DNA of 64,000 bases, taken from positions 1-64,000 of the forward strand of contig JAEUSV010000014.1 in NCBI GenBank assembly GCA_016788485.1. Direction: 5' to 3'. Under the pieces are notes generated by a model that was given only the letters and a program-made list of their open reading frames with translations, did no database searches and had not been told where the DNA came from. This stretch comes from Flavobacteriales bacterium. GTDB taxonomy: Bacteria > Bacteroidota > Bacteroidia > Flavobacteriales_F > PHOS-HE28. Made by a program: the position numbers and the translations under genes. Positions 1 to 64,000 of the stretch are shown here, piece after piece; within the stretch, counting starts at the first letter, position 1, and each line of letters opens with the position of its first letter.

Positions 1-671
1 GTGCGCTCGAACTGGCCGGTCATGGCCTCGTTGATGCGGAAGTAGGTGCTGAGCTCCATGGGGCAGCGCACGCCCGGCGGGATGTAGCAGAAGCTGCCGT
101 CGCTGAACACGGCGCTGTTGAGCGCGGCGAAGTAGTTGTCCGTGCGGGGCACCACGCTGCCGATGTACTTCTTCACCAGTTCGGGGTGCTCGTGCACGGC
201 CTCGCTGAACGCGCAGAAGATGATGCCCTTCTCTTTCAGCGTCTCCTTGAAGGTGGTCTTCACGCTCACGCTGTCGAACACCACGTCCACCGCCACACCG
301 GCCAGGCGCTTCTGCTCCTCGAGGGAGATGCCCAGTTTCTCGAAGGTCTTCACCAGCTCGGGGTCGGCCTCGTCCAGGCTGTTGAGCGTGGGCTTCTTCT
401 TGGGCGCGCTGTAGTAGTACGCGTTCTGGTAGTCGATCTTGGGGTAGTGCACGTGGGCCCACTCGGGCTCCTCCATCTTCTGCCACAGGTGGAAGGCCTC
501 CAGCCGCCACTCGAGCATCCATTCGGGCTCGTTCTTCCTGGCGCTGATGAAGCGCACGATGTCCTCGTTCAGGCCCTTGGGCGCCTTCTCGCTCTCGATG
601 TCCGTGATGAAACCGTAGGCGTATTCCTTCTCGGTGACCTCGCGGAGGATGTCGTCGGTGTCTTGTGCCAT
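1..671 (-). CDS. sufB: SufB, Fe-S cluster scaffold subunit (partial, C-terminus off the left edge)
   Basis: SufB is the scaffold of the cytoplasmic SufBCD complex, on which Fe-S clusters are built before transfer to target proteins. About 223 N-terminal residues are visible, read from an ATG at 671. They contain stretches typical of the family, such as [15 protein letters not shown] and a Tyr-rich [11 protein letters not shown] segment. The beta-helix core and the cluster-binding residues lie beyond the window edge. It follows the IscA-like gene on the same strand after 86 nt, so the two are probably one operon with sufC, sufD and sufS further left (inferred from the usual Bacteroidota order). 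The gap between them holds a palindromic repeat at 686-754. Confidence 0.93.
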
Positions 672-685
672 GCGATGAGGTTCTT

Positions 686-754
686 ACCGCAACGGCGCAA
701 CGAACGCTACGTGAATGCGGCTGTGGTATTGCGTTGCGGTCGCGTCGTTGCGGT
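686..754. repeat. Palindromic intergenic repeat, copy A
   Basis: The 69-bp element has inverted ends. The left arm starts ACCGCAACGGCGCAAC and the right arm ends GCGTCGTTGCGGT. The outer 9 bp pair perfectly and pairing continues with a few mismatches. It fills nearly the whole gap between the IscA-like gene and sufB, starting 3 nt after the iscA stop codon on the transcribed strand. A second copy sits at 11941-12043 between accB and accC. The left arms agree at 23 of 26 positions and the last 13 bases of the right arms are identical. Confidence 0.7.
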
Positions 755-757
755 TCA

Positions 758-1084
758 TCAGATGCTGAAGCTCTCGCCACACCCACAGGTGCGCGATGCG
801 TTGGGGTTCACGAACTGGAAGCCCTTGCCGTTGAGGCCGCCGCTGAAATCGAGGGTGGTGCCCAGCAGGTAGAGCAGGCTCTTCTTGTCCACCACCACCT
901 TCACGCCGTTGTCCTCGAAGACCTTGTCGCCGTCCTTCATCTGGTCGTCGAAGGTGAGGTCGTACATCAGGCCGCTGCAGCCGCCGCCCTTCACGCCCAC
1001 GCGGACGAAGTGGTTGGGGCCGCGGCCCTCCTGGCCCAGGAGCTTGGTGACTTCCGCCTTGGCGGGTTCGGAGACCTTGATCAT
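758..1084 (-). CDS. HesB/IscA-family iron-sulfur assembly accessory protein
   Basis: This A-type carrier protein (108 aa) receives or delivers Fe-S clusters in the cytoplasm. The three conserved cysteines are present: Cys36 in the GGGCSGL motif, and Cys100 and Cys102 in the C-terminal CGCGESF motif. The length is normal for the family. It is the first gene of a presumed iscA-sufB operon. An AT-rich palindrome at 1127-1149 lies about 45 nt upstream of the ATG and is a candidate operator. I cannot tell SufA, IscA and ErpA apart from sequence alone, so no symbol is given. Confidence 0.93.
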   Translation of the reverse strand: MIKVSEPAKAEVTKLLGQEGRGPNHFVRVGVKGGGCSGLMYDLTFDDQMKDGDKVFEDNGVKVVVDKKSLLYLLGTTLDFSGGLNGKGFQFVNPNASRTCGCGESFSI

Positions 1085-1126
1085 GTGTTACCCGCCGTAG
1101 CCTCGGCGGGGGAGGGGTCTTTTCTC

Positions 1127-1149
1127 TTATTTAGAATGAGTCTAAACAA
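1127..1149. promoter_or_regulatory. Candidate operator palindrome upstream of the iscA-suf operon
   Basis: The core TTTAGAATGAGTCTAAA (1130-1146) is a perfect 6-bp inverted repeat around a 5-nt spacer. Extending outward, 8 of 9 arm positions pair. It is strikingly AT-rich for this genome and lies 43 nt upstream of the IscA-like ATG, in the gap shared with the divergent gene at 1337. The location suggests binding by an iron- or Fe-S-responsive repressor (Fur, DtxR or Rrf2 type). Which family is not decidable here. Confidence 0.5.
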
Positions 1150-1322
1150 GTTTCAAGGCAAAGGTACGCCCCAATGCGCTGGGTGCAAGGGGTGCGCACG
1201 GAACAACACCCGTGATGCGCTGGTTGTTGGCGCACCACTTTCCTTGCCCGGTCGGGTAGGCATCCATCCCCGTTTGCGAACGTCTTTTCGATCGGTCCCG
1301 CACACCTCGCGGCGGAGCCCTT

Positions 1323-1330
1323 TACCTTCG
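1323..1330 (+). promoter_or_regulatory. TAnnTTTG-class promoter (TACCTTCG)
   Basis: A near-consensus Bacteroidota -7 element ends only 6 nt before the ATG at 1337. The transcript would therefore start at or next to the start codon. Confidence 0.5.
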
Positions 1331-1336
1331 GATCAC

Positions 1337-3139
1337 ATGAGCACCCGCGCCCGTTCCGGTCGGAGCTTCGTGCTGGCGATCAAGCTGTTAATGCCGTTGC
1401 TGGCGGCCGCACAGACCATTCCTCCCGACCGCCTCGCGGCCTGGTCCCAGCCCGGTTCCGCAGCCGCCTTCGTGCCCGCGCCCACGGTCTTCCTGTCCTC
1501 CTTCGGTGCGGACAACACGGGGGTGGCCCCTTGTGACTCGGCGTTGAGCGCCGCCATCGCCGCCTTGGGCGGACCTGGTCAGGTGGTCATTCCGGCGGGG
1601 GATTACCTCTTCACCCAACCGATCGTGCTGCCGGATTCGATCATCCTGCAGGGCGAAGCGGACCCCGCGCTCGGCACAACCGTCTCCAGGCTGCTGCTGT
1701 CGCCCGGACCCAACGCCCACGGCATCGTGATCGCGGGGACGGAGGCCCCGATCTCCGGGATAACGAGCGGGTACGGCACGCAAGGTTCCAGTATCGCTTC
1801 GGTCTCGTCCACCTCTGGAATAATGGCCGGTGATCTCCTGCGGTTGATCCCTTCGGACGACAGCACGCTGGTGAATGATTGGTGGGGCGTTGGCCAGACC
1901 GGACAGATCGTGCAGGTGGCGTCCCTCATTAACGCGACCTCGGTCACGGTCTACCGGCCCATGCGCCGGAACATGGTGCTGGGCTCGGTGTACCGCATCA
2001 CACCACGCCGCCAGGTGCACCTGCGCTGCCTGGCCATCAAGCGGGTCGACGCGTCACCCGACCAGGTGGCGAACATCTTATTCAGCAATGCCATGGACTG
2101 CAGCTTGAGCGGTGTTTCCGGGGAGCTCTGCAACTACGCGCACGTCGACATCTTCCGGTCCACGCAGGTCACAGTGAGCAATTGCTTTTTCAAGGATGCC
2201 CACTCGTACGGGAGCGGTGGCAAGGGCTACGGTGTGTTGGTCGACTTCACCAGCGGCGATTGCTACATCCACCGCAACACCTTCGAGCACCTGCGGCATT
2301 CCATGATCCTGCAGGCGGGGGCCAACGGCAACGTGTTCGCCTACAACCACAGCACCGCTCCGTTCTGGTCGGCCTTTCCGCTGCCGTCGGATGCAGCGGG
2401 AGACCTGGTGCTGCACGGCAACTACCCGTACATGAACCTCTTCGAAGGCAACGTGGTGCAGAACATCGTGATCGACGACAGCCACGGCATCAACGGACCG
2501 AACAACACCTTCTTCCGCAACCGGGCCGAGCTGTATGGCATCGTGATGAACGCGGCGCCGCCCTCGGACCACCAGACCTTCATCGGCAACCAGGTGACGG
2601 ACACCACCTCCGCCCTGCTCGGGCTCTACCTGTTGCAAGGCATCGATCATTTCGAATACGGGAACCAGATCAAGGGTACCGTGCTCCCGGTGGGCACCAC
2701 GGAGCCGACCATGGCCTCCCTGTTCAACTATCCGTTCCCGCCGTTCTACGCTGCTTCGCCCGGTATACCGCCCATCCGTAACAACAACTGGTTGGCCACC
2801 GATCCCTTGAACGAGGCGGAGTACCGGAAGGAGGTGCTCGGTCGGCCGGCGTACTGCGGAAACAACGTGATCTACGTACCCACCGGTATAGCGGGCGACC
2901 CCTCCGCGGCCCAGGCGTTCGCGGTGTACCCGGTACCTGCGAACGACCGCTTGGTGATCGAGGGGCCACTGGGTGCAGGCGATCGACTGCGCGCCGTGGA
3001 TGCCTTGGGGCGTACGGTGGGTGAATGGCGCGCTGCGGGCGGCCGCACGGAGCTGGACCTCGTGGGCCTGGCCCCGGGCCTGCATTTCCTGCTGCTGCCC
3101 GACGTTGGGCGCACGGTGCTCCGGTTCGTGAAGGAGTGA
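1337..3139 (+). CDS. Secreted right-handed beta-helix (pectate-lyase-like) protein with T9SS type A sorting domain
   Basis: The 600-residue protein starts with a signal peptide (residues 1-26, ending LLAAAQ). It continues with a pectate-lyase-superfamily N-terminal motif (FGADNTG near residue 60, then VVIPAGDYLF) and several hundred residues of short beta-strand repeats rich in Asn and Gly, as in parallel beta-helix polysaccharide lyases or hydrolases. The last ~70 residues (AVYPVPANDRLVIEG onward, ending VLRFVKE) are a T9SS sorting domain, so export to the cell surface or medium is expected. Substrate is unknown and I see no certain catalytic set. The ATG at 1337 is chosen over upstream in-frame starts because it opens the signal peptide and directly follows the promoter at 1323-1330. 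Confidence 0.8.
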   Translation: MSTRARSGRSFVLAIKLLMPLLAAAQTIPPDRLAAWSQPGSAAAFVPAPTVFLSSFGADNTGVAPCDSALSAAIAALGGPGQVVIPAGDYLFTQPIVLPDSIILQGEADPALGTTVSRLLLSPGPNAHGIVIAGTEAPISGITSGYGTQGSSIASVSSTSGIMAGDLLRLIPSDDSTLVNDWWGVGQTGQIVQVASLINATSVTVYRPMRRNMVLGSVYRITPRRQVHLRCLAIKRVDASPDQVANILFSNAMDCSLSGVSGELCNYAHVDIFRSTQVTVSNCFFKDAHSYGSGGKGYGVLVDFTSGDCYIHRNTFEHLRHSMILQAGANGNVFAYNHSTAPFWSAFPLPSDAAGDLVLHGNYPYMNLFEGNVVQNIVIDDSHGINGPNNTFFRNRAELYGIVMNAAPPSDHQTFIGNQVTDTTSALLGLYLLQGIDHFEYGNQIKGTVLPVGTTEPTMASLFNYPFPPFYAASPGIPPIRNNNWLATDPLNEAEYRKEVLGRPAYCGNNVIYVPTGIAGDPSAAQAFAVYPVPANDRLVIEGPLGAGDRLRAVDALGRTVGEWRAAGGRTELDLVGLAPGLHFLLLPDVGRTVLRFVKE

Positions 3140-3233
3140 GGGTGGGCACATGCTGCCGCCTTGGGGATCCCTCACCGATCCCGTGGCCCGGTCCGGAGAA
3201 GGATGACAGCGATGCGCGGTCACCGGCCGATCC

Positions 3234-3557
3234 TCACAGCTCCTTCATTCCGGCCTTCGCCGCCGCCTTCTTCACGCTGGCGATGCCGTTCTCGCGTGCG
3301 GGCTCACTGTCGTACACCTCGCTGGTGCCGATCACCTGCCCGTTGGCCGCCTTCAGGTTGAAGCTCCAGCCGCTCCTGGTGTGCTTGCGCTCGAAGCGGT
3401 GGTCGTCCGATGCATTGCGTCGCACGCTCGCGATGCCGTTGCGGGCCGATGAGCGCCGACCGTAGCCTTCGCCCGCGAGGATGATCTGCCCGTTGTCGGC
3501 CTTCAGGCGGAAGCGATGCTGGCCCGCCTTGTCGGTGTACAGTTCGAACGTCGCCAT
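3234..3557 (-). CDS. YegP-family protein with two DUF1508 repeats
   Basis: A 107-residue cytoplasmic protein made of two tandem DUF1508 modules. The first (residues 3-46) has FRLKADNGQIILAGEGY and the second (residues 60-105) has FNLKAANGQVIGTSEVY, each followed by a GIASV motif. The role of YegP-type proteins is poorly known, and no function is claimed. The ATG at 3557 is preferred over an in-frame GTG two codons upstream. A TATCTTGA promoter-like element lies at 3588-3595 on the same strand. Confidence 0.85.
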   Translation of the reverse strand: MATFELYTDKAGQHRFRLKADNGQIILAGEGYGRRSSARNGIASVRRNASDDHRFERKHTRSGWSFNLKAANGQVIGTSEVYDSEPARENGIASVKKAAAKAGMKEL

Positions 3558-3587
3558 GGTCACGGTGGAATTGAGGTGGATGATGCA

Positions 3588-3595
3588 TCAAGATA
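3588..3595 (-). promoter_or_regulatory. TAnnTTTG-class promoter (TATCTTGA) for the YegP-family gene
   Basis: A 6/8 match to the Bacteroidota -7 element, read on the minus strand, ends 30 nt before the ATG at 3557. It shares the divergent gap with the thiL promoter. Confidence 0.35.
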
Positions 3596-3628
3596 GCCCG
3601 GGCCGGTGGTGCTGCACATGACGCACGG

Positions 3629-3636
3629 TAGCTTTG
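3629..3636 (+). promoter_or_regulatory. TAnnTTTG promoter (TAGCTTTG) for thiL
   Basis: A perfect consensus -7 element ends 9 nt before the thiL ATG at 3646. It overlaps an upstream in-frame TTG at 3634, which therefore cannot be the start. The leader is predicted to be nearly absent. Confidence 0.6.
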
Positions 3637-3645
3637 CCACCCGCC

Positions 3646-4689
3646 ATGACCGACACCCCCCTCCGCACCGAGCTTTCCGCCCTTGGCGAGTTCGGCCTCA
3701 TCGAACGCCTGGCCTCCCGCGTGCAGCTCACCCAGCCCTCGACCGTGAAGGGCATCGGCGATGATGCTGCCGTGATCGACCCTTCGGGGCTGCACCAGGT
3801 GGTCACCACCGACATGCTGGTGGAAGGGGTTCACTTCGACCTGGCCTACATGCCGCTGAAGCACCTGGGCTACAAGGCCATCGTGGTAAACCTGAGCGAC
3901 GTGTACGCCATGAACGCCGAACCGCGGCAGGTGACGGTGGCGCTGGCCCTGAGCAACCGCTTCCCGGTGGAGGCGGTGGAGGAGCTGTACGAAGGCATGT
4001 TGCTCGCGTGCAAGCACTACGGCGTGGACCTGGTGGGCGGCGACACGTGCAGCAGCCGCAGCGGGCTGGTGATCGCGGTGACCGCGATCGGGGCCGCGAC
4101 AGCCGGGGAACTGGTGTACCGCAACGGCGCCGGCGAGCACGACCTGCTGGTGGTGAGCGGAGACCTCGGCGGCGCCTACATGGGCCTGCAGGTGCTCGAG
4201 CGCGAGAAGTCGGTGTTCACGGAGACCGGCGCCCAGCCCGACCTCGCCGGCCACGACTACATCCTCGAGCGCCAGCTGAAGCCCGAGGCCCGCAGGGACA
4301 TCATCGCCTTACTGAAACAGCTCGGCGTGAAGCCCACCGCCATGATCGACATCAGCGACGGGCTCGCGAGCGAGGCCATCCACATCGCCCGCAGCTCGGG
4401 CCTGGGCGTGCGCCTCTACGACGAGAAGCTGCCCATCGATCCGCACACCTATAACACGGCCCGCGATTTCAACCTCGACCCCACGGTGTGCGCGCTCAGC
4501 GGCGGCGAGGACTACGAGCTGCTCTTCACCGTCCGCCAGGCCGACTTCGAGGCCATCAAGGGCAACCCGAACCTCACCGTGGTGGGCCACATGACCGACG
4601 CGAACAGCGGCTACAGGCTGGTTGACAAGCAGGGCGGCGAGCACGAGCTCACGGCCCAGGGATGGGATGCGTTCCTGAAGAAGGGCTAG
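3646..4689 (+). CDS. thiL: Thiamine-monophosphate kinase
   Basis: ThiL phosphorylates thiamine monophosphate to thiamine diphosphate using ATP, the last step of cofactor synthesis. The 347-residue length is normal. Family landmarks are the early GIGDDAAVID motif with its metal and nucleotide ligands, TTDMLVEGVHFD, the VNLSDVYAMNAEP segment and a C-terminal IDISDGLASE and LSGGEDYELLFT. The gene stands alone. Its stop codon is one base from the stop of the convergent gene at 4691. Confidence 0.95.
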   Translation: MTDTPLRTELSALGEFGLIERLASRVQLTQPSTVKGIGDDAAVIDPSGLHQVVTTDMLVEGVHFDLAYMPLKHLGYKAIVVNLSDVYAMNAEPRQVTVALALSNRFPVEAVEELYEGMLLACKHYGVDLVGGDTCSSRSGLVIAVTAIGAATAGELVYRNGAGEHDLLVVSGDLGGAYMGLQVLEREKSVFTETGAQPDLAGHDYILERQLKPEARRDIIALLKQLGVKPTAMIDISDGLASEAIHIARSSGLGVRLYDEKLPIDPHTYNTARDFNLDPTVCALSGGEDYELLFTVRQADFEAIKGNPNLTVVGHMTDANSGYRLVDKQGGEHELTAQGWDAFLKKG

Positions 4690-4690
4690 A

Positions 4691-6283
4691 TCATTCCTTC
4701 ACCACGCGCACCACGCTGCGTTCGGGACCATTGCGCACCTCCACGGCGTATAGCCCTGCAGGCCAATCCCGGCCCAGCCCGTCGCTGTAGGGTCCGCTGT
4801 ACACCAGGCGGCCGTTCGCATCGAGGGCACGCACCACGCTCTGCCCCCCAGGTGCGGGTGAAAGGGCGAAGGCGTCGGTGAAGGGCGATGGGAACGCGGT
4901 GAGCACCGGCCTGACCGGACCTTCCGGCACCGCGGTCGAGGGGTTGGTGATTCGGCCGATGGTGAAGGCCTGCACGCCGCTGGCACCGATCTGCAGCGGT
5001 GGGAAGCTGATCACGTCGTTGGCGTGGTTGCTGAAGTAGAGCGTGCCGCTGGCCGGGCTGGTGAGGGTGTGCGCGAGCACCATGCCCAGTGGCTGGCTGG
5101 TGGTGGCCCATTGCGGGATGCCGTTGGGGTCGAAGGCCACGATCGTCTGCGCACGAAGGCCCAGGCTGATGGCATCGCTCACCACGCCGTTGCCCCAGTC
5201 CACCTGCCCGCGCACGGAGCCCGTGATGTACGCGTTCCCCGCACCGTCCACCGCCAGGCAGCCGCGGATACCAGCATCCACATCGCCGGTGATGGGGCCG
5301 CCCGCCGTGTCGCTCTCCACGGTCCACAGGAACTGGCCGGTGCTGTCCGCCTTGGCCAGGAACATCGCCGAGACCCAGTCGGCGCCGTTCACCGGAAGCC
5401 CGCCCCAGGTGGTGGAGTCCAGCAAGCTGCCGGCGATGTAGGCGTGCCCGAAGGCATCGGCCACCACCACGGGGAACTGGAAGGTGACATCGTGCGCGAA
5501 CTGCACCCAGTCGCCGGTGCCGTCGGGCTTGAAGCGGCACAGGAACATGAGGTATGGTTCGTTGGCGGGCAGCGCCGGGGTGATGCCGCCGAAGGCGAAC
5601 GCGTTGTTGTCGCAGCCGCCGCTAACGTACAGTCCGCCCCACGGGTCGAAGGACATGCCACCGATGGTCTTGCCCCCGTCGATGAAGCGCTGCTCCACAT
5701 CATTGCCCGCCGCGTCCACCCGGTTGATGCGGGTGAGCATGAAGTCGCTGGTGGCGTACCAGAGGGCGCCGTTCGGGTCGATCGCCACGGCGGCCATCAT
5801 GGTGGCGTCGGGCTGGTCGACCGAGATGTTCCGCTTCCAGACCAGCATGCCGGAAGGGTCGAACTTCATCAGGTAGAGGTCCACGTCGAGCCCGGAGCCC
5901 GTATGCCCGAGGATGGACCCGTCGCACAGGGCCATGTCGTCCATGAAACGCCCGGCCACATAGACGTTGCCACTGTCGTCGACCGCACCGCAGTCGGCCG
6001 TGGCGTCGGGGAACAGCCCGCAGGACCAGAGCGGCTGCCCGGTGCCGGGGTGGAGCCCGTGCACCACCACGCTGCCGAACAGGTCGACCCCGAAGCTCTG
6101 CACCGCACCATCGAGCCGCGCGGACATGAGCTGCCCGCCCGGCGAAGAGGCCAGCACATGGCGGGGCATGCTGGGGTTCATGTTCCAGTTCACGGGCCAG
6201 CCCACGAGCCAGTCGGGCTGTTGGGCGGCAATGGCCAGCGGGAGGAGGAGCGCCGCGGGGGTGAGGAGGGAGGAGAGCTTCAT
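4691..6283 (-). CDS. Secreted beta-propeller-repeat (SBBP-like) protein with T9SS type A domain
   Basis: The 530-residue protein has a signal peptide (residues 1-20, ending LAIAAQ). Repeated blades of about 60 residues follow, each with a D(x)xGNxYVxG-like core such as VDDSGNVYVAGRF, AFGHAYIAGS and VDGAGNAYITGS, typical of SBBP/beta-propeller repeats. The last ~75 residues (TAFPSPFTDAFALSP to VVRVVKE) form a T9SS sorting domain. It is presumably surface-exposed or released. No enzymatic motif is visible. The ATG at 6283 opens the signal peptide and is preferred over a longer in-frame extension. Confidence 0.75.
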   Translation of the reverse strand: MKLSSLLTPAALLLPLAIAAQQPDWLVGWPVNWNMNPSMPRHVLASSPGGQLMSARLDGAVQSFGVDLFGSVVVHGLHPGTGQPLWSCGLFPDATADCGAVDDSGNVYVAGRFMDDMALCDGSILGHTGSGLDVDLYLMKFDPSGMLVWKRNISVDQPDATMMAAVAIDPNGALWYATSDFMLTRINRVDAAGNDVEQRFIDGGKTIGGMSFDPWGGLYVSGGCDNNAFAFGGITPALPANEPYLMFLCRFKPDGTGDWVQFAHDVTFQFPVVVADAFGHAYIAGSLLDSTTWGGLPVNGADWVSAMFLAKADSTGQFLWTVESDTAGGPITGDVDAGIRGCLAVDGAGNAYITGSVRGQVDWGNGVVSDAISLGLRAQTIVAFDPNGIPQWATTSQPLGMVLAHTLTSPASGTLYFSNHANDVISFPPLQIGASGVQAFTIGRITNPSTAVPEGPVRPVLTAFPSPFTDAFALSPAPGGQSVVRALDANGRLVYSGPYSDGLGRDWPAGLYAVEVRNGPERSVVRVVKE

Positions 6284-6445
6284 ATGGTCGGTGTGTATGA
6301 AGACCGCATGTTGGCCCGTGGCGTTGCCTTGGCCCTGCCGGAACGGTCGATGACCAGGACGGAGCGGGAATTGGCCGGCCCGTGGCGCCATACGGATCGG
6401 CCCGGGGCCCCGTTCAAGAACAGGCCGTCCGAACCAACCGTCCCG

Positions 6446-6453
6446 TACCTTTG
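6446..6453 (+). promoter_or_regulatory. TAnnTTTG promoter (TACCTTTG) for dxs
   Basis: A perfect consensus -7 element lies 24 nt before the TTG at 6478. Because transcription would start near 6458, the longer in-frame openings upstream of it cannot be used. Confidence 0.6.
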
Positions 6454-6477
6454 TTCAATCCTGGTAAGCCCACGCCC

Positions 6478-8424
6478 TTGGAACAGCCCACCGGAACCTA
6501 TCCGCTGCTGGAGCGCATCGCGCTTCCGGCCGATCTGCGCGCCCTGCCCGAGGACCAGCTGGAACAGGTGTGCAAGGAGCTCCGCGAGTTCATCATCGAT
6601 GTGGTGAGCGTGAAGGGCGGCCACTTCGGTGCCAGCCTGGGCGTGGTGGAGCTCACCGTGGCCCTGCACTACGTCTTCAACACGCCCTACGACCAGCTCG
6701 TGTGGGACGTGGGTCACCAGGCCTACGGGCACAAGATCCTCACGGGCCGCCGCAAGGTGTTCCACACCAACCGGATCCACAAGGGCATCAGCGGCTTCCC
6801 CAAGCGCAGCGAGAGCGAGTACGACACCTTCGGCGTGGGCCACAGCAGCACCTCCATCGGCGGGGCGCTGGGCATGGCCGTGGCCAGCAAGCTCAAGGGC
6901 GAGACCGACCGCCAGTGCGTGGCCGTGATCGGCGATGGCGCCATGACGGCCGGCATGGCCTTCGAGGCCCTCAACCACGGCGGCACCGCCAACAGTGACC
7001 TGCTGGTGGTGCTCAACGACAACTGCATGAGCATCGACCCCAACGTCGGTGCCTTGAAGGAGTACCTCACCGACATCACCACGAGCCACACCTACAACAA
7101 GGTGAAGGACGAGGTGTGGAACCTGCTGGGCAAGATCAGCAAGTTCGGCCCCAACGCCCAGAGCGTGGCCAGCAAGGTGGAGAACGCGCTGAAGAGCGCC
7201 CTGCTGAAGCAGAGCAACCTCTTCGAGAGCCTCCAGTTCCGCTACTTCGGTCCGGTCGACGGCCACGACGTGGAGCGCCTGGTGAAGGTGATGCGCGACC
7301 TGAAGGACATCCCGGGTCCCAAGATCCTGCACACGGTGACCATGAAGGGCAAGGGTTACGGCCCCGCCGAGGAGGGCAGCCCCACCGTGTGGCACGCGCC
7401 CGGCCTGTTCAACAAGGAGACCGGCGAGATCATCAAGGTGGTGCCCAAGAGCCCGCAGCCGCCGAAGTACCAGGACGTGTTCGGCCACACCATCGTGGAG
7501 CTGGCCGAGAAGAACGACAAGATCGTCGGCGTCACGCCCGCCATGCCCACGGGCTGCTCGCTCAACATCATGATGAAGGCCATGCCCGACCGCGCGTTCG
7601 ACGTGGGCATCGCCGAGCAGCACGCGGTCACCTTCAGCGCCGGCATGGCCACGCAGGGGCTCGTACCCTTCTGCAACATCTACAGTTCCTTCATGCAGCG
7701 CGCCTACGACCAGGTGGTGCACGATGTGGCGCTGCAGAACCTCAACGTGGTCTTCTGTCTCGACCGCGGCGGCCTGGCCGGCGCCGACGGCCCCACGCAC
7801 CACGGCGCCTTCGACCTCGCCTACTTCCGCTGCATCCCGAACATGGTGGTGAGCGCCCCCATGAACGAGGAGGAGCTGCGCAACCTCATGTACACCGCGC
7901 AGCTGCCGGACCAGGGCCCCTTCAGCATCCGCTACCCGCGCGGTGAGGGCGTGATGACCGAGTGGAAGACGCCCTTCAAGGCCATCAAGGTGGGCACGGG
8001 CCGCAAGGTGCGCTCGGGCTCCGACATCGCGGTGCTCACCATCGGTCACATCGGCAACATCGCCGCCAAGGGCATCGATGCATTGCAGGCCGAGGGCTAC
8101 AGCGTGGCCCACTACGACATGCGCTTCGTGAAACCGCTGGACGAGATGCTGCTGCACGAGGTCTTCGGCAAGTTCAAGCACGTGATCACCGTGGAGGACG
8201 GCTGCATCCAGGGCGGCATGGGCAGCGCGGTGCTCGAGTTCATGGCCGACCACGGCTACAACGCCCACGTGAAGCGCCTGGGCATCCCCGACCGCTGGAT
8301 CGAGCACGGCTCACAGAACGAGCTCTACGCGGAGTGCGGCTTCGACGACAAGGCGGTCATCGCCGCGGTGAAGGAGCTGCTCGGCGAGCAGAAGGCCATC
8401 AAGGGGCGGAAGGCAAGCGCCTGA
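6478..8424 (+). CDS. dxs: 1-deoxy-D-xylulose-5-phosphate synthase
   Basis: DXS condenses pyruvate and glyceraldehyde-3-phosphate with thiamine diphosphate, the first step of the non-mevalonate isoprenoid pathway. The 648-residue protein has the transketolase N-terminal domain ([16 protein letters not shown], the ThDP/Mg motif [19 protein letters not shown] with the later Asn), the pyrimidine-binding domain ([14 protein letters not shown]) and the C-terminal transketolase domain. No ATG lies near the conserved N-terminus. The TTG at 6478 is chosen because it follows the promoter and gives a family-like opening before YPLLERI. Thiamine diphosphate made by the nearby thiL product is its cofactor, although the genes are separate units. 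Confidence 0.95.
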
Positions 8425-8441
8425 GGGCGCTCAAGACCCGG

Positions 8442-9185
8442 TCATTCGGCATCCTTATCGTGGGGACCGCTCCTTCGCAGGTCGATCACCTCGTAGACCT
8501 CCGGGGAAAGCGAAGCGAACACCAGGAAGCGGTGGGACTCCATGATGGCGGTGCGTTGCCTTTCGGTATCGATCCGTTCAAGGCCCTTGTTCACCGCAAC
8601 GGTGATGCTCGATGGGATCTCCTGCCCCAGGTCGAAGTCCCAGAAGCGTTCCACGAACACTTCCTCCGGTCCGATGGCGCGAACGCCGGCCACGTTCCTG
8701 GTGCGCGCATAGCTCTGCAGCGGCCTGCGGCCGAAAGGGGTGATGGCTTCGGCATAGTTGCCGTCAGCGCGCAAACGCGCTGCGATGCGAACGGCCGTGC
8801 TGTCGTCCAGGTGGCTGTCCGGGAACGGCTTGCGGTACACCAGGAAGGAATCAACAAGCACATGGCCCACGATGATCTGCGGACCGTTGAGGTCCTTCTC
8901 GCTGGAACGGTAGTCCACGGTGAACACCACGAAGGTGCTGCTGTCCAGGTTCAGCAGGCCGGGCCTCGCGCCCAAGCGGAACTCCACGGTGCGACCGCTG
9001 GCGGTGGTGCAGGAATGCAGGCCGTTCGGATCCAGCGCGATGCTGTCCACCACGCTGCGAGGCACCAAGGTGTCCGAGCCATCGAAGACCACCGGGCGCT
9101 GGTCGTTGCACGCCACGGTGACCTGCACAGGGTCGCTGCAGGAAAGGAGCAGGGCAGGGGCAAGAAGGAGGGCCAGCGGCTTCAT
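8442..9185 (-). CDS. Hypothetical lipoprotein
   Basis: The 247-residue protein begins with a lipoprotein signal peptide ending in the lipobox LLLSC (Cys16). The remainder is soluble and predicted periplasmic or outer-membrane attached, with Cys26 and Cys58 as possible disulfide partners. I recognise no family. It is convergent with dxs (17 nt between stop codons). A TAGCTTCA promoter-like element at 9190-9197 ends 4 nt before the ATG. Confidence 0.7.
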   Translation of the reverse strand: MKPLALLLAPALLLSCSDPVQVTVACNDQRPVVFDGSDTLVPRSVVDSIALDPNGLHSCTTASGRTVEFRLGARPGLLNLDSSTFVVFTVDYRSSEKDLNGPQIIVGHVLVDSFLVYRKPFPDSHLDDSTAVRIAARLRADGNYAEAITPFGRRPLQSYARTRNVAGVRAIGPEEVFVERFWDFDLGQEIPSSITVAVNKGLERIDTERQRTAIMESHRFLVFASLSPEVYEVIDLRRSGPHDKDAE

Positions 9186-9189
9186 GCGA

Positions 9190-9197
9190 TGAAGCTA
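9190..9197 (-). promoter_or_regulatory. TAnnTTTG-like promoter (TAGCTTCA) for the lipoprotein gene
   Basis: Six of eight positions match the class, and the element ends 4 nt before the ATG at 9185, implying a leaderless transcript. The same octamer occurs at 38095-38102 upstream of the secreted protein gene starting at 38082. Confidence 0.35.
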
Positions 9198-9254
9198 CGC
9201 CGAGCGACCGTCGAACAAGCCTCGCTGGCCACCTTCGCCCACCGTCAGAAAGGC

Positions 9255-9911
9255 TTACGGATCCATCACGCACCGGCACGAGAACCCGTCCTGCGGCTCG
9301 CTGCTTCCCCTGTACAGGTCGGCGTTGTAGGTGCCGAGGAAGCGGAACACCACCTTCTCCGGCCCCTCCGGTGAAGAGCTCCAGAAGTAACCGTAGGCCC
9401 CTTCGAAGAGGGACTCTCCGTAGTTGGAGCGCGCCCCGCCCGGTCGTCCGTTGAACCCGCTGGCATCGGTGGCTCCGGTGTTCGGCGGGTCCCAGTAGGC
9501 CGTGTCCTTCAGTGCCCCGCCGGTCACGCTGTCGCCGCCCAGCGCTGTGGTGAGCACATCCCAATCCGCAGCGCTCGGCACGTGCCAGCCCGCCGGACAG
9601 AGGCCGCGCGGATCGGTCACCGCATACCAGTTGTAGAGGCGACCGTAAGCTTCGAGCATGCCGGGGTCGCTGCGGTACACCGCTTGCGCACCGGACCTTG
9701 CGAAGCGCCATTCCTGGGCCTGCGGAAGCGTGGGGATGGTGTCGCCGTTGCGGTAGAGCTCCGTGCGCAGGTTCTCCGCGAACCACCACTGCGTACCGAT
9801 CCGCACCACCGGATAGCTGTGCCCATGATAAGGCACGGGCGGATGCAGCAGTTGTGCCCCGGCGCGGAGGCCGAACGGCAGCGTGATCAGCAGGAACAGG
9901 AGACGGACCAT
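9255..9911 (-). CDS. Secreted FISUMP-domain protein
   Basis: The 218-residue protein has a signal peptide (residues 1-21, ending GAQ). A Fibrobacter-succinogenes-major-paralogous (FISUMP) domain follows, recognised by IGTQWWFAENLRTELYRNGD, YGRLYNWYAV, CPAGWHVPSAADWDVL, and a C-terminal YFWSSS and FSCRCV. Such domains occur in secreted or surface proteins of Bacteroidota and Fibrobacteres; their function is unknown. The start at 9911 is the ATG that opens the hydrophobic segment; the longer in-frame extension runs into the neighbour. No T9SS domain is present. Confidence 0.8.
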   Translation of the reverse strand: MVRLLFLLITLPFGLRAGAQLLHPPVPYHGHSYPVVRIGTQWWFAENLRTELYRNGDTIPTLPQAQEWRFARSGAQAVYRSDPGMLEAYGRLYNWYAVTDPRGLCPAGWHVPSAADWDVLTTALGGDSVTGGALKDTAYWDPPNTGATDASGFNGRPGGARSNYGESLFEGAYGYFWSSSPEGPEKVVFRFLGTYNADLYRGSSEPQDGFSCRCVMDP

Positions 9912-9979
9912 GTCTGCCCGACGCAGCGAGGACCGTGCCACGGGCGTGAGTTCCTTGTGAAGGAAGCTCCGGGACCTGG

Positions 9980-10519
9980 TCACAGCGAGAAGTGGTACCC
10001 GATGCTGAAGGCGACGGGAAGCGGACCCTGCTTCACCTCGATGAGGCTGCTGTTCTCCAAGCCGCTCCAATCGCTCCAGAACTGCGCGTTGCGAAAGGGC
10101 ACCAGCACCGCCAGTCGGAAGAAGTTGGTGCTATGGGTCACACGGAACTCGGCGCCCGCCCCGACACTGAAGCCGTAGTAGATGTCGTCGAACTGCGATG
10201 CGTTCTCGACCTTGATGACCCCGTTGTAGCCGTAGAGCGCGGTGGCGTACATGCCGACCTTGCTGTCCGGTGCGAACCGGTACTGGACCCCGGCGTTCCA
10301 TCCGGGACCGACGAGGGCGTAACCCGCCCCGACCACCCCGGCGAGGTGGCGTGTGAAAGGCAGGTCGAGGCGTATGCCGAGACCGCCGTGGTCCAAGCCG
10401 CCACCGATGCCCAGATGGGCGGCATCCGAGACCGATGGCTTGCTGCCGGAGGCCGCGGCCTCCTGGCCGCGGACGTTCAGGAAAGCCACCACACCAAGAA
10501 GCAGTAGTGCGATACGCAT
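9980..10519 (-). CDS. Outer-membrane beta-barrel-like protein
   Basis: A 179-residue protein with a signal peptide (residues 1-18, ending VRG) and alternating hydrophobic strands with Gly and aromatic residues (VVGAGYALVGPGWNAGVQYRF, shortened here to GAGYALVGPGWNAG). It ends in Phe-Ser-Leu after YH, close to the aromatic C-terminus seen in outer-membrane barrels. No specific family is recognised. It may share a transcript with accC upstream on the same strand, from which it is separated by 59 nt. Confidence 0.6.
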   Translation of the reverse strand: MRIALLLLGVVAFLNVRGQEAAASGSKPSVSDAAHLGIGGGLDHGGLGIRLDLPFTRHLAGVVGAGYALVGPGWNAGVQYRFAPDSKVGMYATALYGYNGVIKVENASQFDDIYYGFSVGAGAEFRVTHSTNFFRLAVLVPFRNAQFWSDWSGLENSSLIEVKQGPLPVAFSIGYHFSL

Positions 10520-10578
10520 GAAAGGTCCGATGGGAGCCTGAACTTAGGCCTCCTCCGGCACGAGCAGGATGACGGGCG

Positions 10579-11925
<1,347 letters not shown>

Positions 11926-11940
11926 CAGCGTACGAGGATT

Positions 11941-12043
11941 ACCGCAACGACGCGACGAACGCCACGCTCAACCGTGGACGCGTATCGTGTTGGCGGATGT
12001 TGGGACCATTGCATTGCCGTTGCGACCGTGGCGTCGTTGCGGT
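11941..12043. repeat. Palindromic intergenic repeat, copy B
   Basis: The 103-bp element has inverted ends: ACCGCAACGACGC at 11941 and GCGTCGTTGCGGT ending at 12043 pair perfectly over 13 bp and further with a mismatch. It lies between accB and accC, which are co-transcribed, so it would form a hairpin inside the operon mRNA. Copy A lies at 686-754 in the same kind of position. The middle part differs in sequence and length between the copies (103 versus 69 bp in total). Confidence 0.7.
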
Positions 12044-12054
12044 GCAATGGGGAA

Positions 12055-12561
12055 CTAGGCCGGATCCACCAGGAACAGCGGCTGGTCGTACTCCACGGGC
12101 TTGGCGTCGTCCACCAGCACCTTCACGATCTTGCCGCTCACCTCGCTCTCGATCTCGTTGAAGAGCTTCATGGCCTCGATGATGCAGATCTTGCTGCCGG
12201 GCTTGATCTCGTCGCCCACGTTCACGAACACGGGCTTGCCGGGGCCCGCGGCGCGGTAGAAGGTGCCGATCATCGGGGCCTTGATGGTGATGTACTTGCT
12301 GTCGGCAGCCGGAGCGGGGGCCGGCGCGGCGGCGGCTGGCGCAGGTGCCGGCGCAGCGGGTGCCGGTGCTGCGGGCAGGGGCGGTGCGTAGGCCGGGGCG
12401 GGCGCCGCGATCACCTGCACGGGTGTGGCGGCCTCCTTCTTGCCCGAAGGGGTCTTGATGGTGATCTTGAAGTCCTTCTGCTCGATCTCCACCTCGCTCA
12501 CGCCGCTCTTCGCGACGAACTTGATCAGCTCCTGGATCTGGGTCAGGTTCATGGGGTCCAT
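12055..12561 (-). CDS. accB: Acetyl-CoA carboxylase, biotin carboxyl carrier protein
   Basis: AccB carries the biotin that shuttles carboxyl groups to acetyl-CoA. The 168 residues comprise an N-terminal helical region (NLTQIQELIKFVAKSGVSE), a long Ala/Pro-rich linker (about residues 60-100) and a C-terminal biotinyl domain with EAMKLFNEI; Lys132 is the expected biotin site. A second ATG three codons in is possible. A TACCTTGG element at 12586-12593 could give an internal promoter for accB-accC. Confidence 0.96.
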   Translation of the reverse strand: MDPMNLTQIQELIKFVAKSGVSEVEIEQKDFKITIKTPSGKKEAATPVQVIAAPAPAYAPPLPAAPAPAAPAPAPAAAAPAPAPAADSKYITIKAPMIGTFYRAAGPGKPVFVNVGDEIKPGSKICIIEAMKLFNEIESEVSGKIVKVLVDDAKPVEYDQPLFLVDPA

Positions 12562-12585
12562 CGTTGGGTTGGTGGCCGGGGAAGG

Positions 12586-12593
12586 CCAAGGTA
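12586..12593 (-). promoter_or_regulatory. TAnnTTTG-class promoter (TACCTTGG) for accB-accC
   Basis: The element lies 24 nt before the accB ATG, inside the fabH-accB gap. It may give the carboxylase genes a promoter in addition to the cluster promoter at 15333-15340. Confidence 0.4.
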
Positions 12594-12607
12594 GGAAAGT
12601 GTGGGGT

Positions 12608-13606
12608 TCAGCCGCCGTAGGCCCACTTGAGGTATACCGCGCCCCAGGTGAAGCCGCCGCCGAAGGCGCTGAGGATGATGTTGTCGCCCTTCTTCAGGCG
12701 CGGCTCCCACTCCCAAAGGCACAGGGGAATGGTACCGGAGGTGGTGTTGCCGTACTTCTCGATGTTCACCATCACACGGCTGTCGTCGAGCCCCATGCGG
12801 TGCGCGGTGGCGTCGATGATGCGCTTGTTGGCCTGGTGCGGTACGAGCCACGCCACGTCCTCGCTCTTCAGGCCGTTCTTCTCCATGATCTCGGCGCTCA
12901 CGTCGGCCATGTTGGTCACGGCGAACTTGAACACGGCCTTGCCTTCCTGGTACACGAAGTGCTCGCGCGCCTCCACGGTGCGCTCGGTGGCGGGCCTGCG
13001 GCTGCCGCCGGCCTTCTGGTGCAGGTACTGGCATCCGCTTCCGTCGCTGCGCAGGATGGCGTCGATGATGCCCAGGCCCTCGGTGCTGGGCTCCAGGAGC
13101 ACGGCACCGGCGCCATCGCCGAAGATGATGCAGGTGGCGCGGTCGGTGTAGTCGATGATGCTCGACATCTTGTCGCCGCCCACCACGACGACCTTCTTGT
13201 ACTTGCCGGTCTCGATGAACTGGCTGCCGGTGGTGAGGCCGTAGAGGAAGCCGCTGCAGGCCGCGTTGAGGTCGAAGCCCCAGGCGTTCTTCGCGCCCAC
13301 CATGTCGCACACGATGTTGGCCGTGGCGGGGAACTGCATGTCCGCCGTCACCGTGCAGCAGATCAGCAGGTCGATCTCCATCGGGTCGATGCCGCGCTTG
13401 GCGCACAGGCCCTTCACGGCCCCGGCGGCCATGGTGCTCAGCCCCTGGTCCTTGCCGGTGAGGATGCGGCGCTCCTTGATGCCGGTGCGCTCGGTGATCC
13501 AGGCGTCGTTGGTGTCCACCAGCGTTTCCAGCACCTGGTTCGTAAGGCGGAATTCCGGCAGGTAGCCCTGCACGGCGGTGATGGCGGCGGTGACCTTCTG
13601 GCTCAT
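12608..13606 (-). CDS. fabH: Beta-ketoacyl-ACP synthase III
   Basis: FabH starts fatty-acid chains by condensing an acyl-CoA with malonyl-ACP. The 332-residue protein has the full catalytic triad: Cys117 (NAACSGF), His257 (PHQANKRI) and Asn287 (GNTTSGT). The start codon overlaps the end of plsX by 4 nt, indicating translational coupling, and accB follows after 46 nt. Confidence 0.97.
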   Translation of the reverse strand: MSQKVTAAITAVQGYLPEFRLTNQVLETLVDTNDAWITERTGIKERRILTGKDQGLSTMAAGAVKGLCAKRGIDPMEIDLLICCTVTADMQFPATANIVCDMVGAKNAWGFDLNAACSGFLYGLTTGSQFIETGKYKKVVVVGGDKMSSIIDYTDRATCIIFGDGAGAVLLEPSTEGLGIIDAILRSDGSGCQYLHQKAGGSRRPATERTVEAREHFVYQEGKAVFKFAVTNMADVSAEIMEKNGLKSEDVAWLVPHQANKRIIDATAHRMGLDDSRVMVNIEKYGNTTSGTIPLCLWEWEPRLKKGDNIILSAFGGGFTWGAVYLKWAYGG

Positions 13607-14541
13607 GTCAGCGCTTCAGCGATGCGCTCGTTCAGTTTGCTCTCGATCACCTCGCGGGTGAAGAGCAGCATGTTCTTGATGGTGAGCTCGTTGCTGATGC
13701 CGTGGCCGATGATCACGTTGCCGTTCACGCCCAGCACCGGCAGTCCACCGTAGTTCTCGTAGTCGAACCGGTCGAAGAAGGGCTCGTGCACACCGCGCAG
13801 CTTCAGCAGGTCGTGGAAGGCCTCCACGGCCTTGAGCACGATGTTGCCCGTGAAGCCGTCGGTGACCATCACGTCGGCCTTGTCGTTGAAGAGGTCGCGG
13901 CCCTCCACGTTGCCGATGAAGGTGTACTGCGTCTGCTCCTTCATCAGGCCGTAGGCGGCCAGCGCTGTGGCGTTGCCTTTCTTGTCCTCCTCGCCGATGT
14001 TGAGCAGCGCCACCTTGGGCTCGGCGATGTGGTACACGTGCTTGGCGAGCAGGTGGCCCAGCAGGCCGAACTGGCAGAGCACGTCGGGCTTGCAGTCGGC
14101 GTTGGCGCCCACGTCGAGCAGGATGCCGTAGCTCCCGTTCTCCTTGGGCACCACGCTGGGGATGCACGGCCGGATCACGCCGGGGATGGGCTTCACGCTG
14201 AACACGCTGCCCACGAGCATGGCGCCCGTGTTGCCCGTGCTGGCGAAGGCATCGATGCGCTTCTCCTTCAGCAGGTGGAAGCCGATGCTGATGCTGCTGT
14301 GCGGCTTGGTCTGCAGCGCCTTGGTGGCGCTGTCCTCCATGGTGATGTCGTCCTTGCTGGGAACGATGTCGAAGGCCGCGGCGTCCGCGCCCTCCTCCGC
14401 CAGGTGGCGTTGGATGGCCTCGGCATCGCCGATCAGCACAAGGCGCACATCGCCCGGCAGTTCGCGCTGGGCCATGACGGCCGCACGAACCGGGACGGCA
14501 GGACCGTGGTCACTGCCCATGATGTCCACTCCGATCCTCAT
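13603..14541 (-). CDS. plsX: Phosphate acyltransferase PlsX
   Basis: PlsX converts acyl-ACP to acyl-phosphate, the entry point of phospholipid synthesis with PlsY. The 312-residue protein begins MRIGVDIMGSDHGP and contains the family segments ASTGNTGAML, LLDVGANADCKP and VTDGFTGNIVLK. It lies between rpmF and fabH, the conserved order in many bacteria, and overlaps fabH by 4 nt. Confidence 0.96.
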   Translation of the reverse strand: MRIGVDIMGSDHGPAVPVRAAVMAQRELPGDVRLVLIGDAEAIQRHLAEEGADAAAFDIVPSKDDITMEDSATKALQTKPHSSISIGFHLLKEKRIDAFASTGNTGAMLVGSVFSVKPIPGVIRPCIPSVVPKENGSYGILLDVGANADCKPDVLCQFGLLGHLLAKHVYHIAEPKVALLNIGEEDKKGNATALAAYGLMKEQTQYTFIGNVEGRDLFNDKADVMVTDGFTGNIVLKAVEAFHDLLKLRGVHEPFFDRFDYENYGGLPVLGVNGNVIIGHGISNELTIKNMLLFTREVIESKLNERIAEALT

Positions 14542-14574
14542 CGGTGGCTGCGGTGGGACGGGAAGAGGATGCGC

Positions 14575-14763
14575 TTATTCAGCGCTCTTGGACACCAGCA
14601 ACTTGCCGTTGTAGTAGAGGTCGTCCCCCACTTTGTAGGCACGGTGGCGCAGGTGCACCTCGCCGGTGTTGGCGTCGGTGGTCACCGTGGGCACGCCGGC
14701 GCGCTGGTGGGTGCGGCGCTTCATGGTGCGCGTCTTGGAATGGCGTCGCTTCGGGTTTGGCAT
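14575..14763 (-). CDS. rpmF: 50S ribosomal protein L32
   Basis: The 62-residue basic protein starts MPNPKRRHSKTRTMKRRTHQ, characteristic of bL32. It has no cysteines, so it is the zinc-free form; the loop reads TTDANTGEVHLRHRAY where other L32 proteins carry CxxC pairs. It sits in the usual yceD-rpmF-plsX order, 20 nt after the DUF177 gene. Confidence 0.95.
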   Translation of the reverse strand: MPNPKRRHSKTRTMKRRTHQRAGVPTVTTDANTGEVHLRHRAYKVGDDLYYNGKLLVSKSAE

Positions 14764-14783
14764 CGTCGGGACGGATTATTCGG

Positions 14784-15302
14784 TCAGGAACGGTTGTTCT
14801 TCAAGGCCTGGAGCGCTTCCCAGCGGGGGTCGGGCACCGGCTCGTGTTCGATGTTGATCTGCGAAAGGGCCTGGTCCACCTCGGGGTCGCACTGGCCGTC
14901 GGGGTGGATGCGGCGCGCCGGCAGGTTGAGGCTGATGCACTCGAAGAAGTAGTGCGTCAGGTTCACCTCGTGCGCATCGGTGGGCAGGCTCACCAGTTCT
15001 TCGTCGCCCTCGTCGCCCTCCTCACCGGTCAGGGTGAAGATCTGCCGCTGGTCGCCCTTCACGGGGCAGTCCATCAGGCCGTTGCAGTGGTCGCAGTGCA
15101 CCTGCACCGAACCGTCCACATGGATCTTGCACACCAGCAGGTGCTGGCTCTTGTCCATGTCCACGGTCACGGCCACCTTGCCGCCCACGTACTCCTCCTG
15201 CTCGGTGGCCTTGAAAAAGGCATCGTCCAGCTCGTAGGTGAACCGGTGCGCGCCGTCCTTCAGGCCGGTGAAGGCGATGGTATGTTCGGGGAAGGCTTCC
15301 AT
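14784..15302 (-). CDS. DUF177 (YceD-family) protein
   Basis: This 172-residue cytoplasmic protein belongs to the DUF177 family, whose members are almost always encoded immediately before rpmF and are linked to 23S rRNA maturation. The conserved CDHCNGLMDCPV motif (about residues 70-82) is present, followed by an acidic stretch (EEGDEGDEEL). The start at 15302 fits the family N-terminus and follows a perfect TACATTTG promoter. It is the first gene of the yceD-rpmF-plsX-fabH-accB-accC run. Confidence 0.9.
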   Translation of the reverse strand: MEAFPEHTIAFTGLKDGAHRFTYELDDAFFKATEQEEYVGGKVAVTVDMDKSQHLLVCKIHVDGSVQVHCDHCNGLMDCPVKGDQRQIFTLTGEEGDEGDEELVSLPTDAHEVNLTHYFFECISLNLPARRIHPDGQCDPEVDQALSQINIEHEPVPDPRWEALQALKNNRS

Positions 15303-15332
15303 AGGGCCGTCAGGCCTCGAAAAGGCAGGCGG

Positions 15333-15340
15333 CAAATGTA
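15333..15340 (-). promoter_or_regulatory. TAnnTTTG promoter (TACATTTG) for the yceD-to-accC cluster
   Basis: A perfect consensus -7 element on the minus strand ends 30 nt before the yceD-family ATG at 15302, within the 104-nt gap after pdxA. It is the likely main promoter of the six-gene lipid and L32 cluster. Confidence 0.6.
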
Positions 15341-15406
15341 GGCAGATCCGGCGTATCCCCGGAGGGTTATGAACAGCCTGTTGGTGGCGGCCCTGGACCC
15401 GGGGGG

Positions 15407-16471
15407 TCAGTCCCCGCCCTTCTCCTTCTTCTGAGGCTGCAAGGGGTTGGCCGTCAGGAGTTTCCACTGTTCGCGATGGCGCACGATGTCGCCTGCCAGC
15501 CACACGGCCTGCCGGAAGCTGCCGGCATCGGCCTCGCCCTTGCCCGCAATGCCCAATCCGGTGCCATGGTCGGGACTGGTGCGCACGATGGGCAGGCCGG
15601 CGGTGTAGTTCACCCCGTGGCCGAAGCTCAGGGCCTTGAAGGGGGCCAGCCCCTGGTCGTGGTACATGGCCAGCACCCCGTCGAAGTGCTTGTAGCCGCC
15701 GGAACCGAAGAAGCCGTCGGCGGGGTAGGGGCCCACGGCCTGGATGCCCTCCTCCTGCAGCTTGCGCACGGCGGGAACGATGCGCTCACGGTCCTCGCTG
15801 CCGAGCGCGCCCCCATCGCCGGCATGGGGGTTGAGCCCGAGCACGGCGATGCGCGGGGTGCTCACCCCGAAATCGCGCTGCAGGCTGTGGTGGAACAGGC
15901 GGGCCTTGGCCACGATGCGCTCCACGGTCACCGCCTCGGCCACCTCCTTGATCGGCAGGTGCCCGGTGACCAATGCCACGCGCAGGCCGTCGCCCACCAG
16001 GATCATGAGCACGGGGCTGTCGGTGCCGGCCATGTGGGCCAGGTACTCGGTGTGCCCGGGGAACGCGAAGCCCGCGGCCTGCATGCTGTGCTTGTCGATC
16101 GGCGCGGTCACCAGCACGTCGAGCTTGCCGCTGGCCAGGTCGTTCACGGCGGCCTCCAGGCTGCGGATGCTGTATTCGCTGAGCTTGCCACTGGGCTTGC
16201 CGAGCTCCAGGGGCAGCTCCTCCTCCCACAGGTTCACCACGTTCAGCTTGCGCGGCTGGGCGTCGGTGGCGTGCTGCACGCCGTGGAACTGCACCTCGTC
16301 CAGCCCCAGGGCCTTGCGGTGGAAGCTCACGGTCTTGCTGCCGCAGTAGAGCACGGGCGTGATGTCCTGCATCATGCGGGTGTCCTCGAAGGTCTTCAGC
16401 ACCACCTCGATGCCGATGCCGTTGAGGTCGCCGCAGCTGATGCCGACGCGCAGGGTCTTGGTCTCGCTCAT
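15407..16471 (-). CDS. pdxA: 4-hydroxythreonine-4-phosphate dehydrogenase
   Basis: PdxA oxidises 4-phosphohydroxy-threonine in the DXP-dependent route to pyridoxal phosphate. The 354-residue protein has the family segments GISCGDLNGIGIEVVLK, TAPIDKHSMQAAGF, FPGHTEYLA, LGLNPHAGDGG and MYHDQGLAPFKAL, which together carry the metal-binding His residues. It overlaps pepA by 4 nt (ATGA) and the two form a unit. DXP made by dxs (6478-8424) feeds this pathway too, although at a distance. Confidence 0.95.
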   Translation of the reverse strand: MSETKTLRVGISCGDLNGIGIEVVLKTFEDTRMMQDITPVLYCGSKTVSFHRKALGLDEVQFHGVQHATDAQPRKLNVVNLWEEELPLELGKPSGKLSEYSIRSLEAAVNDLASGKLDVLVTAPIDKHSMQAAGFAFPGHTEYLAHMAGTDSPVLMILVGDGLRVALVTGHLPIKEVAEAVTVERIVAKARLFHHSLQRDFGVSTPRIAVLGLNPHAGDGGALGSEDRERIVPAVRKLQEEGIQAVGPYPADGFFGSGGYKHFDGVLAMYHDQGLAPFKALSFGHGVNYTAGLPIVRTSPDHGTGLGIAGKGEADAGSFRQAVWLAGDIVRHREQWKLLTANPLQPQKKEKGGD

Positions 16472-17904
16472 TTCTCGTGTGCGCGGCGCTTGAGGAACTC
16501 GTAGAACAGGCGAACGCCCACGCCGGTGCCGCCCTTCACCCGGTAATGGTCGCGCTTGTGCAGGTAGGCCGTGCCGGCGATGTCGATGTGGATATAAGGC
16601 CGCGTGGTGAAGCGTGCCAGGAACTTGCCGGCGGTGATCTGGCCTGCGAGGTCGCTGCCCAGGTTCTTGATGTCGGCGATGTCGCTCTTGATCTCCTCGC
16701 CGTACTCGTCCCAGAAGGGCATGCGGGCCAGGCGCTCGAACACGTGGTCGCCGGCGGCATGCAGCTGGTGGAAGTGCTTCTCGTCGGCGGTTCCCATGCT
16801 CACGCTGCCGTAGGTGCCGATGGCGCGGGCCGCGGCGCCGGTGAGGGTGGCGATGGTCATCACCAGCTCGGCCTCGTAGCGTTCGCCGTAGCTGAGGGCG
16901 TCGGCCAGGATGATGCGGCCCTCGGCGTCGGCGTTGAGCACCTCCACGGTGAGGCCGCTGTGCATGCGGATCACATCACCGGGTGCGTAGGCGTTGCCGC
17001 CGGGGCGGTTGTCGGTGGCGGGGATCAGGGCCACCACGTGCACCGGCAGCTCGCGCTTGGCCGCTGCATAGATGGCGCCGGCCACGGCCGCTGCGCCCGC
17101 CATGTCGCACTTCATGTAGTCCATGCTGTTGGGCGTGGGCTTCAGGCTCAGGCCGCCGGTGTCGTACACCACGCCCTTGCCCACCAGCACGATGGGCTTC
17201 TTGTTCACCGCGTTCTTCGGCTTCCACTCGGCCACGGTGAAGGTGGGCGGGTCGATGCTGCCCTTGTTCACCGCGAGCAGGCCGCCCATGCCCAGGGCCT
17301 CGATCTGCGCCTTGTCCAGCACCTGCACCTTGAAACCGCCGTTGCGGCTGAGGTTGCGCACCTCGGCGCTGAGCTGCTTGGCGTTGAGGAAGGAGACGGG
17401 TTCGTTCACCAGGTCGCGCGCCACGGCGGTGGCCTCGCACAGGTCCATGGTCTCCTCCAGGGCCTTCGCGGTCACCTCCGAGGCGACCACGGACAGCTTG
17501 CGCAGCTCGCTCTCCTTGCCGTTGCCGGTCTTGTACTTGCGGAAGGTGTAGCTGCCGAGCGCTGCGCCTTCGGCCAGGGCCAGGGTGAGCGTGGCATCGT
17601 CCTGGAAGCTGAGCAGCTGGGCCTCCTCGCGCTTGGCGGCGGCCAGCCGCTGCACCATGTCGTTGCCGGCACGGCGGGCCTTCTCCAGGCGGGCGGCGGC
17701 CGCTCCCTTGCGCACCTGGTGCACCAGCACGAGCCGCCCGCTGATGTCGCAGGCGGCCACGTTGGCCTCGCCGGCCAGCTGTTCGATCAGGTACTGGCGG
17801 TCGCTGCGCTCCAGGTCGAGATGGCGCAGTTGGGCGGTGTCGTCGAGGATCACCAGGGTGTCCTTGCCGGCCGATGACCGGGTGGCGCGCACGAGGTTGA
17901 GCAT
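16468..17904 (-). CDS. pepA: Leucyl aminopeptidase, M17 family
   Basis: A cytosolic di-metal aminopeptidase of 478 residues. The catalytic M17 domain is shown by VGKGVVYDTGGLSLKP (with the metal-ligand Lys and Asp), KCDMAGAAAV and the signature NADAEGRIILADAL, where most homologues have NTDAEGR. The N-terminal third is the variable M17 N-domain. It is the first gene of a pair with pdxA. The promoter TATCTTCG lies at 17923-17930. Confidence 0.95.
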   Translation of the reverse strand: MLNLVRATRSSAGKDTLVILDDTAQLRHLDLERSDRQYLIEQLAGEANVAACDISGRLVLVHQVRKGAAAARLEKARRAGNDMVQRLAAAKREEAQLLSFQDDATLTLALAEGAALGSYTFRKYKTGNGKESELRKLSVVASEVTAKALEETMDLCEATAVARDLVNEPVSFLNAKQLSAEVRNLSRNGGFKVQVLDKAQIEALGMGGLLAVNKGSIDPPTFTVAEWKPKNAVNKKPIVLVGKGVVYDTGGLSLKPTPNSMDYMKCDMAGAAAVAGAIYAAAKRELPVHVVALIPATDNRPGGNAYAPGDVIRMHSGLTVEVLNADAEGRIILADALSYGERYEAELVMTIATLTGAAARAIGTYGSVSMGTADEKHFHQLHAAGDHVFERLARMPFWDEYGEEIKSDIADIKNLGSDLAGQITAGKFLARFTTRPYIHIDIAGTAYLHKRDHYRVKGGTGVGVRLFYEFLKRRAHEK

Positions 17905-17922
17905 GGGAAGAGGCTGGGCGGG

Positions 17923-17930
17923 CGAAGATA
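17923..17930 (-). promoter_or_regulatory. TAnnTTTG-class promoter (TATCTTCG) for pepA-pdxA
   Basis: The near-consensus element on the minus strand ends 18 nt before the pepA ATG. Confidence 0.5.
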
Positions 17931-18034
17931 GCCGTCCACGGATAGCGCACCGGAAGCGCCGGCCGAACGACCGGACGCGTCAATGAATGCGGCAATTCGG
18001 GGGGCTTGCCCTTCGTTCCGGCCTTCGGAATGCC

Positions 18035-18042
18035 GACCTTTG
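18035..18042 (+). promoter_or_regulatory. TAnnTTTG-class promoter (GACCTTTG)
   Basis: A seven-of-eight match ending 8 nt before the ATG at 18051 would give a transcript with almost no leader. Confidence 0.45.
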
Positions 18043-18050
18043 CACGGAAC

Positions 18051-20690
18051 ATGAGCCGTTGGATCCGGACCTTCCTGTTGCTGCTGGTGCTGGCCACCGG
18101 CGGCGCGGTGCATGCCACCCACAACCAGGCGGGCGAGATCCTGGTGTGCTACGTGGGCAACGTGCCCGGAGGCCTGCTCTACGAGGTCACGATCATCACG
18201 CACACCCGCACCAGCTCGCCGGCCGACCGCCCCGAGTTCCTCATCGACTGGGGTGATGGTTCGCCCATCGACACCATCGTGCGCGACAACATCATCTTCA
18301 ACGTGGCGCCCGACGTGCAGAAGAACTTCTACTCGGAGACGCACGTGTACCCGGGGCCCGGGGTGTACATCCTGCAGTACGAGGACCCCAACCGCATCGA
18401 GGGCGTGGTGAACATCCCCAACTCGGTGGACGTGCCCATCTGCGTGCAGACCCAGCTGGTGATCAGCGTGGCCGGCAACAACTGCTCGCCCGAGTTCCTG
18501 AACCCGCCGATCCAGAACGCGTGCCTGGGCCAGCCATGGTATCACAACCCCGGCGCCTACGACACCGACGGCGACAGCCTCTCCTTCGAGCCGCGCGTAT
18601 GCCTGGGCCTCAACTGCGCGCCGATCCCGGGCTACCTCTATCCCGACCAGGTGGGCGCCGGGGCCAACAACCAGTACAGCATCGATCCGGTCACCGGCAC
18701 CATCTCGTGGGTCTCGCCCCAGGTGCAGGGCATCTACAACATCGCCTTCGCCGTGCTCGAATGGCGCAAGGTGAACGGCGTGTGGGTGAACATCGGCTGG
18801 GTGATGCGCGACATGCAGGTGTTCGTGGGGCCCTGCAACAACCAGCCGCCCGACATCGCCGACCTGCAGGACACCTGCATCACCGCGGGCACGCAGCTGG
18901 TGGTGAACGTGAGCGCCACCGACCCCAACAGCACCCAGACCATCTCCCTCTCGGCCATCGGCGGCCCAATGGTGCTCACCACCAGCCCGTCCACCTTCCT
19001 CAGCTCGCCCGGCCTGGGCTCGGCCAGCGGGGTCTTCACCTGGAACACGGTGTGCGCCCACGTGCGCCAGCAGCCCTACCAGGTGCTCTTCAACGCGGAG
19101 GACAACGACAGCCCCGTTTCGCTCGAGGCCTTCGAGAGCATGTTCATCACCGTGGTGGCGCCCGCGCCGCTGAACCCGCAGGCCTCGCCCAACGGCGCGG
19201 TGATGGAGCTTTCGTGGGACCCCAGCATCTGCAGCAACGCCACCGGTTACCGGATCTACCGGCGCCAGGGCCTGTTCGGCTACGTCCCCGACAACTGCGA
19301 GCTCGGCGTGCCCGGCTACACCGGCTATTCCCTCATCGCCACGGTGAACGGGGTGAACAACACGAGCTACACGGACCAGTCGCTGGCCTTCGGGGTCACC
19401 TACTGCTACATGGTGGTGGCCGTGTTCCCCGACGGGGCGCAGAGCTACGCCAGCGTGGAGTTCTGCGCCATGCTCGAGCGCGAGGTGCCGATCATGACCA
19501 AGGTGAGCGTGGGCGTGACCGATGCGGCGGCGGGCGTGGACACCGTGCAATGGAGCAACGCCTGGGACCTCGACACGCTGCAGTATCCCGGCCCGTACAC
19601 GTTCAGGCTGTATCAGGGCGCGGGCTACAGTACGGCCAATACGCTCATCCACACCAGCGCGCCCTTCCCCTTCCTGCAGCACCCGGACACCACCTTCATC
19701 CAGAACGGGCTCAACACCGTGGCCACGCCCAACACCTACCGCGTGGAGCTCTTCTACACGAACAACGGCAACAGCACCCTCGTGGGTTCGGGTAACACGG
19801 CCTCGTCGGTGTTCCTTGTGCCTGACCCGAACGACGAGCAGATCACGCTCAACATCACCTACGACACGCCCTGGGTCAACGACACCTTCCAGGTGTTCCG
19901 CGACATCGGCGGGGTGTGGACGTTGATCGGCACCACCGACACCACCGTGTACGTGGACACCGCGCTGAACAACGGGCAGGAGTACTGCTACTACGTGGTG
20001 AGCTACGGTGCGTACAGCGACCCGGCGATCGTTTCGCCGCTGGCCAACTGGAGCCAGGAGGTGTGCGCCACGCCCGTGGACCTCACGCCGCCCTGCCCGC
20101 CCACGCTCACGCTCGACAACGATTGCGAGACGCCGCTCAACACCCTCACCTGGAACAACCCCAACGCGAGCTGCGCGGACGACACCTACCGCTACAACAT
20201 CTACTTCACCGATTCGCTGGGCGGCCCGCTCACCCTCATCGCCACCCTGGTCGGTGCCGAGAACACCACCTTCACGCACACCGACGGGCTCTCCGTGGCG
20301 GGCTGTTACGCCATCACGGCGATCGACACCGTGGGCAACGAGAGCGCCTTCACCAACATCGTGTGCGGCGACAACTGTCCGGAGTACACGCTGCCCAACG
20401 TCTTCAGCCCCAACAACGACGGCAAGAACGACCGCTTCATCCCCTTCCCGTACCGCGGCGTGCGCCTCGTCGACCTCAAGGTCTTCAACCGCTGGGGCAG
20501 CATGATCTTCAGCACCGACGACCCCGACATCCTGTGGGACGGCACGAGCCAGCAGACCGGCAGCCTGGCGCCGGAGGGCGTGTACTTCTACACCTGCCTG
20601 GTGACCTTCGAGCGCTTGAACGGCGACGAGGTGGTGCAGCTGAAGGGCTACGTGCACCTGTTGCGCGACACCAAGAGCGGCGTCAACTGA
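18051..20690 (+). CDS. Large secreted protein with fibronectin-III-like repeats and T9SS type B (gliding-motility) C-terminal domain
   Basis: The 879-residue protein has a signal peptide (residues 1-21, ending VHA) and a PKD-like start (HNQAGEILVCYV, FLIDWGDGSP). Ig/PKD-like domains follow with a recurrent DTCITAGTQLVVNVSATDPN motif, then several fibronectin-III-like modules with a YRIYR core (for example near 390 and 500). The C-terminal ~85 residues (LPNVFSPNNDGKNDRF, FNRWGSMIF, LKGYVHLLRD) are a type B gliding-motility-associated domain, a T9SS signal for surface display. Function is likely adhesive or structural (inference). Its stop codon overlaps the ribE start (TGATG). Confidence 0.85.
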   Translation: MSRWIRTFLLLLVLATGGAVHATHNQAGEILVCYVGNVPGGLLYEVTIITHTRTSSPADRPEFLIDWGDGSPIDTIVRDNIIFNVAPDVQKNFYSETHVYPGPGVYILQYEDPNRIEGVVNIPNSVDVPICVQTQLVISVAGNNCSPEFLNPPIQNACLGQPWYHNPGAYDTDGDSLSFEPRVCLGLNCAPIPGYLYPDQVGAGANNQYSIDPVTGTISWVSPQVQGIYNIAFAVLEWRKVNGVWVNIGWVMRDMQVFVGPCNNQPPDIADLQDTCITAGTQLVVNVSATDPNSTQTISLSAIGGPMVLTTSPSTFLSSPGLGSASGVFTWNTVCAHVRQQPYQVLFNAEDNDSPVSLEAFESMFITVVAPAPLNPQASPNGAVMELSWDPSICSNATGYRIYRRQGLFGYVPDNCELGVPGYTGYSLIATVNGVNNTSYTDQSLAFGVTYCYMVVAVFPDGAQSYASVEFCAMLEREVPIMTKVSVGVTDAAAGVDTVQWSNAWDLDTLQYPGPYTFRLYQGAGYSTANTLIHTSAPFPFLQHPDTTFIQNGLNTVATPNTYRVELFYTNNGNSTLVGSGNTASSVFLVPDPNDEQITLNITYDTPWVNDTFQVFRDIGGVWTLIGTTDTTVYVDTALNNGQEYCYYVVSYGAYSDPAIVSPLANWSQEVCATPVDLTPPCPPTLTLDNDCETPLNTLTWNNPNASCADDTYRYNIYFTDSLGGPLTLIATLVGAENTTFTHTDGLSVAGCYAITAIDTVGNESAFTNIVCGDNCPEYTLPNVFSPNNDGKNDRFIPFPYRGVRLVDLKVFNRWGSMIFSTDDPDILWDGTSQQTGSLAPEGVYFYTCLVTFERLNGDEVVQLKGYVHLLRDTKSGVN

Positions 20691-21271
20691 TGTTCACCGG
20701 GATCGTGGAGGAAGTGGGCGAGGTGGTGGCGGTGAGCGACCACGGTACCAACCGCGACCTGGTGATCGCGGCGCGCATGACGCCCGAGCTGCGTATCGAC
20801 CAGAGCGTGTCGCACAACGGCGCCTGCCTCACCGTGGTGGGCATTGATGGCGGTACGTACCGCGTGACGGCGGTGAAGGAGACGCTGGAGCGCACCAACC
20901 TCGGCGACCTGCACGCGGGCCACGGCGTGAACCTGGAGCGTAGCCTGCGCATCGGCGATCGCCTTGACGGTCACATGGTGCAGGGCCACGTGGACACCGT
21001 GACGGAATGCCTGCAGGTCGATGACCTCGGTGGAAGCTGGCGATACGTGTTCCGACTACCCGCGCAGAAGCACCTGCTGGTGCACAAGGGCAGCATTTGC
21101 CTCAACGGGGTCAGCCTCACCATCGCGGAGCTGCACGCCGACCGCTTCGCCGTGGCCATCATTCCCTATACGCATGAGCACACCACTTTCCACACGCTCA
21201 AGGCCGGCCACCGCGTGAACGTGGAGCTCGATGTATTGGGGAAGTACGTGGAGCGGATGCTCCAGCGCTGA
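20690..21271 (+). CDS. ribE: Riboflavin synthase, alpha subunit
   Basis: Riboflavin synthase dismutates two 6,7-dimethyl-8-ribityllumazine molecules to riboflavin. The 193-residue protein has two lumazine-binding repeats: the N-terminal one with MFTGIVEEVGEV and VSHNGACLTVVG, and a second with GHMVQGHVDTV and GSICLNGVSLTI. It is translationally coupled to the secreted protein before it (ATG overlaps the TGA), an unexpected pairing of a surface protein with a vitamin enzyme. Its stop codon directly abuts the stop of the convergent M1 peptidase. Confidence 0.95.
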   Translation: MFTGIVEEVGEVVAVSDHGTNRDLVIAARMTPELRIDQSVSHNGACLTVVGIDGGTYRVTAVKETLERTNLGDLHAGHGVNLERSLRIGDRLDGHMVQGHVDTVTECLQVDDLGGSWRYVFRLPAQKHLLVHKGSICLNGVSLTIAELHADRFAVAIIPYTHEHTTFHTLKAGHRVNVELDVLGKYVERMLQR

Positions 21272-23191
21272 TCAGTCCTTCACGAAACGCTTGGTCCAGC
21301 TGCGCCGGTCATCGCGCAGCTCGAGCAGGTAGGCGCCTTGCGCCAGGTCGCTCACGTCCACATCGCCGCTGCCCTGCGGAAGGGTGAAGGTGCGCACCAC
21401 GCGGCCATAGGCATCGAGCACGCGGGCCTGGAGCCGTGCGGTGGAGGCGGGCACCCGCACGGTGAGCGCATTGGCGGCCGGGTTCGGGAACAGCACCACC
21501 TCCGCATCGGCCGCGGCCAGCTCGTTCACGCGCGTCACGATGTTCTGCCCGCTGATCAGCCACAGGTCGGGGTCCAGGACGGCACTGTCCGCCTGGAAGG
21601 GCAGGTTGAAGCTGAAGATCTCGCCGTTGGTGGTGTTGTCGAGCACGATGAGCGTGTCGGTGTTCGCGTTCTTGAACAGCACGGGCACGGGCAGTTCGAA
21701 GAAGGGCACGCTGGGGTGCGAGGGGCTCTGGTACAGCGTGAGGTCCACGTTGCCGTTGGCGTCCTGGCTCCACGGCAGGGTGTAGGTGGGGAAGCCCTCG
21801 CCGGTGTACCAGTCGGCCATGAAGCCATCGAGGTCCTTGCCGCTGGCGGCCTCCAGGTGGTCCTGCAGCTGGTGGGTGAGCGCGCTGCCGTAGGCGATGT
21901 CGGGGTCGTTGAGGTAGTTGCCCACACCGGCGAACCAGGCGCTGTCGCCGCACACCCAGCGCAGCATGTGCAGCACCATGGCGCCCTTGGCGTAGCTCAG
22001 CCTGCCGTTGAAGATGCGTCCGACGCTGGTGGTGTCGGGCACGTACACGCTGCCGTCGGGCTGGCTGATCACGGTGTTGATGCGGCCCCGCTTGAACGGG
22101 TACCAATACTGCGGCACTAGGAACTCGTAGCACAGGCCGCTGAGGTAGGTGGCGAAGCCCTCGTTGAGCCAGATGTCGTGCCAGCTGCCGCAGGTGACCT
22201 TGTCGCCGAACCACTGGTGCGCCAGTTCGTGGGCCATCAGCTCGTAGCTCCAGCCTCCCATGAAGGTCATCGTCTGGTGCTCCATGCCACCGCCCCAGCC
22301 GAAGCGCGCATGGCCGTACTTCTCGTCGGCGAAGGGGTACAGGCCGAACAGGTCGCTGAACAGCTGCATCTGCGAGGCGCACTGCGCGGTGATGTTCTGC
22401 GCGTCCTGCACCTCCTCGGGCCACACGTAGTTGAGGATGGGGATGGTGTCGTTGCCGATGACGCAGAGGTCGGTGTAGGCGTGGTAGTTGGTGACGGCGG
22501 TGGCCACCAGGTAGTGCGCGATGGGGTGGCGGTGCTTCCAATGGTAGGTCACCTGCGCGTTGCCGGGGATGCTGTCCACCAGGAGCCCATTGCCCGCGGC
22601 GCGGTTGCCGTAGGGCACGGAGATGAAGAGGTCGATCGAGTCGGCCTTGTCGAAGAGGTCCTCCTTGCAGGGCCACCAGTCGCTCGCGCCGTACGGCTCG
22701 CTCAAGGTCCACAGCATGGGCGTTCCGTTGTGGCTGCCGGTCTCGAACGAACCGAAGCCGGAAGTGGGCGGCACGCCGTCATAGTTCACGGTGATCGAAT
22801 CGGCGGTGCCGGCGGCGAAGGTGCCGGGCAGCACCACGCCCAGTCGTTCACCGGCATGGACGAAGGGCAGCGGTGCTCCGTTCCGGTCCACGCTGTACAC
22901 GGTGAGGGAGTCGCTGAGGTCGAGCCACAGCGTGTCGAGGTCGGCGGTGGTGGTGAAATGGGTGGTCACCGAGCCGCTGATGGCGCGCACGACCGGATCG
23001 AGGTCCCAGGCGCATCGGAGGTAGGTGACGTCGAACCCGCGCGTGGGCGGACCGGCCAGGCTGCGCAGCATCAGGCCGGTATGGCCCTGGCGTTCGGCGT
23101 GGACCACCTCGTCGAGCACGGCATGGTCGTAGACGAGCTGGGCGGTGCCTGAAAGGCCGGCCAGCAAGGGGAGCAGGGCAAGGAAGCGCAT
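21272..23191 (-). CDS. Secreted M1-family (aminopeptidase N-like) metallopeptidase with T9SS type A domain
   Basis: A zinc peptidase of 639 residues exported by a signal peptide (residues 1-18, ending GTAQ). It has the M1 exopeptidase-like motif GGGMEH (about residues 300-305) and the zinc site HELAH at 321-325 with the third ligand Glu344 in LNEGF, exactly the HEXXH-X18-E spacing. The C-terminal ~75 residues (VLFPNPAANALTVRVP to TKRFVKD) are a T9SS sorting domain, so it acts outside the cell, probably on peptides. The ATG at 23191 is preferred to the in-frame GTG one codon earlier. Confidence 0.93.
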   Translation of the reverse strand: MRFLALLPLLAGLSGTAQLVYDHAVLDEVVHAERQGHTGLMLRSLAGPPTRGFDVTYLRCAWDLDPVVRAISGSVTTHFTTTADLDTLWLDLSDSLTVYSVDRNGAPLPFVHAGERLGVVLPGTFAAGTADSITVNYDGVPPTSGFGSFETGSHNGTPMLWTLSEPYGASDWWPCKEDLFDKADSIDLFISVPYGNRAAGNGLLVDSIPGNAQVTYHWKHRHPIAHYLVATAVTNYHAYTDLCVIGNDTIPILNYVWPEEVQDAQNITAQCASQMQLFSDLFGLYPFADEKYGHARFGWGGGMEHQTMTFMGGWSYELMAHELAHQWFGDKVTCGSWHDIWLNEGFATYLSGLCYEFLVPQYWYPFKRGRINTVISQPDGSVYVPDTTSVGRIFNGRLSYAKGAMVLHMLRWVCGDSAWFAGVGNYLNDPDIAYGSALTHQLQDHLEAASGKDLDGFMADWYTGEGFPTYTLPWSQDANGNVDLTLYQSPSHPSVPFFELPVPVLFKNANTDTLIVLDNTTNGEIFSFNLPFQADSAVLDPDLWLISGQNIVTRVNELAAADAEVVLFPNPAANALTVRVPASTARLQARVLDAYGRVVRTFTLPQGSGDVDVSDLAQGAYLLELRDDRRSWTKRFVKD

Positions 23192-23196
23192 CACCG

Positions 23197-23204
23197 TAAA
23201 GGTA
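23197..23204 (-). promoter_or_regulatory. TAnnTTTG-class promoter (TACCTTTA) for the M1 peptidase
   Basis: A seven-of-eight match on the minus strand ends 5 nt before the ATG at 23191, implying a leaderless transcript. It lies between metF and the peptidase, so the peptidase need not depend on metF transcription. Confidence 0.45.
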
Positions 23205-23225
23205 CGGTGGCGTGGGGCGGGCGGA

Positions 23226-24179
23226 TCAGCGCACGGCGCGCAGGATGGCCTGCACGGCCTCGCTGCGTCCCATGGTGTAGAAGTGCAGGCAGGGCACGCC
23301 GCGGGCGGTGAGCTCGCGCGCCTGGGTGATGCCCCATTCGATGCCCACCTGTTTCACCTCCTCGTCGGTGCGGCACTTGGCCAGCTCGTTGCTGAAGGCC
23401 ACGGGCAGGTCGAGGTGGAAGGTCTTCGGGATGAAGGCGATGTGCTTGCGCGTGGTGAGGGGCTTCATGCCGGGGATGATGGGCACGGTGATGCCCTCGG
23501 CCCGGCAGCGGTCCACGAACTCGAAGTACTTCGTGTTGTCGAAGAACATCTGGGTCACCAGGTACTCGGCACCAGCGTCGACCTTGCGTTTCAGGTAGGC
23601 GATGTCGGTGCTGAGGTTGAGGGCCTCGGGGTGCTTCTCGGGGTAGCAGGCGGCGCCGACACAGAGGTCGGTGGGCGCGGCCTCCTCCTCCTCCTCGTGC
23701 AGGTACTTGCCCCTGTTGAGGCCGGCGATCTGCCTGATGAGGTCCTCTGCATGCGCATGGCCGTCGCGCTCGGGGATGAACTGTGCCTCGCCCTTGGTGG
23801 CATCGCCGCGCAGGGCGAGCACGTTGTCGATGCCCAGGAAGTTCAGCTCGATCAGCGCGTCCTCGGTGTCCTCCTTGCTGAAGCCGCCACAGATCAGGTG
23901 GGGCACCGTGTCGATGTTGTACTTGGCCTTGATCATGGCGCAGATGCCCACGGTGCCGGGGCGCTTGCGCACGCGGATCTTCTGCAGCAGGCCGTGACCG
24001 CGCTCCTTGTACACCACCTCCTCGCGGTGGTAGGTGACGTTGATGAAGCTCGGCTTGAACTCGAGCAGCGGGTCGATGGCCGCGTAGATGGAACGGATGT
24101 CCTTGCCCTTCAGTGGGGGAAGCAGCTCGAAGGACAGCAGCGTGCCTTTGGCCTGGCGGAGGTGGTCGATGACCTTCAT
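23226..24179 (-). CDS. metF: Methylenetetrahydrofolate reductase
   Basis: MetF reduces 5,10-methylene-THF to 5-methyl-THF with FAD and NAD(P)H, supplying methyl groups for methionine. The 317-residue TIM-barrel protein has SFELLPPLKGKD near the N-terminus with the catalytic Glu, FINVTYHREE, the FAD-binding LALRGDATKGE segment and VTQMFFDNTKYFEFV. A TATCTTCG promoter lies 8 nt before the ATG. Confidence 0.95.
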   Translation of the reverse strand: MKVIDHLRQAKGTLLSFELLPPLKGKDIRSIYAAIDPLLEFKPSFINVTYHREEVVYKERGHGLLQKIRVRKRPGTVGICAMIKAKYNIDTVPHLICGGFSKEDTEDALIELNFLGIDNVLALRGDATKGEAQFIPERDGHAHAEDLIRQIAGLNRGKYLHEEEEEAAPTDLCVGAACYPEKHPEALNLSTDIAYLKRKVDAGAEYLVTQMFFDNTKYFEFVDRCRAEGITVPIIPGMKPLTTRKHIAFIPKTFHLDLPVAFSNELAKCRTDEEVKQVGIEWGITQARELTARGVPCLHFYTMGRSEAVQAILRAVR

Positions 24180-24187
24180 GGAGCGCG

Positions 24188-24195
24188 CGAAGATA
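24188..24195 (-). promoter_or_regulatory. TAnnTTTG-class promoter (TATCTTCG) for metF
   Basis: Identical to the pepA element and ending 8 nt before the metF ATG, consistent with a nearly leaderless transcript. Confidence 0.5.
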
Positions 24196-24236
24196 GCCGA
24201 AGGCCTCGTGCGTTCCGGACGGTCGGTGGCGCCGTT

Positions 24237-26369
24237 CTAGCGCAGCAGGGTCACAGCGCCGGCGTACTCCTTGCCGTCCACGTAGAGCACGTAGTAGTAC
24301 GTGCCGTCGCTCACGCCGTTGGCCTGCCAGGTGTTCTTGTAGTTCGCACTGGAGTAGATCTCGTTGCCCCAGCGGTTGAACACGCTCAGCTCGGCGTTCG
24401 GGTAGTACTCCAGCCCGGTGAACTCCAACCGGTCGTTCAAGCCGTCACCGTTCGGGCTGAACACGTTCGGCACGAAGATCTCGGTGGGCTTCACGAGCTG
24501 GTCGTAGGTATAGCTGTCGGTGCAGCCATCGGCGGTGGTCACCGTGAGGGTGACGGGGTACACACCGGGCTGCGCGAATGCGGTGGCATAGGTGGTGCCG
24601 CTGCCCTGGAGGGTTCCGGCCAGGCTCCAGTCCCACGCCGTGATCACCGCGCCATTGGGGTTGGAACCGTCGGTGTAGAGCACCGCGGTGCCCGGGAACA
24701 CGGCGCCCGAGGGTGAGCCGGTGAAGAAGGCATCGGGTGCGGGCGCGGTGAGCACGTTCACCGGTGCGCTGGTGCCCGTGCAGCCTTCCGCATCGGTCAC
24801 CGTCACGGTGTAGGTGCCCGTGCTCACGGTGGTCGTGGCGCCGGTCTCCCCGTTGCTCCAGGCATAGCTCACATAGCCGCTGTCCACACCGAGCACGGTT
24901 GGCGCGCCGCCGCAGTTGAACAACACGCCGGTGATGGTGGGCGCGGGCGGCGGCACCTCCGTCACCGTCACCGTGTTCGAGCCGAAGGTGCAGTAGCCGG
25001 CCGTGACCTCGACACTGTAGGTGCCCGCGCTCACCAGCACGCTGTTGCCGTTGTACCCATTGCTCCACACGTAGCTATCATACAGGGGCGGAACGGTGAG
25101 CACAGCGCCGAGGTTGGAGCACACCACGGTATCGCCCGTGATCACCGGCGGCGGGAGCGTGGTGTAGAACACGTCCACCACGATGTCGATGGTGGTGGTG
25201 AGCGGCGGCGTGCCGTTGTCCGTGGCGGTGAAGGTGATGGTGTGCAGGCCCTGGTCGGCGACGGTGGGCGTGAACTGGCCCTGGACCAGCACGTTGGTGC
25301 CGCCGCTGGTGTTGACCACCTCGCTGTAACCGGGAAGCGTGGTGGCCGTGGAACTGGCCACGATGGTCTGGTTCTGTTCCGGCGCCAGGAAGTTCATCTC
25401 GATGTCGACCAGCTGTCCGGTGCACACCTTCACCGTATCGCAGAGGAAGGTGCTGCTGGCGATGGGCGGGATGTTCTGCGTGCTCACGGAGGTGGTGAAC
25501 ACGAAGTTCTGGTTGTCGAGCCAGTCGATGCCGTCCGCCGCACCGAAGGGTCCGTCGTAGGCGGAGCCCGGGGCGTCGAACGTGCCGAACTGGATGTAGT
25601 CGACCGCGTTGCCGCGGTTGGCGCCCACCACGGCGGGGGTGCCCCCGAAGCCGTTGACGCCCCCGGAGGCTGAACCGGTGGTCCAGTCCATGTTCTTGTA
25701 ACAGAAGCTCACGTTCTTGCCCACGCCGATCACAGGGTCGGTACCGTCGGTGATGATCAGCTGGAACGAGTTCTTCTTGTCGGTCTGCTGGGCGAAGTAG
25801 CCCACGTCCACCCAGTTCACGTAGAGCGCCGTGGGGGTCACCTTGTACAGGACCTCACCGCCGTTCAGCCCCAGCCCGTCATCACCGCGCGTGTCCACAT
25901 CGGCCCAGAACGGCGCCACCATGATGAACTGGTTGTTCGGGAACGGCGTGGCCGAGAAGGTGCCATAGGGGTTCTGGAACGAGATGTTGCCGTTGTTGTT
26001 GATGTACAACGTGTTGTACTGGTCGCCGTATAGGTTGAACTGGAAGGGGATGATGATGGCCGCCGAGGACAGGTCGTCGTTCGGCGACATGGCGGAGAGA
26101 TAGGACGAGTCCGGCTCGATCCAGCAGTTGCAGTCGCCGTTCACGCCGCCGCCCTTGGGCACGCCGATGTGGCGGCCGATGGGTGCCTGTTGCACCGACG
26201 GTCGGATGGGTCGCTGCATCGGACGATCGACCGTGAAGGACGCGGGCAGGGTGCCGGCGGCTTTCATCTGGTCGTACTGGGCGGGGGTGAGCGTGACGGT
26301 CTGCGAACGGGCCGGGAGCGCGGCCAGCAGGGTCACCATGGCCATCGCCATGATACGTGTATGCAACAT
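24237..26369 (-). CDS. Secreted NIDO-domain protein with Ig/PKD modules and T9SS type B domain (paralogue 2)
   Basis: The 710-residue protein has a signal peptide (about residues 1-23, ending RSQ) and an N-terminal block (about 50-310) with a nidogen-like NIDO domain: LYINNNGNISF, VAPFWADVDTRG, YKVTPTALYVNWVDVGYF, VDYIQFGTFDAPG. Ig-like and PKD modules (about 310-620) follow with YVWSNGYNG and YAWSNGETG repeats. The type B T9SS domain occupies ~625-710 (VPNVFSPNGDGLNDR, FNRWGNEIY). Its N-terminal half closely matches the gene before it, a tandem duplicate. It is the last gene of an operon headed by an ECF sigma factor, 32 nt after its paralogue. Surface adhesion is a guess. Confidence 0.85.
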   Translation of the reverse strand: MLHTRIMAMAMVTLLAALPARSQTVTLTPAQYDQMKAAGTLPASFTVDRPMQRPIRPSVQQAPIGRHIGVPKGGGVNGDCNCWIEPDSSYLSAMSPNDDLSSAAIIIPFQFNLYGDQYNTLYINNNGNISFQNPYGTFSATPFPNNQFIMVAPFWADVDTRGDDGLGLNGGEVLYKVTPTALYVNWVDVGYFAQQTDKKNSFQLIITDGTDPVIGVGKNVSFCYKNMDWTTGSASGGVNGFGGTPAVVGANRGNAVDYIQFGTFDAPGSAYDGPFGAADGIDWLDNQNFVFTTSVSTQNIPPIASSTFLCDTVKVCTGQLVDIEMNFLAPEQNQTIVASSTATTLPGYSEVVNTSGGTNVLVQGQFTPTVADQGLHTITFTATDNGTPPLTTTIDIVVDVFYTTLPPPVITGDTVVCSNLGAVLTVPPLYDSYVWSNGYNGNSVLVSAGTYSVEVTAGYCTFGSNTVTVTEVPPPAPTITGVLFNCGGAPTVLGVDSGYVSYAWSNGETGATTTVSTGTYTVTVTDAEGCTGTSAPVNVLTAPAPDAFFTGSPSGAVFPGTAVLYTDGSNPNGAVITAWDWSLAGTLQGSGTTYATAFAQPGVYPVTLTVTTADGCTDSYTYDQLVKPTEIFVPNVFSPNGDGLNDRLEFTGLEYYPNAELSVFNRWGNEIYSSANYKNTWQANGVSDGTYYYVLYVDGKEYAGAVTLLR

Positions 26370-26401
26370 GTTCAACCGTTATCGGCGTGTGGATGGAGCG
26401 T

Positions 26402-29365
26402 TCACTTCAGCAGCGTCACCGTACCGAACCAGTCCTGCTTGTCGGCGGTGAAGGCCTTGCGTTCCACCAGGCGCCACACGTACACGCCTTGCGGAAGGAT
26501 GTCGCCACCGTTCATGTGGCGCCCGTCCCAGCCCTTCGTGGGTTCCTTCGATTCGAACACGAGCTGGCCCCAGCGATCGAAGATGAGCAGCTCGTGGTCC
26601 TCGGGCACCATGTCGGCGGTGATGGGCAGGAAGATCTCGTTCACGCCATCGCCATCGGGTGTGAAGGCGTTCGGCACGAACAGGCTCGGCACGATGATCG
26701 GCACGGTCTGGCACAGGGTGTCCGTGCAGCCGTAGCGGTCCCACACCTGCAGGCACACCTCGTATTCGTCGCCGAAAGCGTTCTCGAAGAGGTGGTACTC
26801 GAACCGCTCCGTGCCGGTGGCCTCACCGGCGAAGTCCCACGCGAACTCCGTGGCGTACGGGTCGGAAGCGGCGAAGTACAGGTTGCTGTTCAGGTCGGTG
26901 CCGGGGTTCGGCGACCAGGTGAAGGTGGCCTTCGGCGGCGGTTGCACGAGCACCGCGCCCTGCTTCAAGAGCATGTCGGTGCAGCCTTCGGGCGTGGTCA
27001 CCGTGAGGCGCACGTTGTACCAGCCATCGTTGACGTACGTGTGCGCCAGTGTGCCGCACGCGTTGGCCGCCGGGCTTCCATCGCCGAGGTCCCACACGCA
27101 CGAGTTGCCCAGGTAGATCGGGTCGGTGAGGTTGGTGAACACGACGTCCAGGGGCGCGCAGCCGCTGTCCGGGTCCACGGTGAAGAGCACGATGGGCAGC
27201 GGGTTCACCGTAACGTCCACGATGGCCGAGTCCGTGAGGTGGTCGCATTCGCCCACGCCATAGCTCACATACAGGTAGGGGCCGCTCACGTCCACCGCGG
27301 GGTTCAACGTGCCGCTGTGCACCGCGCCACCGGGTGCGCTCCACGTTTGGTTCGGGTCGGCGTCGGGTCCCAGCAGGGAGAAGAGGTCGGTAAGGGGAGC
27401 GTCCGCGCACACGGTGAGCACGTTGTCATCGCCGGCCTTGGGCAGCGGGTCGAGCGCGATGGTGAGCGTGGCGTTGAGGGTGGGACAGGGCGCGAGCGGG
27501 CTGGTGGTGTAGGTGTACACGCCCGGGGCATCGCTGGCGGGGTTGAAGGTGCCACCGAAGGGCGTGCCGCCCGGAGCGCTCCAGGTGCCCGTGTTGTCGG
27601 GCGTCCCGTTCAGCGCGTCGAGCATGTCGAGCAGCGGTGCGTCAGGGCACAGGGTGAGGGCGTTGGCCAGACCCGGGTCCATGGCCTGCTGCACGGTGAT
27701 CGTGGACAGGCTGGTGTCGTTGGGGCAAGGCGCGGTGCCGCTCACCACATAGGCATAAGCACCAGCGGGGTCCGCAGCGGGATCGAAGGTGCCGCTGAAG
27801 GGCGAGAGGTCGGGGTACAGCCAGCTGCCGCCCGCCTGCGGTGTACCGGGCAGGTTCAGGAAGAGCGGGTCGGTGCCGTCGGTGGTGCAGTAGGCGAGGG
27901 CCACGTCCTGGCCCGCGTCGGCGTGGGCCACCACGGCCATGGTCGCCGTACCGGTGCTGGCGCAGTTGCTGCCCGTGCCATAGGCGTACACATAGGCGCC
28001 CGGTACGTCCACCGCGGGGTCGAAGATGCCCGTCGACGGCTGGCCGTTGGGGTCGGTCCAATCACCACCGGGTGGCGGGTTGCCGCCCAGGATCGTGAGC
28101 ATGTCCACCGGTGCGGCATTGTCGCAAAGCGTCAGCGAGCCGGGCGTGATCGTGGCCCCCTGCTGGATGCTGAGCACGATGCTGAGCGTGGAGGTGATCA
28201 CCGGCACGCCGTTGTCGGTGCCTTCGATGGTGACGGTGTGGAAACCGGCATCGGCCGGGGTCGGCAGGAAGCCGATGGTGATGTCGGCGTTGACGCCCGG
28301 GGTGTTGCTGAGGATGCCGAAGTTGCTCAGCGTGGGCGCCGAGGCCGTGCAGGTGGTGATCTGGTTGGGCTCGGGTGAGAGGAACGACGCCGATAGCACC
28401 ACGGAATCGCCCACGCACACCACCAGCGTGTCGCACACGCTCTGCCCGCTGATCACCGGCGGTACGTTGGCCAGCGTGATGTCCGTGAGGAAGCTGAAGT
28501 ACTGGTTGTCGAGGAAGTCGATGCCGTCGTTGTTGCCGAAGGGACCGTCGTAGGCCGGCCCAGGCTGGTCGAAGCGCCCGAACTGGATGTAGTCGATGCC
28601 GTTGCCCTGGTTGGCGCCCACGTTGGCGGGGTTGCCCCCGAAGCCGTTCACGCCGCTGTTGGCGGAGCCCGTGGTCCACTGCATGTCGCCGTAACAGAAC
28701 GACACGTTGCCCCCGTTGGGGATCACCGGGTCCAGTCCATCGGTGATGATGATCTGGAAGGTGTTCAACTTGTCCGTCATCATCGAGTAGTACCCGACGT
28801 CGGTCCAGTTCACGTACAGCGCGGTGGGTGTCACCTTGTACTGCACCGCGTTGTAGGGGGTGGTGCAGCCGCCACATACGCCGCGGAGGTCCACGTCCGC
28901 CCAGAACGCGCCCACGAGCACCTCACCGGCCACGGGGAAGCCGTTCGCGGTGAAGCTGGTGAGGAAGTTGCCGAAGCTGATGTTGCCGTTCGTATTGATC
29001 CAGCACTGGTTGTAGTTCTGCCCGTAGAGCTGGAAGTTGAACGGCAGGATGATGGGTCCATAGCTCCCATCGTCGGCGTTGTTGAAACCGAAGGCCGCGT
29101 CCCACTCGGTGTTGTTGTCGATCGTGGTGTAGGTGGCGTCGGGCTGCCTCCAGCAATCGCACGTGGTGCTGCCTCCGCGTAGCTGGCCCGGGGCGGGTGC
29201 GCCCGCCGGCCGGGAGATGCCGGTGGCCACCACCGGTGGCGCCGGCCTGCTGGCGGCATAGCGCGCCTTCCAGGCGTCGTAGTCAGCGGCGTTGCTGAAG
29301 GTCGTTTGCGCGTCCGCGCCGACGACCATCACCAGGGAGAGGGCGGTGAGGGTGCGCTTGAGCAT
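26402..29365 (-). CDS. Secreted NIDO-domain protein with four Ig-like repeats, PKD and T9SS type B domain (paralogue 1)
   Basis: The 987-residue protein has a signal peptide (residues 1-19, ending GADA). A NIDO block (about 65-330) is marked by WINTNGNISFGNF, VGAFWADVDLRG, YKVTPTALYVNWTDVGYY and IDYIQFGRFDQPG. Four repeats of ~80 residues (about 405-735) have the core GG-W-P-G and G-F-P-D-G-Y-Y, for example WTDPNGQPSTGIFDPAVD. PKD-like regions (VWDLGDGSP) and a type B T9SS domain (~895-987, VPNAFTPDGDGVNE) follow. It begins 6 nt after the anti-sigma-like gene, so all four genes of this block are probably co-transcribed. Confidence 0.85.
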   Translation of the reverse strand: MLKRTLTALSLVMVVGADAQTTFSNAADYDAWKARYAASRPAPPVVATGISRPAGAPAPGQLRGGSTTCDCWRQPDATYTTIDNNTEWDAAFGFNNADDGSYGPIILPFNFQLYGQNYNQCWINTNGNISFGNFLTSFTANGFPVAGEVLVGAFWADVDLRGVCGGCTTPYNAVQYKVTPTALYVNWTDVGYYSMMTDKLNTFQIIITDGLDPVIPNGGNVSFCYGDMQWTTGSANSGVNGFGGNPANVGANQGNGIDYIQFGRFDQPGPAYDGPFGNNDGIDFLDNQYFSFLTDITLANVPPVISGQSVCDTLVVCVGDSVVLSASFLSPEPNQITTCTASAPTLSNFGILSNTPGVNADITIGFLPTPADAGFHTVTIEGTDNGVPVITSTLSIVLSIQQGATITPGSLTLCDNAAPVDMLTILGGNPPPGGDWTDPNGQPSTGIFDPAVDVPGAYVYAYGTGSNCASTGTATMAVVAHADAGQDVALAYCTTDGTDPLFLNLPGTPQAGGSWLYPDLSPFSGTFDPAADPAGAYAYVVSGTAPCPNDTSLSTITVQQAMDPGLANALTLCPDAPLLDMLDALNGTPDNTGTWSAPGGTPFGGTFNPASDAPGVYTYTTSPLAPCPTLNATLTIALDPLPKAGDDNVLTVCADAPLTDLFSLLGPDADPNQTWSAPGGAVHSGTLNPAVDVSGPYLYVSYGVGECDHLTDSAIVDVTVNPLPIVLFTVDPDSGCAPLDVVFTNLTDPIYLGNSCVWDLGDGSPAANACGTLAHTYVNDGWYNVRLTVTTPEGCTDMLLKQGAVLVQPPPKATFTWSPNPGTDLNSNLYFAASDPYATEFAWDFAGEATGTERFEYHLFENAFGDEYEVCLQVWDRYGCTDTLCQTVPIIVPSLFVPNAFTPDGDGVNEIFLPITADMVPEDHELLIFDRWGQLVFESKEPTKGWDGRHMNGGDILPQGVYVWRLVERKAFTADKQDWFGTVTLLK

Positions 29366-29371
29366 CCGTGG

Positions 29372-30448
29372 TCAGCGGAACAGGTAGATGGTCTGGCCCT
29401 TGCTGAAGGCCTTGTCGTTGCCGTCGAGGCCTTCGATCGCGTAAAAATAGTAACCCTGCGGACAGAGCTGGCCGCCCAGGTCGCGACCATCCCAGGGATG
29501 CAGATCGCCGGACTTGAAGACCAGGCGGCTGTCGAGGGAGTAGATGCGCACCTGCACGTTGGTGAGGCCCTTGGCCACCACCTCCAGTTCGTCGTTCACG
29601 CCATCGCGCTGGCCGGGGCTGAACGCGTTGGGGATCCACACTACCGGGTCGGCGGCGGGCACGCCCATCTCATCCGCGCCGTTGGGCTCTTCGCTCCCGT
29701 CATCGGCCGGTAGGGTCGGCGGCTGCTGGCCGGGCACGAGCCCTGCCGTGGGCACGCTCTCCGTCTGGGCCACCACCGGCTCGTTGATGGTCTGCTTGAT
29801 CAGCTGGTCGATGATGCGGTCCACTTCGGCCCGATGGGCGCCCGGCTTCTCGGGCTCGATGCGTTCGGGGGCATCGGCGTCGCGGTCGCGTGCTCCGATG
29901 GGCGCGTCCATTGCCGGGGCGTCCTGCGGAGCACTGGTGGCCGGAGGAACGGCCTGAGCGCTGGCGGGTGCCGATGCTGCGCTGGTGTTCGCCGGTGTGC
30001 CGGTCACGGCCGGTATGGCGGTCAACGGGGTGGTCACGACCGCAGGGGGCTGGTCGCCTTGGGGAGGTGGAGCGGGGGCCGGGGTGGAAGGCACTTCGGC
30101 CACCGGGATGGTCGGGGTGGTATCGGGGGAGAGGGTCCAGAAGAGCAGGCCGCCGGTGAGGGCGGTGGCGGCGATGCCGGCGGCGATCCAACCGCCGAAG
30201 CCGGAGCCACCGGCCGCGGAGCCCGCGGCGGCACCGTGGCCCAGTTGCTGGCTGATGCCGTCCCACACACCGGGGTCGGGCTCCAGCTCGTGGTCCTTGA
30301 ACCGGTCCTTCAGCAGGTCGCCCAGCCCATCGGCGGCAGGGGCCGCCGCGGCGAGCTGGCCGCTGATGGCCTGCCACAGGCCGGGATCCACCGGGGCCTC
30401 GTGCCCGGCGAACCGCTCCTGGAGCAGGTCCCTGAGGTCATTCTTCAT
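29372..30448 (-). CDS. Single-pass membrane anti-sigma-like protein ending in a T9SS type B (gliding-motility) domain
   Basis: The 358-residue protein has two tandem N-terminal copies of a short helical motif, LRDLLQERFAGHE...DPGLW (residues 5-32) and LGDLLKDRFKDHE...DPGVW (42-69), of the kind found in cytoplasmic ends of Bacteroidota anti-sigma-like proteins. One membrane segment (about 84-106) follows. Then comes a Pro/Ala/Thr-rich linker of about 165 residues and a C-terminal domain (~270-358) with IPNAFSPGQRDGVND and ending TIYLFR, which is a type B gliding-motility domain. There is no cleavable signal peptide. It overlaps the sigma-factor gene by 11 nt, which supports a regulatory partnership. 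A T9SS-type domain on an inner-membrane regulator is unusual. That it controls the sigma factor is inference. Confidence 0.75.
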   Translation of the reverse strand: MKNDLRDLLQERFAGHEAPVDPGLWQAISGQLAAAAPAADGLGDLLKDRFKDHELEPDPGVWDGISQQLGHGAAAGSAAGGSGFGGWIAAGIAATALTGGLLFWTLSPDTTPTIPVAEVPSTPAPAPPPQGDQPPAVVTTPLTAIPAVTGTPANTSAASAPASAQAVPPATSAPQDAPAMDAPIGARDRDADAPERIEPEKPGAHRAEVDRIIDQLIKQTINEPVVAQTESVPTAGLVPGQQPPTLPADDGSEEPNGADEMGVPAADPVVWIPNAFSPGQRDGVNDELEVVAKGLTNVQVRIYSLDSRLVFKSGDLHPWDGRDLGGQLCPQGYYFYAIEGLDGNDKAFSKGQTIYLFR

Positions 30449-30995
30449 GGCCGTCGCTATAGAGTTCGGCCGCCTCCTTCGGAAGCAGCTTGCGCAGGTA
30501 GGCCCGCGCCTTCATGAATTGGCTTTTCGAGGTGTTCTCGCTCACGCCCAGCATCTCCGCGATCTCCTTGTGGGCGTAGCCTTCGATCGCGAACAGGTTG
30601 AACACCGTGCGGTAACCTGGGGGCAGGGCCTGGATCAGCGCCATGATCTCGTCGGTGGTCATGCCGCTGAGCACGTGTTCATCCTCGGCGTGAAGGTGCT
30701 CCGCATCGCTCAGGTCCACGCTGTGGTCGTAGGGCTTGTTGCGGCGCAGGTGGTCCAGCGCGGTGTTCACCATGGTGCGGGCGATCCAGCCGCCCAAGGG
30801 GCCATCGCCGCGGTAGTGGTCCATCTTGGTGAACACCTTCACGAACCCGTCCTGCAGGATGTCGTGGGCCTGCTCCCGGCCGGCCGCGTAACGCATGCAG
30901 ATGCTCATCATCTTCCGCGAATACGCCTTGTACAGCGCCTTCTGCGCGATCGGGTCCCCCTTCAGGCACCCGGCGACCAGCTGCTCGTCCGTCAT
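30438..30995 (-). CDS. ECF-type RNA polymerase sigma factor (system 1)
   Basis: The 185-residue protein has sigma-70 region 2 (AYSRKMMSICMRYAAGREQAHDILQDGFVKVF, shortened to REQAHDILQDGFVKVF, about 42-60) and region 4 with a helix-turn-helix (LPPGYRTVFNLFAIEGY, HKEIAEMLGVSENTSKSQ, about 120-165). Regions 1 and 3 are missing, as in ECF factors. The ATG at 30995 gives the normal length; the longer in-frame extension overlaps the lepA promoter. It heads a run with the anti-sigma-like gene and two secreted NIDO proteins, suggesting it controls surface-protein output. A weak AACCTTTC element lies at 31027-31034. Confidence 0.92.
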   Translation of the reverse strand: MTDEQLVAGCLKGDPIAQKALYKAYSRKMMSICMRYAAGREQAHDILQDGFVKVFTKMDHYRGDGPLGGWIARTMVNTALDHLRRNKPYDHSVDLSDAEHLHAEDEHVLSGMTTDEIMALIQALPPGYRTVFNLFAIEGYAHKEIAEMLGVSENTSKSQFMKARAYLRKLLPKEAAELYSDGHEE

Positions 30996-31026
30996 GGCGT
31001 ACAGGGCAATGATGCGATCCAGGGTC

Positions 31027-31034
31027 GAAAGGTT
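31027..31034 (-). promoter_or_regulatory. Weak TAnnTTTG-like promoter (AACCTTTC) before ECF system 1
   Basis: Read on the minus strand, six of eight positions match and the element ends 31 nt before the sigma ATG. No TGTAAC-N16/17-CGTC element like those of ECF system 2 is present in this gap, so autoregulation of the same type is not supported. Confidence 0.3.
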
Positions 31035-31098
31035 GCCCGGACCACGTGAAATTACGGCGGATGCAGGGGGTGGCGGGCCCCGGCGCCCCGCCAATGGC

Positions 31099-31106
31099 TA
31101 CCTTTG
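31099..31106 (+). promoter_or_regulatory. TAnnTTTG promoter (TACCTTTG) for lepA
   Basis: A perfect consensus element lies 50 nt before the lepA ATG, excluding the longer in-frame openings upstream of it. Confidence 0.6.
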
Positions 31107-31156
31107 CCCGCTTTTCAGGGGCTTATGCCCTGAGCCTCAGGCATTCCGCGACCGCC

Positions 31157-32944
31157 ATGGAACACATCCGCAACTTCTGCATCATCGCCCACATCGACCA
31201 CGGCAAGAGCACCCTGGCCGACCGCCTGCTGCAGATGACCAACACCATCGCCGAGCGCGACATGCAGAACCAGGCCCTGGACGACATGGACCTGGAGCGG
31301 GAGCGGGGGATCACCATCAAGAGCAAGGCGATCCAGATGGACTACACCCTCAACGGGCAGAAGTACATCCTGAACCTGATCGACACCCCCGGCCACGTCG
31401 ACTTCAGCTACGAGGTGAGCCGCAGCATCGCCGCCTGCGAGGGAGCCCTGCTCATCGTGGACGCCACGCAGGGCATCCAGGCGCAGACCATCAGCAACCT
31501 GTACCTCGCCCTCGAGCACGACCTGGAGATCATCCCCATCCTCAACAAGATGGACCTGCCCTCGGCGAACCCCGAGGAGGTGAAGGACCAGATCGTGGAC
31601 CTGCTGGGCTGCCGGCGCGAGGAGATCATGGCCGCCAGCGGCAAGACCGGCCTGGGCGTGGACAAGGTGCTGGAGGCCATCGTGGAGCGCATCCCGGCGC
31701 CCAAGGGCGACCCCAAGGCGCCGTTGCAGGCCCTCATCTTCGACAGCGTCTTCAACAGCTTCCGTGGCATCATCGCCTACTTCCGCATCCTCAACGGCTC
31801 CATCAAGAAGGGCGACCGCGTGAAGTTCTTCAACACCGGTGTGGAGTACAATGCGGACGAGATCGGGGTGCTGAAGATGGACCTGCGCCCCAAGGACCAG
31901 CTGAGCGCCGGCGACGTGGGCTACATCATCAGCGGCATCAAGACCGCCAGCGAGGTGAAGGTGGGCGACACCATCACCCAGGTGGACCGTCCCTGCGCCG
32001 AGGCCATCAAGGGCTTCGAGGACGTGAAGCCCATGGTGTGGGCGGGCATCTTCCCGGTGGACACCGACGAGTACGAGGAGCTCCGCGATGCCATGGAGAA
32101 GCTGAAGCTCAACGATGCGAGCCTCACCTGGACGCCCGAGAGCAGCGCCGCGCTCGGCTTCGGCTTCCGGTGCGGCTTCCTGGGCCTGCTGCACATGGAG
32201 ATCATCCAGGAACGCCTGGAGCGCGAGTTCAACATGACGGTGATCACCACCGTGCCCAACGTGGGCTACGTCGTCACCAAGACCAACGGCGATGTAGTGG
32301 ACGTGCACAACCCGAGCGAGCTGCCCGAGATCATGCACATCGAGCGCATCGAGGAGCCGTACATCAAGGCGCAGATCATCACCAAGGCCGAGTACACCGG
32401 CGCCATCATGACGCTGTGCATCGAGAAGCGCGGCATCCTCATCGGGCAGAACTACCTCACCACCGACCGTGTGGAGCTCAGCTTCGAACTGCCGCTGGGC
32501 GAGGTGGTGTTCGACTTCTTCGACAAGCTCAAGAGCATCAGCCGCGGTTACGCCAGCTTCGATTACCACCCCATCGGCTTCAAGGAGAGCGACCTCATCA
32601 AGCTGGACATCCTGCTCAACGGCGAGAAGGTCGATGCGCTGAGCGCGCTCATCCACCGCGACCACGCGCACGAGCTGGGCAAGAAGATGTGCAGCAAGCT
32701 GAAGGAGCTGCTGCCGCGCCAGCAGTTCGACATCCCCATCCAGGCCGCCATCGGCGCCAAGATCGTGGCGCGCGAAACCGTGAAGGCCCTGCGCAAGGAC
32801 GTGACCGCGAAGTGCTACGGTGGTGACATCAGCCGCAAGCGCAAGCTGCTCGAGAAGCAGAAGGAGGGCAAGAAGCGCATGCGGCAGGTGGGCAGCGTGG
32901 AGATCCCGCAGCAGGCCTTCCTCGCGGTGCTGAAGCTGGACTGA
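31157..32944 (+). CDS. lepA: Elongation factor 4 (LepA), back-translocating GTPase
   Basis: LepA is a ribosome-associated GTPase of 595 residues, normal for the family. It has the G1 loop [16 protein letters not shown]2 near RGITIKSK, G3 DTPGHVDF, G4 NKMDLP, a domain-II beta barrel and the LepA-specific C-terminal domain with basic [17 protein letters not shown]. The ATG at 31157 matches the family N-terminus. Its stop directly abuts the stop codon of the convergent gene at 32945 (TGATCA). Confidence 0.97.
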
Positions 32945-35410
32945 TCACTCGATCACCACACGCGTTGCGAGGCCGGCTGCGCGCAGCACATAGATCCCCG
33001 CTGCCAGTCCATCGCGGCGCAGGGGAAGGATGGTCGTTCCGTTCGGCCGTAACGAACGCACCCAACGCCCTTGGGCATCGTACAGGTCAATGGCCGTTGC
33101 AAGGGGAAGGCCTGCTGGCAGCATGATCGAGCTTTCCTCGCGCAGCGGGTTCGGCACCACCCGTAGCGCATCCTCGAGGGGAGCGGTCGAAGGCGCGGCC
33201 GTCGGTACGTTCCCATCGTTCTCCAGCCAGGCGGCATAGCCGGAGGTCGAGCACGTGAGGATGTCCATATCACCGTCGGTGTCCACGTCCGCGAGGGCCA
33301 GGTGGCTGCCGCCGGAGGATACCGCCGCCGATGCCAGCTGCACCTCCACGCTGAACTGGCCGCCGCCCTGGTTGAGCCAGGTGATCACCTCGCCGGTGGA
33401 CCGCATGGCGATCACCTCGGGCAGCCCATCGCTGTTGATGTCGCCGATGGTGTAGGCGACCGCACCGCAACTGCGCTCCACCGCGGAGGGGAAGGTGCCA
33501 CCGGCGTTCACGAGGAAGGCGATGGAATCGCCGCTGAACAGCACCAGGTCCTCCCAGCCATCGTTGGTGAGGTCGGCCCCTTGGACCTGAGGCATGGACA
33601 ACTCGGCCTGCGAGCTCGGTATTAGGCTGAAGGGGGAGTTGGCGAGTGTTTGGTCAGGACCCGGCAGACCGCCTCCGAGGTTCTCGTTCCACATGATCGG
33701 CAGGCCCGAAAAGATGTACTTCCAGATGTGGTCGGGGTCGCCATCGCCATCCACATCGCAAACCCCTGTTCCGAAGTTCGCACCCCAGGCAGTAAGGCCG
33801 AGCGTCACGGTTGGTGCGAAGGTGCCATTACCGTTGTTCAAGGAGAGCTGGTTGCTCCACAGGATGTCCACATCGCCATCTGCGTCCATGTCGCGCACAA
33901 TGGGCAACCAAGGGTCGCTAACGCCACCTGGGCCGGAAATTGTTCCAATGGCCGCTGTTGAATCCAGTACGCCATTGTTGTTCGTGTAGATGGCCACGCG
34001 ACGCGATGAGTATGTCACTGCGTCGTTCACGAGCACAACAAGGTCCTCATCACCGTCGCTGTCCAGGTCCGCTGCATGATGCGATCGGATCCCGGAGGGT
34101 GATTCCCGCGATTGCTGGGGTGAGCAGGACATCAAGCCATTGACATTGTCGTGGATCACGATCCTCAACGGGTCCGGGCCTTCCGCCAAAGGGCTCCCAG
34201 TGCCAGGTTCCGTCAGGCAGACCGCCCGTTGGGTGCTCGTCAATTGGATGGGTTGCACCCACTGCGGGCGTGCGATGCTACTGAGCAGTAGATCGGGGCC
34301 TGAGGACTGAACAGCGCGAAGCCGGTCGTTACAAGGTGCGGCGAAGTCCATCACCCCATCCCCGTCGAGGTCGCCGCAGGCCATGTATTTGAAGTCATCC
34401 GAGAGAAGCCCTGTCCACGAGAAGAGCAAGGTTCCCGATCCGTTGTTCAGCAGGCCGACGATCGAATGCGGATCGGCGATCCCGGCGTGGTCCTGGAAAC
34501 CCAGGTCATCGACACCATCCCCGTTCAGGTCGGCCTCGAAAAGCACGTAGGCATTGGTGAGCACGGAGGAGATGGCGGTCGCAGGGGGCTGGAACTGCCC
34601 GTTCCCCAGGCCGAACATGCAGCGCAGCTCGAATCCGGCACCCACGTTCTGCAGGGCGGCGATGTCGGGGATCCCATCGGCGTTGATGTCCGCGATCGTG
34701 AGCTCGGTCCCCACCGGGTTGAGGGTGTTCAGGGAGAACTGTCCGCTGCCGTCGTTGGAGAACCAGCGAGGGTTGGGATAGGCCGTGGCCAGGTCGAGGT
34801 CGCCATCCCCGTCCAGGTCGGCTGCGTCGAACAGCACAACAAGGTTGGCGTTGTTCACGCTGCCGCTGCTTGCTTGGATCAGTGTGGTCGTGGTGAACAC
34901 CGCATTGCCATCGTTCAAGCTCCAGCGGATGGCGCCCTGGGCGTTGGCATGCACCAGGTCCAGGTCACCGTCGCCGTCCACATCCCAGGGTTGGGCGTCG
35001 ATGGCGGCGAAGGTGGTGTTGACAATGGCCAGGGATTGATCGTAGGCGCCGCCGCCCAGCCCGCGCATCCACCTGATCTGGTTCATGGAGGGTCCGGCGA
35101 ACACGATGTCGTCGACCAGGTCCCCATCGAGGTCGGCCATGCGGAAGTGACGCGCTCCGCCATCGGGGGCCAGGGGACCAACAACGTTGAACACGCCGGG
35201 CGCGTCCTGCACCATGATGTGCAGGGAACCGCTGATGCTGCGCAGGATGTCTCCATCGCCATCCCCGTCCGTATCCGCGATCGTCAGGGCCGAGTTGGTG
35301 GCAGGGAACACGAACCGGTGCTCCACGGTGAACTGCGCGGATGAGGTGCACGCATACAGCATGGCGGTGATCACGAGCGGCTGGTGAGCGAGCCGGTTGG
35401 AACGGAACAT
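32945..35410 (-). CDS. Secreted FG-GAP/VCBS-repeat protein with T9SS type A domain
   Basis: An 821-residue protein with a signal peptide (about residues 1-26, ending SSAQ) and about ten repeats carrying calcium-binding loops of the DxDGDGDxD kind (ADTDGDGDGDI, VDGDGDLDL, MDADGDVDI). These are typical of FG-GAP/VCBS beta-propeller proteins. The last ~75 residues (RVVPNPLREESSIMLPAG to VVIE) are a T9SS domain. The ATG at 35410 is chosen; an in-frame GTG at 35434 overlaps the stop of the previous gene and would add 8 residues. It probably shares a transcript with the gene before it (20 nt apart). Confidence 0.82.
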   Translation of the reverse strand: MFRSNRLAHQPLVITAMLYACTSSAQFTVEHRFVFPATNSALTIADTDGDGDGDILRSISGSLHIMVQDAPGVFNVVGPLAPDGGARHFRMADLDGDLVDDIVFAGPSMNQIRWMRGLGGGAYDQSLAIVNTTFAAIDAQPWDVDGDGDLDLVHANAQGAIRWSLNDGNAVFTTTTLIQASSGSVNNANLVVLFDAADLDGDGDLDLATAYPNPRWFSNDGSGQFSLNTLNPVGTELTIADINADGIPDIAALQNVGAGFELRCMFGLGNGQFQPPATAISSVLTNAYVLFEADLNGDGVDDLGFQDHAGIADPHSIVGLLNNGSGTLLFSWTGLLSDDFKYMACGDLDGDGVMDFAAPCNDRLRAVQSSGPDLLLSSIARPQWVQPIQLTSTQRAVCLTEPGTGSPLAEGPDPLRIVIHDNVNGLMSCSPQQSRESPSGIRSHHAADLDSDGDEDLVVLVNDAVTYSSRRVAIYTNNNGVLDSTAAIGTISGPGGVSDPWLPIVRDMDADGDVDILWSNQLSLNNGNGTFAPTVTLGLTAWGANFGTGVCDVDGDGDPDHIWKYIFSGLPIMWNENLGGGLPGPDQTLANSPFSLIPSSQAELSMPQVQGADLTNDGWEDLVLFSGDSIAFLVNAGGTFPSAVERSCGAVAYTIGDINSDGLPEVIAMRSTGEVITWLNQGGGQFSVEVQLASAAVSSGGSHLALADVDTDGDMDILTCSTSGYAAWLENDGNVPTAAPSTAPLEDALRVVPNPLREESSIMLPAGLPLATAIDLYDAQGRWVRSLRPNGTTILPLRRDGLAAGIYVLRAAGLATRVVIE

Positions 35411-35430
35411 CGGGAGGGTTTGATGAAGGT

Positions 35431-38082
35431 TCACTCCACGGCCAACCGCACTGCGCCCAGTTCACCGATGCGCAGCACATAGAGCCCTGGGGCGAGGTCG
35501 CTTCGCGGCAGCTCCAGTACGGACGAACCATCCGAACGCATCGACCGCACCACACGTCCATGCGCATCCACCAGGGTGAGCGGTGTGCCGGCGGGCACGT
35601 GCTGCAGGAAGCGGACCTCGGTCGCTTCGCCGAAGGGGTTGGGCACCACGGTGGCGAGCGATGCCTCCTTGAGCTCCTGTTCGGGTTCCGAGGTGATGAT
35701 GAAGGATGCGGCCGGGCTCATGGATGTACAGCCATCTTCATCCGTGATCAGCACGGTGTAGTGACCGTTCTGTGTCGGTGTGTAATACGGCACAAACCCG
35801 TTGGTGCCGGGGATCGGTGTTCCGTTCAGGTACCACTGGTAGGTGTACATCGGACCGGAGGGTTCAAGGGTCGGATCAGCACCGAAGTATCCAGCATATT
35901 CGACGATCTGCGCCTGCCACGGGATGCTTGAACAATCGAACACAGTGTTGAGCACCGTGTTGGTCACAACGGCCGGGTTGAGATCGAAGTGGATGCCTGC
36001 GCTGTTCTCAATGCGGGTGCGGTGCGTCAGGTCGTTCTTCATGCGCGAGCGGAACCGCACGAACCCCTGGCTCGCCGGGCCGTTGGCGCCGCTGTCGGGG
36101 AGCATGATGCCATCGAAGCGGAACGCGGCCAGGCCGTAAGGGTTCACGGATACACCGGTGAGCGGGTGCGAAGCCCCCAGGATCTGTAGCGTGCCCCATT
36201 GGAGGTGTTGGCTCAGCAGGTCCTCGATCACCACGGTCTGCGCAGTGTCGTTCCCGGTGTTCTGGAAGCGGACGGTGTAGGTGAGCCAATCCGTGGTAGG
36301 TCCGATGAACCCATCCGGGCCATCGCCGAGGGGCTCCACCTGCTTGTCGTTGGGGTCGTAAGCACAGGTGATCACGTCGGTCACGGTGTCGGCGGCCAGC
36401 AGCACCAGGTTGCCCAGGCTGTCCACCGCGTGCACCTCGAGGATCAGGTGAACGGTGTCGCCCATGTTCATGAAGGAGGGTGCGTTGTAGATGGGCGAGA
36501 GCATCAGCGAGCCGAAGTGCGCCAGGGAGTCCACATGCCAATGGACCACGTTGCCCACCACGGAGTCGGCCGGAGGGACGGTGCTGCTGAGGGTGAGGAG
36601 GGTGTCGAAGGTGAAGGTGATGTGCAGCTCGGGCGTGGTGGTGCCGAGGTTCTGGACCGAAGCCCATGGCCCAACGGGGGCGTCTCCGGTACCATAGGCC
36701 CCGTCCTGGTCGTTGTCCACGAAGACCCTTCCCGTGGCCTGCAGGCTGAGGGTCGACGAGGTGCAGGTGAACGGCAGCGGGCCGATGTAGTTCGGGGCTG
36801 CGAGCATCGTTTGCAGATCACCGTATCCGCCGAGGCCTTGTGAGTCGATGAGGAGCGGCGTGCTGACGGTCGGCGTGTATGGAAGGAACGATGCGGTGAT
36901 GGCCGGAAAGCTGCAAGCGTTCAGCGATCCGTTCGCATCCGCAGCGATCAGTACCAGCTGCCCGAGCGTGTTCGTGCCGGTAAGCCGGATTCCGCCATCC
37001 GGCATGAGGACCAGTTTATCCAGCGCCAATGGATCGGTGCTGTCACCGTAGCGTTGGATCCACTGCAGGCTGCCTGAGCTGCTGAGCTGCATCAACCACG
37101 AGCACGGGTCGGCACCCGTGGTACGCCCGAGGATAAGCAGTTCGCCGGTGGGTCGTACCAGCAGGTCCTTGAACGAGCCTCCAGGCAGGTCCAGCTCCAA
37201 GCCCCAGTCGAGCGCGCCGTTCGTGGTGAGGGCGATCAGGGTGGTATCGCCCAGCGCGCAGGTGCCACCGGTGGCCCACCCTCCGACCCGTTCCGGAAGG
37301 AAGTCGCTCCAGGTATTGCTCCATTCCAGCGAGAGGGTGCTGGTCAGCTTCGTGATGGCGTGCGAAGGGGGGACGTTGTTATCCTGTGAGCTAAGCCGGA
37401 CCTTGCCATCAGGACCCCGCTCCACGTCGGTGATGCGCTCGTCGTAGTAGCCCGAAACCGGGTTGATCCCACGCAGCCGCAAATCAGCCAGGATCGTACA
37501 GCTCGTATCGGTGACAAGGAGGTCTTCCAGAGTGGCCTGCGTTCCCGAAAGGACCCCGAGCCACCCGGCGAGCAGCACCTGTGGGCCGGTATTGGGGACC
37601 AAGTGGTAACCTCCATGCTGGGAGGTGCCGCCCGGAACGGTTGCCCAGCGCACATTACCGGCGCCATCAATAGCGGCCACCAACGTTCTGTCGAAGACCG
37701 GCGGGAACCACATCGGGTCACAGTAACCGCCAGTACCGGCCACGATGATCAGGTCATTGTTCACCACGGAAGCACCGGCAAAGCTGTTCTGGCAAAGCAG
37801 GCCAGGCGATGTGCCCGCCGCAGGCAGGCCGGAAGCCTGGTATTCACGAGACCAGAGCAGGTTCCCGGCCGCGTCAAGCCGCATCAGGTATCCGCGGGTA
37901 TCATAGTTCGCGTTCACCACCCGCCTGCCCGTCAACACAAGGCTCCCATCAGGCATGGAGGAAGCACTGGTGATCACGGTGCCGGCGGGAAGGTCGTATG
38001 TGCGCTCATAGGTGACCTGCGCATCGCCTGAGGTCAGCAGGACCAAGGAGAGCGCGGTGAGCAGTGTGCGTAGGTGGTGCAT
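35431..38082 (-). CDS. Secreted T9SS type A protein with DUF7619-like domain
   Basis: The 883-residue protein has a signal peptide (residues 1-22, ending GDAQ). An N-terminal half of repeated beta-strand blades (GSLVLTGRR, GGIRLTGTN) resembles a beta-propeller. A conserved domain (about 530-720) contains CAYDPNDKQVEP and TYTVRFQNTGNDTAQTV, as in DUF7619-type domains of Bacteroidota surface proteins. An Ig-like stretch (YQWYLNGTPIPGTNGF) and a T9SS domain (TVVPNPFGEATEVRFLQ, last ~75 residues) complete it. Function is unknown. The ATG at 38082 opens the signal peptide. Confidence 0.8.
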   Translation of the reverse strand: MHHLRTLLTALSLVLLTSGDAQVTYERTYDLPAGTVITSASSMPDGSLVLTGRRVVNANYDTRGYLMRLDAAGNLLWSREYQASGLPAAGTSPGLLCQNSFAGASVVNNDLIIVAGTGGYCDPMWFPPVFDRTLVAAIDGAGNVRWATVPGGTSQHGGYHLVPNTGPQVLLAGWLGVLSGTQATLEDLLVTDTSCTILADLRLRGINPVSGYYDERITDVERGPDGKVRLSSQDNNVPPSHAITKLTSTLSLEWSNTWSDFLPERVGGWATGGTCALGDTTLIALTTNGALDWGLELDLPGGSFKDLLVRPTGELLILGRTTGADPCSWLMQLSSSGSLQWIQRYGDSTDPLALDKLVLMPDGGIRLTGTNTLGQLVLIAADANGSLNACSFPAITASFLPYTPTVSTPLLIDSQGLGGYGDLQTMLAAPNYIGPLPFTCTSSTLSLQATGRVFVDNDQDGAYGTGDAPVGPWASVQNLGTTTPELHITFTFDTLLTLSSTVPPADSVVGNVVHWHVDSLAHFGSLMLSPIYNAPSFMNMGDTVHLILEVHAVDSLGNLVLLAADTVTDVITCAYDPNDKQVEPLGDGPDGFIGPTTDWLTYTVRFQNTGNDTAQTVVIEDLLSQHLQWGTLQILGASHPLTGVSVNPYGLAAFRFDGIMLPDSGANGPASQGFVRFRSRMKNDLTHRTRIENSAGIHFDLNPAVVTNTVLNTVFDCSSIPWQAQIVEYAGYFGADPTLEPSGPMYTYQWYLNGTPIPGTNGFVPYYTPTQNGHYTVLITDEDGCTSMSPAASFIITSEPEQELKEASLATVVPNPFGEATEVRFLQHVPAGTPLTLVDAHGRVVRSMRSDGSSVLELPRSDLAPGLYVLRIGELGAVRLAVE

Positions 38083-38094
38083 GGTCCGGGGAGA

Positions 38095-38102
38095 TGAAGC
38101 TA
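38095..38102 (-). promoter_or_regulatory. TAnnTTTG-like promoter (TAGCTTCA)
   Basis: The same octamer as at 9190-9197, here ending 12 nt before the ATG at 38082. The surrounding gap 38083-38347 otherwise holds only the divergent ECF promoter at 38294-38320. Confidence 0.35.
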
Positions 38103-38293
38103 AGACGGAGCTTCTCATCCAACGTTGCCACCTCATGGCAGGTGCTCGGTGCGCGTGCTGCATGGCACGGTGGAAGTGCCACAGCGGACCTGCCTTACCG
38201 TGAACCCTTCCTTCGGCCTGGATCGTTCGTCGTGCAGGGAACGGCGGTGCACCGATCGTGTGTTCCGCGGATGGGTGAACCTTCGGCTATGGC

Positions 38294-38320
38294 TGTAACT
38301 TTCGCCTACACCCCTCCGTC
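38294..38320 (+). promoter_or_regulatory. ECF-type promoter P1 (TGTAAC-N17-CGTC) of the system 2 sigma gene
   Basis: TGTAAC at 38294-38299 and CGTC at 38317-38320 are 17 nt apart. The CGTC ends 27 nt before the sigma ATG. The same pair recurs at 40292-40318 and 40785-40810 before two other genes of the locus, which points to autoregulation by the sigma factor. Confidence 0.7.
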
Positions 38321-38347
38321 CCACGCACAGAGGCCTCCCTTCCTCTG

Positions 38348-38836
38348 ATGACGCTCAACGAGTACAACACGGCCGTGGACCTGCATGCCGATGGCATCTA
38401 TCGCTTCGCGCTGAAGCACCTGCGCGATACCGATGTGGCCAAGGACGTGGTGCAGGAGAGCTTCGCGCGCCTGTGGGTGAAGGTGGAGGAGGTGGAGGCG
38501 GCCAAGGCCAAGAGCTACCTCTTCACCACGGCGCACCACATCATGGTCGACGAGGTGCGCAAGGGCGGCCGCAGCACGCGCATGGAGGAGCACCACGAGG
38601 ACCTGCAGTACACCTCACAAGGCGGACAACCGGACCTGAAGGAGATCCTGGACGCGGCGCTGGCCACCCTGCCGGAGGTGCAGCGCAGTGTGGTGCTGTT
38701 GCGCGACCTGGAAGGGTACACGTACGAGGAGATCGCCGAGCTCACGGGGTTGAACCTCACCCAGGTGAAGGTGTACATCTACCGTGGGCGCACGGCGTTG
38801 AAGGACTACATCGGCAAGCTCGACGTGGTGGTATGA
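38348..38836 (+). CDS. ECF-type RNA polymerase sigma factor (system 2)
   Basis: The 162-residue protein has sigma region 2 (RFALKHLRDTDVAKDVVQ, ESFARLWVKV, about 18-45) and region 4 with a helix-turn-helix (LPEVQRSVVLLRDLEGY, TYEEIAELTGLNLTQVKVYI, about 105-150). A copy of the TGTAAC-N17-CGTC promoter precedes it, so it probably activates its own operon. Its stop overlaps the start of the anti-sigma-like gene by 4 nt (ATGA). It is not closely similar to the ECF factor at 30438. Confidence 0.93.
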   Translation: MTLNEYNTAVDLHADGIYRFALKHLRDTDVAKDVVQESFARLWVKVEEVEAAKAKSYLFTTAHHIMVDEVRKGGRSTRMEEHHEDLQYTSQGGQPDLKEILDAALATLPEVQRSVVLLRDLEGYTYEEIAELTGLNLTQVKVYIYRGRTALKDYIGKLDVVV

Positions 38837-40191
38837 ACATCGATCGCGACAACTACGAGGCCTGGCTGCTGGACCGCCTGGAAGGGCGGCTCACCGCGGC
38901 GCAGGAGCGTGCGCTCGATGCCTTCCTCGCGGCCCATCCCGACCTGCAGGAACAAGCCGGGACCACGGACCTGCCGCGCATCAACGCCGATCCCGAGCCC
39001 TTCGGCATGGCCGCTGCGCTCAAGCGCACTGTTCCGCCCACGGGCCCGGTGACCGATGCCACGATCGTGGACCACCTGATCGCCCGTGCCGAGGGCGACC
39101 TGGACCCGCAGCAGTTGAAGGCGCTGGAGCGCTACCTGTACGAGCACCCCGAGCAGGAGCGCGCCGCGCGCCTTGTGGCCGTGAGCCGTGTGCCCAGGAG
39201 CGAAGAGGCCCTGTCCGGCCGTGAGCGGTTGCAGAAGCACTTCCCTCCGGTCGGTGACCCCGACCGCGCCCGTATCACCGACTTCCTCATCGCCGCCCAC
39301 GAGGGCGACCTGGACGCCGCGCGCACCGAGAAGCTCCGCAGGCTCGTGGCCTCCGATGCCGGCCTGCAGCGCGAGGAGCGTCTGGTGGCCGCTGCTACGG
39401 TGCGGCCTGCCGCCGACTCCTTCCCCATGAAGGAGCGCTTGAAGAAACGCGAAGGCCGGGTGGTGCCGCTGTGGTCGTTCGGCGGCGGAGCGGTGCGCTG
39501 GGCCGCTGCCGCGAGCGTGCTGCTGCTGCTGGGCCTGGCCTGGTGGCTGCTCCGCGAGGGCCCTTCCGCCGGTGGCGAGTTCGCGCGGAAGCAGCCGGTG
39601 ACCACGCCGGTATCGCCGGCCCCGCAGCAGCCTGTGCCTGCCCAACGGCCCGATGACCAAGGGTCCGCGGCCCCGGCGCTCGAAGCGCCCGTGCAACAAG
39701 GTCCCGAAGCGCACAAGGTGGAGCGCCAGCAACGCATGCCCGCTCCGCAACGCAAAGCCCCTGGCTCGCGCTCCGCAGCTCCCGGCGAGAACGCCGCCCC
39801 GGTTCCCAATGAGGAGCCCCTTCTGGTGCAGGAGCCGGCGCCGCAACAGGAGCAGCCGCAACGACAAGTGCCTGTGGTCGTGCCTGATGTGCCGGAGGCA
39901 GGTGGCCAGGCTTTGGCCGCGGTGCCCACCAAGCAGACCCCCATGGGTCAGGCGAACGATGCGCACACCGTACGCGAGCTGCTCACCGCCGGCGTGCGTG
40001 AACGCGTGCTCGACGCGCCCGCCGATGTGCGCCCGCTCGATCGGAGCGATGCCGTGGCCCTTGCCGACCGCGGGCTCAAGGGCATCACCGGCGGCAATGG
40101 TGGCGTGCAAGTGGAGCGCACCGCCAAGCGCGACCGGTTCAAGGTGCGCCTGGGCGATGGCCTCGCCTTCAGCGGCAGCATCGGTCGTTGA
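38833..40191 (+). CDS. Membrane anti-sigma-like protein with three tandem N-terminal modules
   Basis: The 452-residue protein has three related modules at about residues 7-68, 75-138 and 145-205. Each starts with a hydrophobic-acidic motif: YEAWLLDRLEGRL, IVDHLIARAEGDLD and ITDFLIAAHEGDLD. This is the pattern of a cytoplasmic anti-sigma helix bundle lacking the zinc-binding HxxxCxxC. A transmembrane helix (about 221-240, AAAASVLLLLGLAWWLL) follows. The remainder is a Pro/Gln/Ala-rich periplasmic part of some 210 residues with a small basic C-terminal region. Its ATG overlaps the sigma stop. Anti-sigma activity is inferred from position and topology. Confidence 0.75.
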   Translation: MNIDRDNYEAWLLDRLEGRLTAAQERALDAFLAAHPDLQEQAGTTDLPRINADPEPFGMAAALKRTVPPTGPVTDATIVDHLIARAEGDLDPQQLKALERYLYEHPEQERAARLVAVSRVPRSEEALSGRERLQKHFPPVGDPDRARITDFLIAAHEGDLDAARTEKLRRLVASDAGLQREERLVAAATVRPAADSFPMKERLKKREGRVVPLWSFGGGAVRWAAAASVLLLLGLAWWLLREGPSAGGEFARKQPVTTPVSPAPQQPVPAQRPDDQGSAAPALEAPVQQGPEAHKVERQQRMPAPQRKAPGSRSAAPGENAAPVPNEEPLLVQEPAPQQEQPQRQVPVVVPDVPEAGGQALAAVPTKQTPMGQANDAHTVRELLTAGVRERVLDAPADVRPLDRSDAVALADRGLKGITGGNGGVQVERTAKRDRFKVRLGDGLAFSGSIGR

Positions 40192-40291
40192 TCATCCACC
40201 CTTTTCATGCTGGTCCGATGTCCTGCGCAGGGCGCGTGTTCCGCCGCTCGTCCGCACCCCTTGACCGCTCATCACGAACGGCCCTGTCGGC

Positions 40292-40318
40292 TGTAACTGC
40301 GGGGTGCACAACGCCGTC
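40292..40318 (+). promoter_or_regulatory. ECF-type promoter P2 (TGTAAC-N17-CGTC) of the TonB-C gene
   Basis: TGTAAC at 40292-40297 and CGTC at 40315-40318, spacing 17 nt, identical to P1. The CGTC ends 29 nt before the ATG at 40348. An ATG at 40321 would lie at the transcription start and is therefore excluded. Confidence 0.7.
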
Positions 40319-40347
40319 CTATGCCCACAGACCAACACCGAATCGCC

Positions 40348-40716
40348 ATGACAACGCTGATCGCCCGTACCGCTCTGCTCTTCGCCACCGTGCTCACCCT
40401 GGGTGCCGCACAGGCCGCCGAGCCGCTGAAGATGAAGGCCCGCACCAAGACCACGATGGAGCGCGCCCTGGACCGCCAGCTCAACAAGCACCTGGCCTAC
40501 CCCGTGCTCGCCAAGGAAGGCATGACCGGTGAGGTCACCGTGAGCTTCGTGGTGAACGCCGAGGGCCGCATCGAGGTGCTCGAGGCCACCGGCACCAACG
40601 CCGCCCTGCGCGACTACGTGCTGCGCAAGCTCACCAAGGTCGACATCGGCAGCAACCCCGAAGGCCTCTGGAAGACCTCGCACATCCGCTTCGTGTTCCG
40701 CCCGGAGGAGGCCTAG
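40348..40716 (+). CDS. Periplasmic TonB-C-domain-like protein
   Basis: The 122-residue protein has a cleavable signal peptide (about residues 1-23, ending AQA). It is followed by a TonB C-terminal-like fold: YPVLAKEGMTGEVTVSFVV, GRIEVLEATGTN, LRDYVLRKL and a final IRFVFRP strand. True TonB proteins have an N-terminal membrane anchor and a Pro-rich spacer; both are missing, so this is a free periplasmic relative. It is preceded by an ECF promoter (P2) and followed by a terminator. Confidence 0.75.
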   Translation: MTTLIARTALLFATVLTLGAAQAAEPLKMKARTKTTMERALDRQLNKHLAYPVLAKEGMTGEVTVSFVVNAEGRIEVLEATGTNAALRDYVLRKLTKVDIGSNPEGLWKTSHIRFVFRPEEA

Positions 40717-40742
40717 TTCCAGGCCCTGCCTGCAAGCGGAAG

Positions 40743-40774
40743 AGCCCCGGTCGCCCCGGGGCTTTCTGCTTTTC
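40743..40774 (+). terminator. Rho-independent terminator after the TonB-C gene
   Basis: An 8-bp stem, AGCCCCGG / CCGGGGCT with a 5-nt loop, is followed by a T-rich stretch (TTTCTGCTTTT). It separates the TonB-C gene from the P3 promoter. Confidence 0.75.
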
Positions 40775-40784
40775 CTGGGGTGCC

Positions 40785-40810
40785 TGTAACAAAGCCGCCA
40801 CCACCCCGTC
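40785..40810 (+). promoter_or_regulatory. ECF-type promoter P3 (TGTAAC-N16-CGTC) of the outer-membrane barrel gene
   Basis: TGTAAC at 40785-40790 and CGTC at 40807-40810, spacing 16 nt. The CGTC ends 24 nt before the ATG at 40835. This is the third member of the set. Confidence 0.65.
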
Positions 40811-40834
40811 CCATGAATGAACACCCCCGAAGTC

Positions 40835-41824
40835 ATGAAGAGCTTGAGCCTCCTTTTCGCCCTGGCCACGATGCAGGCCGTGGCCCAGACGGACACCCTG
40901 CGCACCGATACCGCGCAAGCGGGAGGCGAGCAGCGCCACAGCCTCTACCTGGGCTATTCCCCCGGGCAGGGTGCCGGTGTGCGTGTGGACGATGGCGATC
41001 CGAAGACCGAGCAGGACACCATCCGCATCGAGCTGAAGCGCAAGCTCCTCACCATCCTGGTGACCCCGAAGGACTCGATGCTCGTGGGGGATACGCTGCA
41101 GGAGCACATCGACGCCCTGGAGCGCGAGCGGCGCAACAAGTTCACCTACTGGTCGGGCCTCGACATCGGCCTGAACAACTGGGTGGGTGCCGATGGCAGC
41201 GGCGACCTGGGCCCCGACGCCGACTTCATGCAGCTGGACGCGGCACGCTCGCGCTTCTTCGCCATCAATTTCATGGAGCAGAAGATCGAGTTCGGCAGCC
41301 ACCGTGCCGGCCTGCTTACGGGCCTGGGCCTGGAGTGGACCAGCTACCACCTGCAGAACAATGTGCTGCTCGCCTACAACGCCGATTCGGTCTATGGCCT
41401 GGAGGTGGATAAGCCGCAATACAGCAAGAACAAGCTGCGCCAGACCGGCATCCGGCTGCCCCTGCTGTTCGAGTTCAACACCAAGCGCGCCCCGCTGCCC
41501 ACCACGGCTGCCGAGGTGCGGGCCCTGGAGAAGGCCGGAGGCTACAGCCGCAAGGGCAATTTCCACTTCGCGGTGGGCGTGGTGGGCACCTGGTACTTCG
41601 ACACCATGTACAAGGTGAAGTACACCGAGTACGGCGACAAGCAGAAGGACCGGTCGGGCGGTGAATACCACCTGCTTCCCTACCGGGCCGCGGCCACGGT
41701 GCGCATGGGCTGGGGCGGCTGGAACTTCTTCGGTGAGTACGCGCTCACGCCGCTCTTCTCCGACGGCAAGGGCCCTGAGCTCACCCCTTTCAACGTGGGC
41801 CTCACGCTGGTCGGCTTCAACTGA
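40835..41824 (+). CDS. Outer-membrane beta-barrel protein, probable ECF target
   Basis: The 329-residue protein has a signal peptide (residues 1-18, ending AVAQ), a short region of acidic and polar residues, a possible coiled or helical part (about 90-105, LQEHIDALERERRNK) and a C-terminal half rich in alternating beta-strands (YWSGLDIGLNNWVG, GLLTGLGLEWTSYHLQ, ending VGLTLVGFN). This resembles Bacteroidota outer-membrane barrel proteins. The ATG at 40835 is chosen because the promoter P3 leaves no room for the in-frame ATG at 40817. No function can be assigned. Confidence 0.75.
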   Translation: MKSLSLLFALATMQAVAQTDTLRTDTAQAGGEQRHSLYLGYSPGQGAGVRVDDGDPKTEQDTIRIELKRKLLTILVTPKDSMLVGDTLQEHIDALERERRNKFTYWSGLDIGLNNWVGADGSGDLGPDADFMQLDAARSRFFAINFMEQKIEFGSHRAGLLTGLGLEWTSYHLQNNVLLAYNADSVYGLEVDKPQYSKNKLRQTGIRLPLLFEFNTKRAPLPTTAAEVRALEKAGGYSRKGNFHFAVGVVGTWYFDTMYKVKYTEYGDKQKDRSGGEYHLLPYRAAATVRMGWGGWNFFGEYALTPLFSDGKGPELTPFNVGLTLVGFN

Positions 41825-41879
41825 GCGGAGGGCCGGGACCTCCCGCGCAACAAGGGAACTGCTCCGTTGACCGATCCGG

Positions 41880-41903
41880 AAGGGCCGCCCCAGGGCGGCC
41901 CTT
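41880..41903 (+). terminator. Hairpin terminator after the outer-membrane barrel gene
   Basis: A perfect 10-bp stem, AAGGGCCGCC / GGCGGCCCTT, with a 4-nt loop lies 56 nt after the stop. The T tract is weak, so it may be a pause or stability hairpin. Confidence 0.55.
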
Positions 41904-41931
41904 CCCCGTTCCCGGTTCCCGCCGGGAGGCC

Positions 41932-41939
41932 TATTTTCG
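41932..41939 (+). promoter_or_regulatory. TAnnTTTG-class promoter (TATTTTCG) for yebC
   Basis: The element lies 56 nt before the yebC ATG and downstream of the terminator hairpin. Confidence 0.4.
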
Positions 41940-41995
41940 CGGTCCCGTAACAGACCGCACCTCCCAAACGCCTACGCCGGGCTACGGCGCTTACC

Positions 41996-42748
41996 ATGGG
42001 CCGCATCTTCGAGAAACGCAAGCACAAGATCTTCGCCCGTAACGCGAAGCTCAGCAAGCTCTTCACCCGCATCGGCAAGGAGATCGCCATGGCCGTGAAG
42101 GCCGGCGGCCCGAGCCCCGAGGCCAACACGCGCCTGCGCATGGCGATCCTCAACGCCCGTGGGGTGAACATGCCCAAGGACAACATCGAGCGCGCCATCA
42201 AGAAGGCCGCCGGCGGGGGCGAGGCCGATTACCAGGAGGTGACCTATGAGGGCTACGCCACGGGCGGTGTGGCCGTGTTCGTGGACGCCAGCACCAACAA
42301 CGTGAACCGCACCGTGGGCAACGTGCGCAGCTACTTCAGCAAGTGCGAGAGCAACCTCGGCACCAACGGCTCCCTGGCGCACATCTTCGAGCGCAAGGGC
42401 GAGTTCGTGATCGAGAACGCCGCGCTCAAGGGCCGCGATGCCGATGAGTTCGAGATGGAGCTGATCGATGCCGGGGCCGACGATGTGGTGCGCGACGACG
42501 AGGGCTTCACCGTGTACGTTCCCTTCCAGGGCTTCGGCGCCATGGCCCAGAAGCTCGAGCAGCTCGGTGTGGAGGCGAAGAGCTCGGAGCTCAAGCGCTT
42601 CCCGCTGGTCACCGTGCCGGCGGACATCACCACCGCCCGCAACGTGATGCGCCTGGTGGACATGCTGGAGGAGGACGACGACGTGAACGCCGTCTACCAC
42701 AACATGGACCTCACCGAGGAGGTGGAGGCCGAGCTGGCCAAGGGCTGA
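41996..42748 (+). CDS. yebC: YebC/PmpR-family transcriptional regulator (TACO1-like)
   Basis: The 250-residue protein belongs to the YebC/TACO1 family, proposed to affect transcription or ribosome function. The conserved parts are MGRIFEKRKHKIFARNAKLS, then AVKAGGPSPEANTRLRMA, MPKDNIERAIKKA and YEGYATGGVAVFVDA, followed by the domain with FERKGEFVIE. The usual N-terminal 'GHSKW' element is replaced by GRIFEKRKHK, as in related Bacteroidota proteins. It is monocistronic, and its stop codon is 4 nt from the convergent histidine kinase. Confidence 0.9.
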   Translation: MGRIFEKRKHKIFARNAKLSKLFTRIGKEIAMAVKAGGPSPEANTRLRMAILNARGVNMPKDNIERAIKKAAGGGEADYQEVTYEGYATGGVAVFVDASTNNVNRTVGNVRSYFSKCESNLGTNGSLAHIFERKGEFVIENAALKGRDADEFEMELIDAGADDVVRDDEGFTVYVPFQGFGAMAQKLEQLGVEAKSSELKRFPLVTVPADITTARNVMRLVDMLEEDDDVNAVYHNMDLTEEVEAELAKG

Positions 42749-42752
42749 GGCC

Positions 42753-44669
42753 TTACGCCGGCTTGATCCGGATGTGGTAGCGGGTGCCGGTGGCGTCGGA
42801 GTCCACCGTGAAGAAACCGTTGAGCTGTTCCACCAGGCTTTCGATCAGGCTCACGCCCAGCGTGGCGCCATCGTTCAGCAGCTTCTCCTGGGGGATCCCC
42901 ACGCCATCGTCGCGGTACTGCAGGTCGATATCGCCGCCGTCCACGCGGTGGATGGCGAGCTCGATGTTGCCGCCCGAGCGCCCCTTGAAGGCGTGCTTGA
43001 ACGAGTTGGTGATGAGCTCATTGAGGATCAGGCCCAGCGGCACCATGGTGTTCAGGTCGAGCGCCAGCCCCTTGTCGATGTCCGTGCGGTAGCGGATGGC
43101 CTCGCTCACATCGTTCAGCTGCACCAGTTCCGCGAAGAGCTCCTTGAGGTACAGGGCCAGGTCGAGCGAGGCGAGGTCGTCGCCCTTGTAGAGCTTCTCG
43201 TGGATGAGGGCGATGGAGGCCACGCGGCTCTGGCTCTGGTCGAAGAGCTGGCGCAGCTGCCGGTCCTCGATGGTGCTGCTCTGCAGGCGGAGCATGCTCG
43301 CGATCACCTGCAGGTTGTTCTTCACCCGGTGGTGGATCTCCTTGATCAGGACATTGATGCGCGCATTGGCGCGCTCGAGCTTCTCCTTCTCGGCCTCCAG
43401 CGCCGTCTTCTGCTCCAGGTCGCGGTCGCGTGCGGCCTTCAGGTTGTCCTTCATCCGCTCCAGGCTCAGCCCCAGCACGTCCAGCTCCCCGCGCACGGGC
43501 ACGGGCGTGTCGTAGTTGCCCTTGCCAATGGCATCGGCGGCGGCCGCCAGCGAGCGGATGTTGTCGATCATGCCGTTGAACGAGCGGGCCATGGCGCCCA
43601 CCTCGTCGTTGGAGCTCACCGGAACGTGCGCGCGCACATCCCCCTGGGCGAGCGCGGAGGCCGCACTGGTCACCTCGTTGACGGTGTTGCGCAGGCCGCG
43701 CATGATCACGAAGGCCATCACGGCCACGGCGCCCACCACGCCGGTGAGGGCCACGAGCACCACGAAGAGGCGCAGCTCCGCATCGCGCTGGTTGGCGGTG
43801 GTGGCCTCCACGATGCGCGCGATGCTCGCCTGTTCCACCGTGCGAAGGCGGGCCATGGCGCCCGCGCCATAGCGCCACCAGGTGCCTACCTCCAACCGGT
43901 CCTGCGGCAAGGCGCGCGTCTCCTGCACGGTGCTCACCAGCGTGCCCAGGGCGTTCACGTCGGGACCGCGGAACGAGGCGCCATAGAGCGCCAGCACCTC
44001 GGGGGGCGCATCGCGCTCGAAGAGCAGGGCGCTCGTCTCGAACTGGGCGATCTGCTCGTTCAGCGTGCCCAGCAGGTCGTCCTCGTCATGCCCTTCGCTG
44101 CCCGCCAGGGCGATCAGCGACCGGATGTTGGCGAGGGCGTCCTCCATGGACAGCAGGCTCATGTGCGCGTACATCCGGTCCTTGGTGGCGGGGTCGAGCG
44201 CGAGCTTGCCGGTCTTGCTCACGTCACCGAGCATCTGTCCCCGGACCCGCCGGTAGCTCAGCTCCACCTCGCCGGTGCCGATGCGGCGGGCGCGCACACG
44301 CTGGCGCAGCACGCCGATGCCGGCCACCGCACGCTGGGGCGCGATGCCCGGGTCCAGCAGCAGGTCGGGGTCGTTCAGCCGCTGCAAGGCACGGTCCGTG
44401 GACGCGTGCAGCACCTGCAGCCGCGAGGGGTTGGAGGCCAGGCCCAGGGAGTACGCCACCGAGAACGCGCTCTCCTCCTGCAAGGCGGCCAGGGCGCCGC
44501 CCTGGAGCTCCATGTTGCGGGATTGCACGTTGATGTAGCGCAGCACGTTGCGCCGCTTGTAGCTGGAATCGACCTGTTTGCCGATGAGCAGCACCAGACC
44601 CAGCACCGGGATGCCCAGCGTGATCAGGAACTTGGTGCGGACGGGAAGGTCGGCGAAGCGCCAGGCCAT
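42753..44669 (-). CDS. Sensor histidine kinase with NIT domain, HAMP and HisKA_2-type core
   Basis: The 638-residue membrane kinase has a first transmembrane helix (about 14-32), an extracytoplasmic NIT-like (nitrate/nitrite-sensing) domain (about 40-300, including [19 protein letters not shown]), a second helix (about 302-327) and a HAMP segment (about 328-380). A coiled region precedes the HisKA_2 motif [20 protein letters not shown], with His446/447. The C-terminal ATPase domain has [19 protein letters not shown] and DDGVGIP. No response regulator is adjacent, so it is an orphan. The start at 44669 opens the first hydrophobic helix. Confidence 0.88.
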
Positions 44670-44740
44670 GCGTTGCCCGCCGAAGCCTCGGAGCGAGGGC
44701 GGTGTGCACGAAAGTAGGGAAGGCGCTGTTGCGCGCTGGC

Positions 44741-44748
44741 TACCTTTG
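44741..44748 (+). promoter_or_regulatory. TAnnTTTG promoter (TACCTTTG) for the carboxyltransferase gene
   Basis: A perfect consensus element 22 nt before the ATG at 44771. Confidence 0.6.
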
Positions 44749-44770
44749 GGCTCCTTTTCGCAAGGCAAGC

Positions 44771-46318
44771 ATGGACAACAAGCAGCGGACCGAGGAACTT
44801 GAACGGCGTGTACAGCAGGCGTTGGAAGGGGGAGGCCCCGACCGCATCGCCGCCCAGCACAAGAAAGGCAAGCTCACCGCGCGCGAACGCGTCGACCTGC
44901 TGCTCGATGAGGGCAGCTTCCAGGAGATCGGTCAGCTGGTGACGCACCGCAGCACCAACTTCGGCCTCGATCAACAGGTGTTCCTGGGCGACGGCGTGAT
45001 CACGGGATACGGCACCATCGACGGCCGCCTGGTGTACGTGTTCAGCCAGGACTTCACCGTGCTGGGTGGTTCACTGGCCGAGGCCCATGCGGAGAAGATC
45101 TGCCGGGTCATGGACCTGGCCATGCAGAACGGCGCACCGGTGATCGGCCTCAATGACAGTGGCGGCGCGCGCATCCAGGAAGGCGTGGTGAGCCTGGGCG
45201 GCTATGCCGACATCTTCTACCGCAACGTGCGAAGCAGCGGCGTGGTGCCGCAGATCAGTGCCATCATGGGCCCCTGTGCGGGCGGCGCGGTGTACAGCCC
45301 CGCCCTCACCGATTTCGTCCTCATGGTGGAGAACACGAGCTACATGTTCGTCACCGGTCCCAACGTGGTGAAGACCGTGACCCATGAGGAGGTGACGGCC
45401 GAGGAGCTGGGGGGGGCATCCACGCACGCGAGCAAGAGCGGGGTCGCGCACTTCACCGCGCCCAACGAGCTCGATGCCATCCGCCACCTGCGCCGCCTGG
45501 TGTCCTTCATCCCCTCCAACTGCGAGGAGGAGCCGCCTGCGCTGCCCTACACCCCCGGAGATGAGCGGCGCCCCGAGCTGGACACCATGGTGCCCGAGAA
45601 CCCCAACCAGCCGTACGACATCCGGCAGGTGATGAACGCGGTGATCGATCCCGACAGCAGCCTCGAGGTGCACGCCGATTACGCGCGGAACATGGTCATC
45701 GGCTTCGCGCGCATCGAGGGCCGCACCGTGGGCTGTGTGGCGAACCAGCCCGCCGTGCTCGCCGGAGTGCTCGACATCGATGCCAGTGTTAAGGCCGCGC
45801 GCTTCGTGCGCTTCTGCGATGCCTTCAACATCCCGCTGGTGGTGTTCGTGGACGTGCCCGGATTCCTGCCGGGCACGGACCAGGAGTGGCGCGGCATCAT
45901 CGACCACGGCGCCAAGCTGCTCTACGCGTTCAGCGAGGCCACCGTGCCGCGGATCACCGTGATCACGCGCAAGGCCTACGGAGGCGCGTACGATGTGATG
46001 AACAGCAAGCACATCGGCTGCGACATGAACTACGCATGGCCCACCGCGGAGATCGCCGTGATGGGGGCGAAGGGCGCTGCGGAGATCATCTTCAAGAGCG
46101 AGATCGCCAAGGCCAAGGACCCGCAGGCGAAGTGGCAGGAGAAGGAGGCCGAGTACAAGGAGCAGTTCGCCAATCCTTACGAGGCCGCGGCCCGTGGCTA
46201 CGTGGACGAGGTGATCCGACCGAGCGACACGCGCATCAAGGTGATCCAGGCCCTTCGCATGCTGCGCAACAAGGTGGACAAGCTGCCGCGGAAGAAGCAC
46301 GGCAACATCCCCCTGTAG
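44771..46318 (+). CDS. Acyl-CoA carboxylase carboxyltransferase (beta) subunit, PccB/MmdA-like
   Basis: The 515-residue enzyme transfers a carboxyl group between biotin and an acyl-CoA such as propionyl-CoA. It has two crotonase-like halves, with [20 protein letters not shown] and [18 protein letters not shown] in the first and [15 protein letters not shown] plus [14 protein letters not shown] in the second. A biotin carboxylase and carrier pair is not adjacent; the accB-accC pair at 10579-12561 may serve acetyl-CoA carboxylation instead. Whether this protein is propionyl-CoA carboxylase or part of a decarboxylase cannot be told here. Confidence 0.92.
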
Positions 46319-46356
46319 TTCGGGCCAACCTCAGGGCGCGGTCTTCCGCGTTCCTC

Positions 46357-46363
46357 TATTTTG
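46357..46363 (+). promoter_or_regulatory. TAnnTTTG-like promoter (TATTTTG) for the TPR kinase gene
   Basis: The TATTTTG element is one T short of consensus and ends 5 nt before the ATG at 46369. Confidence 0.35.
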
Positions 46364-46368
46364 CACAC

Positions 46369-48351
46369 ATGAGCCCATCGGTGCGTGGCCTTGGCGCCCT
46401 GCTCGTGCTGCTGCCATCCCTGTTGCGGGCACAGGACGGACCGCCCTCGCCGGCGAGCGTGCTGGCCATGCCGGATGATACCGCCAAGGTGCTCGCCCTG
46501 TCCGATCTCTGCTTCGGCTACCGCCGGATCGACGCCGATTCCGCGCTGCTGTTCGGCCGCGAGGCGCTGGACCTTTCGCAACGGATCCGCTACCGGCGCG
46601 GCGAGGCCCAGGCCTTGAACGACCTGGCCATCATCCACATCGACCGCAGCAGCTTCACCACGGCCGACAGCCTCTTGCAGCAGGCCCTGGCCATCCGCAC
46701 CGCCCTGCACGACAGCGCGGGCGTCGGTGCCATCCACAACAAGCTCGGCAACATCCGCCAGGCCCAGTTCAGGCTGGAGGAGGCGCTTCAGGAGAACATC
46801 AAGGCCCTCCGCATCTTCGAACGCATCGGTCCGCCTGCCAAGGAGGCCATCATCCTTGGCAACATCGCGATCCTGCAGTTCAACCTGCGTCAGTACAAGG
46901 AGGCCCTCGCCACGCACCGGTCGGCCGCGGCGGTACGCGAGCGCATCGGCGACGGGCAGGGCCTGGCCGAATCGAAGGGCAACATGGCGAACGTGCTCGT
47001 GGTGCTGGGCGACACTGCCGAGGCGCTGCGGCTGTTCGGTGAGGCCGCCGCCTACTTCCGCGCCAAGGACCTGAAGCGCGAGCTGGCCGTGCAATTGCAC
47101 AACGAGGCGGGCGTGCGCCTGTCCATGGGCGAGACCGCCAAGGCGCTGGCGCTCTTCAGCGAGGCCCTGGCCCTGCGCGAGGCCGGCGGGGAGCAGAAGG
47201 CGATCGCCTCCACGCTCACGGGCCTTGCCGATACCCGGGTGCGCATGGGGCGTCCCCAGGCGGCCGTCCCGCTGGCGCACCGTGCACTGGCCCTGAGCGC
47301 ACAGGTGGGCGCGCGTAACGAACGCATGCAGGCCATGCTGGTGCTGGCGCGCGCCTATGCCGGTCTCGATAACGGTGACAGCACCTATTGGTACCACGAG
47401 CGCTACAGCGCCTTGCGCGATTCGGTGTTCAGCGCCGACATGGGCGCGCGGCTGGCCGAGCTCGAGACCCGCTATAACGTGGAGCGCAAGGAGCTGGAGA
47501 TCGAACGGCAGCGCGCCGACATCGCTTCGCGGGACCTGGCCATCGCCGAGCTCGACCGCCAGGCCGAACGCAGGCGTTTCTGGCTCGCACTCGCCATCGG
47601 CGCCATCGGCCTGGTCGTCGTCACCGGCCTGCTGCTCATGCAGGTGCAACGCCGCAAGGCGAAGGCCGCGCGCGATGCGGCCCTGCTGGCCGAGCGCGAG
47701 CGTGGATTGCGCGCCCTGGTGGCCGGTACCGATGCCGAGCGCGCACGCATCGCCCGCGAGCTGCACGACGGCATCGGCCAGCAGATCACCGGACTGAAGT
47801 TCCGGCTGGAGGACATCGCCGGTCGCGTTCCCCAGGGGGATGCGGCCGCGACCGACCGCATCCGCGAGGCGTTGTCGCTCACCGAGGAGGCGGGGCGCGA
47901 CGTGCGGGAGATCGCCCACGGCATGATGCCGCGCTCCCTGGGTACCCTGGGATTGGCGCCCGCCCTGCGCGACCTGCTCGGCAAGGCCTTCGACCGCGCG
48001 CGCATCACCTGGACCTTCGATGCGCACGGCGTGGACCAGCGGATGCCCGAGGAGATGGAGGTGGGCGTGTACCGCATCGTGCAGGAGCTCGTGGGCAACA
48101 TCCTGAAACATGCGGCCGCGCGCGAGGTGAGCGTGCAGCTGCTCCGCAACCGGGGCAACCTGGTGCTGCTGGTGAACGATGACGGGCGCGGCTTCGGCCC
48201 CGACCGCGACAATGGCACGGGCATGGGGCTCGCAGGCATGCGCGACCGCGCGCGCCTGCTGGGAGGCACCTTCAACCTGGAGAGCGCTCCAGGCCAGGGG
48301 ACCACGGCCACCTTGCGCATCCCGTTGGAGCATTCAACTTTGCCGTCATGA
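46369..48351 (+). CDS. TPR-containing sensor histidine kinase (HisKA_3/NarX type)
   Basis: The 660-residue protein has a signal-like N-terminus (residues 1-20), about ten tetratricopeptide repeats (about 40-390, such as LGNIRQAQFRLEEALQENIK), a coiled segment and one transmembrane helix (about 403-425). Its cytoplasmic core has the HisKA_3 motif IARELHDGIGQQITGLKF with His466, and an ATPase domain (VQELVGNILKHA, DDGRGFGPD, GMGLAGMRDRARLL). The LuxR-type regulator follows with a 4-nt overlap and is the obvious partner. The long TPR part is predicted periplasmic. Confidence 0.92.
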   Translation: MSPSVRGLGALLVLLPSLLRAQDGPPSPASVLAMPDDTAKVLALSDLCFGYRRIDADSALLFGREALDLSQRIRYRRGEAQALNDLAIIHIDRSSFTTADSLLQQALAIRTALHDSAGVGAIHNKLGNIRQAQFRLEEALQENIKALRIFERIGPPAKEAIILGNIAILQFNLRQYKEALATHRSAAAVRERIGDGQGLAESKGNMANVLVVLGDTAEALRLFGEAAAYFRAKDLKRELAVQLHNEAGVRLSMGETAKALALFSEALALREAGGEQKAIASTLTGLADTRVRMGRPQAAVPLAHRALALSAQVGARNERMQAMLVLARAYAGLDNGDSTYWYHERYSALRDSVFSADMGARLAELETRYNVERKELEIERQRADIASRDLAIAELDRQAERRRFWLALAIGAIGLVVVTGLLLMQVQRRKAKAARDAALLAERERGLRALVAGTDAERARIARELHDGIGQQITGLKFRLEDIAGRVPQGDAAATDRIREALSLTEEAGRDVREIAHGMMPRSLGTLGLAPALRDLLGKAFDRARITWTFDAHGVDQRMPEEMEVGVYRIVQELVGNILKHAAAREVSVQLLRNRGNLVLLVNDDGRGFGPDRDNGTGMGLAGMRDRARLLGGTFNLESAPGQGTTATLRIPLEHSTLPS

Positions 48352-48992
48352 ACGATCCCGTCCGCGTGGTGCTCTGCGACGATCACCGCATCGTCACCGA
48401 CGGGCTTCGTGAGCTGCTGTCCACCGCGTCCGACGTGGCCGTGGTGGGCGTGGCCTCAGGCGGTGAGGAGGCCCTCTACCTGCTCGCGCACCTGGGCGCC
48501 GATGTGCTGATCACCGACCTGGACATGCCCGCCATGGATGGGGCCGCGCTGGCCACCGAGGCGAAACGCAGGCACGAAGGGCTCCGGGTGCTCGTGCTCA
48601 GCATGCATGACGAGCCCGCCACCGTGCGGCGCCTCATGGAGCTTGGCGTGGACGGCTACCTGTTGAAGAGCGCCGGGCGCGATGAGCTGCTGCTCGCCGT
48701 TCGTGCGGTGCACGGCGGCAAGCGCCATTTCAGCAGCGAACTGCTGGAGGCCATGATGCGCCCCGACGCGTTCAAGCCCGCAGCCCACGCCTCGCTGAAG
48801 GAGCTGAGCGAACGCGAGGTGGAGGTGCTCGCGGCCCTTGCCGAGGGCCTGGGCAACAAGGAGATCGGCGAGCGCCTCTTCATCAGTCCGCGTACGGTCG
48901 ATACACACCGCACCAACCTCATGCGCAAGCTGGAGGTGCACAACGTGGCCGGCCTTGTCCGCATCGCCATCCAGGCAGGCCTGGTGAAGTGA
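48348..48992 (+). CDS. NarL/FixJ-family response regulator
   Basis: The 214-residue protein has a receiver domain with the acidic pair Asp11-Asp12, phosphoacceptor Asp57 (ITDLDMPAMDG), and conserved Ser/Thr and Lys positions (LSMHDE, YLLKSAG). A LuxR-type helix-turn-helix (ELSEREVEVLAALAEGLGNK, then EIGERLFISPRTVDTHRTNL, about 150-210) follows. It overlaps the TPR kinase by 4 nt and is its likely cognate regulator. The targets are unknown. Confidence 0.95.
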   Translation: MNDPVRVVLCDDHRIVTDGLRELLSTASDVAVVGVASGGEEALYLLAHLGADVLITDLDMPAMDGAALATEAKRRHEGLRVLVLSMHDEPATVRRLMELGVDGYLLKSAGRDELLLAVRAVHGGKRHFSSELLEAMMRPDAFKPAAHASLKELSEREVEVLAALAEGLGNKEIGERLFISPRTVDTHRTNLMRKLEVHNVAGLVRIAIQAGLVK

Positions 48993-48996
48993 GCCG

Positions 48997-49764
48997 CTAC
49001 GCGATGCCGGCGACCAGCATGCCGGCGATGAGCACCATGAGCACCGCCACCGTCCATTGCACGGTACGGTAGGTGATGGAAGGGATCAGTTCCTTCCCGG
49101 CCCACGCACCGGCGAACGCGGCCAGCACGGCGGCCAGCAGCAGCGGTCCCTCATGGAGCAGCGCTTCGGTGTTGAGCGTGCGCAGGTAGAGCGGGATGCG
49201 GGTGAGGTCCACCAGGACGGCGATCATCACGCCGGTCGCGATGTACGCCTCCTTGCCAAGCCCGCTGCGCAGCAGGAACATGCTGCGCAGCGCGCCCTGA
49301 TGGCCGCTGAGGCCGCCGAAGAAGCCGCTGAGCGCACCGCCCACCACATGATGCCGCCCCGCGAACGCGAAGGCCTTCAGCCGGGGGGCCAGCTCGGTGA
49401 TCGCGAAGACCACCATGAGCACCGCGATGGCGATGGCGAGGGGTCCCACCTCCTTGCGCATTCCGTGGTACAGCGGTGCCATGTGGCCGAGGCGATCGAG
49501 CGTCCACACACCGGCCAACGCGCCGAGAACGGCCGGAATACCGAAGGCGAGCAGCACCCCGCGGTCCGCGTGGCGCCACAGCAGCGTTGCCTTGAAGAGG
49601 TTGTTGAGCAGGTGCACCACCGCCGTCATGCCCACCGCCAGGGGAAGGGGGAAGAAGAGCGCGAACACCGGAAGCAGCAGCGTGCCCAGCCCGAACCCGC
49701 TGATCAGGGTGAGCAGCGAGGCGACCAGCGCCGCGGCAGGGATGAGCAGGTGTTGGAGGTCCAT
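48997..49764 (-). CDS. TauE/SafE-family sulfite/anion exporter-like permease
   Basis: The 255-residue protein has about eight transmembrane segments with the internal two-fold repeat of this family. Its conserved parts include SGFGLGTLLLPVFALFFPL and HHVVGGALSGFFGGLSGHQG. The substrate (sulfonate, sulfite or another anion) is not determinable. It is convergent with the response-regulator gene, 4 nt between stops. Confidence 0.82.
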   Translation of the reverse strand: MDLQHLLIPAAALVASLLTLISGFGLGTLLLPVFALFFPLPLAVGMTAVVHLLNNLFKATLLWRHADRGVLLAFGIPAVLGALAGVWTLDRLGHMAPLYHGMRKEVGPLAIAIAVLMVVFAITELAPRLKAFAFAGRHHVVGGALSGFFGGLSGHQGALRSMFLLRSGLGKEAYIATGVMIAVLVDLTRIPLYLRTLNTEALLHEGPLLLAAVLAAFAGAWAGKELIPSITYRTVQWTVAVLMVLIAGMLVAGIA

Positions 49765-49806
49765 GGATGGGTGTTCAACGCCGGGGGCGGAGGCGTTGCG
49801 GCGCAC

Positions 49807-49814
49807 TAATTTCG
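49807..49814 (+). promoter_or_regulatory. TAnnTTTG-class promoter (TAATTTCG) for the thioredoxin-fold gene
   Basis: The element ends 17 nt before the ATG at 49832. Confidence 0.5.
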
Positions 49815-49831
49815 TGGTCCAACTTCAACCC

Positions 49832-50464
49832 ATGCGCAAGCACCTCGTTCTCCTCGCCGCCGCGGCCACCATCGGCCTCGCCGCCCACGACCCCCTGCCC
49901 GAGATGAAGATCGGCGACGCCCTGCCCAAGGCGGACCTTCGCATGAAGGACGTTTCGGGCAAGGACCTGTCGTTGCAGGAGATCGCCGGCAAGAACGGGC
50001 TGCTGGTCATCTTCAGCTGCAACACCTGTCCATTCGTGGTGGGCAGCGACGGCAGCGAAGGCTGGGAGGGTCGTTATCCCGCGTTGGCCACGTATTGCGG
50101 GTCCAACAACATCGGCTTCGTGCTGGTGAACAGCAACGAGGCCAAGCGCGAGGCGGGCGATGGCATGGCCGACATGCAGGCGCACTACAAGGAGAAGGGC
50201 TACAAGGGCCGCTACGTGATCGACAACGGTCATGCGGTGGCCGATGCCTTCGGTGCTCGCACCACGCCGCACGTGTTCCTGTTCGATGGAGCGGGCAAGC
50301 TCGCCTACAAGGGTGCCATCGATGACAACGTGGACAGTGCCAAGGAGGTGAAGGAGCACTACCTGCAACAGGCCATGGAGGCGCAGGTCGCCGGGAAGGC
50401 GATCCCCACGCCGGTCACGCGCAACCTGGGCTGCAGCATCAAGCGCATGCCGCACGTGCACTGA
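49832..50464 (+). CDS. Exported thioredoxin-fold (AhpC/TSA-type) redox protein
   Basis: The 210-residue protein has an N-terminal signal sequence (about residues 1-18) and a thioredoxin fold. It has a KIGDALPKADLRMKDVSGKD motif, the redox centre SCNTCPFVVGS (CxxC), the FVLVNSNEAKRE region and a cis-Pro segment TTPHVFLFDGAGKL. This is the redoxin/peroxiredoxin-like type with CNTC found in Bacteroidota. It probably acts in the periplasm on disulfides or peroxides; which one is unclear. It is followed by a terminator. Confidence 0.82.
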   Translation: MRKHLVLLAAAATIGLAAHDPLPEMKIGDALPKADLRMKDVSGKDLSLQEIAGKNGLLVIFSCNTCPFVVGSDGSEGWEGRYPALATYCGSNNIGFVLVNSNEAKREAGDGMADMQAHYKEKGYKGRYVIDNGHAVADAFGARTTPHVFLFDGAGKLAYKGAIDDNVDSAKEVKEHYLQQAMEAQVAGKAIPTPVTRNLGCSIKRMPHVH

Positions 50465-50481
50465 GCGGTGCATGCAGGGCG

Positions 50482-50516
50482 ACGCCGCGCGGCCATGGGT
50501 CGCGCGGCGTTGTTCA
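50482..50516 (+). terminator. Rho-independent terminator after the thioredoxin-fold gene
   Basis: A perfect 10-bp GC-rich stem, ACGCCGCGCG / CGCGCGGCGT, with a 9-nt loop is followed by a T-rich tail (TGTTCATTTGTT). Confidence 0.7.
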
Positions 50517-50556
50517 TTTGTTGGAAACTTCGCCCGGAACGCTCCCGCGTTGCTGC

Positions 50557-50564
50557 TTCCTTTG
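50557..50564 (+). promoter_or_regulatory. TAnnTTTG-class promoter (TTCCTTTG) for purD
   Basis: A seven-of-eight match ending 17 nt before the purD ATG. Confidence 0.45.
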
Positions 50565-50581
50565 CAGGAAAGGCAAGGGGA

Positions 50582-51877
50582 ATGAACGTTCTGTTGATCG
50601 GCAGCGGTGGCCGTGAGCATGCGCTGGCGTGGAAGATCGCCCAAAGCTCGCTGCTCGATGAGCTCTATGTGTCACCCGGCAACCCCGGCATGCAGCGGCA
50701 TGGCCGTCGTGTGGAGCTTGACCTGGGCGATCAGCGCGCGTTGCGCACCTTCCTGCTCGAGAAGCGCATCCGCATCGTGGTGGTGGGCCCCGAGGGTCCC
50801 TTGGTGGACGGGCTTCATGACCGCATCGCCGATGATCCCCAGCTGGCCGGCAAGGTGACCGTGATCGGTCCCCGGCGCCAGGGCGCACAGCTCGAAGGCA
50901 GCAAGGAGTTCGCCAAGGAGTTCATGTTCCGCCACAACATCCCCACGGCCGCGTTCCGCGCCTTCACCAAGGATCAGCTGAAGGAGGCGGTGGACCACGT
51001 GGGCCGCATGGCGCCGCCTTTCGTGATCAAGGCCGATGGCCTCGCGGGCGGCAAGGGCGTGGTGATCACCAGCGACCGCAAGGAGGCGGCGGCGGTGCTC
51101 AAGGACATGCTGAGCGCGGGTCGCTTCGGCGAGGCCGGTGAGCGCGTGGTGATCGAGCAGTTCCTCGAAGGCATCGAGGTGTCGGCCTTCCTCATCACCG
51201 ACGGCGAGTCGTTCAAGATGCTCCCTGCGGCCAAGGACTACAAGCGCATCGGTGAGGGCGATACCGGTCCGAACACCGGCGGCATGGGGGCCATCAGCCC
51301 CGTGCCCTTCGCCGACAAGGACTTCATGCAGAAGGTGCACGACCGTGTCGCTGCCCCCACCATCCGCGGGCTGCGCGAAGAGGGGATCCCCTACCAGGGC
51401 TTCCTGTTCATGGGCCTCATGAACGTGGGTGGTGAACCGTACGTGATCGAATACAACGTGCGCCTCGGCGACCCGGAGACGGAGGCCATCCTGCCGCGCC
51501 TGCGCAGCGACCTGCTCGACCTCTTCGAGGGCATCGCCACCGGCACGCTGAGCGAACGACACGTGGATGTGGACGACCGCACGGCCGCCACCGTGGTGCT
51601 TGCTTCAGAGGGTTATCCGGAGAAAGTGCGCAAGGGCCTGCCGATCGCTGGGGCCGACATGGTCTCGGAAGCCTACGTGTTCCACGCGGGCACGACGATG
51701 AAAGGGGACGAGCTGATCACCGACGGTGGTCGCGTGATGGTGCTCACGGCCTTCGGGAAGGACCTGGAGCAGGCCATGGCCAACGTGTACCGTTCGGTGC
51801 CGCTGGTGGCCTTCGATGGGAAGTACTTCCGCAGGGACATCGGGCGCGACCTGGTGCGCGCCCCGCAAAAGGCCTGA
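50582..51877 (+). CDS. purD: Phosphoribosylamine-glycine ligase
   Basis: PurD joins phosphoribosylamine and glycine with ATP, the second step of purine synthesis. The 431-residue ATP-grasp enzyme begins MNVLLIGSGGREHALAWKI and has VIKADGLAGGKGVVITSDRK, the PNTGGMGAISPVP loop and the VIEYNVRLGDPETEAILPRL motif. Its length is normal. The next genes are two small membrane proteins and purQ. Confidence 0.96.
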   Translation: MNVLLIGSGGREHALAWKIAQSSLLDELYVSPGNPGMQRHGRRVELDLGDQRALRTFLLEKRIRIVVVGPEGPLVDGLHDRIADDPQLAGKVTVIGPRRQGAQLEGSKEFAKEFMFRHNIPTAAFRAFTKDQLKEAVDHVGRMAPPFVIKADGLAGGKGVVITSDRKEAAAVLKDMLSAGRFGEAGERVVIEQFLEGIEVSAFLITDGESFKMLPAAKDYKRIGEGDTGPNTGGMGAISPVPFADKDFMQKVHDRVAAPTIRGLREEGIPYQGFLFMGLMNVGGEPYVIEYNVRLGDPETEAILPRLRSDLLDLFEGIATGTLSERHVDVDDRTAATVVLASEGYPEKVRKGLPIAGADMVSEAYVFHAGTTMKGDELITDGGRVMVLTAFGKDLEQAMANVYRSVPLVAFDGKYFRRDIGRDLVRAPQKA

Positions 51878-51891
51878 GGCCTATGGGACGA

Positions 51892-52074
51892 TCAGAGATG
51901 ACCGCCCTTCTCCTTGGCCGCACGCGTGAAGCGGCCCTGCAGCATCAGCCAGTAGATGGCCCCGAAGGCCAGCACCAGACTGAAGATCACGACGGGCGCC
52001 CAGCCGAACGGGGTGAGCACCCAGTCCATCAAGGTCTGCATAAAGTGGCCGATGCCGTACCAGAGCTTCGTCAT
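51892..52074 (-). CDS. Small membrane protein, DUF6341-like
   Basis: A 60-residue protein with one hydrophobic segment (about residues 26-45, WAPVVIFSLVLAFGAIYWLM) and a basic C-terminal tail (RFTRAAKEKGG). Length, topology and position between purD and the DUF6427-like gene resemble the DUF6341 family of Flavobacteria; the match is from memory and tentative. A perfect TATCTTTG promoter precedes it at 52097-52104. Confidence 0.6.
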   Translation of the reverse strand: MTKLWYGIGHFMQTLMDWVLTPFGWAPVVIFSLVLAFGAIYWLMLQGRFTRAAKEKGGHL

Positions 52075-52096
52075 CACGAATGGGCTTGATCGGGGC

Positions 52097-52104
52097 CAAA
52101 GATA
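52097..52104 (-). promoter_or_regulatory. TAnnTTTG promoter (TATCTTTG) for the DUF6341-like gene
   Basis: A perfect consensus on the minus strand, 22 nt before the ATG at 52074, in the 67-nt gap divergent from 52142. It supports this short reading frame as a real gene. Confidence 0.6.
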
Positions 52105-52141
52105 GCAGGATGCCCAAGAGGCGGTAACCGGACCAGACCAC

Positions 52142-53125
52142 ATGTTCGTCAACCTCTTCCGCAGGAACCAGCCCGTGGTCCTGTTCCTGTTGGTCCTGCT
52201 GGTGCCGCTTACCTGGCCGGGACCACTGGCAGGGGCCGCGCACGCGCGGGAGCAGCTGGCCGGCGGGATGCCCCTGGCCCAGGCCGTGGGCGGGCTCCTC
52301 GCCGATCTCCCTTGGCTGGCCTGGGTGTTGGGCCTTGTGCTCACCGCCGCCCTTGCGCTCCAGTTCGACCAGCTCGCCAACCGCGCAGGCCTCTTCGACC
52401 GCCCCAACCACCTCGTGGCGTTGCTGTTGCCGGCGACCTTGGTGCTCGGCCCGAACGGGGGCTGGGCGGACCCCGCCCTGCTCGGCCTGCCTTTCGTCAC
52501 CTGGTCCATGGTCCGGGCCTGGGCCGTGCAAGGCAGGTCGCAGGTGTTCGGCGAGCTTTTCGATGCCGGCCTCCTCCTCGGCCTCGCCACGCTCTGGTAC
52601 GTGCCCTATGCGTTCGTGGTGGTCGCGGTGTGGGCCGGTGTCGCCGTGATGCGCCCGTTCCAGTGGCGTGACTACCTCCTGCCTGTGCTCGGCATGGGCG
52701 TGGTGCTCTTTCTGGCCTGGGGTGTCCTGCGGCTGTCAGGGGCCGCCCCGTGGGAGCCGCTGCGCACCGTGGCCACCGGTGCGGCCACCGCCGTGCACCA
52801 TCGGTCGGCGCTATGGCTCGCGTTCATGTTGCTGCTCGTGCTGCCGATGGCCCTTATCGGCATCAAGGCCTTCCTCGATCACTACCAGCGCTGCATCATG
52901 CGCGAGAAGAACGTCCGCTCGGCCTTCGTGGCGCTCTCGCTGGTGATGGTGGTGCTCGTGACCTTCGAGCTGCTGTTGAACGGGACCTTCCCTTCCGCGC
53001 TGCTGGCCGCGCCCATGGCGGTGGTGATGGGGTACGGGCTGCTCCGACCGCGGCGGGTTTTCCTGGCCGAGCTCGCCTTCCTGGGCCTGGTCGCCGGTGC
53101 CGCATGGATGCGGTGGGGCGGTTGA
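52142..53125 (+). CDS. Polytopic membrane protein, DUF6427-like
   Basis: The 327-residue protein has about eight hydrophobic segments and a short N-terminal VNLFRRNQPVV. Interior features such as FDAGLLLGLATLWYVPYAFV and the FQWRDYLLPVLGMG motif match the DUF6427 family. It has no known function. It sits between the purine genes purD and purQ, divergent from the DUF6341-like gene. Confidence 0.7.
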   Translation: MFVNLFRRNQPVVLFLLVLLVPLTWPGPLAGAAHAREQLAGGMPLAQAVGGLLADLPWLAWVLGLVLTAALALQFDQLANRAGLFDRPNHLVALLLPATLVLGPNGGWADPALLGLPFVTWSMVRAWAVQGRSQVFGELFDAGLLLGLATLWYVPYAFVVVAVWAGVAVMRPFQWRDYLLPVLGMGVVLFLAWGVLRLSGAAPWEPLRTVATGAATAVHHRSALWLAFMLLLVLPMALIGIKAFLDHYQRCIMREKNVRSAFVALSLVMVVLVTFELLLNGTFPSALLAAPMAVVMGYGLLRPRRVFLAELAFLGLVAGAAWMRWGG

Positions 53126-53137
53126 GGGCAGGCGGCC

Positions 53138-53145
53138 TACCTTTG
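53138..53145 (+). promoter_or_regulatory. TAnnTTTG promoter (TACCTTTG) for purQ
   Basis: A perfect consensus element that ends 34 nt before the purQ ATG at 53180. Confidence 0.6.
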
Positions 53146-53179
53146 TGCCACGCGGCGCTTGTATGCCGCGGTCCATCCC

Positions 53180-53869
53180 ATGAAATTCGGCGTCGTCACC
53201 TTCCCCGGTTCCAATTGCGATGAGGACATGGTCCATGTGCTGGAGACCATCCTGGGCCAGCAGGTGGTGCGGCTCTGGCACAAGGAGCACGACCTGAAGG
53301 GTGTGGACATGGTGGTGCTGCCGGGCGGCTTCTCCTACGGTGATTACCTGCGCTCCGGCGCCATCGCGCGCTTCTCGCCGATCATGCAGGAGGTGGTGGC
53401 CCATGCCAAGCGCGGCGGATACGTGTTCGGCGTGTGCAACGGCTTCCAAGTGCTCTGCGAGGCCGGCCTCGTCCCGGGCGCCCTGCTCCATAACGAAGGC
53501 CAGAAGTTCGTGTGCCGCAACGTGCACATCCGCCCCCAGGCGCGCAACACGCTCATCACCGCCGGCCTGAAGGACGTGCCCTACTGCATCCCCATCGCGC
53601 ACGGGGAAGGTCGCTACCACGCCGATGAGGACACCCTGAAGCGCCTCGACGACGGTGATCAGGTGCTGTTCCGCTACTGCGCCAAGGACGGCCGCATGAC
53701 CGAGTCCTCCAACCCCAACGGCAGCCTGGAGAACATCGCCGGTGTGTGCAACGAGGGCCGCAACGTGTTCGGCATGATGCCCCACCCGGAGCGCGCCGCC
53801 GACGAACGGCTCGGCAACACCGACGGCAGGGCGCTCTTCAATTCCATGCTGCAGGCCGTCATGGCCTGA
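53180..53869 (+). CDS. purQ: Phosphoribosylformylglycinamidine synthase, glutaminase subunit
   Basis: PurQ is the class I glutamine amidotransferase of the PurLQS complex in purine synthesis. The 229-residue protein has the catalytic triad Cys86 (GVCNGFQ), His202 and Glu204 (PHPERA), plus MKFGVVTFPGSNCDED at the N-terminus and VVLPGGFSYGDYLRSGA. The ATG at 53180 matches the family start; an in-frame ATG 7 codons earlier is less likely. Its 3' end overlaps the convergent CotH-like gene by 11 bp. Confidence 0.96.
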   Translation: MKFGVVTFPGSNCDEDMVHVLETILGQQVVRLWHKEHDLKGVDMVVLPGGFSYGDYLRSGAIARFSPIMQEVVAHAKRGGYVFGVCNGFQVLCEAGLVPGALLHNEGQKFVCRNVHIRPQARNTLITAGLKDVPYCIPIAHGEGRYHADEDTLKRLDDGDQVLFRYCAKDGRMTESSNPNGSLENIAGVCNEGRNVFGMMPHPERAADERLGNTDGRALFNSMLQAVMA

Positions 53870-55916
53870 GCTGCGCCGGCCTGAAACGCGGTGTCACCCG
53901 GGCATGCTCTCCGGGCAGCACGTCACGCACCGGTGAGGCGGATGAGCGGTCCGACCAACCGCTGAACTCCCAGCCGGGAGCGGCCACGGCCACCACATGC
54001 AACGGCACACCCCGCAACAGCCGGGCCTCCTGGTGTCCTTCTGGAAGCGGCAGCCCTTCGATCAACACGTTCCCTTGTGCGGCGGGCGGTGCATCGAACC
54101 GCACGACAGCACGACCATGGCCTAGCCGCGCCGCAAGCTGCCCGAGCAGCAGCTCAGGACGTTGATGGATGTGCGCGCGGATCCCGTCGGCCGCCTCCCG
54201 AGGCGCAGGCCGGTCCAGGGCTACGGCCCAGCGCGCGTGGTCGCGTTCGAGGGCCGCGGCATCAGCGGTGGCGATGCTGTCCAGCAGGGACGAGGCCTCC
54301 GCGGGGGCGAGCGCCGTGAGCAGCAGGGCCTCGGTGCGGGCCAGCAGGCGCTGGCGCGTGGCTTCGTGGGCGAACAGCGCGCTCAGGTAAGGCGCTTCGG
54401 GCGCACCGGCCGAGCACATGCGCTCCACTGTGTTCTCCGCCGGCAGGCTCCACAGGTCCATGTCGAACAGCACCCACCGCCAGCGGCCATCGGGTGTGCG
54501 CGGCCGCCAGGCGCGCACGTTGAGGTCGTGGTCGGCGCGGCCCGTGTACAGGTCGATGGCCGCCAGGTCCACCAGGCTCTGCAGGTCCATGAGCCGCTGA
54601 AGGCTGTCCAGCGGTGCGCCGCGATGGAGCGCTGCGATGGCGGCGTTGTAGCCTTCCGAACCACCCTTGAGGGCCTTGGCGGCCGGTCCGTCCACCAGGT
54701 CGATGGCCACCTCCCCGCGTCCGAACCGTTCCGCGTTCTTCGGGGGCAACAGGCGGTACAGCCCTTGGTAGCGGCCGTTGAGGTAGAGCGGGAGCGGGAT
54801 ACCGGGCTGCACCTCCACCTGCAGCCCGGCACGCAGCACCAGCTGCTCCATGAACACGTTGCGCAGGTAGGTCGAAGGACCGGCATCGGCGCGCAGGAAC
54901 ACTTCGCGGTACGCGCCTTCGCCCGGGATGTGCGGTTCTCCCCGGCTGCCGAACCGATCGCGGGCCAAGAGCTTGAACGAGCGCTTGGGCAGTCCCCTCG
55001 AGCCGCTGCCCGCCACGGCGAGCCCGAGCTCGAGGAGCTGGCTGCTGTCGGGCGTGTTGATGTGCACCAGCGCAGGCACCTGCCACGCCCGGCCCGTGCG
55101 ACTGAAGTTGGAGCGCTCGTTCACCGCAATGATGCCGGCGCTGTCGCCGTTGAGCAGGTGGTCGGCCACGGCGATGCTGATGAGCCCCTTCGGCTCGTCG
55201 CGTGCCGGACGGGTCAGCAGGACCTCGGGGCCGGGCATCAGGTGCGGGGCGAAGGCGCGGGCCCGCAGCACCTCGCTGGGCCGCAGCACCAGGTCCGGTC
55301 GCACCACCGGGTCATCCATCCGCACGGGTGATCCGTCGAGGGTGTACCGCACCTCGGCATCGGTGGCCGCCTCCACAACGACCCGGTCGCCCTGCAGATG
55401 GAGCGCCGGTGCCGCGGCCACGCCGCGCAGCCCGGTATCGGGTCCGTTGGGCGCGCCCGGCGTGGGGTGAGGGAACAAGCACCATCCGCGCCCGTCATCG
55501 CCGGTGCGTCCCACCGAGGCATCGGTCGGGAGCGCCTTCCAGGTGAACAGGTCCAGCACGGTGCTGCGGTCGGGCGCGATCAGCAGGAGGGTGCCCCCTT
55601 CGCGCGGAAGCCGCAGGTCCACGTGGTCGGCACCGCGTTCCGCATGGCCATCGCACCACAGAACCACCACGCCTTTCGGGGGCACGACCAGGGAGCGGGT
55701 GAACCGGTGGTGCTGCAGCCCGAGGCTGAGCACATGGCCCTGCAGGTCCACAGGCCCCGTTGCCAGCGACACCAGTTCCACCCAATCGGGGTTCCTGCCC
55801 TCGCCGGTGGCGATCGTACCGCGGTTCGAGGGCTGCACCTCGTTGATGAGCAGCTGCTGACCGGCCACCAAGGAGCCCCAGGTGGTGCAGAGGAACAGCA
55901 GGAGGGGTCGGAACAT
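53859..55916 (-). CDS. Secreted CotH-kinase-type protein with lamin-tail-like domain
   Basis: The 685-residue protein has a signal peptide (about residues 1-19, ending VAGQ). A lamin-tail-like domain (LLINEVQPSNRG, GRNPDWVELVSL), a chitobiase-type beta domain (EVRYTLDGSPVRM), and a CotH-like kinase domain (about 260-540, including RSFKLLARDRFG, FMEQLVLRAGL, RWRWVLFDMDLWSL) follow. The end is an InlB-like repeat (GWEFSGWSD). No T9SS domain follows, unlike most secreted proteins here. The last 11 bp overlap purQ in the opposite direction. Confidence 0.78.
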   Translation of the reverse strand: MFRPLLLFLCTTWGSLVAGQQLLINEVQPSNRGTIATGEGRNPDWVELVSLATGPVDLQGHVLSLGLQHHRFTRSLVVPPKGVVVLWCDGHAERGADHVDLRLPREGGTLLLIAPDRSTVLDLFTWKALPTDASVGRTGDDGRGWCLFPHPTPGAPNGPDTGLRGVAAAPALHLQGDRVVVEAATDAEVRYTLDGSPVRMDDPVVRPDLVLRPSEVLRARAFAPHLMPGPEVLLTRPARDEPKGLISIAVADHLLNGDSAGIIAVNERSNFSRTGRAWQVPALVHINTPDSSQLLELGLAVAGSGSRGLPKRSFKLLARDRFGSRGEPHIPGEGAYREVFLRADAGPSTYLRNVFMEQLVLRAGLQVEVQPGIPLPLYLNGRYQGLYRLLPPKNAERFGRGEVAIDLVDGPAAKALKGGSEGYNAAIAALHRGAPLDSLQRLMDLQSLVDLAAIDLYTGRADHDLNVRAWRPRTPDGRWRWVLFDMDLWSLPAENTVERMCSAGAPEAPYLSALFAHEATRQRLLARTEALLLTALAPAEASSLLDSIATADAAALERDHARWAVALDRPAPREAADGIRAHIHQRPELLLGQLAARLGHGRAVVRFDAPPAAQGNVLIEGLPLPEGHQEARLLRGVPLHVVAVAAPGWEFSGWSDRSSASPVRDVLPGEHARVTPRFRPAQLRP

Positions 55917-55950
55917 CGTGATGGGGAGGGGTGGGCGTGCCCGCGTGGGC

Positions 55951-55958
55951 TAAATTCG
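55951..55958 (+). promoter_or_regulatory. TAnnTTTG-class promoter (TAAATTCG)
   Basis: The element ends 19 nt before the ATG at 55978, between divergent secreted-protein genes. Confidence 0.4.
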
Positions 55959-55977
55959 CACCGATCAAGCCAATCCC

Positions 55978-57354
55978 ATGAACAGGATCCTTACTCCGCT
56001 GGCGTTGCTGCTGGCCTTCCATGTCCAGGCGCAGTCGATCGGTACGGTGAACACTTCACCGGCGAACCTGACCACCTGCACGCTGGTGAACTTCAACATC
56101 ACCGGCTCGGTGCCCGGGAACCAGGGCCTGACCAATTTCGTGCCCACCCTCACCGGCAACACGCTCACCATCGAGCTCTTCACCGGTCCCGGTGGTCAGC
56201 CGTTCCCGGCGCAGTTCGCGCTCGGTCCCTACCCGGCGGGCACGTACACCATCACGGTGAAGCTGGAGTACAACAACAACTTCGTGGACCAGGAGACGAT
56301 CACGCGCGTGATCAGCCAGGGCGTGAACCCCAACGCGGGCACGAACGGCTCCACCACCTTGTGCACGAGCGATGCCAACGTTCCCCTGATCTCGCTGCTG
56401 GGCGGCAACCCCGACCCGGGTGGGGTTTGGACCGACCCCAATGGAACGGTGGTGGCCAACGGCATCTTCGATCCGGGCGTGTCCCTCTCCGGCACCTACA
56501 ACTACCTCATCTCGGTGCTGGCCCCCTGCATCAGCGATGATGCACAGGTCACCATCAGCTACCTGCCCAACAACAACCCGGGCCTGCCGGGCACGGTGAA
56601 CGTTTGCTCGCTGGGCGGTGGTCCGAACATCAACCTCTTCCTCTACCTGGGCAACAACCCCGATGCGGGCGGTACCTGGACCAAGCCCGGTGGTGGTGCG
56701 CACAACGGCACCTACGTGCCGGGCGTGGACCCGGTTGGCGTGTACACCTACACGGTGCCCGGCCTGCCCCCCTGCGGTCCGCCGAGCAGCACGGTGACCG
56801 TGCAGGCCGTGCCCCCGATGAACGCCGGTACGGGCACGGCCGCCGCGGTGTGCAGCAACGCACCGTCCTTCGACCTGAGCACCTACCTCACCGGTTCACC
56901 CGACCCCAACGGTGACTGGTACGATCCGTTCGACGTGATCGTGGGACCGCTCAACTACATCATCACCCCCCCGAGCTCGCCCGCAGGCACTTACAAGTAC
57001 GTGGTGTACGGCAGCCTGTGCCCGAACGACACCTCCTTCGTTCCCCTGAGCTACATCCCGCCGCCCTGCAACCCCGGCTTCGAGGAGATGACGGGCAACG
57101 TGGCCTCCTTCGAGGTGATGCCGAACCCCACCGAGGGCCTGGTGACCATCGAGCTTGAGCTGCGCACCGCGGTGGAGCGCCAGCTGCTTGATGTGATCGA
57201 CGTGCATGGCGCCGTGGTGCTGAGCGAGGTGCTCAGCGGCGGTGGCACCTGGTACCGCAAGGACCTCGACCTGGGCATGCTGGCCAAGGGTGCCTACGTG
57301 CTGCGCATCACCTCGCCCGATGGGCGTGCGGTGAAGCGTGTGATGGTGCGCTGA
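55978..57354 (+). CDS. Secreted protein with Ig-like GGxW repeats and T9SS type A domain
   Basis: The 458-residue protein has a signal peptide (residues 1-19, ending VQAQ). Three repeats of about 80 residues (about 120-370) contain GGVWTDPNGT, GGTWTKPGGG and NGDWYDPFD, each followed by G-P-x-x-x-x-G-x-Y-x-Y. The same module occurs four times in the NIDO protein at 26402. The last ~75 residues (EVMPNPTEGLVTIELEL to VKRVMVR) are a T9SS sorting domain. Surface adhesion is a guess. A strong terminator follows. Confidence 0.82.
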   Translation: MNRILTPLALLLAFHVQAQSIGTVNTSPANLTTCTLVNFNITGSVPGNQGLTNFVPTLTGNTLTIELFTGPGGQPFPAQFALGPYPAGTYTITVKLEYNNNFVDQETITRVISQGVNPNAGTNGSTTLCTSDANVPLISLLGGNPDPGGVWTDPNGTVVANGIFDPGVSLSGTYNYLISVLAPCISDDAQVTISYLPNNNPGLPGTVNVCSLGGGPNINLFLYLGNNPDAGGTWTKPGGGAHNGTYVPGVDPVGVYTYTVPGLPPCGPPSSTVTVQAVPPMNAGTGTAAAVCSNAPSFDLSTYLTGSPDPNGDWYDPFDVIVGPLNYIITPPSSPAGTYKYVVYGSLCPNDTSFVPLSYIPPPCNPGFEEMTGNVASFEVMPNPTEGLVTIELELRTAVERQLLDVIDVHGAVVLSEVLSGGGTWYRKDLDLGMLAKGAYVLRITSPDGRAVKRVMVR

Positions 57355-57368
57355 TCGGACCTCGGTCC

Positions 57369-57401
57369 GAGGCCCCGCCGGTGATGCACCGGCGGGGCCT
57401 C
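57369..57401. terminator. Strong bidirectional terminator hairpin
   Basis: A perfect 15-bp stem (GAGGCCCCGCCGGTG and its complement) with a 3-nt loop lies between the convergent genes ending at 57354 and 57408. It is directly preceded by a smaller TCGGACC/GGTCCGA palindrome. Confidence 0.75.
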
Positions 57402-57407
57402 GTCGTT

Positions 57408-57557
57408 TCAGAGGGCGTTGCGCGTCACCCAGTAGCGATAGCCCGCGACCGCCTTCTGCAGCGGTGAAAGGCGCGTGAGGTCCTTGTCCCAGAGCTTGGG
57501 AAGCACCGCCTTGTTGACGGCGGCGAGCAGGCGGAACAGGCGTTTGCGGAGGGGCAT
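57408..57557 (-). CDS. Small conserved basic protein
   Basis: The 49-residue protein (MPLRKRLFRLLAAVNKAVLP at the start, GYRYWVTRNAL at the end) is basic and partly amphipathic. It resembles a short conserved Bacteroidota protein with the same 'K-x-N-K-x-LP ... WRY-x-V-T-R-AL' pattern; the family name is unknown to me. It starts 4 nt after the stop of the CDF transporter gene and so is very likely translated from the same mRNA. Confidence 0.6.
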   Translation of the reverse strand: MPLRKRLFRLLAAVNKAVLPKLWDKDLTRLSPLQKAVAGYRYWVTRNAL

Positions 57558-57561
57558 GTCG

Positions 57562-58482
57562 TCAGTGATGGAGGAGCTCGCAGGGTTCACCGGGAAGCTC
57601 GATCTCGATGGTGGCGTGCTGCACGCCCAGGTGATGCAGGGCATGGCGTGCGGCGGCCTTCACCCGCTGCGCCGCGTGCAGGTCGCCGACGTCCACCACC
57701 AGGTGCACGGTGAGCACAGTGTAGCTGCCGTCGAGGCTCCAGGCATGCTGGTCGTGCACATCGCGCACCCCGGGAAGCGCCAGCAGGGCCGCGCGCACGG
57801 CGGTGGCATCGATGCGTTCGGGGCCGCGCTGCATGAGGATCGCGGTGCCCTGGCGGAGCATGCGGGACGCATTGACGAGGATGAGCGCCGCGATGCCGAT
57901 GGAGAGCAGCGGGTCGATGATGGCCCACCCGGTGAAGCGGATCACCAAGGCGCCCACCAGCACGGCCGCCCAGCCCAGCACGTCCTCCAGCAGGTGCAGG
58001 TAGGCGCCACGCTCGTTGAGCGAGCCATGCCCGTGCAGCTGCCATGCGGCGAGCCCGTTCATCACCAGGCCGAAGACGGCGATCAGGGCCATGCCGTCCG
58101 CGTGGGGCAGGGTGGGTGCGAACAGCCGGGGCAGCGCGCCCGCGGTCACCACCAGCGAGCCGGCGATGAGCACCCATGCGCTGGCCCAGCCGCCCAACAT
58201 CGCGTAACGCCCGTAGCCATAGGTGTACGCACCGTCGCGGCCGCGCGCGGCAAGCCGCTGCAGGTACCACGCGAGCCCAAGCACCAGGCAGTCGCCCAGG
58301 TCGTGCAGCGCGTCCGTGAGCACCGCGATGCTGTGCGTCCACCAGCCGCCGGCCGCCTCCACCAGCGTGAAGGCCGCGTTGATCAGGAAAGCGGTGCGCA
58401 GGGCCGCGGTGGAGCGCTGCGCCGGCCCGTGCGCGTGGTGCGCATGGTCGTGCCCGGGAGGATGGCGGTGGTGGTGCCCCAC
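57562..58482 (-). CDS. CDF-family divalent metal cation exporter
   Basis: The 306-residue protein has a His-rich cytoplasmic N-terminus (about residues 3-18) and six transmembrane helices. Metal-site residues appear in TM2 (LTDALHDLGD, Asp57 and Asp61) and in TM5 (HLLEDVLGW), followed by the cytoplasmic regulatory domain (VRDVHDQHAWSL). It should export zinc or similar metals by proton antiport. The start codon is GTG. A TACTTTCG promoter ends 4 nt before it. Confidence 0.92.
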   Translation of the reverse strand: MGHHHRHPPGHDHAHHAHGPAQRSTAALRTAFLINAAFTLVEAAGGWWTHSIAVLTDALHDLGDCLVLGLAWYLQRLAARGRDGAYTYGYGRYAMLGGWASAWVLIAGSLVVTAGALPRLFAPTLPHADGMALIAVFGLVMNGLAAWQLHGHGSLNERGAYLHLLEDVLGWAAVLVGALVIRFTGWAIIDPLLSIGIAALILVNASRMLRQGTAILMQRGPERIDATAVRAALLALPGVRDVHDQHAWSLDGSYTVLTVHLVVDVGDLHAAQRVKAAARHALHHLGVQHATIEIELPGEPCELLHH

Positions 58483-58486
58483 CCGA

Positions 58487-58494
58487 CGAAAGTA
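58487..58494 (-). promoter_or_regulatory. TAnnTTTG-class promoter (TACTTTCG) for the CDF transporter gene
   Basis: The minus-strand element ends 4 nt before the GTG start at 58482, which makes this a predicted leaderless gene with a GTG start. Confidence 0.4.
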
Positions 58495-58511
58495 GCGTGC
58501 GGCGCCGCGCT

Positions 58512-58519
58512 TACCTTGG
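58512..58519 (+). promoter_or_regulatory. TAnnTTTG-class promoter (TACCTTGG)
   Basis: The element ends 4 nt before the ATG at 58524. It and the promoter at 58487-58494 are arranged back to back within 42 nt. Confidence 0.45.
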
Positions 58520-58523
58520 CACC

Positions 58524-58982
58524 ATGGACGCCCCGCAGACCACCACCGGCCGCATCGGCCACAGGATCAAGCGCACCTTCCGGAACATCCTCCTGATGCT
58601 GGCCGCGCTCTTCGTGCTGCTCATGCTCTTCTTCTACTACGCGAGCTACAGTGAAGGCATCCGCTCGGGCGTGGTGATCAAGCTGAGCCAGCGCGGCATG
58701 CTGTTCAAGACCTGGGAGGGCCAGGTGAACCTGCAGAGCTTCGGCGCAGTGGACGCGCAGGGGAACGCCATGAACGAGGTGTTCTCCTTCAGCGTGGAGG
58801 GTGGCAACGACAGCCTGCTGAAGAGCCTTGAGCAGGTGTCGCTCAGCGGCGAACGCGTGAACCTGCACTACGTGGAGCGCTACGTGCGTCTGCCCTGGCG
58901 CGGTGAGACGAAGTACTTCGTGACCAGCGTGGAGCGCAGCGGCAGGCAGGTGGACGTGGGCCGTTCGCCCTACGCACATTAG
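58524..58982 (+). CDS. Conserved membrane-anchored protein of unknown function
   Basis: The 152-residue protein has one transmembrane helix (about 22-42, NILLMLAALFVLLMLFFYYA) and a soluble part with SEGIRSGVVIKLSQRGMLFK and YVRLPWRGETKYFVTSVER. The same pattern occurs in a conserved Bacteroidota family sometimes mislabelled as 6-phosphogluconate dehydrogenase; no enzyme motif supports that. The final codon overlaps the 3' end of dnaG by 4 bp. Confidence 0.75.
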   Translation: MDAPQTTTGRIGHRIKRTFRNILLMLAALFVLLMLFFYYASYSEGIRSGVVIKLSQRGMLFKTWEGQVNLQSFGAVDAQGNAMNEVFSFSVEGGNDSLLKSLEQVSLSGERVNLHYVERYVRLPWRGETKYFVTSVERSGRQVDVGRSPYAH

Positions 58983-60934
58983 CCCACCACAACGCGGCCG
59001 GTCTGCTTCGCGAGGAGCTTCTTCACCTCGTTGAGCTCGAGGATGCCCGCGAGCACGGTGAGCAGTTCCGCCTCGTCGGTGATGGTGAGCAGCTGTTCCT
59101 GCCGCTCGCGTATCATGCGGTCCACACGGCGCTCCTTCAGCAAGGTCATCGCCTCGATCACCGCATCCAGGAGCCTGTCGCGCTCGTGGGGCACCTGGAT
59201 CTTGTGGCGGTCGGTCCAGTTGGGGCTCAGCAGGTGCTTCTCGCTGAGGATGTCGATCGCGGCATCGCGCCAGGCCTCGTTCTCGTGCGCCGCATAGCGC
59301 TGGGCATCAAGCGGAGCGCCCCGGTTGAGCTGGTGGCGATAGTCCAGGAAGATGGCGTTGAGCACGGCATCGTCGAAGGTGATGCTGTCGGTGGCCAGCT
59401 CCTGGAAGATGAGCTCCGCCACGCTGGTCTCCTCCTCGGTGGAACCGCCGGTCTCCATGTCCTGCAGCGGCACCACGATGCGCTGGTCGCCGTAGAGCAG
59501 CAGCATGCGCAGCAGGTCGCGCTCCTGCGGCCGTGTGCCGAGCTCTTCCACCTCGGGCTGCGGCGGGGCCACCTCGGGAGCCAGCATCTCCTCGGGCATG
59601 GACTGGTCGCCGCCGAGCTTCTTGCGGAAGGCGCGGCGAAGCACCTTGTTGAGCTCGCTGATCAGGGCCTGCTCGTTCACCTGGAGCAGGCGGCTGCATT
59701 GCTGCACGTAGAGCGAGCGCAGCACGTGGTCGGGCACCAGGGCGATGCTCTCCACGATCTCGTGGATGTGCGCGGCCTTGCGCACGGGGTCGTCGCCGGC
59801 GTCGGCCATGAGCAGGCCGGCCTTGAAGACCAGGAAGTCCTTCGCGTTGTCGCGGATGAAGGCGGCGAGCTCGCTGCTGGGGCGTGAGCGAGCGAAACTG
59901 TCCGGGTCCTCGCCGTCGGGGAAGAGCACCACCTTCACGCTCAGGCCCTCCTTCAGGATCAGGTCGATGCCGCGCAGGCTGGCCTTGATGCCCGCCGTAT
60001 CGCCGTCGTACAGGATGGTGACGCCCGGCGCGTAGCGCTTGATCAGGCGCACCTGGTCCTCGGTGAGGCTGGTGCCGCTGCTGGCCACCACGTTGGTGAT
60101 GCCCGCCTGGTGCAGGCTGATCACGTCCGTATACCCTTCGACCAGGCAGCAGGTGTTCTGCTCCACGATCGCCTTCTTGGCGAAGTGGATGCCGTAGAGC
60201 GAGCGGCTCTTGATGTAGAGCACGCTCTCCGGGCTGTTGAAGTACTTGGGCAGCTTCTTGTCGCTGCGCAGCGTGCGCGCCCCGAAAGCGATGGGCTGGC
60301 CGGTGAGCCCGTGCACGGGGAAGGTGACGCGCCCCTGGAAGAAGTCCCACGGCGTGCCGTCCTCGCGCCGCTTGATCCAGCCGGCCTTCTCGAGCAGCTC
60401 GGGGTTGAAGCCGTTGGCGATGGCCGCGGTGGCGAAGGCGTCGCCCTTCTCGGGCACGTAGCCCAGCTGGAAGGTGCGGATGGTGGCCTCGGTGAAGCCG
60501 CGCTCCTTGAAGTAGGCCAGGCCGATGCGGCGCCCCTCGTCGGTGTTCCAGAGCTGGTCCACGCTCCAGTTGAGCGCCCACTGCTGGATCACGGCCAGCG
60601 CCTCGCGCTCGCTCTGCTCCAGCTGCTGTTCGGGCGACTGCTCCTCCTCCTCGATCTCGATCTGGTAGCGCTTGGCCAGCCAGCGGATGGCCTCGGGGTA
60701 GCTGAGGTGCTCGTGCTTGGTGAGGAAGCTGATGGCGTCGCCGCTCTCGCCACAGCCGAAGCACTTGTAGATGCCCAGGTTGGGACTGACGTTGAAGCTG
60801 GGGGTCTTCTCGTTGTGGAAGGGGCAGAGGCCCAGGTAGCGCGGTCCCTTGCGCTTGAGCGCCACGAAGTCGCTGAGCACCTCCTCGATGCGCACGGCGT
60901 CCTTGACCTTCTGGATGGTGCCCGGGGTGATCAT
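58979..60934 (-). CDS. dnaG: DNA primase
   Basis: DnaG makes RNA primers for replication. The 651-residue protein has the N-terminal CHC2 zinc ribbon (Cys37, His40, Cys58, Cys61), the RNA-polymerase core with a TOPRIM domain (about 255-340, LVEGYTDVISLHQAGI, LYDGDTAGIKASLRGIDL) and a C-terminal region for helicase contact. The ATG at 60934 gives the family start MITPGTIQKVKDAV. The promoter TACCTTCG lies at 60949-60956. Confidence 0.96.
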   Translation of the reverse strand: MITPGTIQKVKDAVRIEEVLSDFVALKRKGPRYLGLCPFHNEKTPSFNVSPNLGIYKCFGCGESGDAISFLTKHEHLSYPEAIRWLAKRYQIEIEEEEQSPEQQLEQSEREALAVIQQWALNWSVDQLWNTDEGRRIGLAYFKERGFTEATIRTFQLGYVPEKGDAFATAAIANGFNPELLEKAGWIKRREDGTPWDFFQGRVTFPVHGLTGQPIAFGARTLRSDKKLPKYFNSPESVLYIKSRSLYGIHFAKKAIVEQNTCCLVEGYTDVISLHQAGITNVVASSGTSLTEDQVRLIKRYAPGVTILYDGDTAGIKASLRGIDLILKEGLSVKVVLFPDGEDPDSFARSRPSSELAAFIRDNAKDFLVFKAGLLMADAGDDPVRKAAHIHEIVESIALVPDHVLRSLYVQQCSRLLQVNEQALISELNKVLRRAFRKKLGGDQSMPEEMLAPEVAPPQPEVEELGTRPQERDLLRMLLLYGDQRIVVPLQDMETGGSTEEETSVAELIFQELATDSITFDDAVLNAIFLDYRHQLNRGAPLDAQRYAAHENEAWRDAAIDILSEKHLLSPNWTDRHKIQVPHERDRLLDAVIEAMTLLKERRVDRMIRERQEQLLTITDEAELLTVLAGILELNEVKKLLAKQTGRVVVG

Positions 60935-60948
60935 GGATGGGAAGGCCG

Positions 60949-60956
60949 CGAAGGTA
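60949..60956 (-). promoter_or_regulatory. TAnnTTTG-class promoter (TACCTTCG) for dnaG
   Basis: The minus-strand element ends 14 nt before the dnaG ATG. Confidence 0.5.
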
Positions 60957-61057
60957 CCCCGCCGCGCAGGGCCCGAGGGCCGCCGGTTGTGCACGCTGCA
61001 CGTGAACAACGTGTCAGCGGCCTGTGGATAGGCTGTGGATGGATCGTGGACGGCGGT

Positions 61058-61501
61058 TCAGCGGCGCACCACCTCGGCCCCCGTGCTGTCGTATTCCACG
61101 GTGCGCACCTGGGTGCCGATCGCATCGTGGAACGACCAGGAGCCCACGGGGTGGCCGTTGGCGTTCTGGCCTCGGTAGAGCAGGGCGCCATCGGGCCGGA
61201 AGGTGGTGGTGAGGCCGTGCAGCACGCCGTCGCGGTACTCGTTGCGGCTCTGCACCGCGCCGTTGGGGTGGTAGGCCGTCCACAGGCCATGGCGCTTGCC
61301 GTTGCGCACATCGCCTTCCATCAGCAGCCGGCCTTCGGTATCGCGCACCTGCTGATGGCCGTCGCGAACCAGGGCGGTGTCTGGGCGGGCCACAGCGGCG
61401 GTGTCGGGCGCGGCGGCGGCGGGGGGAGCGGGCGGTGCGCCGGCCGGACCGTTGCAGGCGGCCAGCAGCGCCAGGAGGGGAAGGAAGGGCGGGCGGTTCA
61501 T
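61058..61501 (-). CDS. Lipoprotein with MORN-type (YwqK-like) repeats
   Basis: The 147-residue protein has a lipoprotein signal peptide with lipobox LLAAC (Cys16) and an Ala/Pro-rich linker. It continues with repeated MORN-like segments: GKRHGLWTAYHPNGAVQSR, DGVLHGLTTTFRPDGALLYR, NGHPVGSWSFHD. It is anchored in a membrane on the periplasmic side. It starts with a 4-nt overlap (ATGA) with the polyprenyl synthase gene. Confidence 0.8.
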   Translation of the reverse strand: MNRPPFLPLLALLAACNGPAGAPPAPPAAAAPDTAAVARPDTALVRDGHQQVRDTEGRLLMEGDVRNGKRHGLWTAYHPNGAVQSRNEYRDGVLHGLTTTFRPDGALLYRGQNANGHPVGSWSFHDAIGTQVRTVEYDSTGAEVVRR

Positions 61502-62508
61502 TTCGTGCGGTCCACGGTGAGGTGTACCAGGCCTTCGAGGGCGTGGCGGGCGTCGGTGGCGGGGAAGGTGTGCAGCACGGCCAGGGCCTCGTCGCGGTGC
61601 TCGTGCATGCGCCTGGTGGCGTGGGCGATGCCGCCGGCCTCCACCACCATGGCCACCACGCGGGCCACGGCGTCGCCGTCCTCGCTGCGGTTCTTCACCA
61701 CGTCCACCATCCAGCGGCGGTCGGCCGCGCTCACCTGTTGCAGCGCGTGGATCAGGGGCAGGGTGAGCTTTTTCTCCTTGATGTCCAGGCCCGTGGGCTT
61801 GCCGCTGTCCTGGGCGTTGTTGTAGTCGAAAAGGTCGTCCTTGATCTGGAAGGCGATGCCGGTGAGCTCGCCGAAGCGCTTCATGCGGGCCACCTCGTCG
61901 GCACCGGCCCCGCCGGCGCTGGCCCCGCTGGCGCAGCAGGCGGCGATCAGGCTGGCGGTCTTCTGCCGGATGATCTCGAAGTACACCTCCTCCTTGAAGT
62001 TCAGGCCGCGCGCCTTCTCCAGCTGCAGCAGCTCGCCCTCGCTCATCTCGCGCACGGCCGTGCTCACGATGCGCAGCAGCTCGAACTGCTGCTGGTCCAC
62101 GGCCAGCAGCAGGCCACGGCTCAGCAGGTAGTCGCCCACCAGGACGGCCACCTTGTTCTTCCAAAGGGCGTTGATGCTGAAGAAGCCGCGGCGCATGGGG
62201 CTGCCGTCCACCACGTCGTCATGCACCAGCGTGGCGGTGTGCAGCAGCTCGATGAGGCTGGCGGCCGCGTAGCCCGCGTCGTTCACCGGACCGAACTGGC
62301 GCGCGCTCAGCAGGGTGAACATGGGCCGCATCTGCTTGCCCTTGCGCTGCACGATGTAGTGCATGATGCGGTCCAGCAGGGGCGCCTTGCTGCGCATGGC
62401 CTCCCGGAAGCGCCCCTCGAAGGCCTTCATCTCCGCCGCGATGGGCCGCTGGATCTCGTCCAGCGTAAGGCGCCTGGCCGTGGTGGGGGAAGGGGCTGCG
62501 GACGACAT
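61498..62508 (-). CDS. Trans-polyprenyl diphosphate synthase (octaprenyl/solanesyl type)
   Basis: The 336-residue enzyme extends allylic diphosphates with isopentenyl diphosphate, making the side chain of menaquinone. It has both aspartate motifs: HDDVVDGSPMRRG and IKDDLFDYNN, plus the basic GKQMRP and the KKLTLPLIHAL segment. Chain length cannot be read here. The ATG at 62508 fits the family start. The products of dxs feed this step. Confidence 0.93.
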   Translation of the reverse strand: MSSAAPSPTTARRLTLDEIQRPIAAEMKAFEGRFREAMRSKAPLLDRIMHYIVQRKGKQMRPMFTLLSARQFGPVNDAGYAAASLIELLHTATLVHDDVVDGSPMRRGFFSINALWKNKVAVLVGDYLLSRGLLLAVDQQQFELLRIVSTAVREMSEGELLQLEKARGLNFKEEVYFEIIRQKTASLIAACCASGASAGGAGADEVARMKRFGELTGIAFQIKDDLFDYNNAQDSGKPTGLDIKEKKLTLPLIHALQQVSAADRRWMVDVVKNRSEDGDAVARVVAMVVEAGGIAHATRRMHEHRDEALAVLHTFPATDARHALEGLVHLTVDRTK

Positions 62509-62559
62509 GGCTGCCCGGCAAAGATGCGGCATGGACCGGCAGCGAACGGGGGAGCCCCT

Positions 62560-62567
62560 TATCTTGG
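62560..62567 (+). promoter_or_regulatory. TAnnTTTG-class promoter (TATCTTGG)
   Basis: The element ends 5 nt before the ATG at 62573, again predicting a leaderless transcript. Confidence 0.45.
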
Positions 62568-62572
62568 CCGGG

Positions 62573-63277
62573 ATGTCGAAGGAACGCCTGATCCAGGGCC
62601 TGTTGTTCGCCGTGTGCCTGTCGCAGGGCGCCTGGGCCCAGGACAAGACCAAGGTGGTGCTGTACAAGGACCGCGTGGCCGCCGCCTTCGATACGGTGAA
62701 CTGCGTGAAGAACGTGATCAAGCTCAACGCGTTCTCCTTCTTCCGCGGCGAGTTCCCGGTGTACTACGAGCGTGCCATCTCGCACAACGTGAGCGCCGAG
62801 ATCGCCGCAGGCATCACCTTCCGCAACTACATCGGGCTCTCCGCCTCCGGCGACGATGTGGACGATTACAGCGCGGGCACCGAGATCATCGTGGGCCCCA
62901 GCATCCATGCCGGCTTCCGGTACTACTTCCAGGACGACATCGAGCCGCAGGGTCCCTACCTGCACCTCGATTTCGCCCACCTCGACTACCTCAAGGACAT
63001 CCGGGCCAAGGACGCCAACGGCGAGCTCACCGACACCCGCTACCGCGACACGCGCACCTACAACGACATCCGGCTGCTTTACGGCTTCCAGAACCTGAGC
63101 GCCACCAGCAACTGGCTCTTCGACTTCTACGGGGGCATCGGCCTGCGCAACCGGCGCATGGAAACGGTGACCGAAAACTACGATACCGTCACCGGGATCT
63201 GGTCGTATGACTTCGAGACGATCGACGACGTGGTGCCCGCGCTCTTCCTGGGCGTGAAGGTGGGCCTGGGGTGGTAG
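62573..63277 (+). CDS. Predicted outer-membrane beta-barrel protein
   Basis: The 234-residue protein has a signal peptide (about residues 1-22, ending AWAQ) and many alternating strands (FPVYYERAISHNVSAEIAAG, GPSIHAGFRYYF, WLFDFYGGIGLRNRR), ending ALFLGVKVGLGW. The aromatic C-terminal residue is typical of outer-membrane barrels. The ligand is unknown. Its stop is 4 nt from that of the convergent rlmN. Confidence 0.7.
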   Translation: MSKERLIQGLLFAVCLSQGAWAQDKTKVVLYKDRVAAAFDTVNCVKNVIKLNAFSFFRGEFPVYYERAISHNVSAEIAAGITFRNYIGLSASGDDVDDYSAGTEIIVGPSIHAGFRYYFQDDIEPQGPYLHLDFAHLDYLKDIRAKDANGELTDTRYRDTRTYNDIRLLYGFQNLSATSNWLFDFYGGIGLRNRRMETVTENYDTVTGIWSYDFETIDDVVPALFLGVKVGLGW

Positions 63278-63281
63278 CCCC

Positions 63282-64000
63282 TCACTTCATCACACGTTCC
63301 CCCTCTTTCAACGCCGGCTCGTTCTTGTTGGCGAGCTGCCCGCATGCCGCGTCGATGTCGCGGCCGCGGCTGCGGCGGATGCGGGTGACGATGCCCTTCT
63401 TCTCCACGTACTGCTGGAAGGCCTCGGCCACCTCGGGGTCGGTGCGGCCGTACTCGCCGCCATCGATGGGGTTGTACTCGATCAGGTTCACCTTGGCGTG
63501 CACGTCGCTGGCGTACTTCACCAGTTCCTGCGCGTCGGCCAGCGAGTCGTTGAATCCGCGCAGCAGGATGTACTCGAAGGTCACGGAGCGGCCGGTGCGG
63601 CGTGTGTAGAGGCGCAGGGCGTCCTTCAGCTCGGCGAGCGAGTTCTGCTCGTTGATGGGCATGATGCGGCCGCGCTTGGCGTCGTTGGCGGCGTGCAGGC
63701 TCAGCGCCAGGCTGAACTTGGGATCGTCGTCGGCCAGCTTGCGGATCATCTTGGCGATGCCGGCGGTGCTCACCGTGATGCGTCGCGCGCCCATGCCCAG
63801 GCCGTCCTGCGCGTTGATGCGCTCGGCGCTGCGCAGCGTGTTCGCGTAGTTGAGCAGGGGCTCGCCCATGCCCATGTACACGATGTTGGTGAGGCCCTCC
63901 TTGTAGTACTTGCGCGCCAGCTCGTCGATCAGCACCACCTGGTCGAAGATCTCGCCCACGCCCAGGTTACGGATGCGCTTGAGCTTGCCGGTGGCGCAGA
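63282..64000 (-). CDS. rlmN: Dual-specificity rRNA/tRNA methyltransferase RlmN (partial, N-terminus off the right edge)
   Basis: This radical-SAM enzyme methylates A2503 of 23S rRNA and A37 of some tRNAs. About 239 C-terminal residues are visible. They include the post-cluster region TGKLKRIRNLGVGEIFDQV, YMGMGEPLLNY, RITVSTAGI, LALSLHAAND, EYILLRGFND and the C-terminal DIDAACGQL with the conserved catalytic Cys. The CxxxCxxC cluster motif lies just beyond the edge except for its last Cys (CATGKLK). Confidence 0.94.
   Translation of the reverse strand, partial: CATGKLKRIRNLGVGEIFDQVVLIDELARKYYKEGLTNIVYMGMGEPLLNYANTLRSAERINAQDGLGMGARRITVSTAGIAKMIRKLADDDPKFSLALSLHAANDAKRGRIMPINEQNSLAELKDALRLYTRRTGRSVTFEYILLRGFNDSLADAQELVKYASDVHAKVNLIEYNPIDGGEYGRTDPEVAEAFQQYVEKKGIVTRIRRSRGRDIDAACGQLANKNEPALKEGERVMK

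Follow-up and report, generated by a model that had tools for sequence, protein, structure and literature searches.

The known anti-sigma factors closest in layout to the one considered here are the Dma proteins, which comprise an N-terminal domain, a transmembrane (TM) helix, a long tether, and a β-barrel of their own, and span both membranes (PMC13088901). In the PorA/PorXY-SigP system of Porphyromonas gingivalis, the signal to an ECF sigma factor controlling T9SS genes comes from PorA, which carries a T9SS C-terminal domain; PorA acts upstream of the sigma factor, and the connection between them is unknown (PMC7712824). The SM6 promoters of Flavobacterium psychrophilum are of the ECF type; they occur at genes for components of the T9SS and also at a single sigma/anti-sigma pair (PMC9723704). 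Type B substrates, e.g., SprB, carry the CHU_C fold at the extreme C-terminus (PMC12618676; PMC9143113) and are kept at the cell surface by PorP-like barrels (PMC9143113).

The locus described here lies in the window (the whole analyzed stretch, 64,000 nucleotides of Flavobacteriales DNA), with all its features on the reverse strand. It shares with Dma an ECF sigma partner gene, a cytoplasmic domain, one TM helix, a long, probably disordered tether, and an outer-membrane-directed C-terminal module, which, however, is a T9SS type B-like domain instead of a β-barrel. Unlike in Dma, cargo genes are present in the operon, and the promoter is tied to T9SS cargo in a relative. The Dma partner belongs to the ECF21 family; the adjoining sigma factor here was identified by Pfam as ECF. 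PorA is secreted, has its own signal peptide, and acts via a two-component system, while here the domain resides on the inner-membrane anti-sigma factor itself. SM6 promoters control components of the machine, and the accessible text on them mentions no T9SS tail on an anti-sigma factor (PMC9723704). Compared with type B substrates, the anti-sigma factor has a TM anchor rather than a signal peptide, has lost an Arg–Trp pair, and has no adjoining shuttle gene. No description of a CHU_C or gliding-motility C-terminal domain on an anti-sigma factor was found in the literature covered, which included few subscription papers and no preprints. The sequence-only reading knew of no described system with this layout; from the N-terminus through the TM helix to the linker, however, the protein is arranged as in Dma. 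Thus, the layout is not isolated, as it reproduces that of the described Dma anti-sigma factors with the barrel replaced.

Operon, predicted promoter, and spread of the gene pair

The ECF sigma factor (185 aa, positions 30438–30995; Pfam Sigma70_r2, 1e-15, and r4_2, 3e-16) has regions 2 and 4 and is followed in the same orientation by the membrane anti-sigma factor (358 aa, 29372–30448), as seen from the reading frames, Pfam matches, and comparison within the genus. The two frames share 11 nt (30438–30448). Cargo 1 (987 aa, 26402–29365) begins 6 nt after the anti-sigma stop codon, and cargo 2 (710 aa with an ATG start, 24237–26369) follows after 32 nt, the overlap and both gaps being exactly as initially read. 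Both cargo proteins have a signal peptide and NIDO, PKD, and CHU_C domains, and both pass the TIGR04131 cut-off, in agreement with the earlier description of two secreted proteins with the same type of C-terminal domain. From the overlap and the common orientation, we infer that the sigma, anti-sigma, and cargo genes are co-transcribed.

A predicted ECF-type autoregulatory promoter (31009–31040) consists of the −35 box GGCAAC (31032–31037) and the −10 box GCATCAT (31009–31015) separated by 16 nt. Its footprint is present in all 37 upstream regions examined in the genus, the sigma promoter is the only strong PWM match inside the window, and the pattern [G/T]GCAAC-N16-GCATC, with the same spacing, precedes the sigma gene in other families with genomes from GC-rich to AT-rich. 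Within the genus of the window, the promoter is found only at this operon and at one site before an upstream cargo gene in locus L063; a search of the stretches preceding 20 further CHU_C genes in the same genome as the window yielded just two sites, scoring 9–11, about as expected by chance, with true sites scoring 18 or more. In g20, a related genus, 21 genomes contain 113 copies of the motif vs. three of the reversed pattern, and 14 out of 40 motif sites not associated with sigma genes precede CHU_C cargo genes (two of the 14 being weak matches with type A-like tails), with a background of about 1.5%. Genes similar to topA and YqeY are also found downstream of the motif in g20. It may be that further ECF paralogues in g20 recognize this promoter as well. 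As the promoter was found in the genus of the window at this operon, with the one exception in L063, it is a different genus that shows the wide cargo regulon. The earlier suggestion that the sigma factor adjusts cargo expression gains support from the g20 sites and from the co-oriented cargo genes here, but in its own genus the recognizable regulon is only this operon. Taken together, it is rather probable that this ECF sigma/anti-sigma operon regulates its own expression and is devoted to T9SS cargo, with the anti-sigma tail acting as a sensor.

Matches were obtained in 40 out of 45 genomes of the genus, and the order of sigma and anti-sigma genes is kept in all 38 loci read, hence the layout is not due to chance. 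In these 38 loci, CHU_C cargo is the next gene after the pair wherever the contig extends far enough. Sigma factors within the genus are 76–90% identical, and anti-sigma factors, 28–39%. The same architecture occurs beside a related sigma factor in 13 sampled families of Bacteroidia and in the MAG loci L079 and L092, so that homologues, when checked, do adjoin an ECF gene. In many other families, too, the pair is directly followed by CHU_C cargo; in several, it has no adjoining cargo gene, which counts against the explanation favored below. A scan of the genome contigs with the single protein found no relative. A sigma paralogue in the window's genome is followed by an anti-sigma factor with a CHU_C tail, apparently acquired independently, and then by a CHU_C cargo gene. 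In the free sigma tree, the CHU_C label changes nine times; constraining 67 of the 72 CHU_C-labelled sigma factors into one group yields a fit that is no worse (p-AU 0.65). The preferred, though unproven, history is thus one main origin of the tail plus two or more independent gains.

Anti-sigma factor and its terminal domain

The cytoplasmic part contains two W-motifs defined in alignment A1, at residues 8–32 (LLQERFAGHEAPVDPGLWQAISGQL; 30353–30427; W25 invariant; AF2 helices of low confidence) and at residues 45–69 (30242–30316; W62 and E54 invariant). A third copy is seen in five species. In the class-wide set, some N-termini have been shortened by automatic choice of start codons, and motifs missing or large gaps there are not taken as real absences. 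The charged N-terminus is followed by a single TM helix (residues 87–106, 30131–30190), the only hydrophobic helix of the protein, extending over approximately residues 84–106 by hydropathy and AF2; inspection of the sequence revealed no signal peptide. The periplasmic linker of about 165 aa (residues 107–271, 29636–30130) is rich in Pro, Ala, Thr, and Glu, is not conserved in sequence in the genus (alignment A1), and has a median length of 160 aa in 71 class-wide homologues. It is probably disordered, with pLDDT mostly 30–40 and a low-confidence helix at residues 204–221. Overall, A1, hydropathy, and AF2 bear out the anti-sigma-like motifs, single membrane helix, and linker of ~165 residues originally described. 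No curated anti-sigma model of Pfam or NCBIfam matches the protein, and no convincing match turned up when solved structures were searched by sequence. The AF2 model of the whole protein is confident in CHU_C and of low confidence elsewhere, and so no model of an anti-sigma domain is claimed.

A profile of N-termini of barrel-type anti-sigma factors recovers the window's protein with E 4.8e-20 and 37 out of 37 proteins in the genus; with E ≤ 1e-4, it has 43 matches among 9469 other ORFs, which equals the number of anti-sigma genes in those loci. The barrel-tailed homologues match PF13568 where the window's protein has CHU_C. Judged by its sequence, and via barrel-tailed Dma-like proteins rather than Dma1 and Dma2 themselves, the anti-sigma factor is a T9SS-tailed sibling of the Dma-like dual-membrane-spanning layout.

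The terminal domain (residues 272–358, 29375–29635) gives the sole Pfam match of the protein, PF13585 CHU_C (residues 272–346, 37.1 bits, E 3.5e-9, cut-off 27). The profile search thus confirms the type B domain proposed earlier as CHU_C, but the model named then, TIGR04131, scores 14.8 bits, below its cut-off of 35, which marks the tail as divergent among type B domains. Its pLDDT is about 85–90 over most of residues 290–358. The best Foldseek matches of the tail are generic Ig-like/FN3-like domains; one chain of 8gl8, a T9SS translocon structure, is among the matches (E 1.6e-3).

At residues 304–307 (29528–29539), the window's protein has SLDS where cargo CHU_C domains have NRWG, an equivalence placed by eye in A1. 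The NRWG motif is retained in four out of 107 anti-sigma tails vs. 165 out of 183 cargo tails. By column statistics for 108 anti-sigma and 183 cargo tails, its Arg falls from 96% in cargo to 14%, and its Trp, present in 90% of cargo, is below the leading residues in anti-sigma tails, whereas the remaining type B motifs are retained class-wide. Mutation of any of five conserved type B motifs of SprB stopped secretion (PMC12618676); we infer that NRWG is one of these. Arg–Trp is typical of exported cargo, and without it the anti-sigma tail may be unable to direct export. In most of its motifs, the tail still resembles a T9SS address, as first proposed; the pattern suggests a non-exported sensor copy of the T9SS signal.

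Possible role of the tail

The genome encodes SprA, 11 PorP/SprF-like proteins, and 37 CHU_C domains; none of the PorP/SprF-like genes is on the window's contig. The architecture and its conservation, the Dma-like N-terminal homology, the promoter, the g20 cargo sites, and the loss of Arg–Trp can be read directly in the sequences. In the mechanism we favor, the inner-membrane anti-sigma factor would hold the sigma factor via its cytoplasmic W-motif domain, and the TM helix and long flexible linker would carry the CHU_C domain, a mimic of the cargo sorting signal, into the periplasm. Given the loss of Arg–Trp, the tail would most likely dock, without being exported, on the outer-membrane T9SS side, presumably at the translocon or a PorP/SprF-like shuttle; alternatively, it may compete there with cargo tails. 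In a presumed release step, changed occupancy of this site (the identity and sign of the signal being likewise presumed) could lead to proteolysis or linker tension and free the sigma factor, which would then transcribe the sigma, anti-sigma, and cargo genes of its operon and also, in one related genus or more, cargo genes at other loci. A more far-reaching reading, less likely than not, is a widespread anti-sigma class in Bacteroidia, in which an export-dead T9SS sorting signal senses secretion traffic, and T9SS load feeds back on cargo transcription.

A true dual-membrane spanner, its N-terminus remaining in the inner membrane and its tail, a working type B signal, being taken up by the T9SS and held on an outer-membrane PorP/SprF-like barrel, would match the layout of Dma (PMC13088901) and the anchoring of surface type B proteins on PorP-like barrels (PMC9143113); the majority of CHU_C motifs are intact, and the linker, at its median length, would, if extended, suffice to cross the periplasm. 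Nevertheless, we consider it unlikely, given that nearly all anti-sigma tails lack Arg–Trp, no PorP/SprF-like gene lies on the window's contig, and the anti-sigma factor has no signal peptide. In addition, we know of no precedent for a membrane-tethered protein threaded through SprA, which also counts against such a spanner.

The loss of Arg–Trp would also suit an Ig-like periplasmic sensor of some other ligand (peptidoglycan, misfolded protein, or ion), not involved in T9SS recognition, the cargo being one envelope-response output among others. The generic character of the best Foldseek matches, the families without adjoining cargo, and the topA-like and YqeY-like genes following the g20 motif point the same way; yet anti-sigma tails across the class retain the other type B motifs, the g20 sites precede cargo genes far more often than background, and the apparently independent CHU_C anti-sigma factor of the paralogue also precedes CHU_C cargo, making this reading slightly less probable still than the spanner. 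That the protein is a membrane-anchored surface protein merely sharing the transcript of the sigma factor, and not an anti-sigma factor, would fit the failure of curated Pfam and NCBIfam anti-sigma models, but is very improbable in view of the homology to Dma-like anti-sigma N-termini, the overlap with the sigma gene, and the strict pairing with it across families.

For the question of how Bacteroidota match T9SS cargo production to secretion, it matters that the candidate sensor domain, the membrane anchor, and the sigma inhibitor here form one polypeptide encoded beside cargo, in a layout found in 13 sampled families, so that feedback of secretion on transcription becomes open to direct tests. 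As both a barrel and a T9SS tail occur on this anti-sigma scaffold, its outer-membrane-directed modules appear to be exchangeable. With sigma-type promoters preceding cargo genes in one related genus, such a switch may let bacteria match cargo production to secretion.

Predicted operon and its putative anti-sigma protein

The ECF sigma gene (30438–30995, minus strand; Sigma70_r2 and r4_2 matches) overlaps by 11 nt an anti-sigma-like gene (29372–30448, minus), which is followed on the same strand after 6 nt by cargo 1 (26402–29365) and, after a further 32 nt, by cargo 2 (24237–26369), both large secreted proteins with NIDO, PKD, and CHU_C domains. Co-transcription, start codons, and signal peptides are predicted from sequence, in a genome with 84% completeness. 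The sole Pfam match of the anti-sigma protein is CHU_C (PF13585, residues 272–346, 37.1 bits; cut-off 27), and its tail is divergent, since TIGR04131 scores only 14.8 bits, under the cut-off of 35. A single transmembrane helix spans approximately residues 84–106. In the AF2 model, the CHU_C domain is the sole confidently predicted part; structurally, it matches Ig-like or FN3-like domains, including one chain from the T9SS translocon structure 8gl8 (E 1.6e-3). A short linker helix (residues 204–221, window 29786–29839) is predicted with low confidence, and a similar VVxxIIxxL stretch occurs in many genus members.

Matches were found in 40 out of 45 genomes of the genus (three related records carrying names are Flavobacteriales MAGs). 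In all 38 loci read, the sigma gene is directly followed by the anti-sigma gene, with a CHU_C cargo gene next wherever the contig is long enough; upstream lepA and downstream metF are usually retained too. Identity across the genus is 76–90% for sigma and 28–39% to the window protein for the anti-sigma, whose cytoplasmic motifs, transmembrane region, and tail are conserved, and whose linker is variable. Anti-sigmas of five species (L049, L053, L066, L067, L072) have three cytoplasmic W-motifs, not two.

Comparison of 108 anti-sigma tails with 183 cargo tails shows that the former retain PNGDG.ND, W.G, G.Y, and G.V.L.R, and have lost the Arg and Trp of NRWG: the Arg is present in 96% of cargo tails vs. 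14% of anti-sigma tails, the Trp, found in 90% of cargo tails, is not among the leading residues in anti-sigma tails, and the motif, searched for with a simple pattern, is matched in 165 out of 183 cargo vs. four out of 107 anti-sigma tails. In Flavobacterium johnsoniae, secretion was found to depend on every one of five conserved motifs in the type B domain (PMC12618676), and NRWG is presumably among them.

Predicted promoter and its targets

GGCAAC, 16 nt, and GCATCAT, or a near variant, directly precede the sigma gene in all 37 upstream regions examined in the genus, also where an upstream cargo gene has been inserted; a housekeeping-type promoter, seen by eye, may lie further upstream. [G/T]GCAAC-N16-GCATC, with the same spacing, precedes related sigma genes in several other families, GC-rich to AT-rich. 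Besides the sigma site, genome-wide exact matches in the window's genus are few and scattered; one locus (L063) has a second site before an upstream cargo gene.

A search of 21 genomes from the related genus g20 gave 113 matches to the pattern vs. three to the reversed control. Among 40 non-sigma sites traced to the next gene (five genomes, four taken complete, and G434 without three of its sites), 14 precede a CHU_C gene, two of these being weak and probably type A. Against a background of about 1.5% (246 CHU_C genes per about 17,000 estimated genes), the binomial p-value is 3e-16, or 5e-12 if the background is 3%, which is optimistic, as independence of sites is assumed while related genomes share some targets; the enrichment remains large despite this. 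Several other targets resemble type A cargo by their last residues. The motif also precedes, in related g20 genomes, a YqeY-like gene (L423, L429, L439), a topoisomerase I-like gene (L428, L435), and a gene for a small His-rich secreted protein (L422, L426, L442), all named by eye.

Paralogues and barrel-type relatives

Three related sigma genes, including the one described above, are present in the window genome. The second (L186, G000:C54) adjoins a Dma-like anti-sigma (3512–4864) with a long barrel-type tail; the product of the next gene ends in residues resembling those of a type A T9SS substrate. The third (L187, G000:C146) is followed by a CHU_C-tailed anti-sigma, then by a 1174-aa CHU_C cargo. 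This type, with its own CHU_C-tailed anti-sigma, is also seen at L189, L191, and L193; a CHU_C cargo of ~1200 aa is next at L187 and L189, and the L187 anti-sigma has PKD domains ahead of its tail. In the sigma tree, neither the third paralogue nor L092 falls within the main CHU_C group; the 67 members of this group can be accommodated in a single clade (p-AU 0.65).

A profile scan found the window's layout also at two named MAG loci, L079 and L092, and whole-genome searches with neighborhood reading placed CHU_C-tailed anti-sigmas behind sigma in 13 families. With duplicates removed, the survey comprises 72 CHU_C-tailed, 34 long barrel-type (assigned by length), and 29 short anti-sigma tails. 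PF13568 matched six of nine barrel-type proteins scanned, five above the cut-off; the other three, including the window genome's own (L186), had no Pfam match, so the "barrel" label is partly deduced from how long the proteins are and from their C-terminal sequence. A profile of the cytoplasmic 44 residues of barrel-type proteins recovers the window anti-sigma (E 4.8e-20), along with all 37 anti-sigmas from the genus. Described Dma proteins have their parts in the same order, ending in a beta-barrel (PMC13088901). Compared with Dma1 and Dma2 by description rather than sequence, the window anti-sigma shares this order and would work like a Dma protein. It is nevertheless kept out of that family, since a search for the defining beta-barrel showed it to be absent.

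Locus variants were also observed. In family f15 (L210, L212, L213, L217, L302), the sigma gene and its CHU_C-tailed anti-sigma have immediately behind them another pair, made up of a sigma and a short anti-sigma; at L289, an extra ~135-aa CHU_C protein with a signal peptide lies between anti-sigma and cargo, about 979–1395 nt past the sigma stop. At L303 (family f61), a metF-like gene comes after the sigma, anti-sigma, and cargo genes; the window's genus has this arrangement too, which suggests an old conserved locus.

Proposed model

Sequence comparison supports the components of the model, the pairing of sigma with anti-sigma, and a connection with cargo genes. That the anti-sigma binds sigma, docks, and is not exported is inferred, as is the direction of the response. 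In the favored model, sigma would be autoregulated, and its inhibitor would extend a mimic of the cargo signal into the periplasm, where it would most likely sense the state of the T9SS or of its shuttles and set cargo expression.
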